From Dietzia cinnamea NBRC 102147 (lineage in GTDB: Bacteria > Actinomycetota > Actinomycetes > Mycobacteriales > Mycobacteriaceae): 64,000 nt of DNA. Below, one piece after another: positions 1 to 64,000 of the stretch (its first letter is position 1; each line of letters opens with the position of its first letter). The notes beneath the pieces are model-generated. The model did not search any database. It saw only the letters and a list, made by a program, of their open reading frames with translations, and was not told the origin of the DNA. Made by a program: the position numbers and the translations under genes. Location of the stretch: the NCBI RefSeq assembly GCF_001571065.1, contig NZ_BCSW01000009.1, positions 1 through 64,000 on the forward strand. The letters run 5' to 3'.

Positions 1-729
1 GCGGCCGGCGCGGCGGCGGGCGTCGGCGCGCTGGCCTGGGCCGGCCTCACCGCCCGCTTCCTGGCGATCCGGCTCGGTCCCGGTCCCCGGCCCGGGCACC
101 CGGAGTTCCGCGCCGAGGTGCGCCGGATGGTGCCGACGTCCCTCACCATCCCGTTCGCGGCGGTCCGCCACCGGATCGACGGGTGGCGGCGCCACCGCGG
201 GGCGACGCCGTGGCCGCCGACGCCCCGCGCGGTGCTGTTCGACCGCGACGGCACCCTCGTGCGGGACGTGCCCTACAACGGGGACCCGGCGAAGGTCGAG
301 CTCATGCCCGGCGCCCGCGAGGCCGTCGACAGGGCCCGCGCCGCCGGCCTGGCGGTCGGCGTCGTCTCCAACCAGTCCGGCATCGCCCGGGGACTGCTCG
401 ACGACGCGGCGGTCCGCGCGGTCAACGCCCGGGTCGACGAGCTCCTCGGCGGGATGGACACCTGGCGGTACTGCCCGCACGGGCCGGAGGACGGGTGCGG
501 CTGCCGCAAGCCCGAACCCGGTCTCGTCACCGCCGCCGCCGCCGACCTCGGCGTCGACCCGCGTGAGTGCGTGGTCATCGGGGACATCGGCGCCGACGTC
601 GAGGCCGCCCTGGCCGCACGCGCCCGGCCGGTCCTCGTGCCGACCCCGGTGACCCGGCCCGAGGAGGTCCGCGACGCCCCGTGCGTCGCCCCCGACCTGC
701 TCACGGCGGTGGGGGAGGTGCTGCGCTGA
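1..729 (+). CDS. GT2-type glycosyltransferase / GmhB-like HAD phosphatase fusion (5' partial)
   Basis: The frame is open from base 1, so the gene begins outside the window. Residues visible before about codon 70 look like the C-terminal tail of a family 2 glycosyltransferase (hydrophobic stretch, then a basic amphipathic segment). The rest is a HAD-IIIA domain like D-glycero-beta-D-manno-heptose 1,7-bisphosphate 7-phosphatase: DRDGT nucleophile motif, SNQSGIARG, a C-x-H-x5-C-x-C zinc loop followed by RKP, and a GDxxxD acid motif. It removes the 7-phosphate in ADP-heptose synthesis. Its stop overlaps the next ATG (TGATG). An internal GTG at 118 would give a stand-alone phosphatase of 203 residues, but the upstream frame reads as protein, so I favour a fusion. 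The GT2 assignment rests on the tail only. Confidence 0.8.
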   Translation, partial: AAGAAAGVGALAWAGLTARFLAIRLGPGPRPGHPEFRAEVRRMVPTSLTIPFAAVRHRIDGWRRHRGATPWPPTPRAVLFDRDGTLVRDVPYNGDPAKVELMPGAREAVDRARAAGLAVGVVSNQSGIARGLLDDAAVRAVNARVDELLGGMDTWRYCPHGPEDGCGCRKPEPGLVTAAAADLGVDPRECVVIGDIGADVEAALAARARPVLVPTPVTRPEEVRDAPCVAPDLLTAVGEVLR

Positions 730-1832
730 TGGGACGCACCCTGGCCGTCCGGCTCGACTCCGACGGCGACGTGCTGCTCTGCGGCCCCGCCCTGACCCTC
801 CTGGCCGAGACGGGCGACGAGGTGGACCTGCTGGTCTCCTCCCAGGGCCTCGCGGCCGCCGGGCTCCTCCCGGCGGTCTCCGAGGTGCTGGTGTACGACG
901 CCCCCTGGTCGGGCTTCCGCCCGCCGCCGGTCGACCGCGCCGCCACCGCCGGGCTGGTCGAGAGGATCGCCTCCGGGGGCTACGACCGTGCGGTGGTGTT
1001 CACCTCCTTCCACCAGAGCCCCCTGCCGATGTCCCTGCTGCTGCGGCTGGCCGGGGTGCCCTTCATCGCCGCCGCCAGCGTGGACTACCCCGGCTCGCTG
1101 CTCGACGTGCGCGTGCGCCGCGAGGACCCGCCCGGCGGCGGGCACGAGGTCGAGGCCGCCGTCGAGATCGCCGTCGCGGCCGGCGCCCGGCGACCCGCCC
1201 GGATCCCCGGTCTCGCCGTGCGGCACCCGCTCCCCGACGTGACCGACCTGCTCCCGGGCGACGGGCGCGACCTCGTCGTCGTCCACCCCGGCGCCTCCGT
1301 CCCCGCCCGGTCGCTCACGCCCGACCACGCCGGGCGCATCGTCGCGACGCTGCGCGACGCCGGGTACCTCGTCGCGGTCACCGGCGGCCCCGGCGAGCGC
1401 GACCTGGTCGACCGGACCCTCGCGGCGTGCCCCGGCGGCGACCGCCCCCGCGAGAGCCCGGGCGCCGACGGCTCCCGCCGCACCGACGGCGGTGTCCTCG
1501 ACCTCGCCGGACGCACCGACCTCGCGCAGCTGGCCGCGGTCCTCGAGCGCGCGGCCGTCGTCGTCGTCGGCAACACCGGCCCCGCCCACCTGGCCGCCGC
1601 CGTCGGCACCCCCGTCGTCTCGCTGTTCTCCCCGGTGGTCCCCGCCGACCGCTGGGCGCCCTGGGGCGTCCCCGTGCGGCTTCTCGGCGACCAACACGCG
1701 CCGTGCCGCGACACCCGCGCCCGCGAGTGCCCCGTCGACGGGCACCCGTGCCTGACCGGCGTCCCGCCGGACGAGGTGGTCGCCGCCGTCACCGGACTCG
1801 CCACGGAGAGGAGGACCCGATGCGCATCCTGA
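729..1832 (+). CDS. Glycosyltransferase family 9 (heptosyltransferase-like)
   Basis: A 367-residue GT9-type enzyme of the ADP-heptose:acceptor heptosyltransferase group. It starts with the typical MGRTLAVRLDSDGDVLLCGPAL N-terminus, has a central VVVHPGAS turn that opens the nucleotide-sugar-binding half, and ends with GNTGPAHLAAAVGTPVVSLFSP, the GT9 signature that contacts the donor. The ATG overlaps the upstream stop by one base, and the 3' end overlaps the next gene by 13 bases, so all are one transcript. A GT9 beside HldE, GmhA and GmhB domains suggests heptose transfer to a cell-surface acceptor; the acceptor cannot be read from the sequence. A Gly/Arg-rich insert near residue 240 is unlike most family members. 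Confidence 0.88.
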   Translation: MGRTLAVRLDSDGDVLLCGPALTLLAETGDEVDLLVSSQGLAAAGLLPAVSEVLVYDAPWSGFRPPPVDRAATAGLVERIASGGYDRAVVFTSFHQSPLPMSLLLRLAGVPFIAAASVDYPGSLLDVRVRREDPPGGGHEVEAAVEIAVAAGARRPARIPGLAVRHPLPDVTDLLPGDGRDLVVVHPGASVPARSLTPDHAGRIVATLRDAGYLVAVTGGPGERDLVDRTLAACPGGDRPRESPGADGSRRTDGGVLDLAGRTDLAQLAAVLERAAVVVVGNTGPAHLAAAVGTPVVSLFSPVVPADRWAPWGVPVRLLGDQHAPCRDTRARECPVDGHPCLTGVPPDEVVAAVTGLATERRTRCAS

Positions 1833-2791
1833 TCTGGCACGTCCACGGCTCCTGGACCACGTCCTTCGTCCAGGGGGACCACGAGTACCTCGTGCCCGTC
1901 CTGCCGGACCGGGGCCCCGACGGCCGCGGCCGCGCACAGACGTGGGACTGGCCCGCCTCGGTTTCCGAGCTCGACCCCGGGCAGCTGCGCGACCGGGCCG
2001 CGGACGGCGGGATCGACGTCGTGATCCTCCAACGCGCCCACGAGGTCGACCTGCTGCGCGAGTGGACCGGACTACGGGCCGGCGTCGACGTGCCGGCCGT
2101 CTATGTCGAGCACGACACGCCCCGCGAGCACGCGGCCGGGTCCCGGCACCCGATGGCCGACCAGGACCGGGTGCCCGTCATCCACGTCACCCGCTTCAAC
2201 CGCATGATGTGGGACTGCGGATCCGCTCGCACGGGCGTGGTCGAGCACGGCATCGTCGATCCCGGGCGGTCGTGGACGGGGGAGGACGCCAGCCTCGCCG
2301 TCGTCGTCAACGAACCGGTACGCCGTGGTCGCATCGCCGGCACCGACCTCGTCGTGGACCTGGGACGTCAGGTGCCCCTCCACGTCTACGGCATGGGGAT
2401 GGACGAGCTCGCCGAGCTCGCACCGCACCTCGCACCGACGCTGCACGAGAACCCGCCCCAGGCCGAACTGCACCGCACGCTCGGCCGGCACCGCGCCTAT
2501 TTCCACCCGTACCGCTGGACCAGCCTCGGCCTGGCCCTGCTCGAGGCCATGACGCTCGGCATGCCAGTCCTGGCGCTGAGCACCACCGAGGCGCCCCACG
2601 CGGTGCCGCCCGAGGCGGGCCTGCTCAGCAACGACCCCGACGAACTGCTCGCGCGCGCCCGGGACTGGCTCCACGACCGCGACGCCGCCGCGGCGACCGG
2701 CGCCGCCGCCCGGGACCACGCACTGCGCCACTACGGACTCGGCCGCTTCCTGGCGGACTGGGACACCGTCCTGCAGGAGATGACGACATGA
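1820..2791 (+). CDS. GT4-like glycosyltransferase
   Basis: A 323-residue GT-B-fold glycosyltransferase. The C-terminal half has HPYRWTSLGLALLEAMTLGMPVLAL, matching the donor-binding helix of GT4 enzymes with the E-x7-E spacing partly kept, followed by an AGLLSNDPDELLARARDWL tail helix. The N-terminal half begins MRILIWHVHGSW and carries YVEHDTPREH, conserved in small actinobacterial GT4-like proteins of heptose loci. The start overlaps the preceding gene by 13 bases, and the stop shares ATGA with the next start, so translation is probably coupled. Sugar specificity is unknown; placement inside the heptose operon suggests extension or capping of the same glycan. Confidence 0.8.
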   Translation: MRILIWHVHGSWTTSFVQGDHEYLVPVLPDRGPDGRGRAQTWDWPASVSELDPGQLRDRAADGGIDVVILQRAHEVDLLREWTGLRAGVDVPAVYVEHDTPREHAAGSRHPMADQDRVPVIHVTRFNRMMWDCGSARTGVVEHGIVDPGRSWTGEDASLAVVVNEPVRRGRIAGTDLVVDLGRQVPLHVYGMGMDELAELAPHLAPTLHENPPQAELHRTLGRHRAYFHPYRWTSLGLALLEAMTLGMPVLALSTTEAPHAVPPEAGLLSNDPDELLARARDWLHDRDAAAATGAAARDHALRHYGLGRFLADWDTVLQEMTT

Positions 2792-4617
2792 GGATCGCCC
2801 TGGTATCGGAACACGCGAGTCCACTGGCCGCGCTCGGCGGGGAGGACGCGGGCGGGCAGAACGTCTACGTCGCCGAGCTGGCGACCGGCCTCGGCGCGCG
2901 CGGGCACGACGTCACCGTCTACACCCGTAGAGAGTCGGCCTCGGCTCCCGGGACGATCCGGCTCGCCGAGCGAGTACGGCTGGTCCACGTCACCGCCGGC
3001 CCACCGGCGCCGCTGCCCAAGGACGAGCTCGCCCCCTACATGGACGAGTTCGGGCGCGCGCTGGCGCGGCACTGGCTCGCCGACGGCGTCCCCGACGTCG
3101 CCCACGCCCACTTCTGGATGTCCGGCCTGGCCGTTCATCGCGCCCGGCAGACGGTCGACGTGCCCTTCCTCCAGACGTTCCACGCCCTCGGCGCGGTCAA
3201 GCGACGCCATCAGGGCAGCGCGGACACCAGCCCGCCCGGCCGCCTCGCCGACGAGGTCGCGCTCGCGACCGGCGCCGACGCCGTCACCGCCAGCTGCCGC
3301 GACGAACGCCGTGAGCTCGTCGACCTCGGCACCGACCCCGACCGGATCCACGTCATCCCCTGCGGGGTCGATCTCGAACTGTTCCGCCCCGACGCCCACC
3401 AGACGCGTGCGGAACACCTGCCGTCGCGCCGCGACGGGTACCGCCGGATCGTCTCCCTCGGCCGGATGGTGCCGCGCAAGGGCATCGACCACGCCATCCG
3501 CACGCTCACCTCCATCCCCGACGCCGACCTCGTCGTGGCCGGCGGACCCGACCGTGCGGAACTCGACCGCGACCCCGAGGCCGTGCGGCTGCAGGCGCTC
3601 GCGCGCGAACTCGGGGTGGACGACCGGGTGACCTTCACCGGGCGGCTCGACCGCCCGGACGCCGCGGCCCTCCTCGCCTCCGCCGACGTCGTGGTGGTGA
3701 CCCCGTGGTACGAACCTTTCGGCATGGTCCCGCTCGAGGCCATGGCGTGCGGCCGCCCCCTCGTCGGCACGGCCGTGGGCGGGCTGCTCGACTCGGTCGA
3801 CGACGGCGTCACCGGGCTACTCGTGCCACCCGGCGACCAGGCCGCCGTCACCCGGGCGGTGACCGAGCTGCTCGACGACCGTGACCACGCGGAGGCCATG
3901 GGCGCCGCCGCGCGCCGCCGGGCCGAGACGCTCTTCTCCTGGGACGGCGTCGTGGACGCGACCCTCGCCGCCTACGCGGACGCCGCGCGGTCGGCCGCCC
4001 CCCGCACGGCAGGGGACGCGACCCCCGCGAGCGGGTGGCTCGAGTCGCACCTCGGGGGACTGCGCGCGGCCCTCGACGACGTCGCCCGACACGGACCCAC
4101 CCTCGACCGGTGGGCGGGCCGGCTCACCGCGCGCCTGCTCGCGGGCGGCCGGCTCCTCGCCGCCGGCAACGGCGGCAGCGCGGCCGAGGCCCAACACTTC
4201 ACGGCCGAGTTCGTCGGACGGTTCATCGACGACCGGCGTCCCGTCTCCGCGATCGCCCTGACCTCCGACCTGTCCGGACTCACCGCGATCGGCAACGACT
4301 ACGGCTACGCCGAGGTCTTCGCCCGCCAGGTCGAGGCACACGCCTCGCCGGGCGACATCCTCGTGTTGCTGTCCACGAGCGGCACCAGCGAGAACGTCAT
4401 CGCCGCCGCCCGCCGGGCGCGCGAACGAGGGGTCACCACATGGGCGCTCACCGGAGGCGGACCCAGCCCGCTCGAGCAGGAGTGCGACGAGTCGATCCGG
4501 GTCGCCTCCTGCAACACGGCGGTGATCCAGGAGTGTCACCTGGTGCTCCTGCACGCCCTCGCGGCCGCCGTGGACACGCGGCTGCCCCGGAGCCGAGAGG
4601 TGGACAATGCACGCTGA
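2788..4617 (+). CDS. GT4 glycosyltransferase / GmhA sedoheptulose-7-phosphate isomerase fusion
   Basis: A 609-residue two-domain protein. Residues 1 to about 405 are a GT4 enzyme: GGEDAGGQNVYVAELA near the N-terminus, RIVSLGRMVPRKGID, and EPFGMVPLEAMACGRP near residue 309. Residues about 415-609 are a SIS-fold phosphoheptose isomerase: NGGSAAEAQHF near 460, TSDLSGLTAIGNDYG, LSTSGTSENV, and ECHLVLLHAL carrying the expected catalytic His near 583. GmhA converts sedoheptulose 7-phosphate to D-glycero-D-manno-heptose 7-phosphate, the entry step of the pathway. No stop or frameshift separates the domains, so the fusion is real in this sequence. ATGA overlap upstream and an 11-base overlap with hldE downstream put it mid-operon. 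Confidence 0.9.
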   Translation: MRIALVSEHASPLAALGGEDAGGQNVYVAELATGLGARGHDVTVYTRRESASAPGTIRLAERVRLVHVTAGPPAPLPKDELAPYMDEFGRALARHWLADGVPDVAHAHFWMSGLAVHRARQTVDVPFLQTFHALGAVKRRHQGSADTSPPGRLADEVALATGADAVTASCRDERRELVDLGTDPDRIHVIPCGVDLELFRPDAHQTRAEHLPSRRDGYRRIVSLGRMVPRKGIDHAIRTLTSIPDADLVVAGGPDRAELDRDPEAVRLQALARELGVDDRVTFTGRLDRPDAAALLASADVVVVTPWYEPFGMVPLEAMACGRPLVGTAVGGLLDSVDDGVTGLLVPPGDQAAVTRAVTELLDDRDHAEAMGAAARRRAETLFSWDGVVDATLAAYADAARSAAPRTAGDATPASGWLESHLGGLRAALDDVARHGPTLDRWAGRLTARLLAGGRLLAAGNGGSAAEAQHFTAEFVGRFIDDRRPVSAIALTSDLSGLTAIGNDYGYAEVFARQVEAHASPGDILVLLSTSGTSENVIAAARRARERGVTTWALTGGGPSPLEQECDESIRVASCNTAVIQECHLVLLHALAAAVDTRLPRSREVDNAR

Positions 4618-5980
4618 ACCCGTGGCCGTCGTCGGAGACGTCGTCCTCGACCGTGACCTCGAGGGCACGTCGACCAGGCTGTGCCCCGACGCCCCCGTCC
4701 CCGTCGTGGACGCCGACCACACGCGCGTGAGTCCCGGCGGCGCCGGGTTGGCGGCGCTCATGTGCGCGCGGATCGACCGCGTGCCCCGCGTCCGGCTCGT
4801 CGCGCCCCTGGCCGACGACGCCGCCGGGAAGACGCTGCGTTCCGAGCTCGCCGACATCGAGGTCCGCGCGCTCGGGCACAAGGGCGGCACCCGCACCAAG
4901 ACCCGCATCCGGGCCGGCGGCCAGACGCTGCTCCGCGTGGACGACGGTGGGCCGGCCACACCGCGCGATGTCGACCCCGCCCGGTTGGCGGACGCGCTGG
5001 CCGGGGCGGTCGTGCTCGTGAGTGACTACGGCGCGGGGACCACCCGCGACCCGGCCGTGCGCGCGGGGCTCGAGCACGCCGCGCGGGACGGCGACGTGGT
5101 CTGGGACCCGCACCCCCGGGGCGGGTCGCCCGTGACGGGGTGCGCTGTCGTCACCCCGAACCTGGCCGAGGCCCTCGACGCGGCGGGTGCCCTCGGTCTC
5201 GACGCCGACCCGGAACGGCCGGGCGAACTCGCCCGTGCGCTCCGGCGCGCCTGGGAGGCCCGCGCCGTGGTCGTCACCGTCGGCTCCGAGGGCGCCTGGC
5301 TCGCAGAGGGGGACGACCTGCGGCAGATCCCGTCCGGCGGGCGCGAGGCCGGCGACCCGTGCGGCGCGGGCGACCGCGTCGCGGCGTCGATCGCCGCGTC
5401 GTTGAGCCGGCGGGAGTCGGCGGCCACCGCGGCGGTCCGGGCCGTGGCCGACGCCTCCCGGTGGGTGGCGGAGGGCGGCGCCGCCGGGTTCCGCGGCCGC
5501 GGCAACCAGCCCGCACCGAGCACCCTCGACGGCTTCGCCCACCGCATCGCCCGCACCCGTGAGGCGGGCGGGGTCGTCGTCGCGACCGGCGGCTGCTTCG
5601 ACGTCCTGCACGCCGGACACGCGCAGTACCTCCGCGCCGCCCGCGAGCTGGGCGACCTGCTGGTGGTCCTGCTCAACTCCGACGCCTCCGTACGCAGGCT
5701 CAAGGGGCCCGGCCGGCCGGTCAACCCGGTCGCCGACCGGCGCGCGTTGCTCGAGGCGCTGGCCAGCGTCGACGCCGTGGTGGTGTTCGACGAGGACGAC
5801 CCGCGTCACGCACTGGACGCACTGCGGCCCGACGTCTGGGTCAAGGGTGGCGACTACCGCGTGGCCGACCTGCCGGAGGCGCCGATCGTCCACGGCTGGG
5901 GCGGCCGGGTCGAGATCCTCCCGCTCCTGTCCGGTCGGTCCACGACCTCGATCCTCGATCGGATCAGCGATGCCGGTTGA
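4607..5980 (+). CDS. hldE: Bifunctional heptose-7-phosphate kinase / heptose-1-phosphate adenylyltransferase
   Basis: A 457-residue HldE (RfaE) homologue with both domains. The N-terminal PfkB kinase has SPGGAGLAAL near the start and DPCGAGD with the catalytic Asp near residues 250-256. The C-terminal nucleotidyltransferase has GGCFDVLHAGH near 328, LKGPGRPVNPVADR and VKGGDY near 411. It phosphorylates heptose 7-phosphate at O1 and, after GmhB acts, adenylylates heptose 1-phosphate to ADP-D-glycero-D-manno-heptose. The ATG overlaps the GmhA fusion by 11 bases, and the 3' end overlaps the next GT9 by 11. Length and domain order match the proteobacterial enzyme, which marks this as an ADP-heptose rather than a GDP-heptose route. 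Confidence 0.93.
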   Translation: MHAEPVAVVGDVVLDRDLEGTSTRLCPDAPVPVVDADHTRVSPGGAGLAALMCARIDRVPRVRLVAPLADDAAGKTLRSELADIEVRALGHKGGTRTKTRIRAGGQTLLRVDDGGPATPRDVDPARLADALAGAVVLVSDYGAGTTRDPAVRAGLEHAARDGDVVWDPHPRGGSPVTGCAVVTPNLAEALDAAGALGLDADPERPGELARALRRAWEARAVVVTVGSEGAWLAEGDDLRQIPSGGREAGDPCGAGDRVAASIAASLSRRESAATAAVRAVADASRWVAEGGAAGFRGRGNQPAPSTLDGFAHRIARTREAGGVVVATGGCFDVLHAGHAQYLRAARELGDLLVVLLNSDASVRRLKGPGRPVNPVADRRALLEALASVDAVVVFDEDDPRHALDALRPDVWVKGGDYRVADLPEAPIVHGWGGRVEILPLLSGRSTTSILDRISDAG

Positions 5981-7037
5981 GCCGTACACCGCCGAGGCGC
6001 TCCGGGCGGCCGGGGTGCCCACGCACATCGACGTCGCCCGTGAGGAGTCGTGGGCGCTGCGACCGGAGGACATCGGATCCGGCGACGTGCTCGCCCTCCG
6101 TGCCCTCGGGATGGGGGACGCCCTCACCGGTATCGCACCGCTGCGGGGCCTGCGACGACTGGCACCGGGGTTCCGCCTCGTGCTGGCGGCCCCGGCAGGG
6201 GTCGGGGGCTGGCTGGCCCGCCTGGGCGTGGTCGACGCGGTCCTGCCGACCCCCGGCCTGGTCCCGCTCGGGCCGATCCGTGGGGGGCATATCGCCGTGG
6301 ACCTGCACGGCAACGGACCGGCCAGTCGCGGCCTGCTCACCGCCACGGGCCCTGGCCGCCTCATCGGGTTCGACTGCCCGGAGGTGGGGCACACCGGCCC
6401 GCCCTGGCACCGGGACGAACACGAGGTCCGCCGGTGGTGCCGCCTGGTGAGCGACGCCGGCGGGCCGTGCGGTCCCGAGGACCTCCGCCTCACCGGCTCG
6501 TCCGGCGGATCATCCGGCCGGGCTCCCGGGGGGCCGGTCGTCGTCCACCCCGGCGCCGCCGCGCCCGCCCGACGCTGGCCGGTCGGGCGGTGGACGGCCG
6601 TCGCGCGCGCGCTGGCCGAGGACGGTCACCGCGTGGTGGTCACCGGCTCGGCCGACGAGGCGGCGTTGACGGCCGAGGTCGCCGGGTCGACCCCCGGCGC
6701 GACCGATGCCGGGGGAGCACTCGACCTCGACGCCCTGACCGACCTCGTCCGCGGGGCCGCACTCGTCCTCAGCGGGGACACCGGCATCGCGCACCTCGCG
6801 ACGGCGCTGGCCACCCCGTCGGTGGTTCTCTTCGGCCCCGTCCCGCCCCGCTGGTGGGGTCCGCTCATCGACCCTCACCTGCACCACGTCCTGTGGCACG
6901 GCGACCCGGACGCCGACTCGTGGGGCGACCCCCACGGTGACGTCGTCGATCCGCGACTGGACGCCGTGCGGACCGACGAGGTGCTCGATTCCGCCTTCGA
7001 CCTACTCAGCCACGACACGGGGAGGACCACATCATGA
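5970..7037 (+). CDS. Second GT9 family heptosyltransferase-like protein
   Basis: 355 residues. It carries a GT9 C-terminal half with [15 protein letters not shown] and [23 protein letters not shown], the donor-binding signature also present in the GT9 at 729. The N-terminal half has [22 protein letters not shown], the usual opening loop of the family. Two GT9s in one operon imply either two sequential heptose additions or two different acceptors. The ATG lies inside the end of hldE (11-base overlap), and the stop shares ATGA with the following SDR. The first 35 or so residues precede the canonical fold, so a start further in is possible, but the overlap geometry favours this one. Confidence 0.85.
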
Positions 7038-8005
7038 CCCGAACCATCGCACGGGCCGTCGTCACCGGAGGCGCCGGCTTCCTCGGCAGCCACCTGTGCA
7101 CCGAGCTCCGCCGCCGCGGCGTCGAGGTGGTCGCCCTGGACAACTTCCTCACCGGCACCCCGGACAACCTCGCGCACCTCGCGGCGGACACGGGGTTCCA
7201 GTTGATGGAGCGCGACGTCACCGACTACGTCCACGTGCCGGGCCCGGTCGACCTCGTCCTGCACTTCGCGTCCCCGGCCTCACCGATCGACTACCTCAAG
7301 TTGCCCATCCACACCCTTCGAGTGGGATCTCAGGGCACGCACAACGCCCTGGGCCTCGCCCGCGACAAGGGCGCGCGGTTCCTCCTGGCCTCGACCTCCG
7401 AGGTGTACGGCGACCCGCTCGTGCACCCCCAGCCCGAGACATACTGGGGCAACGTCAACCCGGTCGGCCCCCGAGGGGTGTACGACGAGGCCAAGCGGTA
7501 CGCGGAGGCACTCACCGAGGCCTACCGCACCACCCACGGCGTCGACACGGCGATCGTGCGCATCTTCAACACCTTCGGCCCCCGTATGCGCCCCCACGAC
7601 GGGCGGGCGATCCCGACCTTCATCAGGCAGGCGCTGCGCGGCGAGGAACTCACCGTGGCCGGCGACGGATCCCAGACCCGGTCGGTGTGCTTCGTCGACG
7701 ATCTCGTGCGCGGGATCCTCGCGTTGGCCGAATCGGGCCACGCGGGGCCGATGAACATCGGCAACCCCAACGAGCTCGAGGTCCTGCGCATCGCGAGCGA
7801 CGTCATCGAGGTGGTGGGGTCGTCCTCGCGGATCCGGTACATCGACCGTCCCGTCGACGACCCGCAGGTCCGGCGCCCGGACACCGCACTGGCCGCCGAG
7901 GCGCTGGGGTGGGAGCCGACGGTGTCGTGGCGTGACGGACTCCGGCGGACGGTCGAGTGGTTCCGCACGAGGACGCCACAGGAGTTGTCCGCGCCCTCCG
8001 CGTGA
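7034..8005 (+). CDS. Extended SDR, UDP-glucuronate decarboxylase (UXS)-like
   Basis: 323 residues. The NAD motif [10 protein letters not shown] is near residue 11, and [20 protein letters not shown], a hallmark of UDP-xylose synthases, near residue 77. STSEVYGDP supplies the catalytic Ser/Thr and [12 protein letters not shown] supplies the YxxxK pair. [11 protein letters not shown] and [12 protein letters not shown] are conserved substrate-side motifs. The family makes UDP-xylose from UDP-glucuronate; NAD and substrate specificity here are inferred. It is the last gene of the heptose operon (ATGA overlap upstream). It is not a convincing HldD: the expected epimerase signature is absent, so the L-glycero epimer step is not encoded here. 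A CRP-like palindrome overlaps its stop codon. Confidence 0.85.
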
Positions 8006-8016
8006 GCCAGATCACC
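8001..8016. promoter_or_regulatory. Candidate CRP/GlxR operator, site 1
   Basis: GTGA-N6-TCAC with flanks C and C, matching the core of the actinobacterial CRP/GlxR consensus TGTGA-N6-TCACA. It overlaps the stop codon of the SDR gene and lies about 130 bases upstream of the MFS start. Assignment is by motif only. Confidence 0.4.
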
Positions 8017-8043
8017 CACCCTCCACTTTCGGGTGTAACGGGG

Positions 8044-8059
8044 TGTGGCAGCCATCACA
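8044..8059. promoter_or_regulatory. Candidate CRP/GlxR operator, site 2
   Basis: TGTGG-CAGCCA-TCACA: one mismatch from the CRP/GlxR consensus half-sites. It is 28 bases downstream of site 1 and about 90 bases before the MFS start. Paired sites suggest carbon-status control of the importer. Confidence 0.45.
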
Positions 8060-8147
8060 TACCTTGTCCGTCAATCGGCGTTTACGCGCCGGGGACCACC
8101 CCGCCGGGTCTTCCGCCCGACGGCCCCTTACAGGACTTGGAGTTGTC

Positions 8148-9578
8148 TTGACAGCCACGAACCTCCCCGCGGGGGATTCGGCACAGTCGCCGAACGACCC
8201 GCCGGTCACGCAGAAGACCTCGCTAGCGAAGGTAGCCGCGGCCTCCTCGATCGGTACGACGATCGAGTGGTACGACTTCTTCATCTACGGCACCGCCGCG
8301 GCCCTGGTCTTCCCGGCCCTGTTCTTCCCGGACCAGAACCCCGCCACGGCGACCCTGTCGTCCTTCGCCACGTTCGCGGTCGCGTTCTTCGCGCGGCCCG
8401 TGGGCGCGGCGGTCTTCGGTCACTTCGGCGACCGGATCGGCCGCAAGCGCACCCTCGTCTGGACGCTCATGATCATGGGTGTCGCGACCGTGTTCATCGG
8501 CCTCCTGCCCGGGTACGAAACCGGGGCGTTCGGGGCGTTCGAGAACGGTATCGGCATACTCGCGCCGATCCTTCTCGTCGCGTGCCGCTTCTTCCAGGGC
8601 TTCGCCGTCGGCGGAGAATGGGCCGGCGCGACCCTGCTGACGGCGGAGTACGCGCCGAAGGGCAAGCGCGGACTCATGGGTATGTGGCCGCAGCTCGGGG
8701 TGGCCTTCGCCTTCTTCCTCTCTTCGGGCACCTTCCTGCTGTTCTCCCTCATCGCCGGTGACGGCGCGGACGTCAACAGCCCGTTCATGCAGTACGGCTG
8801 GCGCATCCCGTTCCTGCTGTCCGCGGTCCTGGTCCTCATCGGTCTGTGGATCCGCATCTCAGTCGAGGAGACCCCCGTCTTCAAGCAGGACCGGGCGCTC
8901 GCCGCCACGGAGACCGCTCCCCGGACCCTGCCCTTCGCCGATGCGATCCGCTTCCAGTGGAAGGAGATCCTCATCGCCGGTGGCGCGCTCACCTCGCTGT
9001 TCTCTCTCTTCTACATGGGCACCTCCTTCCTGACGAACTACGCCACCAAGAACCTCGAGCACCCGCGCCCCTTCGTCCTGGGCATGGGCATGGTCGCCGC
9101 GCTCATCTTCGGTGCCGCGATCGCGGTCTCGGCCATCTACTCCGACCGCATCGGCCGCAAGAAGGTCATCGGCACCTCGGTCGCCCTGGCCGTGGTGTGG
9201 GCGCTGTTCGTGTTCCCGATCCTCGACACCGGCTCGCCGATCGCGTTCGCCCTGGTCCTGTTCGTCACCCTCATCATCTTCGGCATCGCCTACGGCCCGG
9301 CCGGCGCTCTGCTACCCGAGCTGTTCCAGGCCCGCTACCGCTACACCGGTGCCGGCCTCGGCTACAACCTCGCCGGTATCCTCGGCGGTGCGCTGCCGCC
9401 GCTGGCCGCCGCCGCGATGGTCGCCGCCGGCAACACGCTCGGGGTGGGGATCATGCTGTCGCTCCTGTCGGCCATGTCCATGCTGTGCGTGGTGGCGATG
9501 ACGGAGTCGAGCAAGAACGAGATCCACGCGGACGCCGAGATCTCCGAGGACCGCGTCCTCGCCACCGAGGTGCCCTGA
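8148..9578 (+). CDS. MFS transporter, metabolite:H+ symporter (MHS) family
   Basis: 476 residues, about 12 hydrophobic segments. SIGTTIEWYDFFIYG near residue 30 is the MHS signature; FGHFGDRIGRKRTL is the MFS loop 2-3 motif, repeated as SAIYSDRIGRKKV in the second half; RFFQGFAVGGEWAGA is also family-typical. Relatives import organic acids or betaines with protons (shikimate, ketoglutarate, proline/betaine); the substrate here is unknown. I chose TTG at 8148 because GGAG sits six bases upstream and the preceding codons do not look like membrane-protein sequence. It is monocistronic between a CRP-like control region and a strong terminator, and convergent with the MarR gene. Confidence 0.87.
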   Translation: MTATNLPAGDSAQSPNDPPVTQKTSLAKVAAASSIGTTIEWYDFFIYGTAAALVFPALFFPDQNPATATLSSFATFAVAFFARPVGAAVFGHFGDRIGRKRTLVWTLMIMGVATVFIGLLPGYETGAFGAFENGIGILAPILLVACRFFQGFAVGGEWAGATLLTAEYAPKGKRGLMGMWPQLGVAFAFFLSSGTFLLFSLIAGDGADVNSPFMQYGWRIPFLLSAVLVLIGLWIRISVEETPVFKQDRALAATETAPRTLPFADAIRFQWKEILIAGGALTSLFSLFYMGTSFLTNYATKNLEHPRPFVLGMGMVAALIFGAAIAVSAIYSDRIGRKKVIGTSVALAVVWALFVFPILDTGSPIAFALVLFVTLIIFGIAYGPAGALLPELFQARYRYTGAGLGYNLAGILGGALPPLAAAAMVAAGNTLGVGIMLSLLSAMSMLCVVAMTESSKNEIHADAEISEDRVLATEVP

Positions 9579-9630
9579 CCCGCACCGGGTGACCCCGGGA
9601 CTCCCCGCCGAGGGAGCCCGCCACCATCAG

Positions 9631-9667
9631 CCGCGCCCGGCCCCACCCGAGAGGGGGCCGGGCGCGG
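9631..9667. terminator. Bidirectional hairpin terminator
   Basis: A perfect 14-base-pair G+C-rich stem (9631-9644 with 9654-9667) and a 9-base loop lie between the convergent MFS and MarR genes. There is no clear U-tract, which is common in high-GC actinobacteria. Confidence 0.75.
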
Positions 9668-9687
9668 TGTCGTGTGGCGCCCCGGGA

Positions 9688-10194
9688 TCAGAAGTCTCCG
9701 GCGGACCGGCGCAGGGAGGCGATCGCGTCGATGAGCGCGACCTGCTCGTCGGCGCTCATTCCCGGGTCGGCGAAGACGCCGGCGTTGAGCGCGGCGGTCG
9801 CCTCGGCCACCACACGCCGGCCGTCGTCGGTGATCTCGACGAGCGTGGTGCGGCCGTCCGTCGGGTGCGGGCGACGTTCGACCAGGCCCGCGTCGAGCAG
9901 CCGCTTCATCGCGCTGGTGACACTGGTGACGTGCACCTGGAGGCGCTCGGACGCCTTGGTGATGGGGAGCGACCCGGAACGCGAGAAAGCGAGCAGCCGC
10001 AGAAGCTCGTAGCGGGGGAACGACAGGTTCCAGGGCCTGAGGGTCTCCTCGACGCGGGCGAGCAGGATCTGGTGCGCCCGCATCACCGACGTCACCACGG
10101 TCATGCCCTGCGCGGCGTCGGCCCACCCCTCGCGCTCCCAGTTGGCGCGTGCCTGGTCGATGCGATCGGGGATCGGGGTGGTCCTGGGGGGCAA
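9688..10194 (-). CDS. MarR family transcriptional regulator
   Basis: About 168 residues with a MarR winged helix: SFPRYELLRLLAFSRSGSLPITKASERLQVHVTSVTSAMKRL is the helix-turn-helix, and GLVERRPHPTDGRTTLVEITDDGR is the wing with the family DxR motif. The start is uncertain. TTG at 10194 has an AGGAG seven bases upstream; a GTG at 10215 would add seven residues. A TAGACT -10-like element (10242 to 10237 on the minus strand) precedes either. It is divergent from the CoA-transferase gene and convergent with the MFS gene, so either could be a target. Ligands of such regulators are often aromatic or fatty acids; none can be inferred here. Confidence 0.85.
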   Translation of the reverse strand: MPPRTTPIPDRIDQARANWEREGWADAAQGMTVVTSVMRAHQILLARVEETLRPWNLSFPRYELLRLLAFSRSGSLPITKASERLQVHVTSVTSAMKRLLDAGLVERRPHPTDGRTTLVEITDDGRRVVAEATAALNAGVFADPGMSADEQVALIDAIASLRRSAGDF

Positions 10195-10366
10195 GGGCAC
10201 ACTCCTGGAGGGCACGACGGTCGGGGCGGTCAGCAGAGTCTATCCGCCCGGCGGGCCCGTGCAGGGAGGACCCGGCACGGCCACGCGGGGTCCGCCGCAC
10301 GCGCGCCCCACCATGTCGGGGGGACCGCGGCGCTCCGGCGACGCGGGTTCGCGGTGTGACCGACGC

Positions 10367-10372
10367 TATGGT
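10367..10372 (+). promoter_or_regulatory. -10 element placing transcription start at the CoA-transferase ATG
   Basis: TATGGT fits the actinobacterial TANNNT -10 pattern and ends seven bases before the ATG at 10379. No Shine-Dalgarno sequence lies between, so a leaderless mRNA is likely. No good -35 is seen. Confidence 0.4.
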
Positions 10373-10378
10373 CGCCGC

Positions 10379-11929
10379 ATGAGATCTGCTGTCCAGCAGT
10401 CGGGAACATCGTTCGACCCGGCGCGTATCCGTCATCCGCACTTCCGGGACCTCCTCACCGACGCCGCCACGGCCGTCTCCCGGATCGAGGACGGGGACAC
10501 CGTCGCGATCAGCGGGTTCGCCAGTGCGGGCACCCCCAAGGCGTTCGCGCCGGCCCTCGCTGAGCGGATGCGGACCGTTCGCGCGGCGGGCGGCCGACTC
10601 CGCGTCAACCTGCTCACCGGCGCCTCGGTGAGCAACGAGGTCGAGGCGATGCTCGCGGAGGTCGGCGGCGTCGACCTCCGGATGCCGTACCAGAGCGAGC
10701 CCACCGCGCGGCGCGCGATCAACGAGGGCCGCGTGGACTACGTGGACATCCACCTCTCACATGTCGCGCAGCAGGTGTGGGAGGGCTACTACGGGAACGT
10801 GGACGTCGCCGTGGTCGAGGTGGCGGCGGTGACGGACGACGGCAAGCTCGTCCCGGCGATGTCCGTGGGCAACAACAAGACGTGGCTCGATGTCGCGGAC
10901 AAGGTGATCCTCGAGGTGAACTCGTGGGTCCCGCTGGGCGTCGAGGGCATGCACGACGTCTACTACCGCACCGCGCTGCCGCCAGAGCGTCGGCCGATCA
11001 TGCTCACCCGGCCCGACGACCGGATCGGGCAGGCACACCTGGAGGTCGACCCGGCCAAGGTGATCGCCGTGGTGCCGACCGACCGTCAGGACTCCGCCAG
11101 CGCACTCACCGAGCCCGACGAGACCAGCCGGGCCATCGCCGGGCACGTCGTGGAGTTCTTCCGCCAGGAGGTCGAGCGCGGGCGGATGCCCGCCGGCAGC
11201 CTCCTCCCGCTGCAGGCCGGGATCGGCAACGTCGCCAACGCTGTGCTCTCCGGGTTGGAGGCCGGGCCGTTCGAGAATCTGACCTGCTACTCGGAGGTCA
11301 TCCAGGACTCCATGCTGCGGCTCATCCGCGAGGGCAAGGTCGCGCACGCCTCCGCCACCTCGCTCGCCCTGTCGCAGGCGGGTCTCGAGGAGCTGGTCGA
11401 CAACATCGACCTCTACCGCGACCACATCACGCTGCGCCCGCAGGAGATCAGCAACCACCCGGAGATCGTCCGACGCCTGGGCATCATCGGGATGAACGGC
11501 ATGCTCGAGGCGGACGTGTACGGCAACGTCAACTCAACCCACGTGTGCGGCACCCGGATCATGAACGGGATCGGTGGTTCCGGCGACTTCACCCGCAACG
11601 GGTACGTCTCCATGTTCCTGAGCCCGTCCACAGCGAAGGGCGGTGCGGTGTCGGCGATCGTCCCGATGATCCCGCACGTCGACCACACCGAACACGACGT
11701 CCAGGTGATCGTCACCGAGCACGGCCTGGCGGACCTGCGCGGGCTCAGCCCCCGCAAGCGCGCCCGCCTCGTCGTGGACAACTGCGCCGACCCGGCGTAC
11801 CGGCCGCTGCTCCACGACTACCTCGACAGGGCGAACGCCCGGCCCGACGCCGGCAACACCCCGCATATGCTCGAGGAGGCGTTCTCCTTCCACACCCGCT
11901 TCGCCGCGACGGGAAGCATGCTGGAGTAG
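10379..11929 (+). CDS. Acetyl-CoA hydrolase/transferase family, succinyl-CoA:acetate CoA-transferase-like
   Basis: 516 residues, the usual length for this class I CoA-transferase group. It contains GFASAGTPKAF near the N-terminus, GIGNVANAVLSGL, and CYSEVIQDS near residue 303, where family members carry the catalytic Glu that forms the glutamyl-CoA thioester. NGIGGSGDFTRN and VTEHGLADLRGLSPRKRA are also family-conserved. It would move CoA between succinate and acetate or propionate, in the cytoplasm. It is transcribed away from the MarR gene and is followed 36 bases later by a truncated AtuA-like gene, possibly in one transcript. Exact acyl specificity is uncertain. Confidence 0.88.
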   Translation: MRSAVQQSGTSFDPARIRHPHFRDLLTDAATAVSRIEDGDTVAISGFASAGTPKAFAPALAERMRTVRAAGGRLRVNLLTGASVSNEVEAMLAEVGGVDLRMPYQSEPTARRAINEGRVDYVDIHLSHVAQQVWEGYYGNVDVAVVEVAAVTDDGKLVPAMSVGNNKTWLDVADKVILEVNSWVPLGVEGMHDVYYRTALPPERRPIMLTRPDDRIGQAHLEVDPAKVIAVVPTDRQDSASALTEPDETSRAIAGHVVEFFRQEVERGRMPAGSLLPLQAGIGNVANAVLSGLEAGPFENLTCYSEVIQDSMLRLIREGKVAHASATSLALSQAGLEELVDNIDLYRDHITLRPQEISNHPEIVRRLGIIGMNGMLEADVYGNVNSTHVCGTRIMNGIGGSGDFTRNGYVSMFLSPSTAKGGAVSAIVPMIPHVDHTEHDVQVIVTEHGLADLRGLSPRKRARLVVDNCADPAYRPLLHDYLDRANARPDAGNTPHMLEEAFSFHTRFAATGSMLE

Positions 11930-11965
11930 AGGAGCACCATCCCGACAGACGCACCCGGAGGATCG

Positions 11966-13438
11966 ATGACGACCAGCCCGAGGCCCCTACGCATCGGCAA
12001 CGTCTCCGCGTCGCGGACCGATCGTTCCAGCGCGACCGCCGAGTTCCTCGCGGCGGCGTCCCTGGACGTCCTCGCGCTGGACATGCTCTCGGACGAGGCG
12101 ATGCTCGATCTGGCCGAGCAGCGGGCGGCGGGCGGTCCGGGGTACGAGCGCGCCGCCCTCGTACAGATCGGCGAGTGCCTGGACCGTCTCGGCGCGGGCG
12201 GTGCCGGCGGGGACGGCGCCGGCGAGAACGGCGCCGGAGGGAACCGTGCCGGCGGGGTCCGGATCGTCACCAACGCGGGTGCGCTCGACCCTGCCGGCCT
12301 CGCGCGCGAGCTGCGGGCCCTGGCCGCGGACAAGGGCGTGGAGCTCGCCGTGGCCCACCTCGACCCGGGCGAGGTGACGGACCGGGCGCCCGCACTCGGG
12401 CTCGGTGACGTCGACGTGGCCACCGTCCGACACGGTGCGTTCGGGATCGCACGCGCGCTCACGGCCGGCGCCGTCGTCGTCGTCACCGGGCGCGTCAGTC
12501 GCGAGGCCCTCGTCGCCGGCGCCGCGGCGGCGCACCACGGCTGGACCCCGTCCGCCCTCGACGCCCTCGCCGGCTCCGTCGCGGTGGGACACGTGCTCTC
12601 CGGCGGCCCCGGCGCGACGGGGGTCGTCGACTCCACCACCGACGTCACCCGTACCACCGACCCCGTCACCGGCGGGTACCCGATCGCCGAGATCGCCGAC
12701 GACGGCTGCTCGGTGATCACGCGACACCCGTCGGCGTTCGGCTCGGTCACGGTCGGCACCGTCACCGACCAACTCCTCGACGGCGTCGCCGGCGCCCGGT
12801 ACGCGGCGCCCGACGTCGTCCTGCGGCTCGACTCCCTCCGCCTGGCGCAGGAGGGCACCGACCGCGTCCGCATCAGCGGCGCCCGCGGCGAGCAGGCTCC
12901 GCCGGTCGTCGCGGTGGTCGGCATGAGCCGGGGCGGCCAGGGCGGCCCGGACGGCCGGCGCCCCACCCGGGTCGCCCGCCCGCTGCCGCAGGACGAGTCC
13001 GGGCACACCGTCGTCCTGCCAGACGGTGCGCGCGTCCGTGTTCCCGTGCCGCGCGAGACCGCGCCGATCGGCCCGGGGGAGCTGCCGGTCCCGTGGTCGG
13101 CGGGCGCCGTCCCGGGCGGGGAACCCGTCGCCGCGACCCTGGGGTCGGTGGCCGGCGTCCGCCGCGGCGTCGTCGGGCGCGGGGTCAACATCGCGGTGTG
13201 GACGTGGGACGACTCGGCCTTCGCCTGGCTCGCGGGCGAGCTCACCGCGGAGCGCTTCCGCGAGCTCGTCCCCGAGCTGGAGGGCATGGACACCAGGCTG
13301 TACCTGCTGCCCAACCTCCGCGCGGTCAACCTGGTGGCGCGCCCGCCGCGCGGAGAGGTGCTGCGGCCCGGGCTGGGTGCCGACCTCGCCGCGGCTCGAC
13401 TGGAGATCCCCGGCGAGCTGCTCGAGGTCGGCCCCTAG
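11966..13438 (+). CDS. AtuA-family (DUF1446) protein, internally shortened paralogue
   Basis: 490 residues. It aligns by eye with the full-length AtuA protein at 16064 along the N-terminal half (RIGNVSASRTD, VTNAGALDPAGLA, HGAFGIARAL, VVTGRVSREAL, GGYPIAEIADDG, QEGTDRVRISGARGE) and again at the C-terminus (LPDGARVRV, YLLPNLRAVNLVA). About 100 residues in between are missing, including the LGGFRNEVTF and YIPAYLPQTEV blocks. A Gly/Ala-rich insert lies near residues 75-95. The frame is intact with no stop codon, so it is expressed or recently altered rather than obviously dead. AtuA proteins are required for acyclic terpene use in Pseudomonas, but their biochemical role is unsettled. Confidence 0.8.
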   Translation: MTTSPRPLRIGNVSASRTDRSSATAEFLAAASLDVLALDMLSDEAMLDLAEQRAAGGPGYERAALVQIGECLDRLGAGGAGGDGAGENGAGGNRAGGVRIVTNAGALDPAGLARELRALAADKGVELAVAHLDPGEVTDRAPALGLGDVDVATVRHGAFGIARALTAGAVVVVTGRVSREALVAGAAAAHHGWTPSALDALAGSVAVGHVLSGGPGATGVVDSTTDVTRTTDPVTGGYPIAEIADDGCSVITRHPSAFGSVTVGTVTDQLLDGVAGARYAAPDVVLRLDSLRLAQEGTDRVRISGARGEQAPPVVAVVGMSRGGQGGPDGRRPTRVARPLPQDESGHTVVLPDGARVRVPVPRETAPIGPGELPVPWSAGAVPGGEPVAATLGSVAGVRRGVVGRGVNIAVWTWDDSAFAWLAGELTAERFRELVPELEGMDTRLYLLPNLRAVNLVARPPRGEVLRPGLGADLAAARLEIPGELLEVGP

Positions 13439-13498
13439 GAACCAGCGCCGCCCGCGCCGCCCGCGCCAGCCGGGCGCCCGGAGAGGCCGATCGGGTCG

Positions 13499-15106
13499 TC
13501 AGGCGAGCGCGCGCAGCTCGACCTTGCGGATCTTGCCGGTCGCGGTGCGGGGGATCGAGTCCACCACCACGACATCGCGCGGTCGGTGTGACGAGGGGAG
13601 CCGCTCGGCGCCGAACTCGCTCACCGAGGCCTTGAGCTCGTCTTCGGCCGGGGCGCCCTCGGAGGGCACGACCACCGCCACGACCAGCTCGCCCCACGTC
13701 GGGTCGGGGCGCCCGACGCAGGCCACCTCCGCGACGTGCGGGTGGTCCATGAGGACGCGCTCGACGTGCAGTGACGAGACGTTCTCGCCGCCGGACTTGA
13801 CGATGTCCTTGACGCGGTCGGAGAACCACACCACGCCCTCGTCGTCGATGCGCCCCAGATCGCCCGAGTGCAGGCGCCCACCCACGAACGCCTCCGCGTT
13901 GGCCTGCGGGTTGTTCCAGTACCCCTCCATGACGGTCGGGCCGCGGTAGACGATCTCGCCGTCGGTCCCGGGCGGCAGCAACTCGTCGGTGCCGGGTTCG
14001 GCGATCCGGTTCTCGGCGATCGGGGTGGGGTAGCCCCACGAGTCGGACTTGTCCGGGCCCAGTTCGGGCCACTGCATGACGGTGGCCGGCGTGCACTCGC
14101 TCATCCCCGAGGCCAGGACCATCCGCGCGTCGGGGAGCGCGGTCTCGAGGCGTCGGCGCATCTCCTCCGACATCGGGGCCATGGCGTAGAGGAGGAACCG
14201 GACCGAGGACAGGTCGAGTCCCCGGTCGGTGCCGTCGGCGAGCGCCTCGAGCATGAGGGGCAGGCCCACGAGGTGCGTGGCGCGGACGCGGGCGACGGTG
14301 TCGGCGTACCCGATGGGGTCGAACCCCGGCAGCAGGTGGACCGTCGCGCCCATGGTCACCGCGGACAGCAGGACGCCGTTGAGGCCGGCGGTGTGGAAGA
14401 GGGGGAGCGGGCACACGGTGACCGACGGTTCCGCGCCCCAGTTCAGGCCGAACAGCGCGCCGTTGCCGAGGGCGGCGACGGTCACCGAGAGGTGGGAGGT
14501 GAGGACGCCCTTGGGGCGGGAGGTGGTCCCGGACGAGTAGAGGCACTGGACGACCTGGCGGTCGCCGATCACGGTGTCCGGGTTGGAGTCGTCGTCCGCC
14601 AGCAGGTCGTCCCAGCCGATCAGCGTGGGTCCGTCGGTCGTGGCCCCGAGTCCGTCCGGGACCCCGCCGACGACGACGAGGGTCTCGACGCCGGGAATGG
14701 CGGCGGTCGCTCCGAGGACGAGCTCCACGAGTGAGCCGTGGACGACGACGATGCGCGTCCCCGAGTCGGTCAGGGCGTGTGCGATGTTCTCGAGCCCGGA
14801 CAGCAGGTTGACGGGCAACGAGACCATCCCGGCCTTGGCGGTCCCGAAGTAGGTGGCGACGAACTCCCGGCAGTTCGTGGAGAGGATCGCGACGGGTTCG
14901 GACTCGCGGATGCCGTGCTCGACCAGCCCGTGGGCGAACCGGTTGGCGGCGGACTCGAGCTCGAGGTACGTCCATGAACCGGTGTCATCGGTGAGGGCGG
15001 TGCGGTGAGAGAACGTAGCGGCCGCACGGGTGGGGATGTCCCCCACGGAGCAGCGGCGGGCGAGGGCGTGATCGGTCGGGTCGATGCCGGTGGGGTCGAG
15101 TCGCAC
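13499..15106 (-). CDS. Acyl-CoA synthetase (AMP-forming, class I adenylate-forming)
   Basis: 535 residues. YSSGTTSRPKGV near residue 190 is the AMP-binding P-loop. SGDLGRIDDEGVVWFSDRVKDIVKSGGENVS is the A8 hinge region, and PRTATGKIRKVEL near the C-terminus holds the catalytic Lys. It resembles carnitine/crotonobetaine or medium-chain acid ligases and would activate a carboxylic acid for the neighbouring beta-oxidation-like enzymes. I chose GTG at 15106 because GGAG lies six bases upstream; longer reading frames run through the promoter. It is divergent from the TIGR03084-AtuA-FadE operon, sharing a control region with a CRP-like site and a palindrome. Confidence 0.9.
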   Translation of the reverse strand: MRLDPTGIDPTDHALARRCSVGDIPTRAAATFSHRTALTDDTGSWTYLELESAANRFAHGLVEHGIRESEPVAILSTNCREFVATYFGTAKAGMVSLPVNLLSGLENIAHALTDSGTRIVVVHGSLVELVLGATAAIPGVETLVVVGGVPDGLGATTDGPTLIGWDDLLADDDSNPDTVIGDRQVVQCLYSSGTTSRPKGVLTSHLSVTVAALGNGALFGLNWGAEPSVTVCPLPLFHTAGLNGVLLSAVTMGATVHLLPGFDPIGYADTVARVRATHLVGLPLMLEALADGTDRGLDLSSVRFLLYAMAPMSEEMRRRLETALPDARMVLASGMSECTPATVMQWPELGPDKSDSWGYPTPIAENRIAEPGTDELLPPGTDGEIVYRGPTVMEGYWNNPQANAEAFVGGRLHSGDLGRIDDEGVVWFSDRVKDIVKSGGENVSSLHVERVLMDHPHVAEVACVGRPDPTWGELVVAVVVPSEGAPAEDELKASVSEFGAERLPSSHRPRDVVVVDSIPRTATGKIRKVELRALA

Positions 15107-15150
15107 AGTGTCTCCAGGGGCTCGGGGGAGGGGTGAGGGGAACGCGTGTC

Positions 15151-15166
15151 TGTGACGCGTATCACC
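15151..15166. promoter_or_regulatory. Candidate CRP/GlxR operator
   Basis: TGTGA-CGCGTA-TCACC matches nine of ten half-site positions of the CRP/GlxR consensus. It sits 45 bases upstream of the acyl-CoA synthetase start and about 83 bases upstream of the divergent operon. Confidence 0.5.
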
Positions 15167-15196
15167 GTAGGCATAGGCTCGCAGAGGCCCGGCGAG

Positions 15197-15220
15197 AAAG
15201 CAAACAATCACGCTTGCTTT
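15197..15220. promoter_or_regulatory. Palindromic operator candidate AAAGCAA-N10-TTGCTTT
   Basis: Perfect 7-base inverted arms with a 10-base spacer in an unusually A+T-rich patch between the two divergent starts. Geometry fits a TetR/MarR-type operator; the T-run after it could also mimic a terminator, but no gene ends here. Confidence 0.45.
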
Positions 15221-15248
15221 TTTTGTGGCGGGGTGTCATCGTGATCAC

Positions 15249-16067
15249 ATGACGAACCCCGAGACCTCCGTCACAGAGGATCCGCACGCGGCCCTCGCCG
15301 CGCTCAGCGCCCGACTGGACGAGCTCGTCGAGGCCGCCGGCGTCGACGGCTGGAACATCGACACCCCGGCCGCGGGCTGGGACATCGGCCTGCAGATCGC
15401 TCACCTGGCCTGGACCGACGAGGTCTCGGTCACCGCCATTCGCGACGCGGACGCCTTCCGGTCGGTCGTCGAGAAGGCCGAGGCCGACCCGACCGGCTTC
15501 GTCGACGCCGGCGCCGCCGAGGTCGCGGCCACCGGCCGCGACGAGGTCCTCGCGCGCTGGCGCCTGGCCCGTGGCGAGCTCGCCGACGCCCTCAAGGCGG
15601 CGGACCCGGGCGAGAAGATCCCGTGGTTCGGGCCGCCTATGCGTCCCAAGTCGATGACCACCGCGCGGATCATGGAGACCTGGGCCCACGGGGTCGATGT
15701 GGCCGACGCGCTCGGCGTCCCGGTCGACTCCGACCCGGCGTTCGTGGGAGCCCTCCCGCACGTCGCCCGGCTGGGATGGAAGACCCGCGCCTTCGCCTAC
15801 ATGATGAACGGCCTCGAGGCCCCCGCCTCAGAGGTGTACGTCGCGCTCGCGCAGGCCGACGGCACCGTCGTCGAGTTCGGCCCCGCCGACGCCGAGCAGC
15901 GCGTCACCGGGCCGATCCTCGACTTCTGCCTGCTGGTCACCCAGCGCGTCCACCGCGAGGACACCGCCCACGAGGCGGTCGGCGCCGAGGCCGAGGAGTG
16001 GCTGCGCATCGCCCAGGCCTTCGCCGGCCTCCCCGGCGGCGGCCGCGAGAAGGGAGCGCGGGCATGA
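15249..16067 (+). CDS. TIGR03084-family metal-binding protein (DinB/maleylpyruvate isomerase fold)
   Basis: 272 residues. The N-terminal MDMPI-like helical bundle shows LQIAHLAWTDE near residue 50 and IMETWAHGVDVADALG near residue 140. These carry the spaced His/Glu residues that bind a divalent metal in mycothiol-dependent isomerases and transferases. Family members occur in mycolate-containing actinobacteria beside AtuA and acyl-CoA carboxylase genes; the reaction is not established. The ATG has no obvious Shine-Dalgarno; an 8-base palindrome GTGATCAC abuts it. The stop shares ATGA with the following AtuA gene, so it heads the catabolic operon. A mycothiol-dependent step is an inference only. 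Confidence 0.82.
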   Translation: MTNPETSVTEDPHAALAALSARLDELVEAAGVDGWNIDTPAAGWDIGLQIAHLAWTDEVSVTAIRDADAFRSVVEKAEADPTGFVDAGAAEVAATGRDEVLARWRLARGELADALKAADPGEKIPWFGPPMRPKSMTTARIMETWAHGVDVADALGVPVDSDPAFVGALPHVARLGWKTRAFAYMMNGLEAPASEVYVALAQADGTVVEFGPADAEQRVTGPILDFCLLVTQRVHREDTAHEAVGAEAEEWLRIAQAFAGLPGGGREKGARA

Positions 16068-17905
16068 CCGGGTCCACCCCACCGGCGCCGCGCCGCGTCG
16101 GCCCTGAGTCGACGGTGCCCCCGCTCCGCGTCGGCAACATGTCCGGGTTCTACGGCGACCGCATCTCCGCGATGCGCGAGATGCTCGAGGGCGGCGAGCT
16201 CGACGTCCTCACCGGCGACTACCTGGCCGAGCTGACCATGCTCATCCTGGGCCGGGACCGGCTGAAGAGCGCCGAGCTCGGCTACGCCAAGACGTTCCTC
16301 CGCCAGCTCGAGGACTGCCTCGGGCTCGCGCTCGAGAAGAACGTGAAGATCGTCGCCAACGCGGGCGGCCTCAACCCGGCCGGACTGGCCGACGCGATCC
16401 GCGAGCTGGGTACGCGCCTCGGACTGTCGCCGGTCGTCGCGCACGTCGAGGGCGACGACCTCATGTCCAGAGTCTCTGACCTCGACATCCCGGCCGACGC
16501 CGGCGTCCCCGTCACCGCCAACGCCTACCTCGGTGCGTTCGGCATCGCGCGCTGCCTGGACGCGGGCGCGGACATCGTCGTCACCGGTCGCGTCACCGAC
16601 GCCTCTGTCATCGTCGGGCCGGCCATCAGCCACTTCGGCTGGGGCCGCGACGACCTCGACGCGCTCGCCGGCGCCACGGCCGCCGGTCACGTCATCGAGT
16701 GCGGCACCCAGGCCACCGGCGGCAACTACGCGTTCTTCGACCGCGGCGAGATCGCCGACCTCACCCGACCGGGGTTCCCCATCGCCGAGATCTCCGCCGA
16801 CGGCACCTCGATCATCACCAAGCACGCCGACACGGGCGGCGCCGTGACCGTCGGCACCGTCACCTCCCAGTTGCTGTACGAGGTCACCGGCGCGCGGTAC
16901 GGCGGCCCCGACGTCGTCACCCGCCTGGACACCGCCGTGGTGGAGCAGGAGGGCACCGACCGCGTCCGCATCTCCGGAGTCCTCGGCGAGCCCGCCCCGC
17001 CCACCACCAAGGTGTCGGTCACGTGCCTCGGCGGATTCCGCAACGAGGTCACGTTCCTGCTCACCGGCCTCGACATCTCCGACAAGGCCGCCCTGGTCGA
17101 GCGGCAGTTCCGCGCGGGCCTCGAGCGGGAACCCGCCCAGCTCGACTTCCGTCTGCACCGGACCGACCACCCCGACGCCGACACCCAGGCCGCCGCGACG
17201 GCCATGCTGACCATCGTCGCCTGGGATGCGGACCCCGACGTTGTGGGCCGGGCGTTCTCCGACGCCGCCGTCGCGATGACGCTGTCCAGCTACCCCGGGG
17301 CCACCCCGAGCGGACCGCCCGGCCGCGGCGGACCGTACGGCGTCTACATCCCCGCCTACCTCCCGCAGACCGAGGTGCCGCACGTGGCCGTGCTCCCCGA
17401 CGGCACCCGCGTCGACATCGAACCGCCGCAGCGGACGCAGGAGATGGGCGACGGCCACACCTCTGACGGGCTCGGCGCCGACGGGGCCCCGCTCGACGCC
17501 TACGTCCCGCCCTCCGGCCCGGTCCGCCGTCGCCCTCTCGGCGACGTTCTCGGCGCCCGCTCGGGGGACAAGGGCGGTACGGCGAACATCGGGCTGTGGG
17601 CCGGTGACGAGGAGGCCTACCGCTGGATGCTGGCCACGCTCACCGTCGACGAAGTCCGCCGCCTGCTGCCCGAGGCCGCCGACTTGCCGATCGAGCGCTA
17701 CGAGCTGCCGCGCCTGCACGCGGTGAACTTCGTCATCGACGGTCTTCTCGGCAAGGGCGTCGCCCACGGCTACCGCTGGGACCCGCAGGCCAAGGGGCTG
17801 GCCGAGTGGCTGCGCTCCCGACACGTCGACATCCCCGACTCCCTCACCGCCCCCGTGCCCACCACCGCCGATGCCGCCCGCGCGGCCGCCGAGGAGAACG
17901 CGTGA
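16064..17905 (+). CDS. AtuA-family (DUF1446) protein, full length
   Basis: 613 residues, the expected length. Conserved blocks in order are RVGNMSGFYGDR, LAELTMLILGRD, KIVANAGGLNPAGLA, ANAYLGAFGIARCLDAGADIVVTGRVTDAS, GGNYAFFDRGEI, TCLGGFRNEVTF, and a C-terminal GARSGDKGGTANIG of the smaller AtuA-like domain. In Pseudomonas, AtuA is needed for growth on citronellol and geraniol, alongside geranyl-CoA carboxylase. From memory the M. tuberculosis equivalent is Rv0976c, which lies next to fadE13-accD2-accA2-fadE12-echA7, the same order as here. It overlaps the genes on both sides by four bases (ATGA and GTGA), so translation is coupled. Confidence 0.88.
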   Translation: MTGSTPPAPRRVGPESTVPPLRVGNMSGFYGDRISAMREMLEGGELDVLTGDYLAELTMLILGRDRLKSAELGYAKTFLRQLEDCLGLALEKNVKIVANAGGLNPAGLADAIRELGTRLGLSPVVAHVEGDDLMSRVSDLDIPADAGVPVTANAYLGAFGIARCLDAGADIVVTGRVTDASVIVGPAISHFGWGRDDLDALAGATAAGHVIECGTQATGGNYAFFDRGEIADLTRPGFPIAEISADGTSIITKHADTGGAVTVGTVTSQLLYEVTGARYGGPDVVTRLDTAVVEQEGTDRVRISGVLGEPAPPTTKVSVTCLGGFRNEVTFLLTGLDISDKAALVERQFRAGLEREPAQLDFRLHRTDHPDADTQAAATAMLTIVAWDADPDVVGRAFSDAAVAMTLSSYPGATPSGPPGRGGPYGVYIPAYLPQTEVPHVAVLPDGTRVDIEPPQRTQEMGDGHTSDGLGADGAPLDAYVPPSGPVRRRPLGDVLGARSGDKGGTANIGLWAGDEEAYRWMLATLTVDEVRRLLPEAADLPIERYELPRLHAVNFVIDGLLGKGVAHGYRWDPQAKGLAEWLRSRHVDIPDSLTAPVPTTADAARAAAEENA

Positions 17906-19104
17906 CCATCCCACGCAGTACAGCCCCCACCATCCCACCGCACGTCCCCGGGGACCCCTGGTACACCGACGAACGTCTCGCCCTGCGCGAGACCACGACT
18001 CGCTTCGCCGAGCGTGAGATCCTGCCGCACCAGGATGAGTGGGAGGCCGCTGGAGCGATCCCCCGCGACCTGCACCGCGCGGCCGGGGAGCTCGGCCTGC
18101 TCGGCGTGTCGTTCCCGGAGGAAGTCGGCGGCGGCGGGGGAGACATGCGCGACTCGGTCATCGTGTGCGAGGCCCTCCACGAGGCCGGCGTGTCCGGCGG
18201 GGTCTTCGCCTCCCTGTTCACCTGCGGCATCGCCACCCCGCACCTCGCCCAGTCCGGACGCCCCGATCAGATCGACCGGTGGGTCCGCCCCACCCTGGCC
18301 GGCGAGATGATCGGCTCCCTGGCCATCACCGAGCCCGGCGGCGGGTCGGACGTCGGGCACCTGACCACCGCCGCGCGCCGGGACGGCGACCACTTCGTGG
18401 TCAACGGGGCCAAGACGTACATCACCTCCGGTACCCGCGCCGACTTCGTCGTCACCGCGGTCCGCACCGGCGGCGAGGACCTACCCGGGGCGTCCGGCGT
18501 CAGCCTCCTGGTCATCCCCACCGACACCCCGGGATTCCACCGATCGGCCCCGCTGGAAAAGCTGGGCTGGCGCGCCTCCGACACCGCGGAGATGACCTTC
18601 GCCGACTGCCGGGTGCCGGTCGAGAACCTCGTCGGCGAGGTGAACGAGGGGTTCGCCCAGATCGCCATCGGCTTCGTGGGCGAGCGGATCGCGCTGGCCG
18701 CCCAGGGCTACTCCCACGCCCAGCGCTGCCTCGACCTCACCCTGGCCTGGGTCCGCGAACGCGAGACTTTCGGCCGCCCGCTGCTGTCGCGCCAGGCCGT
18801 GCAGAACACGGTCACCGAGATGGCCCGTCGTGTCGACGTGGCCCGCACCTACACGCACCGGTGCGCCGACCTCGCCGTCGCCGGGCACGACGCCATCGCC
18901 GAGGTCTGCTTCGCCAAGAACACCGCCGTCGAGTGCGCCGAATGGGTCGCGGGCCAGGCGGTGCAGCTCTTCGGAGGGTTCGGCTTCATGGCCGAGTCCG
19001 AGGTGAGCCGCCAGTACCGCGACGTCCGACTCCTCGGCATCGGCGGCGGCACCACCGAGATCCTCACCACCCTCGCCGGACGACGTTTGGGGTACACGGC
19101 ATGA
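17902..19104 (+). CDS. Acyl-CoA dehydrogenase (FadE13-like)
   Basis: 400 residues with the full three-domain fold: helical N-terminus, beta domain with GSLAITEPGGGSDVGHL contacting FAD, and C-terminal helices ending in QLFGGFGFMAESEVSRQYRDVRLLGIGGGTTEIL. It would introduce an alpha,beta double bond into a branched acyl-CoA and pass electrons to ETF. GTG at 17902 overlaps the AtuA stop, and its own stop overlaps the ATG of the carboxylase beta gene. The order AtuA-dehydrogenase-carboxylase matches the Rv0976c-Rv0974c arrangement. Substrate is not determined; a citronellyl- or isovaleryl-type chain fits the pathway. Confidence 0.9.
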   Translation: MTIPRSTAPTIPPHVPGDPWYTDERLALRETTTRFAEREILPHQDEWEAAGAIPRDLHRAAGELGLLGVSFPEEVGGGGGDMRDSVIVCEALHEAGVSGGVFASLFTCGIATPHLAQSGRPDQIDRWVRPTLAGEMIGSLAITEPGGGSDVGHLTTAARRDGDHFVVNGAKTYITSGTRADFVVTAVRTGGEDLPGASGVSLLVIPTDTPGFHRSAPLEKLGWRASDTAEMTFADCRVPVENLVGEVNEGFAQIAIGFVGERIALAAQGYSHAQRCLDLTLAWVRERETFGRPLLSRQAVQNTVTEMARRVDVARTYTHRCADLAVAGHDAIAEVCFAKNTAVECAEWVAGQAVQLFGGFGFMAESEVSRQYRDVRLLGIGGGTTEILTTLAGRRLGYTA

Positions 19105-20699
19105 CCATCCTGCGGTCCACACTGGACACCACTAGCGCCGAGTTCGGCGCAGCGAGAGAGGCGATGGAGGGCAAGCTGGACCAGCTCGCCACCGACCTCG
19201 AGCCGGCACTGGCCGGTGGCGGCGAGCGCAAGGTCGCCCGCCACCGCGAGCGCGGCAAGTTCACCGCCCGCGAGCGGATCGACATGATCCTCGACCGCGA
19301 GTCGCCCTTCCTCGAACTGTGCGCGCTCGCCGCGTGGGGCTCGGACTTCCAGACCGGCGCCTCCGTGGTCGCCGGCATCGGGGTGGTCTCCGGCGTCGAA
19401 TGCCTGCTCATCGCCAACGACCCCACGGTCAAGGGCGGCACCTCCAACCCCTGGACCCTACGCAAGATCCTCCGACTCAACGACGTCGCCATGAAGAACC
19501 GGCTCCCGGTCATCAGCCTCGTCGAGTCCGGCGGCGCCGACCTGCCCACGCAGAAGGAGGTCTTCGTCCCGGGCGGCGGCCTGTTCCGTGACCTCACCCG
19601 GCTGTCCAAGGCCGGCATCCCCTCCATCGCCGTCGTGTACGGCAACTCCACCGCCGGCGGCGCCTACGTGCCCGGCATGAGCGACCACGTCGTCATGATC
19701 GAGGAACGGTCCAAGGTCTTCCTGGCCGGCCCTCCGCTGGTCAAGGCCGCGACCGGGGAGATCGCCGACGAGGAGACTCTCGGTGGCGCCGACATGCACG
19801 CTCGGGTCTCCGGGCTCGCCGACCACCTCGCCGTCGACGAGTCCGACGCCGCGCGCATCACCCGCGGCATCGTCCGCCGCCTCAACTGGACCAAGGCCGG
19901 GCGCGCACCGCGCGCCGACGTGGTCGAGCCGCTCTACGACGCCGACGAGCTCCTGGGCATCGTGCCCGACGACCTCAAGATCCCCTTCGACCCGCGCGAG
20001 ATCATCGCCCGCATCGTGGACGGCTCGGACTTCGACGAGTTCAAGCCCCTCTACGGCGCGAGCGTGTGCACCGGGTGGGCCGAGATCCACGGCTACCCGA
20101 TCGGCATCATCGCCAACGCCCGCGGCGTGCTCTTCAGCGAGGAGGCCCAGAAGGCCACGCAGTTCATCGAACTGGCCAACCGCTACGACACCCCGCTGCT
20201 GTTCATGCACAACACCACGGGCTACATGGTCGGCTCGGAGTACGAGCGCGGCGGCATCATCAAGCACGGCGCCATGATGATCAACGCGGTCTCCAACTCC
20301 GAGGTCCCGCACCTGTCTCTCATCACGGCCGCGTCCTACGGCGCCGGCCACTACGGGATGTGCGGCCGCGCCTTCGACCCGCGGTTCCTCTACTCCTGGC
20401 CCAGCGCCAAGTCCGCGGTGATGGGCGGCCAGCAGCTCGCCGACGTCGTCACCTCGGTGGCGGCCGCCGCGTCGGCCGCCCGTGGAGAGGAGATGGACCC
20501 CGAGACCATCGAGGGGCTCAAGGCGGCGATCGCCGACCAGATCGAGTCCGAGTCGTTGCCGGCGTTCCTGTCCGGGATGCTCTACGACGACGGCGTCATC
20601 GACCCCCGAGACACCCGGACGGTGCTGGGCCTCAGCCTGTCCGCGATCCACTCCGGAGAGGTCGCCGGAACCGACCGCTTCGGCGTCTTCCGGATGTGA
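19101..20699 (+). CDS. Acyl-CoA carboxylase carboxyltransferase (beta) subunit, AccD2/AtuC/MccB-like
   Basis: 532 residues with both crotonase-like halves of the carboxyltransferase. The N-terminal half has TVKGGTSNPWTLRKILR, LVESGGADLPTQKEVF and GNSTAGGAYVPGMSD. The C-terminal half has GIIANARGVLFSEEAQKATQFIELANRYDTPLLFMHNTTGYMVG and SAKSAVMGGQQLADV. It transfers carboxyl from biotin to the gamma-carbon of a 3-methyl-branched enoyl-CoA; MCC and geranyl-CoA carboxylase are the closest functional types, and the two cannot be told apart here without alignment. It is coupled to the upstream dehydrogenase and followed 11 bases later by the alpha subunit. From memory it corresponds to accD2 (Rv0974c). 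Confidence 0.9.
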   Translation: MTILRSTLDTTSAEFGAAREAMEGKLDQLATDLEPALAGGGERKVARHRERGKFTARERIDMILDRESPFLELCALAAWGSDFQTGASVVAGIGVVSGVECLLIANDPTVKGGTSNPWTLRKILRLNDVAMKNRLPVISLVESGGADLPTQKEVFVPGGGLFRDLTRLSKAGIPSIAVVYGNSTAGGAYVPGMSDHVVMIEERSKVFLAGPPLVKAATGEIADEETLGGADMHARVSGLADHLAVDESDAARITRGIVRRLNWTKAGRAPRADVVEPLYDADELLGIVPDDLKIPFDPREIIARIVDGSDFDEFKPLYGASVCTGWAEIHGYPIGIIANARGVLFSEEAQKATQFIELANRYDTPLLFMHNTTGYMVGSEYERGGIIKHGAMMINAVSNSEVPHLSLITAASYGAGHYGMCGRAFDPRFLYSWPSAKSAVMGGQQLADVVTSVAAAASAARGEEMDPETIEGLKAAIADQIESESLPAFLSGMLYDDGVIDPRDTRTVLGLSLSAIHSGEVAGTDRFGVFRM

Positions 20700-20710
20700 G
20701 GAACGAGACC

Positions 20711-22780
<2,070 letters not shown>

Positions 22781-22785
22781 CCACG

Positions 22786-23967
22786 ATGACCGACATCTCC
22801 CAGATCCCCAATCCCGTGATCGACACCGACGAGCAGGCCCAGCTCCGCAAGGTGGCCTATGACCTGGGCTCGCGCTACGGGCTCGAATACATGCGATCGA
22901 AGTCCGACGCGGGGGAGACCACCGACGAGTTGTGGACCGAGGCCGGCAGGCTCGGCCTGCTCGGCGTGAACCTGCCCGAGGAGTACGGCGGAGGCGGTGC
23001 CGGCATGACCGAGCTCGCGATCGTCGAGGAGGAGCTCTCCGCCGCCGGCGCCGGGCTGCTCATGATGGTCGTCTCGCCCGCCATCAACGGCACCATCATC
23101 TCTCGCTTCGGCACGGAGGAGCAGAAAAAGCGCTGGCTGCCCGGCATCGCGTCGGGCGAGACCATCACGTCGTTCGCGATCACCGAACCCGACGCCGGCT
23201 CCAACTCACACGCCATCACCACCACCGCCCGCCGCGACGGCGCGGACTTCCTCATCAGCGGTCAGAAGACCTACATCTCCGGCGTCGACCAGGCCGATGC
23301 CATCCTCGTCGTGGCCCGGCTCGAGGGCTCCGCCTCGGGCCGACTCGAGCCGGCGCTGTTCATGGTCCCCACGGACGCGCCCGGGCTGGAGAAGACCCAC
23401 ATCCCCACGGAGGTGCGTACGCCGGAGCGGCAGTTCCAGCTGTACTTCGACGACGTCCGCGTACCCGCCGAGGCGCTCATCGGCGACGGCGACACCGCCC
23501 TGCTCATGCTGTTCGCGGGCCTCAACCCCGAGCGCATCATGGCCTCCGGCATGGCGTGCGGCACCGCTCGCTTCGCCCTGGACCGGGCCACGAAGTACGC
23601 CAACGAGCGGGCGGTGTGGAAGACCCCCATCGGCGCGCACCAGGGCGTCGCCCACCCGCTCGCGCAGTGCAAGATCGAGCTCGAACTCGCGCGGCTGATG
23701 ATGCGCAAGGCAGCCGCCCTGGTCGACGCCGGCCGCGACGACCTCGCCGGGGAGGCCGCGAACATGGCCAAGTACGCCTCCGGCGAGGTCTCGGCCCACT
23801 CGGTCGACCAGGCCATCCAGACCCTCGGCGGCAACGGACTGTCGGTCGAGTACGGCCTGGCGGGGATGCTCGCCGCGTCCCGGCTGCCCCGGATCGCGCC
23901 CGTCAGCCGGGAGATGATCCTCAACTACGTCGCCCAGCATTCGCTCGGGCTGCCGAAGAGCTACTGA
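22786..23967 (+). CDS. Acyl-CoA dehydrogenase (FadE12-like)
   Basis: 393 residues. TSFAITEPDAGSNSHAITTTA is the FAD-contacting strand, GQKTYISGVDQADAILVVAR follows, and LGGNGLSVEYGLAGMLAASRLPRIAPVSREMILNYV closes the C-terminal helical domain. The family oxidises acyl-CoA thioesters with ETF as acceptor. It is the second dehydrogenase of the operon, so the pathway may need two rounds of desaturation or two chain lengths. The ATG lies five bases after the alpha-subunit stop. From memory it matches fadE12 (Rv0972c) by position. Confidence 0.9.
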   Translation: MTDISQIPNPVIDTDEQAQLRKVAYDLGSRYGLEYMRSKSDAGETTDELWTEAGRLGLLGVNLPEEYGGGGAGMTELAIVEEELSAAGAGLLMMVVSPAINGTIISRFGTEEQKKRWLPGIASGETITSFAITEPDAGSNSHAITTTARRDGADFLISGQKTYISGVDQADAILVVARLEGSASGRLEPALFMVPTDAPGLEKTHIPTEVRTPERQFQLYFDDVRVPAEALIGDGDTALLMLFAGLNPERIMASGMACGTARFALDRATKYANERAVWKTPIGAHQGVAHPLAQCKIELELARLMMRKAAALVDAGRDDLAGEAANMAKYASGEVSAHSVDQAIQTLGGNGLSVEYGLAGMLAASRLPRIAPVSREMILNYVAQHSLGLPKSY

Positions 23968-23977
23968 GGGGCGTGAC

Positions 23978-24847
23978 ATGAGTGACCAGGCGATGAGTCA
24001 TCAGGCCCGGAGTGATCAGGCCCGAAGTGATCAGGCCCGGAGTGATCGGGCCGGGGGCGACCGGATGCTGGTGCGCTACGAGGTCTCCGGCGGTGCCGCC
24101 CGCCTCACCCTCGACTCGCAACACAACCGGAACGCCATCTCCACGGCTCTCGTCGAGCAACTCCACGCCGCGCTCGAACGCGCGGCCGGCGAGGACGCCG
24201 CGCGGGTGGTCGTGCTCGGGCACGCGGGCGGCACGTTCTGCGCCGGGGCGGACCTCTCGGAGGCCTCGGCCGCCGCTCCGGAGAGCAGTCCGCAGGAGCA
24301 GGCGGCCGAGCGGACCCGGATCTTCCTGGGCCTGCTGCGGGCGATCGTGTCCCATCCCAAACCCGTGATCGCGGCCGTCGACGGTCATGTCCGTGCGGGC
24401 GGGATGGGGCTGGTGGCGGCATGCGACTTCGCGCTGGCCGGCCCGGCTTCGACGTTCGCACTGACCGAGGTCCGCCTCGGCCTCGCCGCGGCCATGATCT
24501 CGGTACCGCTGGCCGCGCGCGTGAACTCGCGTGACCTCACCCGGGCACTGCTGACGGGGGAGAAGTTCGATGCCGCCCACGCGCGTTCCATCGGTCTGCT
24601 CTCCGAGGCGGTCGACGATCTCGACGCCGCCGTCGCCGAGCTCGTCGCGGCGTTCGGGCCCTGCTCCCCACAAGGCCTCGAGGAGAACAAGGCCCTGCTC
24701 AGCGCACCGTTGCTCGCCGAGCTGGATGCACGGGGCGAGGACCTGGCGGGCGTCACGGCCCGCCTGTTCGGCACCCCCGAGGTCGCCGAGGGGATGACGG
24801 CGTTCCTGGAACGCAGACGGCCCTCCTGGGAGGCGGAGTCGGAGTAG
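23978..24847 (+). CDS. Enoyl-CoA hydratase/isomerase family (EchA7-like)
   Basis: 289 residues with the crotonase fold: RLTLDSQHNRNAIS, oxyanion loop GGTFCAGADLSE, VDGHVRAGGMGLVAACDFALA, and TEVRLGLAAAMIS bearing the expected general-base Glu. It would hydrate the carboxylated enoyl-CoA made by the carboxylase. The start at 23978 has GAGGGG a good distance upstream, but it adds about 29 residues of five-residue repeats (SDQAR) before the normal family start; ATG at 24065 is the alternative. It is the last gene of the operon, and matches echA7 (Rv0971c) by position. Confidence 0.85.
   Translation: MSDQAMSHQARSDQARSDQARSDRAGGDRMLVRYEVSGGAARLTLDSQHNRNAISTALVEQLHAALERAAGEDAARVVVLGHAGGTFCAGADLSEASAAAPESSPQEQAAERTRIFLGLLRAIVSHPKPVIAAVDGHVRAGGMGLVAACDFALAGPASTFALTEVRLGLAAAMISVPLAARVNSRDLTRALLTGEKFDAAHARSIGLLSEAVDDLDAAVAELVAAFGPCSPQGLEENKALLSAPLLAELDARGEDLAGVTARLFGTPEVAEGMTAFLERRRPSWEAESE
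23981..24055. repeat. Five 15-bp tandem repeats
   Basis: Five in-frame 15-base units with consensus AGTGATCAGGCCCGG run end to end at the 5' end of the hydratase gene and encode SDQAR-type pentapeptides. The third and fourth units differ by one base. Confidence 0.85.
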
Positions 24848-24854
24848 GTTGAAC

Positions 24855-24870
24855 TGTGACACTGGTCACG
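24855..24870. promoter_or_regulatory. Candidate CRP/GlxR operator
   Basis: TGTGA-CACTGG-TCACG: nine of ten half-site positions match the consensus. It is eight bases after the hydratase stop, 56 bases before the alcohol dehydrogenase ATG, and overlaps a longer palindrome. Confidence 0.5.
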
Positions 24871-24879
24871 TGACTAGTG
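24860..24879. promoter_or_regulatory. 20-bp near-perfect palindrome, likely TetR operator
   Basis: CACTGGTCACGTGACTAGTG has 18 of 20 bases in symmetry, with a perfect GTCACGTGAC core. It lies just upstream of the alcohol dehydrogenase-TetR gene pair, the usual place for an autoregulatory TetR site. Confidence 0.55.
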
Positions 24880-24926
24880 CCACGTCACTCTTTCTCACTC
24901 ACCCTTTCTCTTCTGAGGAGGCGCGA

Positions 24927-26060
24927 ATGCGCACCAAGGCCGCCATCATCCGGGAGCCGAAGCAGGACGGCTGGGAGATCGTCGACGTCGACATCGACGA
25001 TCCCCAAGCCGGGGAGGTCCAGATCAGGCTGGCAGCGTCAGGTCTCTGCCACTCCGACGAGCACCTGCTCACGGGGGACCTGCAGTTCGAGTCGTATCCG
25101 ATCATGGGCGGTCACGAAGGTGCCGGTGTGATCACCAAGGTGGGGGAGGGGGTGATCGGACTCGAGGAGGGCGATCACGTGGTCCTGGCCTTCATCCCCG
25201 CCTGCGGTACCTGTCCGCCCTGTTCCGAAGGCCTGCAGAACCTCTGTGACAACGGCGCCGGCCTGCTCAGCGGGCGGGCCATCAGCGACGGCGGGTACCG
25301 GGTCCACACGGCCGACGGAACCGATGTCGCCACGATGTGTGTCCTCGGCACGTTCGCGCCCCACGTCACCGTGCACCAGTCGTCGGTCATCAAAATCGAG
25401 AAGGACATCCCCCTGGACAAGGCTGCCCTGCTCGGGTGCGGCGTGTGCACGGGCTGGGGATCGGCCACGGAGATCGGCGGCGCCAAGGAGGGCGACATCG
25501 TCGTCGTCGTCGGCGTGGGCGGCATCGGCGTCAACTCCGTGCAGGGCGCGGCGGCCGCCGGAGCGCGCGCCATCGTCGCGGTCGACCCCGTCGAGTTCAA
25601 GCGTGAGAAGGCCGTGGAATTCGGCGCGACCCACACCTGTGCCTCGATGGACGAGGCGATGGGGCTGGTGGGGGAGATCAGCTGGGGCCGGATGGCCGAC
25701 CTCGTCATCCTCACCATGGGCGTTGTCGAGGGCAAGGATCTGCTCCCGGGGCTGCTGCTCACCGGCAAGGGGCGACGGTGCGTGGTGGTGGGGCTCGGCG
25801 ACATGAACGCGGTCGACGCCCAGATCTCAATACTTGACCTGGCGATGCAGCAGAAGACCCTGCAGGGGGCCATCTTCGGCGGCACCGGCCCGCGCAAGCA
25901 GATCCCGCACCTGCTGCACCAGTACCGGGCGGGCAACCTCAAACTCGACGAACTCATCACCAAGACGTACCGGCTCGAGGAGATCAACCAGGGTTACCAG
26001 GACATGCGCGACGGCAAGAATCTTCGCGGTGTGATCATCTACGACGAGCAGGACTGGTAA
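24927..26060 (+). CDS. NDMA-dependent-type zinc alcohol dehydrogenase
   Basis: 377 residues, MDR superfamily. Catalytic zinc ligands are Cys41 (GLCHSDEH) and His63-Glu64 (GGHEGAG); structural zinc Cys residues are 93, 96, 99 and 107. GVGGIGVNSVQGAAAAGARAIVAVD is the NAD fold with the acidic residue that favours NAD. Closest families are actinobacterial alcohol dehydrogenases that keep the nicotinamide bound and pass electrons to a carrier (mycofactocin or NDMA in vitro). It would oxidise a primary alcohol to the aldehyde, feeding the acyl-CoA cluster. AGGAGG lies upstream. The TetR gene follows 11 bases after its stop, so the two are co-transcribed. Confidence 0.88.
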   Translation: MRTKAAIIREPKQDGWEIVDVDIDDPQAGEVQIRLAASGLCHSDEHLLTGDLQFESYPIMGGHEGAGVITKVGEGVIGLEEGDHVVLAFIPACGTCPPCSEGLQNLCDNGAGLLSGRAISDGGYRVHTADGTDVATMCVLGTFAPHVTVHQSSVIKIEKDIPLDKAALLGCGVCTGWGSATEIGGAKEGDIVVVVGVGGIGVNSVQGAAAAGARAIVAVDPVEFKREKAVEFGATHTCASMDEAMGLVGEISWGRMADLVILTMGVVEGKDLLPGLLLTGKGRRCVVVGLGDMNAVDAQISILDLAMQQKTLQGAIFGGTGPRKQIPHLLHQYRAGNLKLDELITKTYRLEEINQGYQDMRDGKNLRGVIIYDEQDW

Positions 26061-26071
26061 TAGGAGGACGC

Positions 26072-26722
26072 ATGACGGCACCAGAGCAGCGCGTGCCCAA
26101 GCAGGACCGCAGCCGCATCACGCGGGAGCGACTGCTCGGTGCCTCCATCGACCTCCTCGCCACCCAGGGGTGGGCGGCGACCACCGTCGGAGCGGTGGCC
26201 GCCGCCGCCGGCGTCTCACGGGGCGCCGCCCAGCACCACTTCCCGACCCGCGAGGACCTCATCACGGCCGCGCTCGGTCACATGATCGAGCAGCGCATTT
26301 CCGACGTCCGACGGGGCGGGCTCGATCTGCCCGAGCCCGGGCCCGAGCGGACCGTCGCCGTGGTGGGGTTCATCGTTCAGCACTACACCTCGAACCTGTT
26401 CAAAGCCGCCCTGCACGTGTGGACCGCCGCGGCGAGCGATCCGGCGCTCCGTGACCGGGTCCTGCCCCTCGAGAACCACATGTCACGCGAGGTGCTGGCC
26501 ATCGCCGCGGCGGCACTCGGTCGGGACGCCGCCGACGTCCGCGTGCGACGCGGGCTCCAGACCACCCTCGACCTCGCCCGCGGGCTCGGCCTCGCCGACG
26601 TCCTCTCGGACGACTCCGAGCGGCGTGAGAAGATTGTGCGGTTCTGGGCGCAAACCCTCGACGGCGTCCTCGAGGAGACCCCCGAGTCGCCGTCCGGGGA
26701 TGTCGCGAACGCCTCATTTTGA
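26072..26722 (+). CDS. TetR family transcriptional regulator
   Basis: 216 residues. RERLLGASIDLLATQGWAATTVGAVAAAAGVSRGAAQHHFPTREDLI is a textbook TetR helix-turn-helix (about residues 18-64); the rest is an alpha-helical ligand domain without recognisable specificity. It follows the alcohol dehydrogenase by 11 bases. The palindrome at 24860 is its most likely target, giving autoregulated control of the ADH-TetR unit and perhaps, at 15197, of the main catabolic operon. Its stop codon overlaps the -35 region of the ribosomal str operon. Confidence 0.88.
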   Translation: MTAPEQRVPKQDRSRITRERLLGASIDLLATQGWAATTVGAVAAAAGVSRGAAQHHFPTREDLITAALGHMIEQRISDVRRGGLDLPEPGPERTVAVVGFIVQHYTSNLFKAALHVWTAAASDPALRDRVLPLENHMSREVLAIAAAALGRDAADVRVRRGLQTTLDLARGLGLADVLSDDSERREKIVRFWAQTLDGVLEETPESPSGDVANASF

Positions 26723-26748
26723 CCGTCACTCCTCCGGGCGGTTAGGCT
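26719..26748 (+). promoter_or_regulatory. str operon promoter (TTGACC-N18-TAGGCT)
   Basis: -35 TTGACC (26719-26724) and -10 TAGGCT (26743-26748) with an 18-base spacer, giving a transcript start near 26755 and a leader of about 170 bases before rpsL. The -35 overlaps the TetR stop codon. The same spacing and -10 recur before infA. Confidence 0.6.
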
Positions 26749-26922
26749 TGACCATCGTGCTCGCAGTATGCGAGCTGGAGGATCGTGCCCTGTAGGCCAG
26801 CGAGAGCGGCTGACGAGGTCGCCCGTGCGCGGCGACAGGTGCGCGAGAGTCCGGATACGAGCCATGTCCCAGAGACCGGTGGTCGCCCTCGACGGAGGCC
26901 GCCAGCTAGAGAAAGTCGGTTC

Positions 26923-27294
26923 ATGCCAACCATCAACCAGCTGGTCCGCAAGGGCCGCCAGGACAAGAAGTCGGCGACGTCGACGGCTGCCCTCAAGGGT
27001 TCGCCTCAGCGTCGCGGCGTGTGCACCCGCGTGTACACCACGACCCCCAAGAAGCCGAACTCCGCGCTCCGTAAGGTCGCCCGTGTGCGCCTGACCAGCG
27101 GCGTCGAGGTCTCCGCCTACATCCCCGGCGAGGGCCACAACCTGCAGGAGCACTCGATGGTGCTCGTGCGCGGCGGTCGTGTGAAGGACCTCCCGGGTGT
27201 CCGTTACAAGATCATCCGCGGCTCGCTCGACACCCAGGGTGTGAAGGACCGCAAGCAGGCCCGCTCCCGCTACGGCGCCAAGAAGGAGAAGTAA
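26923..27294 (+). CDS. rpsL: 30S ribosomal protein S12
   Basis: 123 residues, near-universal sequence: [11 protein letters not shown] start, [13 protein letters not shown] and [13 protein letters not shown]. The two Lys residues whose mutation gives streptomycin resistance (in TPKKPNS and RVKDLPG) are wild type. It sits at the decoding centre of the small subunit. It is the first gene of the str operon, with a long untranslated leader. The TAA stop overlaps the rpsG ATG (TAATG), so the two are coupled. Confidence 0.98.
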
Positions 27295-27764
27295 TGCCTC
27301 GTAAGGGTCCCGCCCCGAAGCGCCAGCTCATCAACGACCCGGTCTACGGGTCGCCGCTGGTCACCCAGCTCGTGAACAAGATCCTCCTCGACGGTAAGAA
27401 GACCACCGCCGAGCGCATCGTCTACTCGGCGCTGGAGATCTGCCGCGAGAAGACCGGAACCGACCCGGTCATCACCCTCAAGAAGGCCCTGGACAACGTC
27501 CGCCCGGCCCTCGAGGTCCGCTCCCGTCGTGTCGGCGGCGCCACCTACCAGGTGCCCGTCGAGGTCCGCCCCGGGCGTTCGACGACCCTGGCGATGCGCT
27601 GGCTGGTGACCTTCTCCCGGCAGCGTCGCGAGAACACGATGGTCGAGCGTCTCGCCAACGAGATCCTGGACGCCGCCAACGGCCTGGGTGCCGCGGTCAA
27701 GCGTCGCGAGGACACGCACAAGATGGCCGAGGCCAACCGGGCGTTCGCGCACTACCGCTGGTGA
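27294..27764 (+). CDS. rpsG: 30S ribosomal protein S7
   Basis: 156 residues, usual length. [29 protein letters not shown] and [14 protein letters not shown] are conserved; the protein nucleates assembly of the 16S 3' domain. In E. coli S7 represses its own operon; here the one-base overlap with rpsL would allow the same coupling, but no repressor site was verified. A gap of 196 bases with a 9-base-pair hairpin (27778-27813) separates it from fusA. Confidence 0.98.
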
Positions 27765-27777
27765 TCCGGTGGGGCCG

Positions 27778-27813
27778 TGGCCGGGGCGGTGTCGGGAACG
27801 ACCCCCCCGGCCA
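27778..27813 (+). terminator. Hairpin in the rpsG-fusA gap (possible attenuator)
   Basis: TGGCCGGGG (27778-27786) pairs with CCCCGGCCA (27805-27813) across an 18-base loop. No U-run follows, so partial termination or processing is more likely than full termination. A second hairpin (CCGCAC-CGA-GTGCGG, 27865-27879) lies downstream. Confidence 0.35.
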
Positions 27814-27960
27814 GGGTCCCGCGGTCACCCGCCGGGTGGCATCATTGAACAAGGCCCGTACCGGCCGCACCGAGTGCGGGTACCGGCAGTAACACCGACC
27901 CGGTTCGGACGGTCGACACCGACCGCACGGGCCACCGACGACTCACAATCGGGAGAATCC

Positions 27961-30072
27961 GTGGCACAGGACGTGCTGACCGACCTCAACAAGGTCCGAA
28001 ACATCGGCATCATGGCGCACATCGACGCCGGTAAGACCACCACGACCGAGCGCATCCTGTTCTACACGGGTGTCAACCGCAAGGCCGGCGAGACCCACGA
28101 CGGCGCGTCGACCACCGACTGGATGGAGCAGGAGAAGGAGCGCGGCATCACGATCACCTCGGCCGCGGTGACCTGCTTCTGGAACGACAACCAGATCAAC
28201 ATCATCGATACCCCGGGTCACGTCGACTTCACAGTCGAGGTCGAGCGCTCGCTCCGCGTGCTCGACGGCGCCGTCGCCGTCTTCGACGGCAAGGAGGGCG
28301 TCGAGCCCCAGTCCGAGCAGGTCTGGCGCCAGGCCGAGAAGTACGACGTCCCCCGCATCTGCTTCGTCAACAAGATGGACAAGCTGGGTGCGGACTTCTA
28401 CTACACGGTCCAGACCATCATCGACCGTCTCGGCGCCAAGCCGCTGGTCCTGCAGCTGCCGATCGGTGCCGAGGACCAGTTCGACGGCATCGTCGACCTG
28501 CTCACCATGAAGGCCCACGTCTGGCCGGGTAAGACCGAGATCGGCGCCGAGGCGCAGATCCAGGACATCCCGGCCGAGCTCCAGGAGAAGGCCGAGGAGT
28601 ACCGCGAGAAGCTCCTCGAGACCGTCGCCGAGAGCAGCGAAGAGCTCATGGAGAAGTACTTCGGCGGCGAAGAGCTCACCCTCGACGAGATCAAGGCGGC
28701 CATCCGCAAGATGACCGTCAACTCCGAGGTGTACCCGGTCCTGTGCGGTTCCGCGTACAAGAACAAGGGCATCCAGCCGATGCTCAACGCGGTCATCGAC
28801 TTCCTCCCGACCCCGCTCGACATCGGCGAGGTCCACGGCCACAAGGTCGGCGACGAGGAGACCGAGATCCTCCGGAAGCCGTCCAAGGACGAGCCGTTCT
28901 CCGCGCTGGCGTTCAAGATCGCCGTGCACCCCTTCTTCGGTAAGCTCACGTTCGTGCGCGTCTACTCGGGTCGGGTCGAGCCGGGTGCCCAGGTCGCCAA
29001 CTCGACCAAGGGCAAGAAGGAGCGTGTCGGCAAGCTCTTCCAGATGCACGCCAACAAGGAGAACCCGGTCGACGAGGCCGTGGCCGGCAACATCTACGCC
29101 TTCATCGGACTCAAGGACACCACCACCGGTGACACGCTGTGCGACCTGAACGACCAGGTCGTCCTCGAGTCGATGACGTTCCCGGACCCGGTTATCGACG
29201 TCTCCATCGAGCCCAAGACCAAGGCCGACCAGGAGAAGCTGTCGACCGCCATCCAGAAGCTCGCCGAGGAAGACCCCACCTTCTCCGTGCGCCTGGACGA
29301 GGAGACCGGTCAGACGGTCATCGGCGGCATGGGCGAGCTGCACCTGGACGTCCTCGTGGACCGTATGAAGCGCGAGTTCAAGGTCGAGGCCAACGTCGGC
29401 AAGCCGCAGGTCGCGTACCGTGAGACCATCAAGGGCTCGATCGACAAGTACGACTACACCCACAAGAAGCAGACCGGTGGTTCCGGTCAGTTCGCGAAGG
29501 TGCAGATCGCGCTCGCGCCGCTCGATCAGGAGGCCGTCGAAGAGGGCGAGACCTACCAGTTCAGCGACAAGGTCACCGGTGGCCGCGTCCCCAAGGAGTA
29601 CATCCCCTCCGTGGACGCCGGTATCCAGGACGCGATGCAGTACGGCATCCTCGCCGGGTACCCGATGGTCAACATCAAGGCCACCCTGGTCGACGGCGCG
29701 TACCACGAGGTGGACTCGTCCGAGATGGCGTTCAAGGTCGCGGGTTCGATGGCCTTCAAGGAGGCCGCCCGTAAGTGCCAGCCCGTGATCCTGGAGCCGC
29801 TCATGGCCGTCGAGGTCGTGACGCCGGAGGACTACATGGGTGACGTCATCGGCGACCTCAACTCCCGCCGCGGCCAGGTCAACGCGATGGAGGAGCGCTC
29901 CGGCGCCCGCGTCGTGAAGGCCAACGTGCCGCTTTCCGAGATGTTCGGCTACGTCGGTGACCTCCGGTCGAAGACGCAGGGCCGGGCCAACTACTCGATG
30001 GTCTTCTCCCACTACGCCGAGGTCCCGGCGAGCGTGGCCAAGGAGATCATCGCCAAGGCGACCGGCGAGTGA
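27961..30072 (+). CDS. fusA: Elongation factor G
   Basis: 703 residues, full length, GTG start. The G domain motifs are [13 protein letters not shown] (P-loop), [10 protein letters not shown] (switch I), DTPGHVDF (switch II) and NKMDKLG. Domains II-V follow, with [20 protein letters not shown] in domain IV and [20 protein letters not shown] in domain V. It drives translocation and, with RRF, ribosome recycling. It is the third gene of the str operon; codon use is strongly biased as expected for a highly expressed gene. Confidence 0.98.
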
Positions 30073-30204
30073 CCGGTACGGCTCCGGTGCGTCTGTGAAG
30101 GCGCGCCGGGGCCGATGCCGGCGGCGCACGGTCGAACCTCCGGGTGGCCGCCGGTTCGTGCCTCACGGCACGATGAGTAAGATCAGACCCCACACAATGC
30201 AGTG

Positions 30205-30222
30205 CCCACCTCGACGGGTGGG
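30205..30222 (+). other. Small hairpin in the tuf leader
   Basis: CCCACC (30205-30210) pairs with GGTGGG (30217-30222). An alternative pairing, CCCCAC (30188-30193) with GTGGGG (30219-30224), excludes it. It may tune tuf expression or be incidental. Confidence 0.25.
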
Positions 30223-30248
30223 GACAGACCAGTCCAGGAGGACAACAA

Positions 30249-31439
30249 GTGGCGAAGGCGAAGTTCGAGCGGACGAAGCCGCACGTTAACATCGGCACCA
30301 TCGGTCACGTCGACCACGGTAAGACCACCACCACCGCGGCCATCACCAAGGTTCTGGCGGACACCTACCCCGAGCTCAACGACGCCTTCGCGTTCGACGA
30401 GATCGACAAGGCGCCGGAGGAGAAGGCTCGTGGCATCACGATCAACATCTCCCACGTCGAGTACCAGACCGAGAAGCGTCACTACGCGCACGTCGACGCC
30501 CCCGGTCACGCCGACTACATCAAGAACATGATCACCGGTGCCGCCCAGATGGACGGCGCGATCCTGGTCGTGGCGGCCACCGACGGCCCGATGCCCCAGA
30601 CCCGTGAGCACGTGCTGCTCGCCCGTCAGGTCGGCGTGCCCTACATCCTCGTCGCCCTCAACAAGTGCGACATGGTCGACGACGAGGAGATCCTCGAGCT
30701 CGTCGAGATGGAGGTCCGCGAGCTGCTGGCCTCGCAGGAGTTCGACGAGGACGCCCCCGTCGTGCACATCTCGGCGCTGAAGGCGCTCGAGGGTGACGAG
30801 AAGTGGGTCCAGGCCGTTCGTGACCTCATGCAGGCCTGCGACGACTCGATCCCCGATCCCGAGCGTGAGACGGACAAGCCGTTCCTCATGCCCGTCGAGG
30901 ACGTCTTCACGATCACCGGCCGTGGCACCGTCGTCACCGGTCGTATCGAGCGTGGCCGGATCAACGTCAACGAGGACGTCGAGCTCATCGGCATCCGCGA
31001 CAAGGCCACCAAGACCACCATCACGGGCATCGAGATGTTCCGTAAGCTGCTCGACTACGGCGAGGCCGGCGACAACGTCGGTCTGCTGGTGCGTGGCCTC
31101 AAGCGTGAGGACGTCGAGCGCGGCCAGGTCGTCATCAAGCCGGGCGCCTACACCCCGCACACCACGTTCGAGGGTCAGGCGTACATCCTGTCCAAGGACG
31201 AGGGTGGCCGTCACACGCCGTTCTTCAACAACTACCGCCCGCAGTTCTACTTCCGTACCACGGACGTGACCGGCGTCGTGACCCTCCCCGAGGGCACCGA
31301 GATGGTCATGCCGGGCGACAACACCGAGATGAGCGTCGAGCTCATCCAGCCGGTCGCGATGGACGAGGGCCTGCGGTTCGCCATCCGTGAGGGTGGCCGC
31401 ACCGTCGGCGCCGGCCAGGTCACGAAGATCATCAAGTGA
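30249..31439 (+). CDS. tuf: Elongation factor Tu
   Basis: 396 residues, GTG start after [15 protein letters not shown] (P-loop), [12 protein letters not shown] (switch I), [12 protein letters not shown] (switch II) and NKCDMVDD are intact; domains II and III follow with no gap. It carries aminoacyl-tRNA to the ribosome. It lies 176 bases after fusA, enough for its own promoter. A 17-base-pair terminator ends the transcript. I see only one tuf copy in the window. Confidence 0.98.
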
Positions 31440-31480
31440 TCGAGTGATCCCACGGCGCGGGTGAGCAACTCGCGCTACTC

Positions 31481-31518
31481 GTGAAGGGCGTCCCACCAAG
31501 AGGTGGGGCGCCCTTCAC
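31481..31518. terminator. tuf terminator (bidirectional)
   Basis: A 17-base-pair stem (31481-31497 with 31502-31518, one G-T wobble) around an AAGA tetraloop. It lies 41 bases after tuf and also ends the opposing small gene at 31550. Confidence 0.85.
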
Positions 31519-31549
31519 GCATTCGCTGGCGGCGGTGGTCCCGAGTCGA

Positions 31550-31822
31550 TCATCGTCGGCGGCCCAGGATGCTCATGGCGACGGACAGGCCGACCGCGGC
31601 GACCCCCGCGAACGCCGTGACGGCGACCGCGGCGACCTGTTCGGCGCTGGCGCCGTGATCGCCGCGACCGGCGCCCACCACGCCGTGTCGCCTGTCGACC
31701 TCTTCGAGAGCGCGCAGGAGCGCGTCGGGATCGCCGCCCTTGTCGGGATGATGGCGGAGGACGGCCTGCCGCCTGTCCCTTCGATAGGCGACCGGGTCAC
31801 GGGGTTCACGTCGACTGTTCAC
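31550..31822 (-). CDS. Small J-domain-like protein with C-terminal membrane segment
   Basis: 90 residues, too short to stand out among GC-rich reading frames but supported by AGGAG eight bases before the GTG start. Residues 10-45 look like the core of a DnaJ J domain: a basic helix (AYRRDRRQAVLRHH), the HPDKGGD loop that includes the HPD tripeptide needed to stimulate DnaK, and a third helix (DALLRALEEVDRR). Helix I and helix IV are missing. Residues about 62-86 form one hydrophobic segment ending in RRR, consistent with a tail anchor. It is convergent with tuf and shares its terminator. Function is unknown; a membrane Hsp70 co-chaperone is a guess. Confidence 0.6.
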   Translation of the reverse strand: MNSRREPRDPVAYRRDRRQAVLRHHPDKGGDPDALLRALEEVDRRHGVVGAGRGDHGASAEQVAAVAVTAFAGVAAVGLSVAMSILGRRR

Positions 31823-32385
31823 GGGCAGATCTCCTAGTGGGCGGACGCGGTCGTTGATCTCCCCGACGGTACCCACATCAGCATGCCCGACGCGGCGATG
31901 TCCGGGCTGAGGCGGTGCGGGAGTAAGGCGTCGGGCCCGCCGATTTTGCCCTCGGCCACGATGTACTGCATACTGGTCGAGTTGCCCGGACAAGGCGGCG
32001 TCTGCGTATGGGTCCTCAGGGATCGGTGCGCTGGGTCGGGTTGGCCGGGCGAGCACGACAGTGGCGGGTGAGCGATCACCCGCCGGGAAAGCGGGAGGGC
32101 GACACGCCCGACTGCGTGGACGCGTCGTGACACGTCAACAGCGGCAGCGGATCGGTCCGCCGTCATCCTCGCCTCGCGCGAGTGTGCGGCATCCCGTCCT
32201 CTGGGGGTCTCGTAGTCGTGTCACGTGTGTGCACGGGGGAGCCCTCCACGACGGGCACCGATGCACGGGACCGGGTTATCGACGGTCTGACGGTGTCACG
32301 TATGACAAGCGAACACAGTAGTGTCCCCGCGCGGCGAGGGCGCTCACGACAGCCGCCTTCACGGGCGGGAGGAGAAGAGGACGAA
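31823..32385. other. 563-bp intergenic region before the S10 operon
   Basis: No convincing gene on either strand; the short open frames lack family features and good ribosome sites. It holds a 9-base-pair hairpin with a GCGA loop (32063-32084), two direct copies of TGTCACGT (32219-32226 and 32294-32301), the second inside the inverted repeat TGTCA-N4-TGACA (32294-32307), and a TAGTGT -10-like element (32319-32324). It presumably contains the divergent promoters of the J-like gene and the S10 operon, but I could not fix a -35. Confidence 0.5.
32063..32084. other. Strong hairpin in the pre-S10 region
   Basis: GGCGGGTGA (32063-32071) pairs perfectly with TCACCCGCC (32076-32084) around GCGA, a GNRA tetraloop. 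No gene ends next to it, so it may be a leader or processing structure. Confidence 0.45.
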
Positions 32386-32691
32386 GTGGCGGGACAAAAG
32401 ATCCGCATCCGGCTCAAGGCCTATGATCACGAGGCCATCGACGCATCGGCGCGCAAGATCGTCGAGACGGTGACCCGTACGGGTGCTCGTGTCGTCGGCC
32501 CCGTGCCGCTGCCCACCGAGAAGAACGTCTACTGCGTCATCCGCTCGCCGCACAAGTACAAGGATTCGCGTGAGCACTTCGAGATGCGTACCCACAAGCG
32601 GTTGATCGACATTCTCGACCCCACGCCGAAGACCGTGGACGCGCTCATGCGCATCGACCTGCCTGCCAGCGTCGACGTCAACATCCAGTGA
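32386..32691 (+). CDS. rpsJ: 30S ribosomal protein S10
   Basis: 101 residues, GTG start preceded by GGGAGGAG. Conserved core: [59 protein letters not shown]. It binds the 16S head and, with NusB, takes part in antitermination. It heads the S10 operon rpsJ-rplC-rplD-rplW-rplB-rpsS-rplV-rpsC-rplP-rpmC-rpsQ. Confidence 0.98.
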
Positions 32692-32743
32692 CCTCCGACC
32701 GCGTAGCGGTCAGCAAGCAACGTGCAGCGGAGACAGTGAACAG

Positions 32744-33409
32744 ATGAGTAACACCGAGATCAAGGGCATCCTGGGCGCCAAGCTCGGCATGACCCAGGTC
32801 TTCGACGAGAACAACCGGGTGGTCCCGGTGACCGTCGTGAAGGCCGGGCCGTGCGTCGTGACCGGGATTCGTACCGAAGAGAACGACGGCTACAACGCCG
32901 TCCAGATCGCGTTCGGCGCGATCGACCCCCGCAAGGTCACCAAGCCGGTCGCGGGTCAGTTCGAGAAGGCCGGGGTCACCCCGCGCCGGCATATCGCCGA
33001 GATCCGGCTCGACAACGCCGAGCAGGCCTCCGGCTTCGAGATCGGCCAGGAGATCGGCGCCGACGTGTTCGAGGACGGTGCCTTCGTCGACGTCACCGGC
33101 ACGTCGAAGGGCAAGGGGTTCGCCGGCACCATGAAGCGCCACGGCTTCGCTGGTCAGGGCGCCTCGCACGGTACCCAGGCGGTGCACCGTAAGCCCGGTT
33201 CCATCGGAGGCGCCTCGACGCCCGGCCGCGTCTTCAAGGGCAAGGCCATGGCCGGCCGCATGGGCAACGAGCGTGTGACCACCATGAACCTCAAGGTCCA
33301 CAAGGTTGACGCCGAGGCCGGCGTCCTCCTCATCAAGGGAGCCATCCCGGGTCGCAACGGCGGCCTCGTGATGGTCCGTTCCGCTGTGAAGGGCGGTGCG
33401 CGCGCATGA
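32744..33409 (+). CDS. rplC: 50S ribosomal protein L3
   Basis: 221 residues. [25 protein letters not shown] opens the protein, and the long loop ([50 protein letters not shown]) reaches the peptidyl-transferase centre; the Gln methylated in some bacteria is present in GQGASHG. It is one of the first proteins to bind 23S rRNA. The stop shares ATGA with rplD. Confidence 0.98.
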
Positions 33410-34095
33410 CCACGACGGAGAACACCGTGAACCTCAAGCTGGATGTCCGTACCCCAGCCGGCTCGACCGACGGCTCGGTCGAGCTCCCCGCCGAGATCTT
33501 CGGCGTCGAGCCCAATCTGCCCCTGATGCACCAGGTCGTGGTGGCCCAGCTCGCCGCGGCGCGCCAGGGCACCCACTCGACCAAGACCCGCGGCGAGGTC
33601 CGCGGCGGCGGTCGTAAGCCGTTCCGCCAGAAGGGCACCGGCCGCGCCCGTCAGGGCTCGACCCGCGCCCCCGCCTACACCGGCGGCGGCACGGTCCACG
33701 GCCCCAAGCCGCGCGACTACTCGCAGCGCACGCCCAAGAAGATGAAGGCCGCCGCTCTGCGTGGCGCCCTGTCCGACCGGGCCGCCAGCGAGCGTATCCA
33801 CGTGGTCACCGAGTTCGTCGAGGGCCAGAAGCCGTCGACCTCCGGTGTCCGTGACTTCCTCGGCACCCTGTCCGACCGGAAGAAGTTCCTGATCGTCGTC
33901 GGCCGCGAGGACCTCGCCGCGTGGCGCTCCGCCGCCAACCTCGATCATGTCCACCCGATCGCTCCGGATCAGCTCAACACCTACGACGTCCTGAACGCCG
34001 ACGACGTCGTGTTCTCGGTCGAGGCTCTGGACGCGTTCGTCACGCAGGCGAGCCGTTCGCTCGCCGGCAAGGCTGCGAAGGAGGCCGACAAGTGA
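33406..34095 (+). CDS. rplD: 50S ribosomal protein L4
   Basis: 229 residues. [57 protein letters not shown] is the exit-tunnel loop. In E. coli L4 represses the S10 operon by binding the leader; the long upstream region here could host an equivalent, but none was verified. It is coupled to rplC by ATGA and to rplW by GTGA. Confidence 0.98.
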
Positions 34096-34394
34096 GCACC
34101 GTCGCCGATCCCCGGGACGTGATCCTCGCCCCGGTCGTCTCCGAGAAGGCATACGGCCTGCTCGAGCAGGGCGTGTACACGTTCCTGGTGGCCCCGGACG
34201 CCAACAAGACGCAGATCAAGATCGCCATCCAGGAGATCTTCGGCGTCACGGTGGAGTCCGTGAACACCGCTAACCGTCAGGGCAAGCGCAAGCGCACCCG
34301 CACCGGGTACGGACAGCGCAAGAGCACCAAGCGCGCCATCGTGACCCTCGCGGCCGACAGCAAGCCCATCGAGATCCCGGGTCTGACCGCCTGA
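34092..34394 (+). CDS. rplW: 50S ribosomal protein L23
   Basis: 100 residues, GTG start overlapping the rplD stop. [44 protein letters not shown] is conserved. L23 sits at the tunnel exit, where it docks trigger factor and SRP. It is followed after 31 bases by rplB. Confidence 0.98.
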
Positions 34395-34425
34395 GGGCGG
34401 GAAGAGTTAAGGACGAGAGAACCTC

Positions 34426-35262
34426 ATGGCTATCCGCAAGTACAAGCCCACGACCCCCGGTCGTCGCGGCTCGAGCGTCTCGGACTTCGCCGAGATCACC
34501 CGCTCGACGCCCGAGAAGTCGCTGTTGCGCCCGCTCAGCAAGACCGGCGGCCGTAACGGCCACGGCCGCATCACCACCCGCCACAAGGGCGGTGGGCACA
34601 AGCGTCAGTATCGTGTCATCGACTTCCGTCGGAACGACAAGGACGGCGTGCTCGCCACCGTGGCGCACATCGAGTACGACCCGAACCGCACCGCGAACAT
34701 CGCGCTCCTGCACTACGCGGACGGCGAGAAGCGCTACATCCTCGCCCCCCGCAACCTCAAGCAGGGCATGAAGGTGGAGTCGGGCGCAGGCGCCGACATC
34801 AAGACCGGCAACAACCTGCCGCTCCGCAACATCCCCGCCGGCACGGTCGTGCACGCGGTGGAGCTGCGCCCGGGCGGCGGCGCCAAGATGGCCCGCGCGG
34901 CCGGCGCCGGTATCCAGCTGCTCGGCAAGGAGGGCACCTACGCGTCCCTGCGTATGCCGTCCGGTGAGATCCGCCGGGTCGACGTGCGCTGCCGCGCCAC
35001 GATCGGCGAGGTCGGCAACGCCGAGCAGGCCAACATCAACTGGGGTAAGGCCGGCCGCATGCGGTGGAAGGGCGTCCGCCCGACCGTCCGTGGTGTGGTC
35101 ATGAACCCCATCGACCACCCGCACGGTGGTGGCGAGGGCAAGACGTCCGGTGGACGTCACCCCGTCAGCCCGTGGGGCCAGCCCGAGGGCCGGACCCGCA
35201 AGCCCAACAAGGCGAGCGACAGCCTCATCGTCCGTCGCCGTCGCACCGGTAAGAAGCGCTAA
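34426..35262 (+). CDS. rplB: 50S ribosomal protein L2
   Basis: 278 residues. [26 protein letters not shown] near the N-terminus and [30 protein letters not shown] near the C-terminus; the latter carries the His important for subunit association and peptidyl transfer. The Lys/Arg-rich tail RRRRTGKKR is typical. It is preceded by GACGAGAG and followed by AAGGAGG for rpsS. Confidence 0.98.
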
Positions 35263-35276
35263 GGAGGGAAACTAGG

Positions 35277-35558
35277 ATGCCTCGTAGTCTCAAGAAGGGT
35301 CCGTTCGTCGACGAACACCTCCTCGCGAAGGTGGACGTGCAGAACGACAAGGGCACTCATCAGGTCATCAAGACCTGGTCGCGTCGCTCGACGATCCTGC
35401 CCGATTTCATCGGCCACACGTTCGCCGTCCACGACGGCCGCAAGCATGTGCCCGTGTTCGTGTCCGACTCGATGGTGGGTCACAAGCTCGGCGAGTTCGC
35501 GCCGACGCGCACGTTCAAGGGGCACATCAAGGACGATCGGAAGAGTAAGCGTCGATGA
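35277..35558 (+). CDS. rpsS: 30S ribosomal protein S19
   Basis: 93 residues: [48 protein letters not shown] and [16 protein letters not shown]. It sits in the 30S head with S13 and contacts the A-site tRNA bridge. AAGGAGG 5' of the ATG; the stop shares ATGA with rplV. Confidence 0.98.
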
Positions 35559-35983
35559 GCACTGACACCCAGAAGAACGACGCGCAGGCCGAGCAGAAGC
35601 TCACCGCCCGCGCCACCGCTAAGTTCGTCCGCGTCACGCCCATGAAGGCGCGTCGTGTGATCGACCTGGTCCGAGGCAAGGACGCCTCTGACGCGCTGGA
35701 CATCCTGCGGTTCGCCCCGCAGTCCGCCAGCGAGCCGGTCGCCAAGGTTCTGGCGTCGGCGATCGCGAACGCCGAGAACAACCTGGATCTGGATCCCCGG
35801 ACCCTGGTCGTCACCACGGCGTACGCCGACGAGGGGCCGACCCTGAAGCGGTTCCGTCCGCGCGCCCAGGGCCGGGCCTTCCGCGTGCGGAAGCGCACGA
35901 GCCACATCACCGTCGAGGTGACCAGCGTGCCCGAGAAGGCCGGATCCGGCCGGGGACGTCGTAACCAGGGAGGTGCCCGCTAA
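35555..35983 (+). CDS. rplV: 50S ribosomal protein L22
   Basis: 142 residues. The N-terminus has an acidic extension before the conserved [25 protein letters not shown]. The beta hairpin lining the exit tunnel ([29 protein letters not shown]) is where macrolide-resistance insertions arise; none is evident. A Gly/Arg-rich tail follows. The stop TAA abuts the rpsC ATG. Confidence 0.98.
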
Positions 35984-36802
35984 ATGGGACAGAAGATCCA
36001 TCCGCACGGCTTCCGTCTGGGCATCACCTCGGACTGGACGTCCAAGTGGTTCGCCGACAAGCAGTACGCCGACTACGTGTCCGAGGACATCAAGATCCGC
36101 CAGCTCCTGTCGAAGGGCATGGAGCGGGCCGGCATCTCGGGCGTGGACATCTCGCGTACCCGTGACCGAGTCCACGTGGACATCCACACCGCCCGTCCCG
36201 GCATCGTGATCGGTCGTCGTGGCGCCGAGGCCGACCGCCTGCGTGGCGAGCTCGAGAAGCTCACCGGCAAGCAGGTCCACCTCAACATCCTCGAGATCAA
36301 GAACACCGAGGCCGACGCCCAGCTCGTCGCCCAGGGCATCGCCGAGCAGCTGTCCAACCGCGTCGCCTTCCGCCGCGCGATGCGCAAGGGCATCCAGTCC
36401 GCCATGCGCCAGCCGCAGGTCAAGGGCATCAAGGTGGTCTGCTCGGGCCGTCTCGGCGGTGCCGAGATGTCCCGCTCGGAGCGCTACCACGAGGGCCGCG
36501 TCCCGCTCCACACCCTGCGTGCCGAGATCGACTACGGCACCTACGAGGCCAAGACGACCTTCGGTCGCATCGGCGTCAAGGTGTGGATCTACAAGGGCGA
36601 CGTCGTGGGCGGTCGCCGCGAGTCCGACCAGTACGCCCAGTCCAGCAACCGCGGTGGCGCTGACCGTGGCCCGCGCCGCGAGCGCGGTGCCGGCCGGCCC
36701 CGTCGCTCCGGCGCCCAGGGCACCACGGCCACCAGCACCGAGACCGGCCGCGCCGGCTCGGCTGCCCCGGCCGAGGCGCCCGCAGAAAACAAGGAGGCCT
36801 GA
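35984..36802 (+). CDS. rpsC: 30S ribosomal protein S3
   Basis: 272 residues, with a C-terminal Ala/Gly/Arg/Glu-rich extension of about 50 residues beyond the E. coli length, common in actinobacteria. The KH domain has [16 protein letters not shown] with the GxxG loop. [18 protein letters not shown] is conserved. S3 lines the mRNA entry channel with S4 and S5. Confidence 0.98.
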
Positions 36803-36804
36803 CC

Positions 36805-37221
36805 GTGCTGATCCCGAAGCGCGTCAAGCACCGCAAGCAGCACCACCCCGGCCGCAGCGGTGCGGCCAAGGGCGGCACCAAGGTGACGTTCGGTGACTAC
36901 GGCATCCAGGCCCTCGAGCCGGCGTACGTCACCAACCGTCAGATCGAGTCCGCTCGTATCGCCATCAACCGCCACATCAAGCGTGGTGGCAAGGTCTGGA
37001 TCAACATCTACCCGGACCGTCCGCTGACCAAGAAGCCCGCCGAGGTCCGCATGGGTTCCGGTAAGGGCTCGGTCGAGTGGTGGGTCGCCAACGTCAAGCC
37101 GGGGCGCATCCTCTTCGAGATGTCGTACCCGAACGAGGAGACCGCTCGCGAGGCGCTTCGCCGCGCGCAGCACAAGCTCCCCTGTAAGACCCGCATCGTG
37201 ACCCGGGAGGAGCAGTTCTGA
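36805..37221 (+). CDS. rplP: 50S ribosomal protein L16
   Basis: 138 residues, GTG start two bases after the rpsC stop, with AGGAGG inside the rpsC end. [71 protein letters not shown] are conserved. It lies by the A-site tRNA elbow and is required for late 50S assembly. Confidence 0.98.
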
Positions 37222-37451
37222 TGGCTAGTGGAACCACCGCCCCCGAGCTGCGCGAGCTCGACGCGGAAGCGCTGACCGCGCGTCTGCGTGAGGCCAAGGA
37301 AGAGCTGTTCAACCTGCGCTTCCAGATGGCCACCGGTCAGCTGACCAACAACCGTCGCCTGCGTGTCGTCCGTCACGACATCGCTCGCATCTACACTGTC
37401 ATGCGCGAGCGCGAGCTCGGGCTGTCGGCGGCGCCGGGTGATGCCAAGTGA
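37221..37451 (+). CDS. rpmC: 50S ribosomal protein L29
   Basis: 76 residues, two antiparallel helices: [33 protein letters not shown] and [22 protein letters not shown]. It is a tunnel-exit protein near L23. The ATG overlaps the rplP stop (TGATG), and its stop overlaps the rpsQ GTG. Confidence 0.97.
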
Positions 37452-37744
37452 GTGACAAGGAAGCAGTTGTGACTGAGTCCAACGAGAACACCGAGCGCAA
37501 CAGCCGCAAGGTGCGGATCGGGTACGTCGTGTCCGACAAGATGGAGAAGACCATCGTCGTCGAGCTCGAGGACCGCGTGAAGCACCCGCTGTACGGCAAG
37601 ATCATGCGACGTACGGAGCGCGTCAAGGCGCACGACGAGACCAACACCGCCGGTGTCGGCGACCGCGTGCGGATCATGGAGACCCGCCCGCTGTCCGCCT
37701 CGAAGCGGTACCGCCTCGTGGAGGTCCTGGAGCGCGCCAAGTAG
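37448..37744 (+). CDS. rpsQ: 30S ribosomal protein S17
   Basis: 98 residues. [45 protein letters not shown] is the OB-fold core. GTG at 37448 overlaps rpmC by four bases; a second GTG at 37469 gives a shorter acidic extension. It is the last gene of the S10 operon, since a terminator follows at once. Confidence 0.97.
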
Positions 37745-37765
37745 GTCCGCCCCGCTCCACACGAG

Positions 37766-37798
37766 CAACCCGCCCCTGGGATTCCCGGGGGCGGGTTG
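37766..37798 (+). terminator. S10 operon terminator
   Basis: CAACCCGCCCC (37766-37776) pairs with GGGGCGGGTTG (37788-37798), extended inward by a wobble pair and three more pairs to an ATT loop. Followed by a T-rich stretch. Confidence 0.85.
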
Positions 37799-37817
37799 TT
37801 CGCATTTGTCACATGAG

Positions 37818-37847
37818 TAGACGCTGATACGACGGGGAACGTACTGT
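37818..37847 (+). promoter_or_regulatory. Promoter of the mycolyltransferase-like gene
   Basis: TAGACG (37818-37823), 18-base spacer, TACTGT (37842-37847). Four of six -35 bases and the TANNNT -10 fit. It lies right after the S10 terminator and about 70 bases before the ATG. Confidence 0.45.
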
Positions 37848-37918
37848 GTCATCGGCCCGGGTACGGACCGGAGCCTCACACACGACAGCGACATCGCCCA
37901 GCCAGGACAGGACGCCAC

Positions 37919-39394
37919 ATGACCGTACGAGTGGATAATCACCAGCGGAAGGAAGTGCGAGCCGGGGCCGCCCGCGGATTGCGCGCCCTCGCCGCGTCGG
38001 CAGCCGCGGTGGCTCTGATCGCCGGCGGGGCCGTGCCGGCCGCCGCGCAGAGCCCCGACGCCGGATCGATCGGGCCGGGGTCCGTCGACCCTGCGTCCCT
38101 GGCGCCGAGCGTCGTGCCCGGGAGCCTGTTCGGGGTACCGTCGCTGAGTATTGCCGCCTCGACCCATCTCGGCGCGCCGATCCCGTTGACGGGCGTCCTC
38201 GGATCACTCGCGGACGCCGGGTCCGGGGATTTCGCCCGCCCCGGCAGCTCGCTGCCGCCCGGGCAGCCGATAGCGGTCCGCGACAAGTCGATCACCCGGT
38301 CCGAGGTGCGGAGCATAGATCCGCTCTTCCCCGCGTCCCCACACGAGGTCGACGGGCGCGCCGAGGTCTGGACGGTCACGTCGGCGACGATGCAGCGGGT
38401 CGTGCGGGTGGAGGTCTACCGCGCTCCCGCGGGCGTCGACGCCCCCAACGTCTACTTCCTCGACGGTGTGGGCAGCGAGTCCCCCTCGGGCTGGAGCGGT
38501 GGCATGGGCTGGGGCGATCCGGCCGTGCGCGACCTCGACGTCAACGTGATCGCGCCGACCGGCGCTCCGTCATCGATGTGGTCCGACTGGCGGACCGACG
38601 ATCCGGTCCTCGGCCCCAACAGCTGGGAGACGTTCCTGACCGAGGAGCTGCCGCCGCTGCTCGAGCAGGGTCTCGAAGGCACCGCCGACGGGCTCGCGCA
38701 CAACGGGGACTGGGGCGTGTTGGGCGTCTCGATGGGGGCGGCGTCGGCGCTCCACCTGGCCAACTCCACTCCGGAGATGTTCAGCGGGGCCGGGGGAGTG
38801 TCGGGTGCCTATTCGACACTGGACGAGCTCGGGTACCAGTACGCCCGTCTGACCGTGGCCGCCCGCCACGGTGAGGTGACCAACATGTGGGGACCACGGG
38901 GATCGCAGGCGTGGGAGGACCACGACACGGTCGCCGACCCGAGCGGGCTGGCCGGACAGTCCGTGTTCCTCAGCGCTGCCACCGGGCTCGTCGGATCGAC
39001 CGAGCTGGGGTACTTCGGGAGTAACGAAGTCGTGCTGCTCGACGGCCACATCCTCGAGAAGGGGTCCTACGAGAGCACCCGCGCGCTCGAGGGCGCACTG
39101 CGCGGGGTCCCGGATGTCGATCTGCAGGTCGTCTACATGGACGCGGGTATCCACAACTGGCCGACCTTCGTCCCGCAGATGCTTCCGGGGCTGCAGCACA
39201 TCCTCTCCGGGCTCGATGCCGCCGTTCCCAACTCGCGGGCCACGACCGGGGGAGTGGCGGATCGCGAGCACAGCCCGCTCGGCTCCCTGGGCTCGGCCGG
39301 CTCGGCCGGCTCTTCGGGCGGGACGGGCTCGGCCGGCGCCTCCGGATCGCTCCGCACGGTGGGCGGCGGCTCGGCGGGGTCGGGCGGCAGCTGA
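37919..39394 (+). CDS. Secreted mycolyltransferase-like esterase (antigen 85/PF00756 family)
   Basis: 491 residues. The N-terminal signal peptide has a basic n-region, an LAASAAAVALIAGG core and AAAQ cleavage near residue 43. After a Pro/Gly/Ser-rich linker, the alpha/beta hydrolase domain has WTVTSATMQRVVRVEVYR, NVYFLDGVGS, GVSMGAASAL with the nucleophile Ser271, and GIHNWPTF with His412; the pattern matches corynebacterial and mycobacterial mycolyltransferases that move mycolate between trehalose and arabinogalactan. The acidic third residue could not be fixed. A Gly/Ser-rich tail ends the protein. It lies between rpsQ and rplN but has its own promoter and is insulated by a terminator. Confidence 0.85.
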   Translation: MTVRVDNHQRKEVRAGAARGLRALAASAAAVALIAGGAVPAAAQSPDAGSIGPGSVDPASLAPSVVPGSLFGVPSLSIAASTHLGAPIPLTGVLGSLADAGSGDFARPGSSLPPGQPIAVRDKSITRSEVRSIDPLFPASPHEVDGRAEVWTVTSATMQRVVRVEVYRAPAGVDAPNVYFLDGVGSESPSGWSGGMGWGDPAVRDLDVNVIAPTGAPSSMWSDWRTDDPVLGPNSWETFLTEELPPLLEQGLEGTADGLAHNGDWGVLGVSMGAASALHLANSTPEMFSGAGGVSGAYSTLDELGYQYARLTVAARHGEVTNMWGPRGSQAWEDHDTVADPSGLAGQSVFLSAATGLVGSTELGYFGSNEVVLLDGHILEKGSYESTRALEGALRGVPDVDLQVVYMDAGIHNWPTFVPQMLPGLQHILSGLDAAVPNSRATTGGVADREHSPLGSLGSAGSAGSSGGTGSAGASGSLRTVGGGSAGSGGS

Positions 39395-39401
39395 CCGGGA
39401 T

Positions 39402-39431
39402 TTGGGCCGCGGAGCAGCCGCACCCTACACT
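39402..39431 (+). promoter_or_regulatory. spc operon promoter (rplN)
   Basis: TTGGGC (39402-39407), 18-base spacer, TACACT (39426-39431). It lies just after the mycolyltransferase stop and about 108 bases before rplN. The -35 is weak. Confidence 0.45.
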
Positions 39432-39538
39432 GGAACAGTTGCCCGAGCTGTCGCGCACCTTTCGCGCGCCCGGGCGGCATGACCGCGTGTGTCGGGTCGG
39501 TATCCGGCACACATCGAACAGACCTGGTCAGGAGAACC

Positions 39539-39907
39539 ATGATCCAGCAGGAGTCGCGGCTGAAGGTCGCCGACAACACGGGTGCCAAGGAGATTCTCTG
39601 CATCCGCGTTCTCGGCGGGTCCAAGCGTCGCTATGCGGGCGTGGGCGACATCATCGTCGCCACCGTCAAGGACGCCATCCCCGGCGGCAACGTCAAGAAG
39701 GGTGAGGTCGTCAAGGCCGTCATCGTGCGCACCGCCAAGGAGCGCCGTCGCCCGGACGGGTCGTACATCAAGTTCGACGAGAACGCCGCCGTCATCATCA
39801 AGAACGACAACGACCCGCGTGGCACGCGCATCTTCGGGCCCGTCGGCCGCGAGCTGCGCGACAAGAAGTTCATGCGCATCGTCTCGCTGGCTCCGGAGGT
39901 GCTCTGA
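39539..39907 (+). CDS. rplN: 50S ribosomal protein L14
   Basis: 122 residues, universal: [46 protein letters not shown] and [26 protein letters not shown]. It forms intersubunit bridge B5/B8. It has a good ribosome site (TCAGGAGA). First gene of the spc operon: rplN-rplX-rplE, then, after a gap, rpsH-rplF-rplR-rpsE-rpmD-rplO. Confidence 0.98.
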
Positions 39908-39908
39908 C

Positions 39909-40223
39909 ATGAAGGTTCACAAGGGCGACACCGTGCTCGTCATCTCGGGCAAGGACAAGGGCGCGAAGGGCAAGGTCATCCAGGCCTTCCCCGCCCAGGA
40001 GAAGGTCCTCGTCGAGGGCGTCAACCGCATCAAGAAGCACACCTCCAACTCGGCTGCCGAGCGTGGCGCCTCCTCCGGCGGCATCGTCACCCAGGAGGCC
40101 CCGATCCACGTGTCCAACGTGATGGTCGTGGACGCCGACGGCACCCCGACCCGGGTCGGAATCCGCACCGACGAGAACGGCAAGCGCGTCCGTGTCTCGC
40201 GTAAGACCGGGAAGGACCTGTGA
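39909..40223 (+). CDS. rplX: 50S ribosomal protein L24
   Basis: 104 residues. [45 protein letters not shown] is the KOW domain that initiates 50S assembly. It starts one base after the rplN stop. Its own stop overlaps the GTG start candidate of rplE. Confidence 0.98.
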
Positions 40224-40798
40224 CCATGACCGATACCGCTCTTCCCACCGGCTACACCCCGCGCCTCAAGGCGAAGTACCGTAGCGAGATCAAGCCGGCG
40301 CTGAACGAGACGTTCGAATACGCGAACGTCATGCAGATCCCGGGCGTCGTCAAGGTCGTCGTCAACATGGGCGTCGGCGACGCCGCTCGCGACGCCAAGC
40401 TCATCAACGGCGCGATCAACGACCTCACCCTGATCACCGGCCAGAAGCCGGAGGTCCGGCGGGCCCGCAAGTCCATCGCGCAGTTCAAGCTGCGTGAGGG
40501 CATGCCCATCGGCGCGCGCGTCACCCTCCGTGGCGACCGCATGTGGGAGTTCCTGGACCGTCTGACCACCGTCGCCCTGCCGCGTATCCGCGACTTCCGC
40601 GGCCTCTCCGGCAAGCAGTTCGACGGTCACGGCAACTACACCTTCGGTCTCAACGAGCAGACGATGTTCTACGAGATCGACGTCGACAAGGTCGATCGTC
40701 CGCGCGGTATGGACATCACTGTCGTCACCACCGCGACGAACGACGAAGAGGGCCGGGCGCTTCTCAAGCACCTCGGATTCCCCTTCAAGGAGAACTGA
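40220..40798 (+). CDS. rplE: 50S ribosomal protein L5
   Basis: 192 residues from GTG at 40220, or 190 from ATG at 40226; both have a plausible GGAAGG upstream. [72 protein letters not shown] and [25 protein letters not shown] are conserved. It binds 5S rRNA. In many actinobacteria rpsZ/rpsN follows; here a 271-base gap follows instead. Confidence 0.97.
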
Positions 40799-41069
40799 TC
40801 CTCTCCTGACAGGCCGGACCGGCCGTCCTCGCCGGGGCACCGCATCGCGGGTCCCCGGCGACGGGCAGACGGCCCAGTCGTCTGGTCGTGAACAGTGAGA
40901 AGAGCACTGTGAACGGCGGGACACCCGAGCGCCCCACGGGGAGCCGGATCCCATACAAGAGAACATTCGCACTCTTCGTGATAGGCCCACGGCGTTCGCG
41001 GGCGACCCACAGGTCGCCGGGCGGGCGTGTTGCATGGGAACCGTTACGAGAAAGGAACATGGTCCATCC
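40799..41069. other. rplE-rpsH gap lacking S14
   Basis: No S14 (rpsN or rpsZ) open frame or zinc-Cys remnant is visible. The gap holds a hairpin (40830-40837 with 40853-40860, CGCCGGGG/CCCCGGCG) and an inverted repeat ACAGTG-N7-CACTGT (40892-40910) flanked by direct GTGAAC copies. It probably ends one transcript and starts the rpsH segment. Confidence 0.55.
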
Positions 41070-41468
41070 ATGTCGATGACCGATCCCATCGCGGACATGC
41101 TGACGCGTGTGCGTAACGCCAACTCGGCGTTCCACGACACCGTGTCGATGCCGCATTCCAAGCTCAAGGGCAACATCGCGGCGATCCTCAAGCAGGAGGG
41201 TTACATCGCCGACTACGCCGTCTCCGACGCCGAGGTGGGCAAGAAGCTCACCATCGATCTGAAGTACGGCCCGTCCCGCCAGCGGAGCATCCAGGGCATC
41301 AAGCGCATCTCGAAGCCGGGTCTGCGTGTGTACGCCAAGTCCACCGAACTGCCCAAGGTCCTCGGCGGGCTGGGCGTCGCGATCATCTCGACGTCCCAGG
41401 GTCTGCTCACCGACCGTCAGGCGAACAACAAGAAGGTGGGCGGGGAAGTCCTCGCCTACGTCTGGTAA
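41070..41468 (+). CDS. rpsH: 30S ribosomal protein S8
   Basis: 132 residues. [43 protein letters not shown] and [26 protein letters not shown] are canonical. S8 binds the centre of 16S and, in E. coli, represses the spc operon. The best Shine-Dalgarno (AAAGGA) is spaced for an ATG at 41059 that opens a six-codon frame (MVHPCR) ending at 41079, so rpsH itself may start at 41070 or at 41076 by coupling. Confidence 0.97.
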
Positions 41469-41480
41469 GGGGGCGACGAA

Positions 41481-42017
41481 ATGTCACGTATCGGCAAGGC
41501 TCCGATCACAGTCCCGTCCGGTGTCGACATCAAGGTCGACGGCCAGACCATCACGGTCAAGGGCCCCAAGGGTGAGCTCACCCAGGTGCTGCCCGAGCCC
41601 ATCTCGGTGACAGTCGAGGAGGGCACCCTCACGGTGAACCGTCCCGACGACCACCGCGACAACCGCTCCCTGCACGGCCTCTCCCGCTCGCTGGTCAACA
41701 ACATGGTCGTGGGCGTGACCGAGGGTTACAAGCAGGACATGGAGATCTTCGGCGTCGGATACCGCGTCGTGGCCAAGGGCTCGGACCTCGAGTTCGCCCT
41801 CGGTTACTCGCACCCGGTGCCGGTCGCCGCCCCGGCGGGCATCACGTTCGCCGTCGACGGTGCGACCAAGTTCTCGATCTCCGGTATCGACAAGCAGCAG
41901 GTGGGCCAGATCGCCGCCAACATCAAGCGACTGCGGAAGCACGACCCGTACAAGGGCAAGGGCATCCGCTACGCCGGCGAGCAGGTCCGTCGCAAGGTCG
42001 GAAAGACGGGTAAGTGA
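41481..42017 (+). CDS. rplF: 50S ribosomal protein L6
   Basis: 178 residues, two repeated alpha/beta domains: [32 protein letters not shown] and [37 protein letters not shown], the latter being the conserved C-terminal rRNA-binding segment. It sits near the factor-binding site. It starts 12 bases after rpsH. Confidence 0.98.
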
Positions 42018-42019
42018 TC

Positions 42020-42415
42020 ATGAGCAGCACCAAGAAGCGTTCCCCGCTGGGAACCGACGCCTCGACCGCACGTCGCGAGGGTCGGGCCCGGCGCCATTAC
42101 CGCCTCCGCAAGAAGGTCTCCGGCACGCCGGAGCGTCCGCGGTTGGTCGTCAACCGCTCCTCGCGCCACATCCACGCCCAGATCGTCGACGACCTGGCGG
42201 GCCGTACGCTCGCCGCCGCGTCGACCATCGAGGCCGATGTGCGGTCCCTCGAGGGCGACAAGAAGGCCCGCAGCGCGAAGGTCGGCCAGCTCCTGGCCGA
42301 GCGCGCCAAGGCCGCCGGCATCGACGCCGTCGTGTTCGACCGTGGCGGCAACAAGTACCACGGCCGGATCGCGTCGCTCGCCGACGCCGCCCGCGAGGGT
42401 GGGCTGGAGTTCTGA
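42020..42415 (+). CDS. rplR: 50S ribosomal protein L18
   Basis: 131 residues from ATG at 42020 (an in-frame GTG at 42014 overlaps the rplF stop). [41 protein letters not shown] and [28 protein letters not shown] are conserved. It binds 5S rRNA with L5 and L25. Confidence 0.97.
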
Positions 42416-42458
42416 TGATCAACACCACTGCACTGACCGCGAATGGAAGGACCGTCTG

Positions 42459-43118
42459 ATGCCGGGACGTCAGCGTCGTGACGGCGGAGGCAACGGACCC
42501 GCCGCAGACAACAAGAACACCAACGACAACGCCCAGGGGCGCGGCGGCGACCGCGGCCGCGGGCGGGGCCGCGACGACCGTCGTGGCCGCCACGACGACG
42601 AGAAGTCGCAGTACATCGAGCGCGTCGTCACCATCAACCGCGTCTCCAAGGTCGTGAAGGGCGGTCGGCGTTTCAGCTTCACCGCGCTCGTGATCCTCGG
42701 TGACGGCAACGGTATGGTCGGCGTCGGCTACGGCAAGGCCAAGGAAGTCCCCGCGGCCATCCAGAAGGGCAATGAGGAGGCCCGGAAGAACTTCTTCCGC
42801 GTCCCGCTCATCGGCTCCACGATCCCGCACCCCATCCAGGGTGAGGCCGCCGCCGGTGTCGTCATGCTGCGTCCGGCGTCCCCGGGTACCGGTGTCATCG
42901 CCGGTGGCGCCGCGCGCGCCGTGCTCGAGGCCGCCGGCGTCAACGACATCCTGTGCAAGTCGCTCGGGTCGGACAACGCCATCAACGTCGTTCACGCGAC
43001 CGTGGCCGCCCTCAAGGGTCTGCACCGTCCAGAGGAGGTCGCGGCCCGTCGCGGCCTGCCGATCGAGGACGTCGCGCCCGCGGGCATGCTCCGCGCGCGT
43101 GCCGGACAGGGGGCCTGA
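42459..43118 (+). CDS. rpsE: 30S ribosomal protein S5
   Basis: 219 residues, with a Gly/Asn/Arg/Asp-rich N-terminal extension of about 50 residues typical of actinobacteria. [51 protein letters not shown] is the double-stranded-RNA-binding domain; the loop where spectinomycin resistance maps looks wild type. It lies 43 bases after rplR and ends two bases before rpmD. Confidence 0.98.
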
Positions 43119-43120
43119 CC

Positions 43121-43303
43121 ATGGCGAACCTCAAGATCACCCAGGTCCGTGGGACCGTCGGGACCAAGAAGAACCAGCGGGACTCCCTGCGTACGCTCGG
43201 CCTCAAGGGCATCCGGAAGTCGGTCGTGCGTGAGGACAACGCGCAGACCCGGGGTCTCATCAACGTCGTGAACCACCTCGTCGTGGTCGAAGAGACGGAG
43301 TGA
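43121..43303 (+). CDS. rpmD: 50S ribosomal protein L30
   Basis: 60 residues: [56 protein letters not shown] small 50S protein present in most bacteria. The stop TGA lies two bases before the rplO ATG, and GGAG inside the end of rpmD serves as the rplO ribosome site. Confidence 0.97.
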
Positions 43304-43305
43304 GA

Positions 43306-43755
43306 ATGACCATCAAGTTGCACCACCTGCGTCCCGCGCCGGGCGCCCACACCGACAAGATCCGCGTTGGTCGCGGTGAAGGCGGCAAGCGGGGCAAGAC
43401 GGCCGGTCGCGGTACCAAGGGCACCAAGGCGCGTAAGAACGTCCCCGCGGCGTTCGAGGGCGGCCAGATGCCGATCCACATGCGGCTCCCGAAGCTCAAG
43501 GGCTTCAAGAACCGCAACAAGGTCGTCTTCCAGGTCGTCAACGTGTCCGACATCCAGCGGCTGTTCCCCAACGGCGGCGAGATCGGCGTGACCGAGCTCG
43601 TCGACGCGGGCGCTGTCCGCAAGAACCAGCCGGTCAAGGTTCTCGGTGACGGGGAGATCTCCGTCGCCGTCACACTGACCGTCGACAAGGTCTCCGCGTC
43701 GGCCAAGAGCAAGATCGAGGCCGCGGGCGGAAGCGTGTCGGAGGCCGGGGCCTGA
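43306..43755 (+). CDS. rplO: 50S ribosomal protein L15
   Basis: 149 residues. [69 protein letters not shown] is the long basic extension that threads into 23S. ATG at 43306 is preferred over GTG at 43300. It is the last gene of the spc operon; an 18-base-pair terminator follows. Confidence 0.97.
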
Positions 43756-43789
43756 TCCCCGGTAGGCCCGCCGAGGGCCGCTGAGGTGC

Positions 43790-43828
43790 GCAGGGGTCGG
43801 GTCCGAGAGTCTCGGATCCGGCCCCTGC
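43790..43828 (+). terminator. spc operon terminator
   Basis: An 18-base-pair stem with two G-T wobbles and an AGT loop (43790-43807 with 43811-43828), 34 bases after rplO. It separates the ribosomal genes from secY. Confidence 0.8.
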
Positions 43829-43959
43829 CCTCGTCTTGATAGAGTTTTCCCGTTGTGCGCTCCGGGCCCGGCATCCGCCGTGCGGTCCATGTGACCCGCG
43901 CCCGGCGCATCTGCTTACGACGACCGGCGGCCCACGGCCGACCACGACCAGGAGGACAT

Positions 43960-45282
43960 GTGCTCTCCGCACTCGCGTCCGCGATCAAGGACCGGGACCT
44001 GAGGAAGAAGATCCTCTTCACCCTCGGGATCATCATCCTCTACCGGATCGGCGCGCAGATCCCGTCGCCCGGCGTCGATTACCCCAAGTTGCGCGGCCTG
44101 CTCGACACCGCGATGACCGGGGACAACGCCCAGTTGTACTCCCTGGTCAACCTGTTCTCCGGTGGCGCGCTGCTGCAGCTGTCCGTCTTCGCGATCGGCA
44201 TCATGCCGTTCATCACGGCGAGCATCATCGTCCAGCTACTCACCGTGGTCATCCCTTACTTCGAGCAGCTGAAGAAGGAGGGGCAGTCCGGCCAGGCCAA
44301 GATGACGCAGTACACGCGCTATCTGACCATCGCGCTGGCCGTGCTCCAGTCCGCCGGCATCGTCGCGTTGGCCGACCGGGGACAGCTCCTCGGTAACGGG
44401 CAGTCCGTTCTCATGGACGACGACGTGCTCACGCTCATCACGATCGTGATCGTCATGACCGCCGGTGCGGCCCTGGTGATGTGGTTCGGCGAGCTCATCA
44501 CCGATCGCGGCGTCGGCAACGGCATGTCGCTGCTCATCTTCGCCGGCATCGCGTCCCGTATCCCCGCAGAGGGCGTGAACATCTACCAGAACTCCTCGAC
44601 GATGAAGTTCGCCGCGGTCATGTTCGCGGTCGTGCTCATCGTCGTCGCCGTCGTCTTCGTCGAGCAGGGACAGCGCCGGATCCCCGTCCAGTACGCCAAG
44701 CGGATGGTCGGTCGCCGTCAGTACGGCGGGACCTCGACCTACCTCCCGCTGAAGGTCAACCAGGCGGGCGTCATCCCCGTGATCTTCGCGTCGTCGCTCA
44801 TGTACGTGCCGATCCTCATCACCCAGCTGGTGCAGGGCCCCGAGCCGTCGGGTGACGGTTTCTGGCAGCGCTACGTGATGCAGTACCTCCAGAACCCGTC
44901 GAGCTGGGGCTACATCGTCCTGTATTTCGCCCTCATCATCTTCTTCGCGTACTTCTACGTGGCCATCCAGTTCGACCCGATGGAGCAGGCCGAGAACATG
45001 AAGAAGTACGGCGGATTCATCCCCGGGATCCGTCCCGGTCGCCCGACCGCCGAGTACCTGGGCTACGTCCTCAACCGGATCCTGCTCTTCGGTTCGCTGT
45101 ACCTCGGCCTCATCGCCGTGCTCCCGAACATCTTCCTCGACATGGGCAGCGGGGGTGGCGACATGCAGAACATGCCGTTCGGCGGCACCGCCGTGCTCAT
45201 CATGGTCTCCGTGGGCCTCGACACGGTGAAGCAGATCGAAGCCCAGTTGATGCAGCGCAACTACGAGGGCTTCCTCAAGTAG
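43960..45282 (+). CDS. secY: Preprotein translocase subunit SecY
   Basis: 440 residues, about ten membrane segments. FTLGIIILYRIGAQIPSPGVD, QLSVFAIGIMPFITASIIVQLLTVVIPYFEQLKKEGQSGQ (segment 2 and plug region), IPVQYAKRMVGRRQYGGTSTYLPLKVNQAGVIPVIFASSLMYVP (cytosolic loop) and EQAENMKKYGGFIPGIRPGRPTAEYL are family signatures. It forms the channel of the Sec translocon for the signal-peptide proteins in this window. GTG at 43960 follows AGGAGG; longer frames upstream are not SecY-like. Operon secY-adk-map. Confidence 0.96.
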   Translation: MLSALASAIKDRDLRKKILFTLGIIILYRIGAQIPSPGVDYPKLRGLLDTAMTGDNAQLYSLVNLFSGGALLQLSVFAIGIMPFITASIIVQLLTVVIPYFEQLKKEGQSGQAKMTQYTRYLTIALAVLQSAGIVALADRGQLLGNGQSVLMDDDVLTLITIVIVMTAGAALVMWFGELITDRGVGNGMSLLIFAGIASRIPAEGVNIYQNSSTMKFAAVMFAVVLIVVAVVFVEQGQRRIPVQYAKRMVGRRQYGGTSTYLPLKVNQAGVIPVIFASSLMYVPILITQLVQGPEPSGDGFWQRYVMQYLQNPSSWGYIVLYFALIIFFAYFYVAIQFDPMEQAENMKKYGGFIPGIRPGRPTAEYLGYVLNRILLFGSLYLGLIAVLPNIFLDMGSGGGDMQNMPFGGTAVLIMVSVGLDTVKQIEAQLMQRNYEGFLK

Positions 45283-45330
45283 CCGCGGCCTCGTCCGAGC
45301 AACCCCACTGTAGAAAGGCAGGTCCCCACC

Positions 45331-45876
45331 ATGCGTCTCGTCCTCCTCGGCCCTCCCGGTGCCGGTAAGGGAACCCAGGCGGCTCTGTTGTCGGAGAAGC
45401 TCGGCGTGCCCCACATCTCGACCGGTGACCTCTTCCGCGCCAACATCTCGCAGGGCACCGATCTGGGCAAGGAGGCGAAGGGGTACATCGACTCCGGAAA
45501 CCTGGTCCCGGCCGAGCTGACCAACCGCATGGTCAAGGCCAGGATCGCCGAGCCCGACGCCGCGGAGGGCTTCCTGCTCGACGGATACCCCCGCAGCGTC
45601 GCGCAGGCGGACGCCCTCAAGGACATGCTCTCCGAGGCGGGGTGCTCCCTCGACGCGGTGCTGGAGTTCAAGGTCGACGACGACACGGTCGTCCAGCGGA
45701 TGCTGGCCCGCGGTCGCGAGGACGACACCGAGGACGTCATCCGCAACCGCATGTCGGTGTACCGGTCCGAGACCGCCCCTCTGCTCGAGTACTACGCGGG
45801 CGACGTCAAGAGCATCGACGCCGTCGGTTCGGTCGAGGAGATCAACGCCCGCGCGCTCGCCGCGCTGGGTCGCTGA
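45331..45876 (+). CDS. adk: Adenylate kinase
   Basis: 181 residues, the short form without a zinc LID domain, typical of actinobacteria. [32 protein letters not shown] is the P-loop and NMP start, [17 protein letters not shown] follows, and [18 protein letters not shown] closes the short lid. It interconverts ATP+AMP and two ADP. It lies 48 bases after secY with AAAGGCAGG upstream. Confidence 0.97.
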
Positions 45877-45884
45877 CGCCCGCC

Positions 45885-46688
45885 GTGCTCGGCCGGTCGC
45901 GCAAGGGCGTCGTCGCCGCCCGCACAGCGGGGGAACTGGACGCGATGGAGGCGGCGGGGCGCATCGTCGGCCGCACGCTCATCGCGGTCCGGGACGCCGC
46001 CGTCCCGGGCGCGACGACAGGTGATCTCGACGAGGTCGCTGAGCAGGTGATCCGCGAGTCCGGCGCCATACCGTCCTTCAAGGGGTACGAGGGTTTCCCC
46101 GGCTCCATCTGTTCCTCGGTCAACGAGGTCGTGGTGCACGGGATCCCCGGACCGGAGACGGTGCTGCGGGAAGGGGACCTCGTCTCTATCGACTGCGGAG
46201 CCATCCTCGAGGGATGGCACGGGGACTCGGCGTGGACGTTCGGCGTGGGCTCCCTCGCGCCCGATGTCGCCGCCCTCAACGACGCGACACGTGAGGTCCT
46301 CGAGGTGGGCATGCGCGCGATGCTCCCGGGGAACAGGTTGACCGACGTGTCGCACGCGCTCGAGGTGGCCACCCGGCGGGCCGAGGAACGGCACGGCGTC
46401 TCACTCGGGATCGTCGACGGTTTCGGCGGCCACGGCATCGGCCGTGAGATGCACGAATGGCCGTTCCTCGCCAACGAGGGCAAGCCCGGTAGGGGACCGC
46501 GCCTCCAGGAGGGGTCGGTCCTGGCGATCGAGCCGATGCTGGTTCTCGGCGGAGAGACCGACACGCGGACCCTGTCGGATGACTGGACGGTCGTCACCGT
46601 CGACGGCTCGCCGGCCTCGCACTGGGAACACACCGTCGCCGTCACAGCGGACGGGCCCCGGATCCTCACCCCCCGTCCACTCGGCTGA
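45885..46688 (+). CDS. map: Methionine aminopeptidase type I
   Basis: 267 residues. Pita-bread fold with all five metal ligands in sequence: [18 protein letters not shown] (two Asp), GFGGHGIG (His), AIEPM (Glu) and HWEHTV (Glu). It removes N-terminal Met in the cytosol. GTG at 45885 comes eight bases after adk; the N-terminus [24 protein letters not shown] agrees with mycobacterial MapA as I recall it. GC-rich hairpins after the stop (46702-46717 and 46720-46780) probably end the secY-adk-map transcript. Confidence 0.95.
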
Positions 46689-46701
46689 GGCGGGTCGTCC
46701 C

Positions 46702-46717
46702 GCGCCCCGGAGGGCGC
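46702..46717 (+). terminator. Hairpin after map
   Basis: GCGCCC (46702-46707), CGGA loop, GGGCGC (46712-46717), followed by further GGCC-rich inverted repeats. Short stem; termination is plausible, not certain. Confidence 0.45.
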
Positions 46718-46782
46718 AGGCCGGCCCGGGGGCCGGCGTCGCTCGGGCCCGGGGGGCCGGCCGCGGACGACCGCGGTCGGGT

Positions 46783-46788
46783 TAGCAT
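46783..46788 (+). promoter_or_regulatory. -10 element for the secreted lipase
   Basis: TAGCAT fits TANNNT and lies about 37 bases before the ATG at 46825. A -35 is not clear. Confidence 0.3.
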
Positions 46789-46824
46789 GTTCTCTCGGTT
46801 CAGATCGGCCTGAAAGGTCAGGGC

Positions 46825-48105
46825 ATGCCAACACCCGTCCGCGTTCCCCGGGAACTCCCCACGTCAGTGCGTCCCGCGGTCGCGGTCCTGGTGATGCTCT
46901 CCCTCGTGCTAGCGCAGGCCCTGCTCGTAACGCAGGGAGCCGCCGCACAATCCGTGGCGGAGGGCGGCGCGGGGTCGATCGCGGAGGACCCGCAGCCCGG
47001 ACCCTTCTACCACGCTGACCCGCAGGCGCTCGCGGATGCGGCGCCGGGCCGGGTCATCAACTCCAGGACCGTGACGATGCCGGTATTCCTCGGGTACGGC
47101 GTCACCGAGATCGCGTACCGGTCCACGGACACTCGGGACCGGCCGCTGCTGGCCACCGCGACCGTGGTCCGGCCCCATCACGCCCGCCCCGACGGCCCGG
47201 TCCTGAGCTACCAGCACTACCTCAACGCGTTGGGGCAGCGGTGTGCGCCCACCGAGACCCTCGTGCACCCCACCCTCGAGACCGTGCAGGACAACGCCAT
47301 GGTCTTCCTCCGGTCCCGTCTGGACCAGGGCTGGACCGTCATCATCCCGGACCATCTGGGACCCAAGGTCGCATACCCGGGGGGACAGCTGTCCGGGCGC
47401 ATCGTCCTCGACGGCATGCGGGCGGTGCGGGATGACCCTCGTTTCGATTCCCGGAACAGCCGGTTCGGCGCGCTGGGGTACTCGGGGGGCGGCATCGCCA
47501 GTGCCTGGGTCTCGCTCCTGCACGACGACTACGCCCCCGACGTGAACCTGGTGGGCGTTGCGAAGGGCGGCGTCCCGACGGACATGACCACGATGGCGCG
47601 GATGATCGGCAACCAGCCGCACCCGGCGTTCGGGTTGGCGTTCGCCGCCGCGGTGGGGATGGCCCGTGAGTACCCGGAAGCGATCCGTCTCGAGGAGAAG
47701 CTCACCCCTGACGGTTGGCATCTCTACCACCAGCTGAAGGGCCGGTGTACCGCGACGCTGCTGACCTTCGGCGCGTTCCGGTCGGTCCCGATGGTCCTGC
47801 GTGGCGGCGACCTCATGGCGGAGGAGGGGCTCATGCGCGCATTCGCCGAGAACAGCGTCCGCCTCAGTCCGGATGTGCCGCGGGTGCCGGTGTTCATGTG
47901 GCATTCCGGCACCGATCCTCTCGTGCCGTTCTGGGACGCGGAGGAGACGGCGAAGCGGTACTGCCGCGAGGGGGCGCCGGTCACCTGGGAACCCGGCCTT
48001 GCGCCCGAGCATCTGTTGGGCGCGGTGGAGAAGCTGCCGGCGGCCATGAACTGGCTACAGCAGCGGTTCGAGGGCGCCCCCGCCGGTCGCGCCTGCTACG
48101 TCTGA
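46825..48105 (+). CDS. Secreted triacylglycerol lipase (LIP, PF03583 family)
   Basis: 426 residues. A signal peptide (AVLVMLSLVLAQALLVTQGAAAQ) ends near residue 42. GYSGGG with nucleophile Ser220, SGTDPLVPFWDAEE with the Asp, and APEHLLGAV with the His form the triad of secretory lipases of the LIP family, common in nocardioform actinobacteria. It would hydrolyse extracellular lipid esters. It lies between map and infA with its own -10 element, so it is an insertion into the ribosomal region rather than part of it. Substrate chain length is unknown. Confidence 0.87.
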   Translation: MPTPVRVPRELPTSVRPAVAVLVMLSLVLAQALLVTQGAAAQSVAEGGAGSIAEDPQPGPFYHADPQALADAAPGRVINSRTVTMPVFLGYGVTEIAYRSTDTRDRPLLATATVVRPHHARPDGPVLSYQHYLNALGQRCAPTETLVHPTLETVQDNAMVFLRSRLDQGWTVIIPDHLGPKVAYPGGQLSGRIVLDGMRAVRDDPRFDSRNSRFGALGYSGGGIASAWVSLLHDDYAPDVNLVGVAKGGVPTDMTTMARMIGNQPHPAFGLAFAAAVGMAREYPEAIRLEEKLTPDGWHLYHQLKGRCTATLLTFGAFRSVPMVLRGGDLMAEEGLMRAFAENSVRLSPDVPRVPVFMWHSGTDPLVPFWDAEETAKRYCREGAPVTWEPGLAPEHLLGAVEKLPAAMNWLQQRFEGAPAGRACYV

Positions 48106-48135
48106 CAGGTGGCCGGGCGGGCCGGTTCGTCGCGA

Positions 48136-48165
48136 TTGGCGCTGACCAGCGACCTCGCGTAGGCT
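48136..48165 (+). promoter_or_regulatory. infA/alpha operon promoter (TTGGCG-N18-TAGGCT)
   Basis: -35 TTGGCG (48136-48141), 18-base spacer, -10 TAGGCT (48160-48165), about 77 bases before infA. Identical -10 and spacing to the str operon promoter. Confidence 0.6.
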
Positions 48166-48241
48166 TATACGTCGGTGTGCCCACCAGTGCACCACAATCC
48201 GGTAGACGTCATCCGGGGAATCGTGGAGGACCGTAACCAGC

Positions 48242-48463
48242 ATGGCAAAGAAAGACGGAGCCATCGAGGTCGAGGGCCGTGTCGTCGAGCCGTTGCCGAA
48301 CGCAATGTTCCGCGTCGAGCTCGAGAACGGGCACAAGGTCCTCGCCCACATCAGCGGGAAGATGCGGCAGCACTACATCCGCATCCTCCCGGAGGATCGC
48401 GTGGTCGTGGAGCTCTCGCCCTACGACCTGACGCGTGGACGGATCGTCTACCGCTACAAGTAA
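48242..48463 (+). CDS. infA: Translation initiation factor IF-1
   Basis: 73 residues, a single OB fold: [66 protein letters not shown]. It blocks the A site during initiation. It is followed by a 168-base gap in which rpmJ, usual at this place in many actinobacteria, is absent. Confidence 0.97.
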
Positions 48464-48631
48464 AGACGCTCAACTCCCCGTACCAGCCGCCGCCTCCGCG
48501 AAAGGGGTCGGCGGGTTCGTACCCCCGGTTGCGGAGGCCGGGGCCCCGGACGGTTGCTCATCGAGAGATGACCATCCGGATCGGGGACGGTCGGGGAGCA
48601 GACCTACCGCACGACGAAAGAGATACGCCAC

Positions 48632-49000
48632 ATGGCACGCCTTGCCGGCGTCGATCTCCCACGCGACAAGCGCATGGAGATCGCGCTCACCTACATTTTC
48701 GGCATCGGTCGCACCCGGTCGCTGGAGATCCTGGAGCGTACGGGTATCAGCCCCGATCTGCGCACCAAGGACCTCTCCGACGAGCAGCTGACCGTCCTTC
48801 GTGACGACATCGAGGGCAACTACAAGGTGGAGGGTGACCTCCGCCGCGAGATCCAGGGCGATATCCGCCGGAAGATCGAGATCGGTAGCTACCAGGGACT
48901 GCGTCACCGTCGTGGCCTGCCCGTCCGTGGTCAGCGCACCAAGACCAATGCCCGTACCCGTAAGGGTCCGAAGAAGACCGTCGCCGGAAAGAAGAAGTAA
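48632..49000 (+). CDS. rpsM: 30S ribosomal protein S13
   Basis: 122 residues. [37 protein letters not shown] and [23 protein letters not shown] (tRNA-contacting basic tail). It makes the intersubunit B1 bridges. Its TAA stop overlaps the rpsK ATG. Confidence 0.98.
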
Positions 49001-49407
49001 TGCCCCCCAAGTCACGCGCTGCGGGCCCGAAGAAGACGGGCCGTCGCAAGGATAAGAAGAACGTGCCCCTGGGCCAGGCCCACATCAAGAGCACGTTCAA
49101 CAACACCATCGTCTCGATCACCGACCCGTCCGGTGGCGTCCTCGCATGGGCGTCCTCCGGCCACGTCGGCTTCAAGGGCTCGCGTAAGTCGACGCCCTTC
49201 GCCGCCCAGCTCGCCGCCGAGAACGCGGCCCGCAAGGCGCAGGAGCACGGCGTCAAGAAGGTCGACGTGTTCGTCAAGGGCCCCGGCTCGGGACGTGAGA
49301 CCGCGATCCGCTCCCTCCAGGCCGCCGGCCTCGAGGTGGGCACGATCTCCGATGTCACCCCCCAGCCCCACAACGGCTGTCGTCCGCCCAAGCGGCGTCG
49401 AGTCTGA
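49000..49407 (+). CDS. rpsK: 30S ribosomal protein S11
   Basis: 135 residues. [79 protein letters not shown] and [18 protein letters not shown] are universal. It lines the E site on the platform. One-base overlap with rpsM. Confidence 0.98.
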
Positions 49408-49429
49408 GCCGGAAGGAACGCACTAGACC

Positions 49430-50035
49430 ATGGCACGTTACACCGGCCCCGTCACCCGCAAGTCCCGCCGTCTCGGCGTGGACCTCGTGGGTGGAGACAC
49501 CGCATTCGAACGTCGGCCCTTCCCGCCCGGTCATCACGGCCGTGCGCGGATCAAGGAGTCCGAGTACCGCACCCAGCTGCAGGAGAAGCAGAAGGCCCGC
49601 TTCACCTACGGCGTGATGGAGAAGCAGTTCCGTCGCTACTACGAGGAGGCCAACCGCCGCGCCGGTAAGACCGGTGAGAACCTCCTCCAGATCCTCGAGT
49701 CGCGGCTGGACAACGTCGTGTACCGCGCGGGTCTCGCGCGGACGCGCCGCCAGGCCCGTCAGCTCGTGGCGCACGGCCACTTCCTGGTCAACGACCAGAA
49801 GGTGACCATCCCGAGCTACCGCGTCTCGCAGTACGACATCATCGATGTCCGTCCCAAGTCCACCAAGATGGACTGGTTCGAGATCGCCCAGGAGACGCTC
49901 GGTGAGCGTCCCGTCCCGGCGTGGCTGCAGGTCGTCCCCACGACCCTGCGGATCCTCGTCCACCAGCTCCCCGAGCGCGCCCAGATCGAGGTGCCGCTGC
50001 AGGAGCAGCTGATCGTCGAGCTCTACTCGAAGTGA
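49430..50035 (+). CDS. rpsD: 30S ribosomal protein S4
   Basis: 201 residues, without the zinc-Cys N-terminus of some homologues. RYTGPVTRKSRRLGVDL, a Cys-free N-domain, then the S4 RNA-binding domain (RLDNVVYRAGLARTRRQARQLVAHGHFLVNDQKVTIPSYRV). S4 starts 16S 5' domain assembly and, in E. coli, represses the alpha operon. A 17-base-pair hairpin follows it, before rpoA. Confidence 0.98.
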   Translation: MARYTGPVTRKSRRLGVDLVGGDTAFERRPFPPGHHGRARIKESEYRTQLQEKQKARFTYGVMEKQFRRYYEEANRRAGKTGENLLQILESRLDNVVYRAGLARTRRQARQLVAHGHFLVNDQKVTIPSYRVSQYDIIDVRPKSTKMDWFEIAQETLGERPVPAWLQVVPTTLRILVHQLPERAQIEVPLQEQLIVELYSK

Positions 50036-50048
50036 TCTGTCCTCCCTC

Positions 50049-50087
50049 GTCGCCGGGCGGGCCGCACACCGCGGCCCGCCCGGCGAC
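50049..50087 (+). terminator. Perfect 17-bp hairpin between rpsD and rpoA
   Basis: 50049-50065 pairs without mismatch with 50071-50087, five-base loop ACACC. No U-tract. It may attenuate read-through from the ribosomal genes into rpoA. Confidence 0.6.
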
Positions 50088-50141
50088 GGTGGGTTCCCAC
50101 GGCGTCAAATAGCGGGCGCCGAGAATCGAAAGAGGTAGCAC

Positions 50142-51176
50142 ATGCTCATCTCCCAGCGGCCCACCCTCACCGAGGAGGTCGTCTCCGAGAACCGCTCGCG
50201 GTTCGTGCTCGAGCCCCTCGAGCCCGGTTTCGGCTACACCATCGGCAACTCGCTGCGGCGCATGCTGCTGTCGTCCATCCCGGGCGCGGCCGTGACCAGC
50301 ATCCGCATCGAGGGCGTCCTGCACGAGTTCACCACCGTGCCGGGCGTCAAGGAGGATGTCACCGACATCATCCTCAACCTCAAGGGCCTGGTCGTCTCGT
50401 CCGTCGAGGACGAGCCGGTCACCATGTACCTCAAGAAGCAGGGGCCGGGTGCCGTCACCGCCGGTGACATCGTCCCGCCCGCCGGCGTCGAGGTGCACAA
50501 CCCGGACCTGCACATCGCCACTCTCAACGAGAAGGGCCGTCTGGAGATCGAGCTGGTCGTCGAGCGCGGCCGTGGCTACGTGCCCGCCGGGCTCAACAAG
50601 GACGCCGGCCACGAGATCGGCCGGATCCCGGTCGACTCGATCTACTCGCCCGTCCTCAAGGTGACCTACAAGGTCGAGGCGACCCGTGTGCACCAGCGCA
50701 CGGACTTCGACCGCCTGGTCCTGGACGTCGAGACCAAGAACTCGATGACCGCCCGTGACGCCCTGGCGTCCGCCGGTAAGACCCTCGTCGAACTCTTCGG
50801 TCTCGCCCGTGAGCTCAACGAGGAGGCGGAGGGGATCGAGATCGGGCCCAGCCCGGCCGAGGCCGACCACATCGCCGCCTACGGCATGCCCATCGACGAC
50901 CTGGACCTGTCGGTCCGGTCCTACAACTGCCTCAAGCGCGAGGGCGTCCACACGGTGGGCGAGCTCGTGGCCCGCAGCGAGTCGGACCTGCTCGACATCC
51001 GCAACTTCGGCCAGAAGTCGATCGACGAGGTCAAGGTCAAGCTCGTCGAGCTGGGCCTGTCGCTCAAGGACGCGCCCCCCGGATTCGATCCCGCCTCGGT
51101 CGCCGGCTACGACGCCGAGACCGGGACGTGGACCGACGAGGGCGGCGAGGATTACGCCGAGACCGAGCAGCTCTGA
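50142..51176 (+). CDS. rpoA: RNA polymerase alpha subunit
   Basis: 344 residues. The N-terminal dimerisation domain has [65 protein letters not shown]. The C-terminal domain has [46 protein letters not shown], the determinant for UP elements and activators such as GlxR. An acidic tail follows. It lies 106 bases after rpsD, beyond a strong hairpin, with AAGAGG upstream. Confidence 0.98.
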
Positions 51177-51210
51177 CGAGCGCCCGGAACACCATTCCTA
51201 GGAGAATCTG

Positions 51211-51801
51211 ATGCCCAAGCCCAAGAAGGGCGCCCGCCTCGGCGGATCCGCCGCCCACCAGCGGCTCATCCTCTCGAACCTGGCCACCCAGCTGTTCGAG
51301 CACGACGCCATCCGCACCACGGAGACCAAGGCGAAGCTGCTGCGCCCGTACGCGGAGAAGCTCATCACCAAGGCCCGCCGCGGCACGCTGGCCGACCGTC
51401 GTGAGGCCGCCAAGGTCATCCGCGACAAGGACGTCCTGCACAAGCTGTTCGCCGAGATCGGCCCGCGCGCGGCCAACCGCGACGGTGGCTACACCCGGAT
51501 CGTCAAGCTCGAGAACCGCAAGGGCGACAATGCGCCCATGGCGATGATCGCGCTCGTGACCGAGGAGCTCGCCTCCGCGGAGGCCTCCCGCGCCACCCGC
51601 GCCGCCGCCTCCAAGGCCGCCGCCGCCCCGGCCGCCGCCGAGTCGACCGATGACGTGACCGCCGAGGCCGAGGCCAACAGCCCGATCGCCGACCAGGTCG
51701 AGGGCGCCGACGACGCCCAGGTGGACGCCGTTGAGGAGACCGCCGAGGCCGTGTCCGAGGACGCGACCCACGCCGAGGGTTCGGACGCCGACAAGGCCTG
51801 A
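51211..51801 (+). CDS. rplQ: 50S ribosomal protein L17
   Basis: 196 residues. [55 protein letters not shown] is the conserved core. A 70-residue Ala/Glu/Asp/Val-rich extension follows the usual end, seen in several actinobacteria. It ends the alpha operon; a terminator follows. Confidence 0.97.
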
Positions 51802-51822
51802 TCCGCCCCGGTACGAGATGCA

Positions 51823-51856
51823 GGGCCCCGTCACCGCACCCGCGGAGACGGGGCCC
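51823..51856. terminator. rplQ terminator
   Basis: GGGCCCCGTC (51823-51832) pairs with GACGGGGCCC (51847-51856), 14-base loop, followed by TCGTCGT. It lies between convergent rplQ and the GDSL lipoprotein gene. Confidence 0.7.
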
Positions 51857-51875
51857 TCGTCGTACACGCCTCCGG

Positions 51876-52856
51876 TCAGAGCACGTCCGCGACCGCCTCG
51901 GCCATCGCCCGGTGCCCCGCAGCCGTGGGGTGCATCGGGTGCGAGGCGGTCTCGATGCCGGTGAAGTCGGTGTAACGCCCCGCCACCGGCGCGCAGGCGT
52001 GGCGGCTCGCGGCGTCGTCGGGCAGGACCGCCGCGGCGCCCGCGCGGTCCGCGGCGTCCACGACGACCCGGTTGATCCGCTCGGTGACGGAGCGCGTCCA
52101 GTCCACGTCACCGGGGCTCATCCGGTCCACGAAGTCGCAGCTGTCGAGCTCGGGCACCAGCGGGAGGTACGCGGTGGTGACGATCCGGGCATCGGGCGAG
52201 CGCTCGCGGATGCCGGCGTACACGTCATCCAGTCGGCCCGCCAGCCCGGCCAGCGCGTCCGAGGTGACGCCGTCCAGCCGCTCGCGGCAGGGCGCACCGT
52301 CGGCGACTCGGGCTGTCCGCATCACGCATCCCACGATGTCGCCGAACCCGATGTCGTTGCCGCCGATCGACAGGGTCACCAGGTCCGTCTCGGCGGTGAG
52401 GGCGTCGAACTGCGGCGGGGTCTCGGGGATCTGGGGTGCGGTCATGTCCACCGTCCGCGCTCCGCCGCAGGTGGCGTCGATGAACTCGCCCGGCCGGATG
52501 TCGCCGGCGAGCAGAGACGGGTAGTTGCGGGTGGAGCGCAGGCACGCCTCCGGCCCGCTCGTCGGGGCGTTGGTCGGACCCAGGGCGGCGAACGAGTCGC
52601 CGAGTGCCACGTACCGGGCCACGGCGGTGTCGGGCGGTCCTGCGATGTCGGTGGGCGCGGGAGGGGACGCGGGGGGCGGGGCCTCGTCGTCGCTCCCGGA
52701 ACAGGCCCCCAGCGTGAGGGCGACGGCTACGCCGACGGCGAGGAGCGCGGCATTGCGTGGGCGGCTACGCGCGGCGCGGTGCGGGGGACGGACCGACGGG
52801 GCGGACCACCCCGGCGCCGGTCGGGACGGGGACGACGGTGGGCGCGGCGACGACAT
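51876..52856 (-). CDS. SGNH/GDSL-family hydrolase, lipoprotein
   Basis: 326 residues. A long basic n-region, then AALLAVGVAVALTLGAC with the lipobox LGAC (Cys52), predicts a membrane-anchored lipoprotein. The SGNH blocks are YVALGDSFAAL (Ser88), LSIGGNDIGFGD (Gly and Asn) and HPMHPTAAGH (His). Substrate is likely a lipid or glycan ester in the envelope. The ATG has no clear Shine-Dalgarno. It is divergent from truA. Confidence 0.87.
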   Translation of the reverse strand: MSSPRPPSSPSRPAPGWSAPSVRPPHRAARSRPRNAALLAVGVAVALTLGACSGSDDEAPPPASPPAPTDIAGPPDTAVARYVALGDSFAALGPTNAPTSGPEACLRSTRNYPSLLAGDIRPGEFIDATCGGARTVDMTAPQIPETPPQFDALTAETDLVTLSIGGNDIGFGDIVGCVMRTARVADGAPCRERLDGVTSDALAGLAGRLDDVYAGIRERSPDARIVTTAYLPLVPELDSCDFVDRMSPGDVDWTRSVTERINRVVVDAADRAGAAAVLPDDAASRHACAPVAGRYTDFTGIETASHPMHPTAAGHRAMAEAVADVL

Positions 52857-52918
52857 GGGGCCATCGTGCCGGACCGGGCGGCGGTGGGCTGGTGTGGCGG
52901 GCGCGCGCGGGCGTGGTC

Positions 52919-52924
52919 TAGCGT
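52919..52924 (+). promoter_or_regulatory. -10 element giving a near-leaderless truA transcript
   Basis: TAGCGT fits TANNNT and ends nine bases before the GTG at 52934. No Shine-Dalgarno is present. Confidence 0.35.
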
Positions 52925-52933
52925 CTGTAGGCC

Positions 52934-53821
52934 GTGAGCACCCGCCGGATCCGCCTCGACGTCGCCTATGACGGCACCGACTTCTCCGGGTGGGCGCGTC
53001 AGCCCGGGCTGCGGACGGTGTGCGGGGTGCTCGAGGCCGAACTCGGCACCGTGCTGCGGAACCCGGTCACGCTGACCGTCGCGGGCCGGACCGACGCCGG
53101 GGTGCACGCCCGCGCCCAGGTCTGCCACGTCGACGTGGACCCGGCGTGGCTCGACCAGCGCTCGCTGGACGGGCGCCCTGAGGCGCTGGTCCGGAGGCTC
53201 GCACGGCTGCTGCCCGCGGACATCGCCGTGATGGACGCGCGGTGGGTGCCGGACGAGTTCGACGCCCGCTTCTCCGCCCTGCGCCGTCACTACGAGTACC
53301 GCCTCACCACCGCGCCGTGGGGCGCCGAACCCACCCGCGCCCGCGACACGGCGGCGTGGACCCGCACCGCGGACCTCGAGGCGGTGCGCGCGGCCTCGGA
53401 GCGGCTGCTGGGCCTGCACGACTTCGCCGCGTTCTGCCGCCGCCGCGAGGGTGCCACCACCATCCGGGAGCTGCAGCGCTTCGAGTGGCGGACCGAGCCG
53501 GATCCGCGCGGTGCGGACGCGCCCGGTGCGACCGAGGTGTGGACGGCGTCGGTCAGCGCGGACGCGTTCTGCTGGTCGATGGTGCGCAGCCTCGTGGGCG
53601 CCGTGATGGCCGTGGGGGAGGGCCGGCGCAGCCTCGACTGGATCAGCGGGCTGCTGGCGGAGACCGAGCGGTCCTCCGCGGTGCCCGTGGCGCCCGCGCG
53701 CGGGTTGTCGCTGATCGGGGTCGACTACCCGGCGGACGACGAGCTCGCCGCGCGGAACCTCGTCACGCGCGAGCTGCGGCCGGGCCCGGGCGGCGGCGCG
53801 GCGGGGTGCTGCGGGGGATAG
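52934..53821 (+). CDS. truA: tRNA pseudouridine(38-40) synthase TruA
   Basis: 295 residues, GTG start. [33 protein letters not shown] opens the enzyme; [12 protein letters not shown] holds catalytic Asp54; RHYEYRL and [22 protein letters not shown] are conserved. It modifies uridines in the anticodon arm. The position right after the alpha operon is common in actinobacteria. A Gly/Cys-rich tail ends it. Confidence 0.95.
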
Positions 53822-53855
53822 CGGGGCCGGGCCGCGCCGCGTGGTCCTGCGGGGA

Positions 53856-54575
53856 TCAGGCCCGCGCGGCGTCGAGGATCGGGCCGAGCGCGAACAGCAT
53901 CACCATCGACCACGCGACGTGCGTGATCGCCGGCCCGAGGACGCCGCCGGTGGCGCGCCGCTGTAGCGCCGTCACGACACCCACGATGACGGCCGCGAGC
54001 ACCAGCAGGGGGATCCCGGCGGTGGCCGTGACGGTCGCGTAGATCACCGTCGTCGTGAGGATCGGCCGCAGGTTGGCGACGGCCGAGTACACGGCACCGC
54101 GGTGGAAGCACTCCTCGGCGACCCCGTTGACCGCCGTGAGGGCTGCGACCAGCGCGAGGTTCCCCACGGTCGCGTGGGCGAGGAGCGCGTCGACCGGGTC
54201 GCGGAGTGGCTCGATACGCGCCACGACGAGCGCCCCCAGGCAGAACACCACCGCGAGCGCGGCGGCCGTGAGCACCGAGGACAGCACCGGCCGGCGCGGG
54301 CGGTACGGCTCGCAGCCCACCCGGATCGGTCCCGAGGCGAACGCGCCGGTCAGCCACACCGCGGCGAGGAGAGCGGTGGCGGGGTAGAAGAGGGCGTCCC
54401 CGGCGGGGATCCGGAGCGCCCACGCGCCGACCGCCGCGCCGACGACGAGGGTGACGACGACGACGAGGACGCGCCGCCGGGACGGGTGCGACGGCGCGGT
54501 GTCCATGTCACCGGTCCGCAGCGCCCGCAGGTAGCGGCCGGTGGGCGTGTCCCGGTCCCGCTGCCCGGACGTCAC
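53856..54575 (-). CDS. CPBP family intramembrane metalloprotease
   Basis: 239 residues from GTG at 54575, whose GTGA overlaps the upstream SDR stop; ATG at 54506 would shorten it by 23 residues. Six or so membrane segments. NGVAEECFHRG carries the EExxxR motif and HVAWSMV the second His, which together bind the metal in CAAX/bacteriocin-processing proteases. Role here is unknown. It is coupled to the SDR and convergent with truA. Confidence 0.8.
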   Translation of the reverse strand: MTSGQRDRDTPTGRYLRALRTGDMDTAPSHPSRRRVLVVVVTLVVGAAVGAWALRIPAGDALFYPATALLAAVWLTGAFASGPIRVGCEPYRPRRPVLSSVLTAAALAVVFCLGALVVARIEPLRDPVDALLAHATVGNLALVAALTAVNGVAEECFHRGAVYSAVANLRPILTTTVIYATVTATAGIPLLVLAAVIVGVVTALQRRATGGVLGPAITHVAWSMVMLFALGPILDAARA

Positions 54576-55672
54576 GGCCGGGATCGCGTGCGCCCGAGGG
54601 TGGGCGGGCGGACCCCGGCCCAGTCGGCGTCGGACGGCAGCAGGCGCGCGGGGTCGCCGAGCGGATCCGCGCCCTCCCACAGGGGTGGCCGCGCCGGACC
54701 GTGCGGGACCCGGAGCGCCTCGCGCAGGGCGTCGCGGTAGGTCGTGCGCCCGCCCGGCGGGGGCCCGAGCACCTCGTCGGCGTCGTCCCTGGCGACGACG
54801 GCCTCGCAGCGCAGAGACTCCACGAGCGGCTTGGCCAGGCCGGTCTCGAGGGGTGTGACCAGTCCCAGCCAGTGGGAGGACAGCTTGGGGGTGAGCACCG
54901 GTACGGGGACCATGACCCGGCGCCGCAGTCCGGCCTCCTCGGCGTAGACCTGCATCATCTCGCCATAGGTGAGCAAGTCCGGCGCGCCCACGTCGATGGC
55001 CCGGCCGTGGGCCAGCTCGCCGCACAGGGGGACCGTGGTGGCCGCGGAGAGGTAGTGCAGGACGTCGCGGATCGCGATGGGCTGGATGTGGTTGCTCACC
55101 CACTTGGGCGTGACCATGGCCGGGAGCCGGGTGGTCAGGTGCCGGATCATCTCGAATGACGCCGAGCCGGAGCCGATTACCACCCCGGCCTGGATCACGA
55201 GCGCGGGCACGGTTGACTCGAGCATGATCCGGGCGACCTCGGCGCGGGACCGCAAATGGGGGGAGAGCTCCTCCTCGCCCTCCGGATGGAGGCCAGACAG
55301 GTGGACGATGCGCTCGACACCCGCCTCCTCGACGGCGCGGACGAACTGCTCGGTGGTCTCGCGCTCCTCCCGTTCGAAGTCCCTGGAGCCACCCATCGAG
55401 TGCACGAGGTGGCAGGCCACGTCGGTCTCGCGGAGGGCGGCGAGGAGAGCGTCGGCATCGCCCAGGCCACCCTCGTGGATGGTCACCTCGTCTCTCCACG
55501 GCACGTCGTCGAGTCTGGCGGGGGTGCGCGCGAGCACCGAGACCTCGGCACCGTCCGTGATGAGCCGGGGTACCAGCCGCGATCCGATGTATCCGGTCGC
55601 GCCGATCACGAGCACCCGCCGGCCGTGCTGCGCTCCGGAAGACAGCCCGGCCAGGTCCTGGGAGGAGGTCAT
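54572..55672 (-). CDS. NAD(P)-binding SDR (NmrA/YbjT-like)
   Basis: 366 residues. VLVIGATGYIGSRLVPRLITDGAEVSVLARTPARL is the atypical-SDR nucleotide-binding fold, then ACHLVHSMGGS, VERIVHLSGLHP and a C-terminal half with QPIAIRDVLHYL. Relatives bind NADPH and act as reductases or assembly factors; no reaction can be named. The start is uncertain: ATG at 55672 or 12 bases upstream at 55684. It shares GTGA with the CPBP gene and is divergent from the DUF695-like gene. Confidence 0.8.
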   Translation of the reverse strand: MTSSQDLAGLSSGAQHGRRVLVIGATGYIGSRLVPRLITDGAEVSVLARTPARLDDVPWRDEVTIHEGGLGDADALLAALRETDVACHLVHSMGGSRDFEREERETTEQFVRAVEEAGVERIVHLSGLHPEGEEELSPHLRSRAEVARIMLESTVPALVIQAGVVIGSGSASFEMIRHLTTRLPAMVTPKWVSNHIQPIAIRDVLHYLSAATTVPLCGELAHGRAIDVGAPDLLTYGEMMQVYAEEAGLRRRVMVPVPVLTPKLSSHWLGLVTPLETGLAKPLVESLRCEAVVARDDADEVLGPPPGGRTTYRDALREALRVPHGPARPPLWEGADPLGDPARLLPSDADWAGVRPPTLGRTRSRP

Positions 55673-55827
55673 GGCTCCGACCATGCCACCGTCACCGTCC
55701 CGCCGCACCCGCACCGCGATCAGCCTTACGACCTGTCCGGGTGTGTCGGCGCGGGCGCGATCGGCGGGTAATCCGGATACTGGGGTGAGACACGCATTCA
55801 CGGACCGCGGCCACGGGAGGAGAACAC

Positions 55828-56913
55828 ATGGCGATTCGCGCGGCTCGACCCCGGCAGCTCTCGCGATCGCTGGACTTCTCCGGCGTGCGCATCGAGACGG
55901 CCCGCTCGCGATCGGACCGGGCCATCACCACCTTCTGGCGCTGGTGGTCCGCCGACGGCAGGCGCCGGGCCACCGCGGCGATCGACTCCGGCGTCACCGG
56001 GCGGGTGGTCGCGGAGCTCAGTTCGCTCATCGAGGCCATCGATCCCGGCCTGTCGTGGGAGTTCGTCCCGGGCTGCGAGGAGGTGCCCCACCGGCTGACC
56101 GTCACCGCGGCCGGAGTGCCCGAGCTGCGGGGCGCCGCGCGCCGGTGGTTGGCCGCCGCGCCGCGGGCCGACGAGACGTGGTCGTTCGCCGACCTGCGTG
56201 AGCCGGTCCGGGGCTGCGCGATGTACTTCCGCGATCACCGGCTGGGGTTCGATGACGCCGAGGTCGTGGTGGACCTGGGGCTGTCCCGGGCCGACGTCAC
56301 CGTCCACCACCCGGCGTTCACCGCGCTGACCGGGGCCGACTCGTCGATCGCCGCCTACCTCCTGCTGGACGCCCTGTGCGGCGAGGAGCAGGTCGAGACG
56401 TGGGTCGGGCTCATCAGGGCCAATGCCACCGCGCCTGGCGTCGACGCGGTGCCGCTCGCCGACCTGCCCCGGATCCTGCGTGAGCTCGCCGCGGACAACA
56501 CCGACGAGCTGGGCGACCCGGCGTGGCAGATCCTCCACGGGGACACCGACCGGGGCCCGCTCGTGGCCGTGGTCCGCGTCCCGCTGGTCGCCCTGTCGGC
56601 GCCGGAATTCGACCGCCACGTCGCCGTCGACGTGCCGTACACGGACGTCGAGGACGGGGGCCTGCCCGGCTCTCGCTCGCTGCCCGGCCTGCGGGATCTC
56701 GAGGACCACCTCGTCGAGCGCCTCGAGGGCGACGGCGAGTGCGTCGGGGCGGAGAGCTGCGACGGGCGCCGTCTGCTGCACTTCTACGTCGATTCCACGA
56801 CCCCCGCCCACGAGCAGCTGCGGGTGGCGGCGTCCGGTTGGGATCAGGGCGAGGTGACGGTGACCGTCACGGACGATCCGGGCTGGCGGAAGGTGCAGCA
56901 CCTGCGGGTGTGA
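55828..56913 (+). CDS. DUF695-like protein of unknown function
   Basis: 361 residues, no signal peptide or membrane segment. An N-terminal block ITTFWRWWSADGRRRATAA resembles the FWxWF start of DUF695 proteins. A C-terminal block (VERLEGDGECVGAESCDGRRLLHFYVDS, then GWDQGEVTVTVTDDPGW) resembles the DUF695 domain. Good ribosome site (GGGAGGAG). It is convergent with eccE, and the two reading frames overlap by 47 bases at their 3' ends. Function is not known. Confidence 0.75.
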   Translation: MAIRAARPRQLSRSLDFSGVRIETARSRSDRAITTFWRWWSADGRRRATAAIDSGVTGRVVAELSSLIEAIDPGLSWEFVPGCEEVPHRLTVTAAGVPELRGAARRWLAAAPRADETWSFADLREPVRGCAMYFRDHRLGFDDAEVVVDLGLSRADVTVHHPAFTALTGADSSIAAYLLLDALCGEEQVETWVGLIRANATAPGVDAVPLADLPRILRELAADNTDELGDPAWQILHGDTDRGPLVAVVRVPLVALSAPEFDRHVAVDVPYTDVEDGGLPGSRSLPGLRDLEDHLVERLEGDGECVGAESCDGRRLLHFYVDSTTPAHEQLRVAASGWDQGEVTVTVTDDPGWRKVQHLRV

Positions 56914-58498
56914 GCTCGCCCGGCACGGTGAGGGGGCCGACGAACGCCTCCTCGCCTGGCCCGGCCACCACCGAGACGCGGCGGGACTCACCCGCGCGCG
57001 GCTCGATCGAGATCCACCCGTCGATCCGCCCGTCCAGGACGAGGTCCGGCGGGGCCGCGGTGTCCGCGTGCCGCTCGCCCCGCAGGTCCCAGTCGGCGTC
57101 GACGCGGACGACGGTGGGCGGGGTGACGTCCGGCCCGCCCGGCCCGGCGAGGGCGTCGATGCGCCCCTCGGTCAACGGGCCGTCGACATCCCACATCACG
57201 GCGTCGACCGGGGCTCCCGCGTCGGAGGCGTCGGGGTCGACGATCCGGTAGCGGGACTCGTCGCCGATCGCGGTCAGGGGCCGCCACCGGTCGGGGACGT
57301 CGGTGACCACCGCGACCCGGTAGCCGGCCGCGACCGCGCGGAACGCGACCTGTCGGCAGACCGCGGGTCCCGCGGCGAGCAGGACCGACCGCAGATGCGG
57401 GCCGGCCAGCTGGACCGCCGCCGCGCCCCCGGTGCGGGTGGCTCCCAGGATCTGTCCGCAGCCGTGCGCCGGCGGGGCGAGGGCTGCGAGCTCGTCGACA
57501 CGGCGCCGGACCAGCGACCCGGCCACGGCCACGGGCATCTCCTCGCCGGGGACGGGCAGGACACCCGCCGACGGCAGTCGATGGCAGGTGTTGGCGGTGG
57601 TCGGCAGGACGCGCTCGGCCACAGCCCCCTCGGCCACGCCGGTCAGCCCCACGGTGGTCACCACGTCCACCACGTCGTCACGACCCTCCACACGCCTCAG
57701 ACGGAGCACCTCGGTGACGCGCGCGGCCCGCACGGCGGTGAGCCCGTCGATCACCGACCGCGGGTCGGCGGACGGGCGCACCACCACGCCGACGCCCGGC
57801 CCCGGGTCGCCCTCGGCGTCCAGGTAGAGGCCGGCGAGTCCGGCCGCGTCGAGGACCCGGCACGGCACCCCGTGATGCACCAGCGACCGGCGCAACCGCT
57901 CGGTGGCCACCGTGACCACCTGCTCCAGCGAGCCGTCGGCCCGTCCGGCGGGCCCCAGCGCGAGCCGCGCGAGGTCGAACCGCAGCAGCAGGTGGACGCG
58001 TCGGTGCGAGATCAGCGCGAGCGGGCCGACGAGCGCGTCGTACACCTCGCCGTCGCCACCCGTCGCGGCGCGGCGACCGTCGGCCACCACGTCGATCCCC
58101 TCGAGGCGCACCCCGCCCTGCTCGAGCTGGCGCGCCACCACCGCCAGCGGGAGGCGGACACCACGATGCGCGGCCGGGTCGTCGCGCCCCACCTCGGTGG
58201 TCACGAGCGCGCCAGCCGAGATCTCCACGGCGGTCGTCACCACGCGCTCGCCCTCCACGCATCCGACGGGGGAGCGGTCCGGGGCGACGAGGTCCACCAC
58301 GTCGACGGGCCGCTGACGCGCGGTCCCCGGGCGCGCCAGCACCGGGCGGCCGCCGCGGCGCGCGGTGATCACGGTGGCGACGAGCGCGACCGTCGCGAAC
58401 TGGGCCCACGGCTGCGCCTGCGGCGGGCAGACCACGGTGAGAACGACCGTCGCCACGAGCGCGGCGAGCAGCCCGGCCAGGGTGGGAACCGCCGTCAT
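56867..58498 (-). CDS. eccE: Type VII secretion protein EccE
   Basis: 543 residues. Two N-terminal membrane segments (AGLLAALVATVVLTVV and AQFATVALVATVITAR) followed by a cytosolic domain with DVVDLVAPDRSPVGCVEGERVVTTAVEI, the conserved EccE block. EccE is a peripheral part of the ESX membrane complex. ATG at 58498 follows GGAGGAGG. M. tuberculosis ESX-4 has no EccE, so its presence is notable. It is divergent from eccB. Homology is weak outside the N-terminus. Confidence 0.75.
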   Translation of the reverse strand: MTAVPTLAGLLAALVATVVLTVVCPPQAQPWAQFATVALVATVITARRGGRPVLARPGTARQRPVDVVDLVAPDRSPVGCVEGERVVTTAVEISAGALVTTEVGRDDPAAHRGVRLPLAVVARQLEQGGVRLEGIDVVADGRRAATGGDGEVYDALVGPLALISHRRVHLLLRFDLARLALGPAGRADGSLEQVVTVATERLRRSLVHHGVPCRVLDAAGLAGLYLDAEGDPGPGVGVVVRPSADPRSVIDGLTAVRAARVTEVLRLRRVEGRDDVVDVVTTVGLTGVAEGAVAERVLPTTANTCHRLPSAGVLPVPGEEMPVAVAGSLVRRRVDELAALAPPAHGCGQILGATRTGGAAAVQLAGPHLRSVLLAAGPAVCRQVAFRAVAAGYRVAVVTDVPDRWRPLTAIGDESRYRIVDPDASDAGAPVDAVMWDVDGPLTEGRIDALAGPGGPDVTPPTVVRVDADWDLRGERHADTAAPPDLVLDGRIDGWISIEPRAGESRRVSVVAGPGEEAFVGPLTVPGELTPAGAAPSASPDRP

Positions 58499-58647
58499 CC
58501 ACCCGCCTCCTCCACGCCTGTCCCGAGCACTCGGGCGCGTGCGGACGGCGCCCGGAAGACCGGCCACGGGGGCCGGATCCTGGCGTACCCTACCCCCGGT
58601 GCCCCCGGCCGCGGGGGTCCCACATCCGTGGAAAGGGGGCCGCGCCG

Positions 58648-60102
58648 GTGCCGCTCAAGCCGACGACCAGGGCGCAGGTGGACGGCCACCGCTTTCTCGC
58701 CCGCCGGGCCCGCCACGCCGTGGTCGCCCGGGACGTCCGGATGCTGCACGATCCGCTCAGGCGTCAGTCGACGGGGCTGACGGTGGGCGTGGTCGCGGCT
58801 GTGCTCGGTGTGGCCGGGGCCGCGGTGCTGGCCCTGCTCGACCCCGCCCCGGACGTCGGGAGCACGATGATCATGGTCGGGCGGGACTCCGGTCAGATGT
58901 ACGTGCGCGCCGGTGAGAAGGTGCACCCCGTGCGCAACCTCGCGTCCGCGCGCCTCGTGTCAGGAGAGCCGGCGGAGCCGCGGACCGTGCGCGACGCCGA
59001 CATCGCCGGCACCCCGCGCGGCGGGCTGCTCGGCATCCCCGGCGCGCCCTCGGCGCTACCGGGTCACCGGGACGCCGAGGCGGCGGCCGCCGTGTCGTGG
59101 ACGGTGTGCGACGAGGTCGTCGACGCCGACCGCGGACGCCCGCGCGTCACCGGCACCAGCATCGTCGCGCGGGAGGACGCTGACGCCGGGGCCGCGTCCG
59201 GTCGCGAGACGGGCCCGGACGAGATCGTGCTGGCGGACCAGGACGGCACCGGCTGGCTGCTCCGCGACGGCACCCGCGCGCGCATCGACCTCGGGGACGG
59301 CGACCTGCTGGAGATCCTCGGCCTCGGCGGGGTCGACCCGCGTCCGGTCACGGCGGCCCTGGTGGACCCGCTGCCGGAGGTGGACCCGGTGCGCCGGCCG
59401 GTGATCGAGATGGCGGGCGAACCGGTCGACTACGGACTCCACGGGCTGCGGATCGGCCAGGTGTTCACCGTGGACACGGCCACGGGGACGCGGACCCACG
59501 TCGCGCTGGCCGACGGTGTGCAGGAGGTCGGACCGGTCCTCGCCGACGTGATCCGGTCCACCGCGACGGTCGGGACGGTCGCGCAGGTGCCGCCGGACCG
59601 GATGGGCGTGCCGCGGTCGGTGGCGCTGGACGTGGAGGCCTTCCCCGGCGAGCGCCCGACGGTGCTGGAGACGTCCGCCTCGCCGGTGATGTGCGTGCGC
59701 GACGCGGGCGGGCCGGGCCCCGCCGCGCGCCGGGTGTCCCTGGTGGCGGGCGCGCCGGCTCCGGGCCCCGGGGAGGCCCGGGCGGTGGCCGGCGCCGACG
59801 GCGGAGGCCCGGCGGTCGACGCCGTGGGCGTGCCGGGCGGCGGGCTGCTCGTCGCGGCGACGGGACGGGGCACGACGACGCGCACCGCGGTCACGACGAT
59901 CGTGGCCGACACCGGCGTGCGGTTCGACGTCCCCGACGCACCGACCGCCGCGGTGCTCGGCCTGGGTGGCGCGCCGGTGCCCGTGGACACCGCGATTCTC
60001 GACCGCCTCCCGGCCGGACCGCGCCTGGACCGCGGGTCGGCGCTGGTCGCCCGGGACGGCTCGGATCTGGAGCCGGCGGGTCCGGACGACGCGACGCGCT
60101 GA
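58648..60102 (+). CDS. eccB: Type VII secretion protein EccB
   Basis: 484 residues, GTG start. TRAQVDGHRFLARRARHAVVARDVRMLHDPLRRQSTGLTVGVVAAVLGVAGAAVLALL contains the conserved N-terminal segment and the single transmembrane helix; the periplasmic domain has repeated strands such as GDLLEILGLGGVDPRPV and SWTVCDEVV, the region with conserved Cys. EccB links the inner-membrane ring to the periplasm. A TACCCT -10-like element lies at 58586-58591. Upstream gene eccE runs the other way. Confidence 0.88.
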   Translation: MPLKPTTRAQVDGHRFLARRARHAVVARDVRMLHDPLRRQSTGLTVGVVAAVLGVAGAAVLALLDPAPDVGSTMIMVGRDSGQMYVRAGEKVHPVRNLASARLVSGEPAEPRTVRDADIAGTPRGGLLGIPGAPSALPGHRDAEAAAAVSWTVCDEVVDADRGRPRVTGTSIVAREDADAGAASGRETGPDEIVLADQDGTGWLLRDGTRARIDLGDGDLLEILGLGGVDPRPVTAALVDPLPEVDPVRRPVIEMAGEPVDYGLHGLRIGQVFTVDTATGTRTHVALADGVQEVGPVLADVIRSTATVGTVAQVPPDRMGVPRSVALDVEAFPGERPTVLETSASPVMCVRDAGGPGPAARRVSLVAGAPAPGPGEARAVAGADGGGPAVDAVGVPGGGLLVAATGRGTTTRTAVTTIVADTGVRFDVPDAPTAAVLGLGGAPVPVDTAILDRLPAGPRLDRGSALVARDGSDLEPAGPDDATR

Positions 60103-60167
60103 ACCGGGCGCGTGGCGGGCGGTGGCCCGTGACGGGTGGGAGGTGCGCGACGGGCGGCGGGGCGCCG

Positions 60168-61619
60168 TCAGTCGGCGAGGGTGTGTCGGTCGTCGCGGCG
60201 CCCGGTGTCGCGGGACCCGAGCAGGGTGACGACGACGAGGGCCATCGCGCCCAGGGCCAGAGCGCCCGCCGCCACGCCCGCGCCGGCGCCCGCACCCGGT
60301 GGGCCGGGATCGGGCGGGGGAGCGGCGATCGTGGTGGTCGACGGGGCGGGACGGCCGGCTCTACGGACGCCGGTCACGGCCGCCACCGGGTCCACCACCC
60401 CGTGGCCGATCGCGTGGTCGTGCCCGCCCGCGGCAGGGATCGCGGTGCCCTCGATCCGGGCGATCACCTGACGTGCGGTGAGTCCGGGGTGGGCCTGACG
60501 GACGAGCGCGGCGGTGCCGGCGACGAACGGCGCGGCGAAGCTGGTGCCGCTGATCGGGGTGCGGGAGCCGTCGCCGGCCACGACGAAGTCGGACACGCCC
60601 GCGCCGTCGGCGCCCACGGACCGCAGCCCCACGGCGGGCGCGGCGACGTCCACCCACGGGCCGCGCAACGAGAACTCCGCGGGGGCGCCGTCCGCGTCGA
60701 CGCCACCGACGGTGAGCACGTGGTCGTCGTACCAGGCGGGGGAGGCGATAGTGAGGACGTCGTCCCAACCGTCGTCGCCCGGTACGGACGGGTCGGCGGA
60801 GGGCGGGTTCTGCTCGCCGCACGCCTCGCCGACGTTCCCGGCGGCGGCGACGACCACGACGTCGTGGTCGACGGCGGCGTAGCGGATCGCACCGCCGAGG
60901 GTGGCGTCTGCGAGCACGGTGCCGGAGGGGACGCAGGCGACCTCGGAGATGTTGATGACGCCGGCGCCGGCGTCGACGGCGGCCCGGATCGACCGGGCGA
61001 GGGTGGACAGGGTGCCGACCCCGGCCCCGACCGTCGGGCCGTCGGGGCCGGGGCTCTCGGCCCGGAGGACGCTGCTGGACTGGCGGATCGAGACGATCTC
61101 GACGCCGGGTGCGATGCCCGAGTGTCCGGTGGCGTCCTCGGTGCCCGCGAGCACCCCGGCCACGAGCGTGCCGTGGGCGTCACAGTCCTCTGTACCGTCC
61201 CGGCCGGGCACCACGTCACCGGCGCCGCGGACCCGGGGCAGCCGCGGCCCGGGGTTGACCCCGGTGTCGATGACCGCCACGACCTGGCCCTCCCCGCGGC
61301 CGTGGATCCATGCGTCGGCCAGCTCGGCGGCGGTCGCCGAGGCGGGTGGGGCGGTCGGGTCGAGGACGGCGGCGGTGGTGCGGCACGGGCCGTCCAGGCG
61401 AAGCGGCCCGGAGTCCAGCCCTGAGCCCTCGGGGACCGGGCCGTCGATCGACGGGCGCTCCACCGCGGACGCGGCGGGCGTCCCCGCCGGGTGGGCGAGC
61501 AGCTGACCGGCCACCACCGTTGCCACGGCTGCCGTGGCAGCGGTCCGCCGGACGGCACGGGCGACACGGGCGGCACGGCGGCCGTGGGCGGGGCGCGCGG
61601 CCGGTCCCGGGTCGGTCAT
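60168..61619 (-). CDS. mycP: Mycosin, type VII secretion subtilisin-like protease
   Basis: 483 residues. After a signal sequence, the S8 catalytic triad is Asp118 (VVAVIDTGVN), His149 (DCDAHGTLVAGV) and Ser360 (SGTSFAAPFVAG), with oxyanion Asn262. A proline/glycine linker and a C-terminal membrane helix (GAGVAAGALALGAMALVVVTLL) anchor it. Mycosins are essential for complex stability and trim some substrates. ATG at 61619 overlaps the eccD stop (ATGA). Convergent with eccB. Confidence 0.93.
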   Translation of the reverse strand: MTDPGPAARPAHGRRAARVARAVRRTAATAAVATVVAGQLLAHPAGTPAASAVERPSIDGPVPEGSGLDSGPLRLDGPCRTTAAVLDPTAPPASATAAELADAWIHGRGEGQVVAVIDTGVNPGPRLPRVRGAGDVVPGRDGTEDCDAHGTLVAGVLAGTEDATGHSGIAPGVEIVSIRQSSSVLRAESPGPDGPTVGAGVGTLSTLARSIRAAVDAGAGVINISEVACVPSGTVLADATLGGAIRYAAVDHDVVVVAAAGNVGEACGEQNPPSADPSVPGDDGWDDVLTIASPAWYDDHVLTVGGVDADGAPAEFSLRGPWVDVAAPAVGLRSVGADGAGVSDFVVAGDGSRTPISGTSFAAPFVAGTAALVRQAHPGLTARQVIARIEGTAIPAAGGHDHAIGHGVVDPVAAVTGVRRAGRPAPSTTTIAAPPPDPGPPGAGAGAGVAAGALALGAMALVVVTLLGSRDTGRRDDRHTLAD

Positions 61620-63136
61620 CGCTGGCGGACGAGGGAGTAGACCTCCATGGCACCCACCGCGAGGGGGACGATCGCGCAGAGGGCGACGGCCTCGACCACG
61701 CCCACGGCCCGGAGCGCCCCGGGGGAGAGGTCGACGTGCGGGAGGACCGACGCGGCCACGATGACCGCCGCGGCGACGGCCACCGCGGCCGGGACGACGA
61801 CCCCCACCGGCGAGTCGACGGTCAGGCCCGCGCCCACCAGTACACTGGCGGTCAGCACGAGCGCCGAGATGAGCAGCACGGCGGTGTGGACCCGGTCGGC
61901 GTAGCCCAGCCCGCGCAGCACCAGCACCACGATGAGGACCAGCGCCAGCGGAGCCGACCAGCGGGTGGTGTCGCCGTCGCCGGTCAGGGACGTCAGCGAC
62001 CCGGCGGTGCAGACCGCGCCGGCCGCGGCCAACAGGCCGGTGAGCCAGGACCGCGAGGTGAGGAACCGGTGCCGCAACACGCCCGGCGTGGGCAGGGGGC
62101 CGCGGGCCCTACCGCGCACGTCGTGGTCGATGTCCTCGAGGTCGCCGGCCTCGACGTCCTCGCCCGGGGCGGGCACCGGCGGGATGGGGATGCGGGCGGC
62201 CCAGACGGCGATCCGCGGGGCCGCGGTGAGCACGAGGAGCCCGACGAGCACGGCACCGGCGCCCACCGCGGGGGCCGGCGTGGGGGTCGTCGCCGCCACG
62301 AGCGCACCGACCGCGCCCGTCGCGAGCGCCACGCACGCCGCGAGGTACCCGGCGGCGGTGTCGTAGCCGAGGGCCGGCCCGGGGCGGAAGACGGTCGACC
62401 GCAACAACGCGGCGAGGACCGACCCGGCCGTGAGCCCGCCCAGGAGATGCCCGGCGCCGACGGGAGGGCCACCCACGGTGGCCCCCGCGAGCACCGTGAA
62501 GCCCACTGCACACGCACCCGCGACGGCGTCCGCGGACCCGTGCACCGAGGCGCGACGCAGGGCGAGGACCGCGGCCAGGCCGAGCAGCCCGAGCAGAAAC
62601 GACACCAGCGGGGTCGTGAGCCCGCCGTCGAGCCACCACTGCCGTGTCGCCGCCACCGCGGCGGCGACCGCCACGACAGCGGTCGCGGCGGTCGCGGTGG
62701 TGACCGCGTCACGGCGGTCCCACGAGGCGGAGCGGGCCACGTCCGGCTCGGTCAGTCCCTGTAGGACGTCGTCGAACAGCGGGGCGGGCGTCGGCACCGG
62801 GCGGTGGTCCAGCACGAGTATCTCGCCGTCGTGGACGCGCTGCTGGGCGAGGGTCTCCGACACGGCCAGCGGGCCGCCGGCCAGTCGGGACAGCTGCCAG
62901 GACCCGCCGGTGCCGCCGCCCATCCGGGCGTCGACGTCCACCCCCGACGCCGGGCCCGCGGCCGCGCGGATGTGGTCGCGGACGAGGTCCACGACCTCCG
63001 GGATCACCGCGACCAGCTCGAGGTGGGCGGGCAGACTCAGATCCACCCGGGTGGAGCGGCACACCACCGACACCCGGCGCTGGTCCAGGGGTTCGACGCC
63101 CGCGGCGACGCCCCTGATCTCACTGTCCGCCGACAT
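61616..63136 (-). CDS. eccD: Type VII secretion integral membrane protein EccD
   Basis: 506 residues. An N-terminal ubiquitin-like (YukD) domain, RRVSVVCRSTRVDLSLPAHLELVAVIPEVVDLVRDHI, is followed by about 11 hydrophobic segments (from AVTTATAATAVVAVAAAVAAT to ALCAIVPLAVGAMEVYSLV). EccD forms the membrane vestibule of the ESX pore. ATG at 63136 has GGAGG upstream; a longer frame extends into the divergent eccC region and is not EccD-like. It is co-transcribed with mycP. Confidence 0.9.
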   Translation of the reverse strand: MSADSEIRGVAAGVEPLDQRRVSVVCRSTRVDLSLPAHLELVAVIPEVVDLVRDHIRAAAGPASGVDVDARMGGGTGGSWQLSRLAGGPLAVSETLAQQRVHDGEILVLDHRPVPTPAPLFDDVLQGLTEPDVARSASWDRRDAVTTATAATAVVAVAAAVAATRQWWLDGGLTTPLVSFLLGLLGLAAVLALRRASVHGSADAVAGACAVGFTVLAGATVGGPPVGAGHLLGGLTAGSVLAALLRSTVFRPGPALGYDTAAGYLAACVALATGAVGALVAATTPTPAPAVGAGAVLVGLLVLTAAPRIAVWAARIPIPPVPAPGEDVEAGDLEDIDHDVRGRARGPLPTPGVLRHRFLTSRSWLTGLLAAAGAVCTAGSLTSLTGDGDTTRWSAPLALVLIVVLVLRGLGYADRVHTAVLLISALVLTASVLVGAGLTVDSPVGVVVPAAVAVAAAVIVAASVLPHVDLSPGALRAVGVVEAVALCAIVPLAVGAMEVYSLVRQR

Positions 63137-63326
63137 CTCACCGACCTCCTGCTCGTTCCCGGTTGGTGCCCCCGCCAGGACGTGTACTGCCCTAACATCG
63201 CCACCCGATACGCCGATCATTGTCGGGGCGGAAGGGCGCTCGTGGGGGCCCCAACTCCCGGCGGCGCGCCGCGCGCCCGTCGGCAGTGGAGGGGACGATC
63301 GCAGATGACGCACACGGGTGCCGCTG

Positions 63327-64000
63327 ATGGGTGACGTCGTGTTCGCGCGCGCCGAGAAGCTCGACGCCCCGCCCATACCCGGCGGCGAGATCGCGCTGCA
63401 GGCGCCGCCCGCCCTGCCGCGGCCGACCCCGCGTCCGCTCATCCAGATCGTGCTGCCGATCGTCCTGGTGGTGGCCGTGGGCGGGATGGTCGTGGTGATG
63501 ATGCGCACGGGAATGATGCGCAACCCCGTGTTCATGCTCTTCCCCGTGATGATGGCCGTCTCGGCGGTGGGCATGCTCGCCGGCACGCTGACCGGCGGGA
63601 GCAAGACCGCCGAGACGGACGAACTGCGCAAGGACTACCTGCGCTACCTCGGTCAGACCAGGGACATCGTCCGTGAGACCGCGGCCGCGCAGCGGGCGGC
63701 CGCACTGTGGCGCCACCCGGACCCCGTCGAGCTGCCCGCGCTCGTCGGTACGCCCCGCATGTGGGAGCGCGACGAGTCGGATCCCGACGACCTCACCATC
63801 CGCGTGGGCCCCGGCCGCCAGTCGCTCGCGACCCGGCTCGAGGCCCCGGACGCCGGTCCCGTCGACGACCTGGAGCCGGTGTCGGTGGTGAGCATGCGAC
63901 GCTTCGTCCGCGTGCACTCGGTGGTCGACGAGCTGCCCGTCGCGCTGGAACTGCGCGCGTTCGCCGCCCTGTCCCTCGACGGCGACGTCGACCGCGTACG
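63327..64000 (+). CDS. eccC: Type VII secretion ATPase EccC (3' partial)
   Basis: 224 codons are visible; the frame runs off the window. The N-terminus has a Pro-rich segment, two membrane helices (IQIVLPIVLVVAVGGMVVVMM and NPVFMLFPVMMAVSAVGMLAGTL), then the stalk with DELRKDYLRYLGQTRDIVRETAAAQRAAALWRHPDP and GTPRMWERDESDPDDLTIRVGPG, both typical of EccC. The FtsK/SpoIIIE ATPase domains lie outside. ATG at 63327; a GTG nine bases upstream in frame is possible. Divergent from eccD. Confidence 0.92.
   Translation, partial: MGDVVFARAEKLDAPPIPGGEIALQAPPALPRPTPRPLIQIVLPIVLVVAVGGMVVVMMRTGMMRNPVFMLFPVMMAVSAVGMLAGTLTGGSKTAETDELRKDYLRYLGQTRDIVRETAAAQRAAALWRHPDPVELPALVGTPRMWERDESDPDDLTIRVGPGRQSLATRLEAPDAGPVDDLEPVSVVSMRRFVRVHSVVDELPVALELRAFAALSLDGDVDRV

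Follow-up and report, generated by a model that had tools for sequence, protein, structure and literature searches.

The window, a stretch of 64,000 nucleotides of Dietzia cinnamea DNA, contains on its minus strand a gene of 90 codons and a stop (31550..31822), which starts with GTG and which we call mini-J. A Shine-Dalgarno-like AGGAG lies 8 nt 5' of the GTG (31831..31835, minus strand), and a similar purine-rich site is present at most of the genus loci printed. A longer N-terminus, offered by a frame of 168 amino acids, was ruled out: the ribosome-binding site serves the inner GTG, and the open frame upstream of it has no constant length, spanning about 100 to 223 residues in relatives of the genus. 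On one side mini-J is convergent with tuf (EF-Tu; 30249..31439, plus strand), which was recognised directly from its sequence, and on the other it is divergent from rpsJ (S10; 32386..32691, plus strand); the two neighbours served as landmarks of the interval. The first-pass annotation had rightly placed the gene beside tuf, and a strong hairpin of 18 pairs (31480..31519, assigned to no strand; -39.1 kcal/mol, z -7.1), which has no T run, lies between the two convergent genes and is probably their shared transcription end. In appearance the hairpin resembles a bidirectional terminator of a high-GC genome; scans for a classical terminator and a sigma-70 promoter gave nothing.

The 90-residue open reading frame picked out by the first-pass annotation (minus strand, 31822..31550) has homologues at the equivalent place in the genus: mini-J together with the adjoining rpsJ was found in 20 of the 23 genomes, the window's genome counted. 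At 18 of these 20 loci tuf is seen as well, the remaining 2 loci being shortened sequence. One divergent genome of the genus, G011, has its mini-J copy in a different setting, inside an Asp23 operon, and the protein encoded there is 57% identical to that of the window (alignment A1). No mini-J was found in two other genomes (G004 and G009), where a search run without its own positive control gave no match to rpsJ either; since rpsJ is unmatched there too, the absence of mini-J from these genomes is uninformative. Among the named public genomes matched by the protein, six of seven are Dietzia and the seventh is a short match in Desulfosarcina. Profile searches extended the family to 114 of 401 genomes of the GTDB family, 69 of 249 of the order and 39 of 197 of the class, counts that are not exact frequencies, since only the best 13-24 candidates per genome were scored, and of which the last includes proteins resembling true J domains. 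Relatives are thus found in the genus, family, order and class, and the proviso of the first-pass annotation that there might be no homologues anywhere is false.

Mini-J is a real gene under strong selection. The median dN/dS over pairs of the 20 genus sequences is 0.09 (180 ratios used out of 190 pairs, nine with saturated dS and one with a dS of zero having been dropped), and the third codon position is variable in 87 of 90 codons, the second in 29 of 90. Leaving G011 out gives a ratio of 0.046 over residues 2-48, 0.077 over the tail and 0.45 over the linker; selection is strong at the two ends of the protein and far weaker in the linker. That the frame is spurious or dying, as its short length, GTG start and lack of a curated family match could suggest, is hardly credible in view of the low dN/dS, the concentration of variation in third positions and the conserved ribosome-binding site.

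Resemblance to the J domain

The sequence HPDKGGD occupies residues 25-31 of the 90-amino acid protein, HPD itself being residues 25-27 (31742..31750, minus strand). AlphaFold2, run with 22 and with 54 relatives, gave two helices, residues 10-24 and 32-46, flanking this loop, with block means of 83-94 pLDDT over residues 11-50; structure prediction, the check proposed in the first-pass annotation, thus yields, as a confident two-helix hairpin, the loop with flanking helices that had been described there. The HPD motif is therefore predicted to sit between two antiparallel helices as it does in J domains, and together with the profile comparison given below this delimits a J-like finger of residues 10-46 (31685..31795, minus strand), made of the counterparts of helix II, the loop and helix III. 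In searches with the model, Foldseek and VIA-align placed Tim14 and DnaK-bound DnaJ near the top, the matches being weak (Foldseek E >1, VIA Z <=3.6).

The same resemblance is seen in sequence comparisons. All 11 PDB matches of profile A1 (22 relatives, E up to 10) are J-domain molecules, the best being TIM14/Tim14 with an E of 0.0015; the broader profile A2, from whose alignment locus L085 was omitted, performed more weakly, with clear J domains in 4 of 10 matches and a best E of 0.06. Compared with a profile of 32 true actinobacterial J domains, the family scored 31.6, the maximum of 100 column-shuffled controls being 13.0. With the HPD columns deleted the score was 14.9, which 2 of 200 controls equalled or exceeded, and this fall means that homology to J domains beyond HPD depends on a short pattern. 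The pattern includes the basic face of helix II, which in J domains is turned towards Hsp70: arginine stands at -7 from HPD in 84/84 mini-J family cores and 32/32 true J domains, and arginine or lysine at -11 in 73/84 and 31/32, respectively. Positions -5 and -4 are hydrophobic in 83 and 84 of the 84 family cores. At -8, the tyrosine or phenylalanine of all 32 true J domains is replaced by arginine in 73 of the 84 family cores, and at -6 the mini-J family has lost the basic residue of J domains. HPD is invariant in alignments A1 and A2 and is contained in all 40 processed profile hits at distant loci; in the 84 family cores, which were chosen for containing HPD, its invariance is partly built in.

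Helix I, which is normally part of the J-domain fold and packs on helices II and III, is missing. No helix precedes residue 10 in the AlphaFold2 models, just as the first-pass annotation had said, and only 24 residues precede HPD in the window protein. The absence is family-wide: at the 40 distant loci, 10-34 residues separate HPD from the nearest start codon. The Pfam DnaJ model PF00226 did not match the window protein at E values up to 10 and matched only 2 of the 54 members of A1/A2, with a best E of 0.056, below the gathering cut-off; no convincing family was found in Pfam, PHROGs or NCBIfam for the window protein or its relatives. The description of the protein as J-domain-like consequently holds for the finger of helix II, HPD and helix III and fails for membership in the strict sense: lacking helix I and scoring below the Pfam cut-off, mini-J is not a J domain by strict definition. 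It may nevertheless work like the docking finger of one.

The C-terminus of the window protein is a charge-poor stretch followed by RRR. Its Ala/Val-rich hydrophobic part, residues 60-86 (31565..31645, minus strand), which is followed by a short GRRR end, is a candidate tail anchor, as suggested by its hydrophobicity, by the low dN/dS of the tail and by a helix (residues 60-85) that the AlphaFold2 run with 54 relatives adds; the tail has low pLDDT in both models. The first-pass annotation was correct in seeing one hydrophobic segment here: the best 19-residue Kyte-Doolittle mean is 2.22, though the summed apparent insertion energy is borderline: by the scale used, genus members come out slightly unfavourable, at +0.4 to +0.9 kcal/mol. 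Insertion of the tail into the membrane is likely. The hydrophobic Ala/Val C-terminus is a feature of the genus, the C-terminal Kyte-Doolittle value being 2.15-2.29 in 16/16 genus members of A2, G011 included, and <=0.84 in the 38 other members, whose tails are basic. Outside Dietzia, many mini-J proteins (L062-L099) have a basic tail that closes with a recurring motif such as R-R-Y-F-D-I or R-R-Y-I-D-L; this ending may serve for docking to Asp23 or to the membrane.

Asp23 operons and the place beside tuf

Beyond Dietzia, the usual neighbour of mini-J is a gene for Asp23 (Gls24/DUF322). We examined 40 loci, hand-chosen for variety and flanked by about 5 kb at either end, 39 of them from the 114 family genomes with a hit and one from G054. 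A full Asp23 gene lies near mini-J in 31 of these ten-kb loci, in 31/31 cases upstream and on the same strand, and the HPD codon follows 260-538 bp past the Asp23 stop. At the level of the order, Asp23 was seen in 27 of 30 loci with 1.5-kb flanks, the window itself being among the three without it, and at the level of the class in 17 of 28 newly fetched loci; where Asp23 was lacking at class level, the hit was mostly a longer protein, and several of these can be recognised as full J domains carrying an HPDxGG loop. In the reverse test, with 30 loci of the order centred on Asp23, only 10 had a mini-J within 1.5 kb, from which it follows that Asp23 does not need mini-J. Six loci (L075, L079, L084, L086, L090 and L094) carry mini-J with no Asp23 detected within about 5 kb. 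Mini-J genes without a nearby Asp23 in further lineages mean that such orphaning may have happened more than once.

The window protein is homologous to the mini-J proteins of Asp23 operons, with 42% identity to the copy of G026 in alignment A1 and the higher value given above for that of G011. In the latter genome, rpsJ (minus strand) is followed on the plus strand by Asp23, a small second gene, mini-J, a DUF2273-like gene, a Pro-rich Asp23-like gene and an AmaP-like gene, and further on by tuf and fusA, both on the minus strand. Asp23 and the Pro-rich Asp23-like gene of this operon are backed by PF03780 hits; the small gene, which we take to be Asp23-like, and the presumed DUF2273-like and AmaP-like membrane genes were named by recognition. 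A Corynebacterium-like locus (L080) likewise has Asp23 and mini-J between rpsJ and tuf, and two others (L076 and L081) have mini-J in the same interval with Asp23 not detected.

In the window's genome a PF03780 search found no Asp23, and the tuf-rpsJ interval of Dietzia, usually about 950 bp, gave no significant remnants of Asp23, DUF2273 or AmaP. The simplest history suggested by these gene orders is that the Asp23 operon was lost at the tuf-rpsJ site in most Dietzia and that mini-J alone was retained. As G011 has both the hydrophobic tail and the operon, the tail is probably older than the operon loss. Asp23 hits were obtained in 9 of the 23 genus genomes, namely in G011 and in eight genomes with a more distant Asp23; near the seven loci of this distant type that were examined (L102-L108; G009, G012, G016, G005, G013, G015 and G003) no mini-J was found, HPD triplets occurring there by chance in other frames. 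This second, more distant type of Asp23 cluster in several Dietzia is perhaps a separate acquisition.

The cargo of the rpsJ-tuf interval varies among L061 (with L109), L076, L080 and L081: it may be an Asp23 operon, a Pro-rich frame of 488 amino acids, a GntR-like regulator (by eye) or mini-J alone. In one Dietzia genome (G018, locus L020) the interval measures 1868 bp and carries extra content. Elsewhere in the window, hits of the Pro/Ala-rich Asp23-like protein look like low complexity, and the G011 mini-J has a second, weak match at 57203-57114, which is Arg/Gly-rich low complexity; both were rejected.

A role for the EF-Tu neighbourhood finds no support, because in relatives the gene occurs with Asp23, and the tuf-rpsJ interval is merely where that operon resides in G011 and L080. 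A function tied to EF-Tu or to translation would explain why the position by tuf is held in 20 of the 23 genus genomes; it is very improbable nonetheless, given that the two genes are convergent with a strong hairpin between them, that just four of the 40 distant loci show tuf or rpsJ (L061, which is of the genus, and L076, L080 and L081), the others having mini-J with Asp23 or alone, and that the Asp23 operon accounts for the place.

Proposed function and its alternatives

The reading that we favour, and that we regard as evenly poised between right and wrong, is that mini-J of Dietzia is a minimal J-type co-chaperone tethered to the membrane, which brings DnaK there. Its descent from the mini-J of the actinobacterial Asp23 envelope-stress operon is established; contact with DnaK, ATPase stimulation, membrane insertion and clients are inferred. 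Such a protein would consist of a two-helix finger, bearing the HPD loop and a basic helix II face, a free linker, and a hydrophobic C-terminal helix, which would anchor it to the membrane's inner face. Helix II and HPD would dock on ATP-bound DnaK, helix II meeting the nucleotide-binding domain and HPD pointing at the arginine that triggers hydrolysis. These are the contacts described, in the accessible text, for a solved complex of a J domain with DnaK, where helix II touches the nucleotide-binding domain and HPD points at a key arginine of DnaK (PMC7289447). Docking would bring DnaK to the membrane or trigger it there, its ATPase being stimulated, and membrane-bound or envelope-assembly proteins would be kept soluble or remodelled as a result. 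The ancestral client would have been the Asp23/AmaP layer: one account describes Asp23 as a filament-forming protein that AmaP anchors at the membrane, and calls its molecular function still unclear (PMC6954212).

A different and rather unlikely possibility is that mini-J serves the Asp23 layer, or another envelope protein, as a structural partner and has no action on Hsp70, with HPD-GG kept as a tight turn for that contact. The Asp23 context (31/40 and 27/30 loci), the departure from J domains at -8 and -6 and the absence of helix I would all fit this explanation. It is harder to reconcile with the finger of the Dietzia protein being the region under the strongest selection (dN/dS 0.046) though the window's genome lacks Asp23 by PF03780, and a turn alone would have no need of Arg at -7 in addition to invariant His, Pro and Asp.

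Less probable still, and in our judgement quite improbable, is that mini-J is a J-like regulator: it would bind DnaK but leave it untriggered and, lacking helix I, would compete as a decoy or brake with real J-proteins at the membrane. Pam16 is such a brake-type partner of Pam18, and the best PDB sequence match of the family is Tim14/Pam18; the retention of HPD and of basic helix II, with family-wide loss of helix I, would be consistent with a competitor of this sort. Brakes of the Pam16 type have lost HPD, whereas HPD is invariant in the aligned mini-J sequences, the cores of which were picked by HPD.

On the view that mini-J is a co-chaperone, a wider proposal can be made, one to which we incline only tentatively and with somewhat more doubt than belief: a half-size J family without helix I, spread across actinobacteria, may couple the Asp23 envelope-stress layer to DnaK, the Dietzia form being a self-anchored recruiter of DnaK that has become independent of Asp23. 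That many actinobacteria encode a J-like protein directly after Asp23 suggests an action of Hsp70 on the Asp23 membrane layer. Mini-J also bears on the question of whether Hsp70 can be driven by a finger of two helices that lacks helix I; if a half-size J family does act on DnaK, helix I would be dispensable for a natural Hsp70 co-chaperone. The Dietzia protein, left after the Asp23 genes have gone, separates the function of mini-J from that of Asp23.

Comparison with known systems

Three known systems come close to mini-J. The first is the J domain itself (PF00226, as in Tim14/Pam18 and DnaJ), with which it shares the basic and hydrophobic pattern of helix II, the HPD loop and helix III, and from which it differs by the lack of helix I, the replacement of the helix II tyrosine by arginine and a score below the Pfam cut-off. 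The second is the Asp23/AmaP/DUF2273 operon of Staphylococcus aureus and its actinobacterial forms. Mini-J orthologues sit in an operon of this kind, whereas in most Dietzia mini-J stands alone, and in the window there is no Asp23 directly upstream of it. The accessible part of the description of the S. aureus system mentions no J-like protein (PMC6954212). Among the literature matches listed, which cover few subscription papers, no title described a J-like protein linked to Asp23 or a J domain without helix I of this kind.

The third system comprises DjlB and DjlC, tail-anchored class C proteins of Escherichia coli, which, as far as the accessible text of the two sources goes, have like mini-J an HPD finger and one C-terminal hydrophobic segment, but differ in that they possess a J domain and work with HscC, mini-J being a protein of 90 amino acids without helix I (PMC8215388, PMC6794478). 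The complete J domain of the DjlB/DjlC type is thus not found in mini-J. Since DjlB and DjlC exist, the tail-anchored J architecture is not new; mini-J is new in lacking helix I, in its tiny size and in its link to Asp23.
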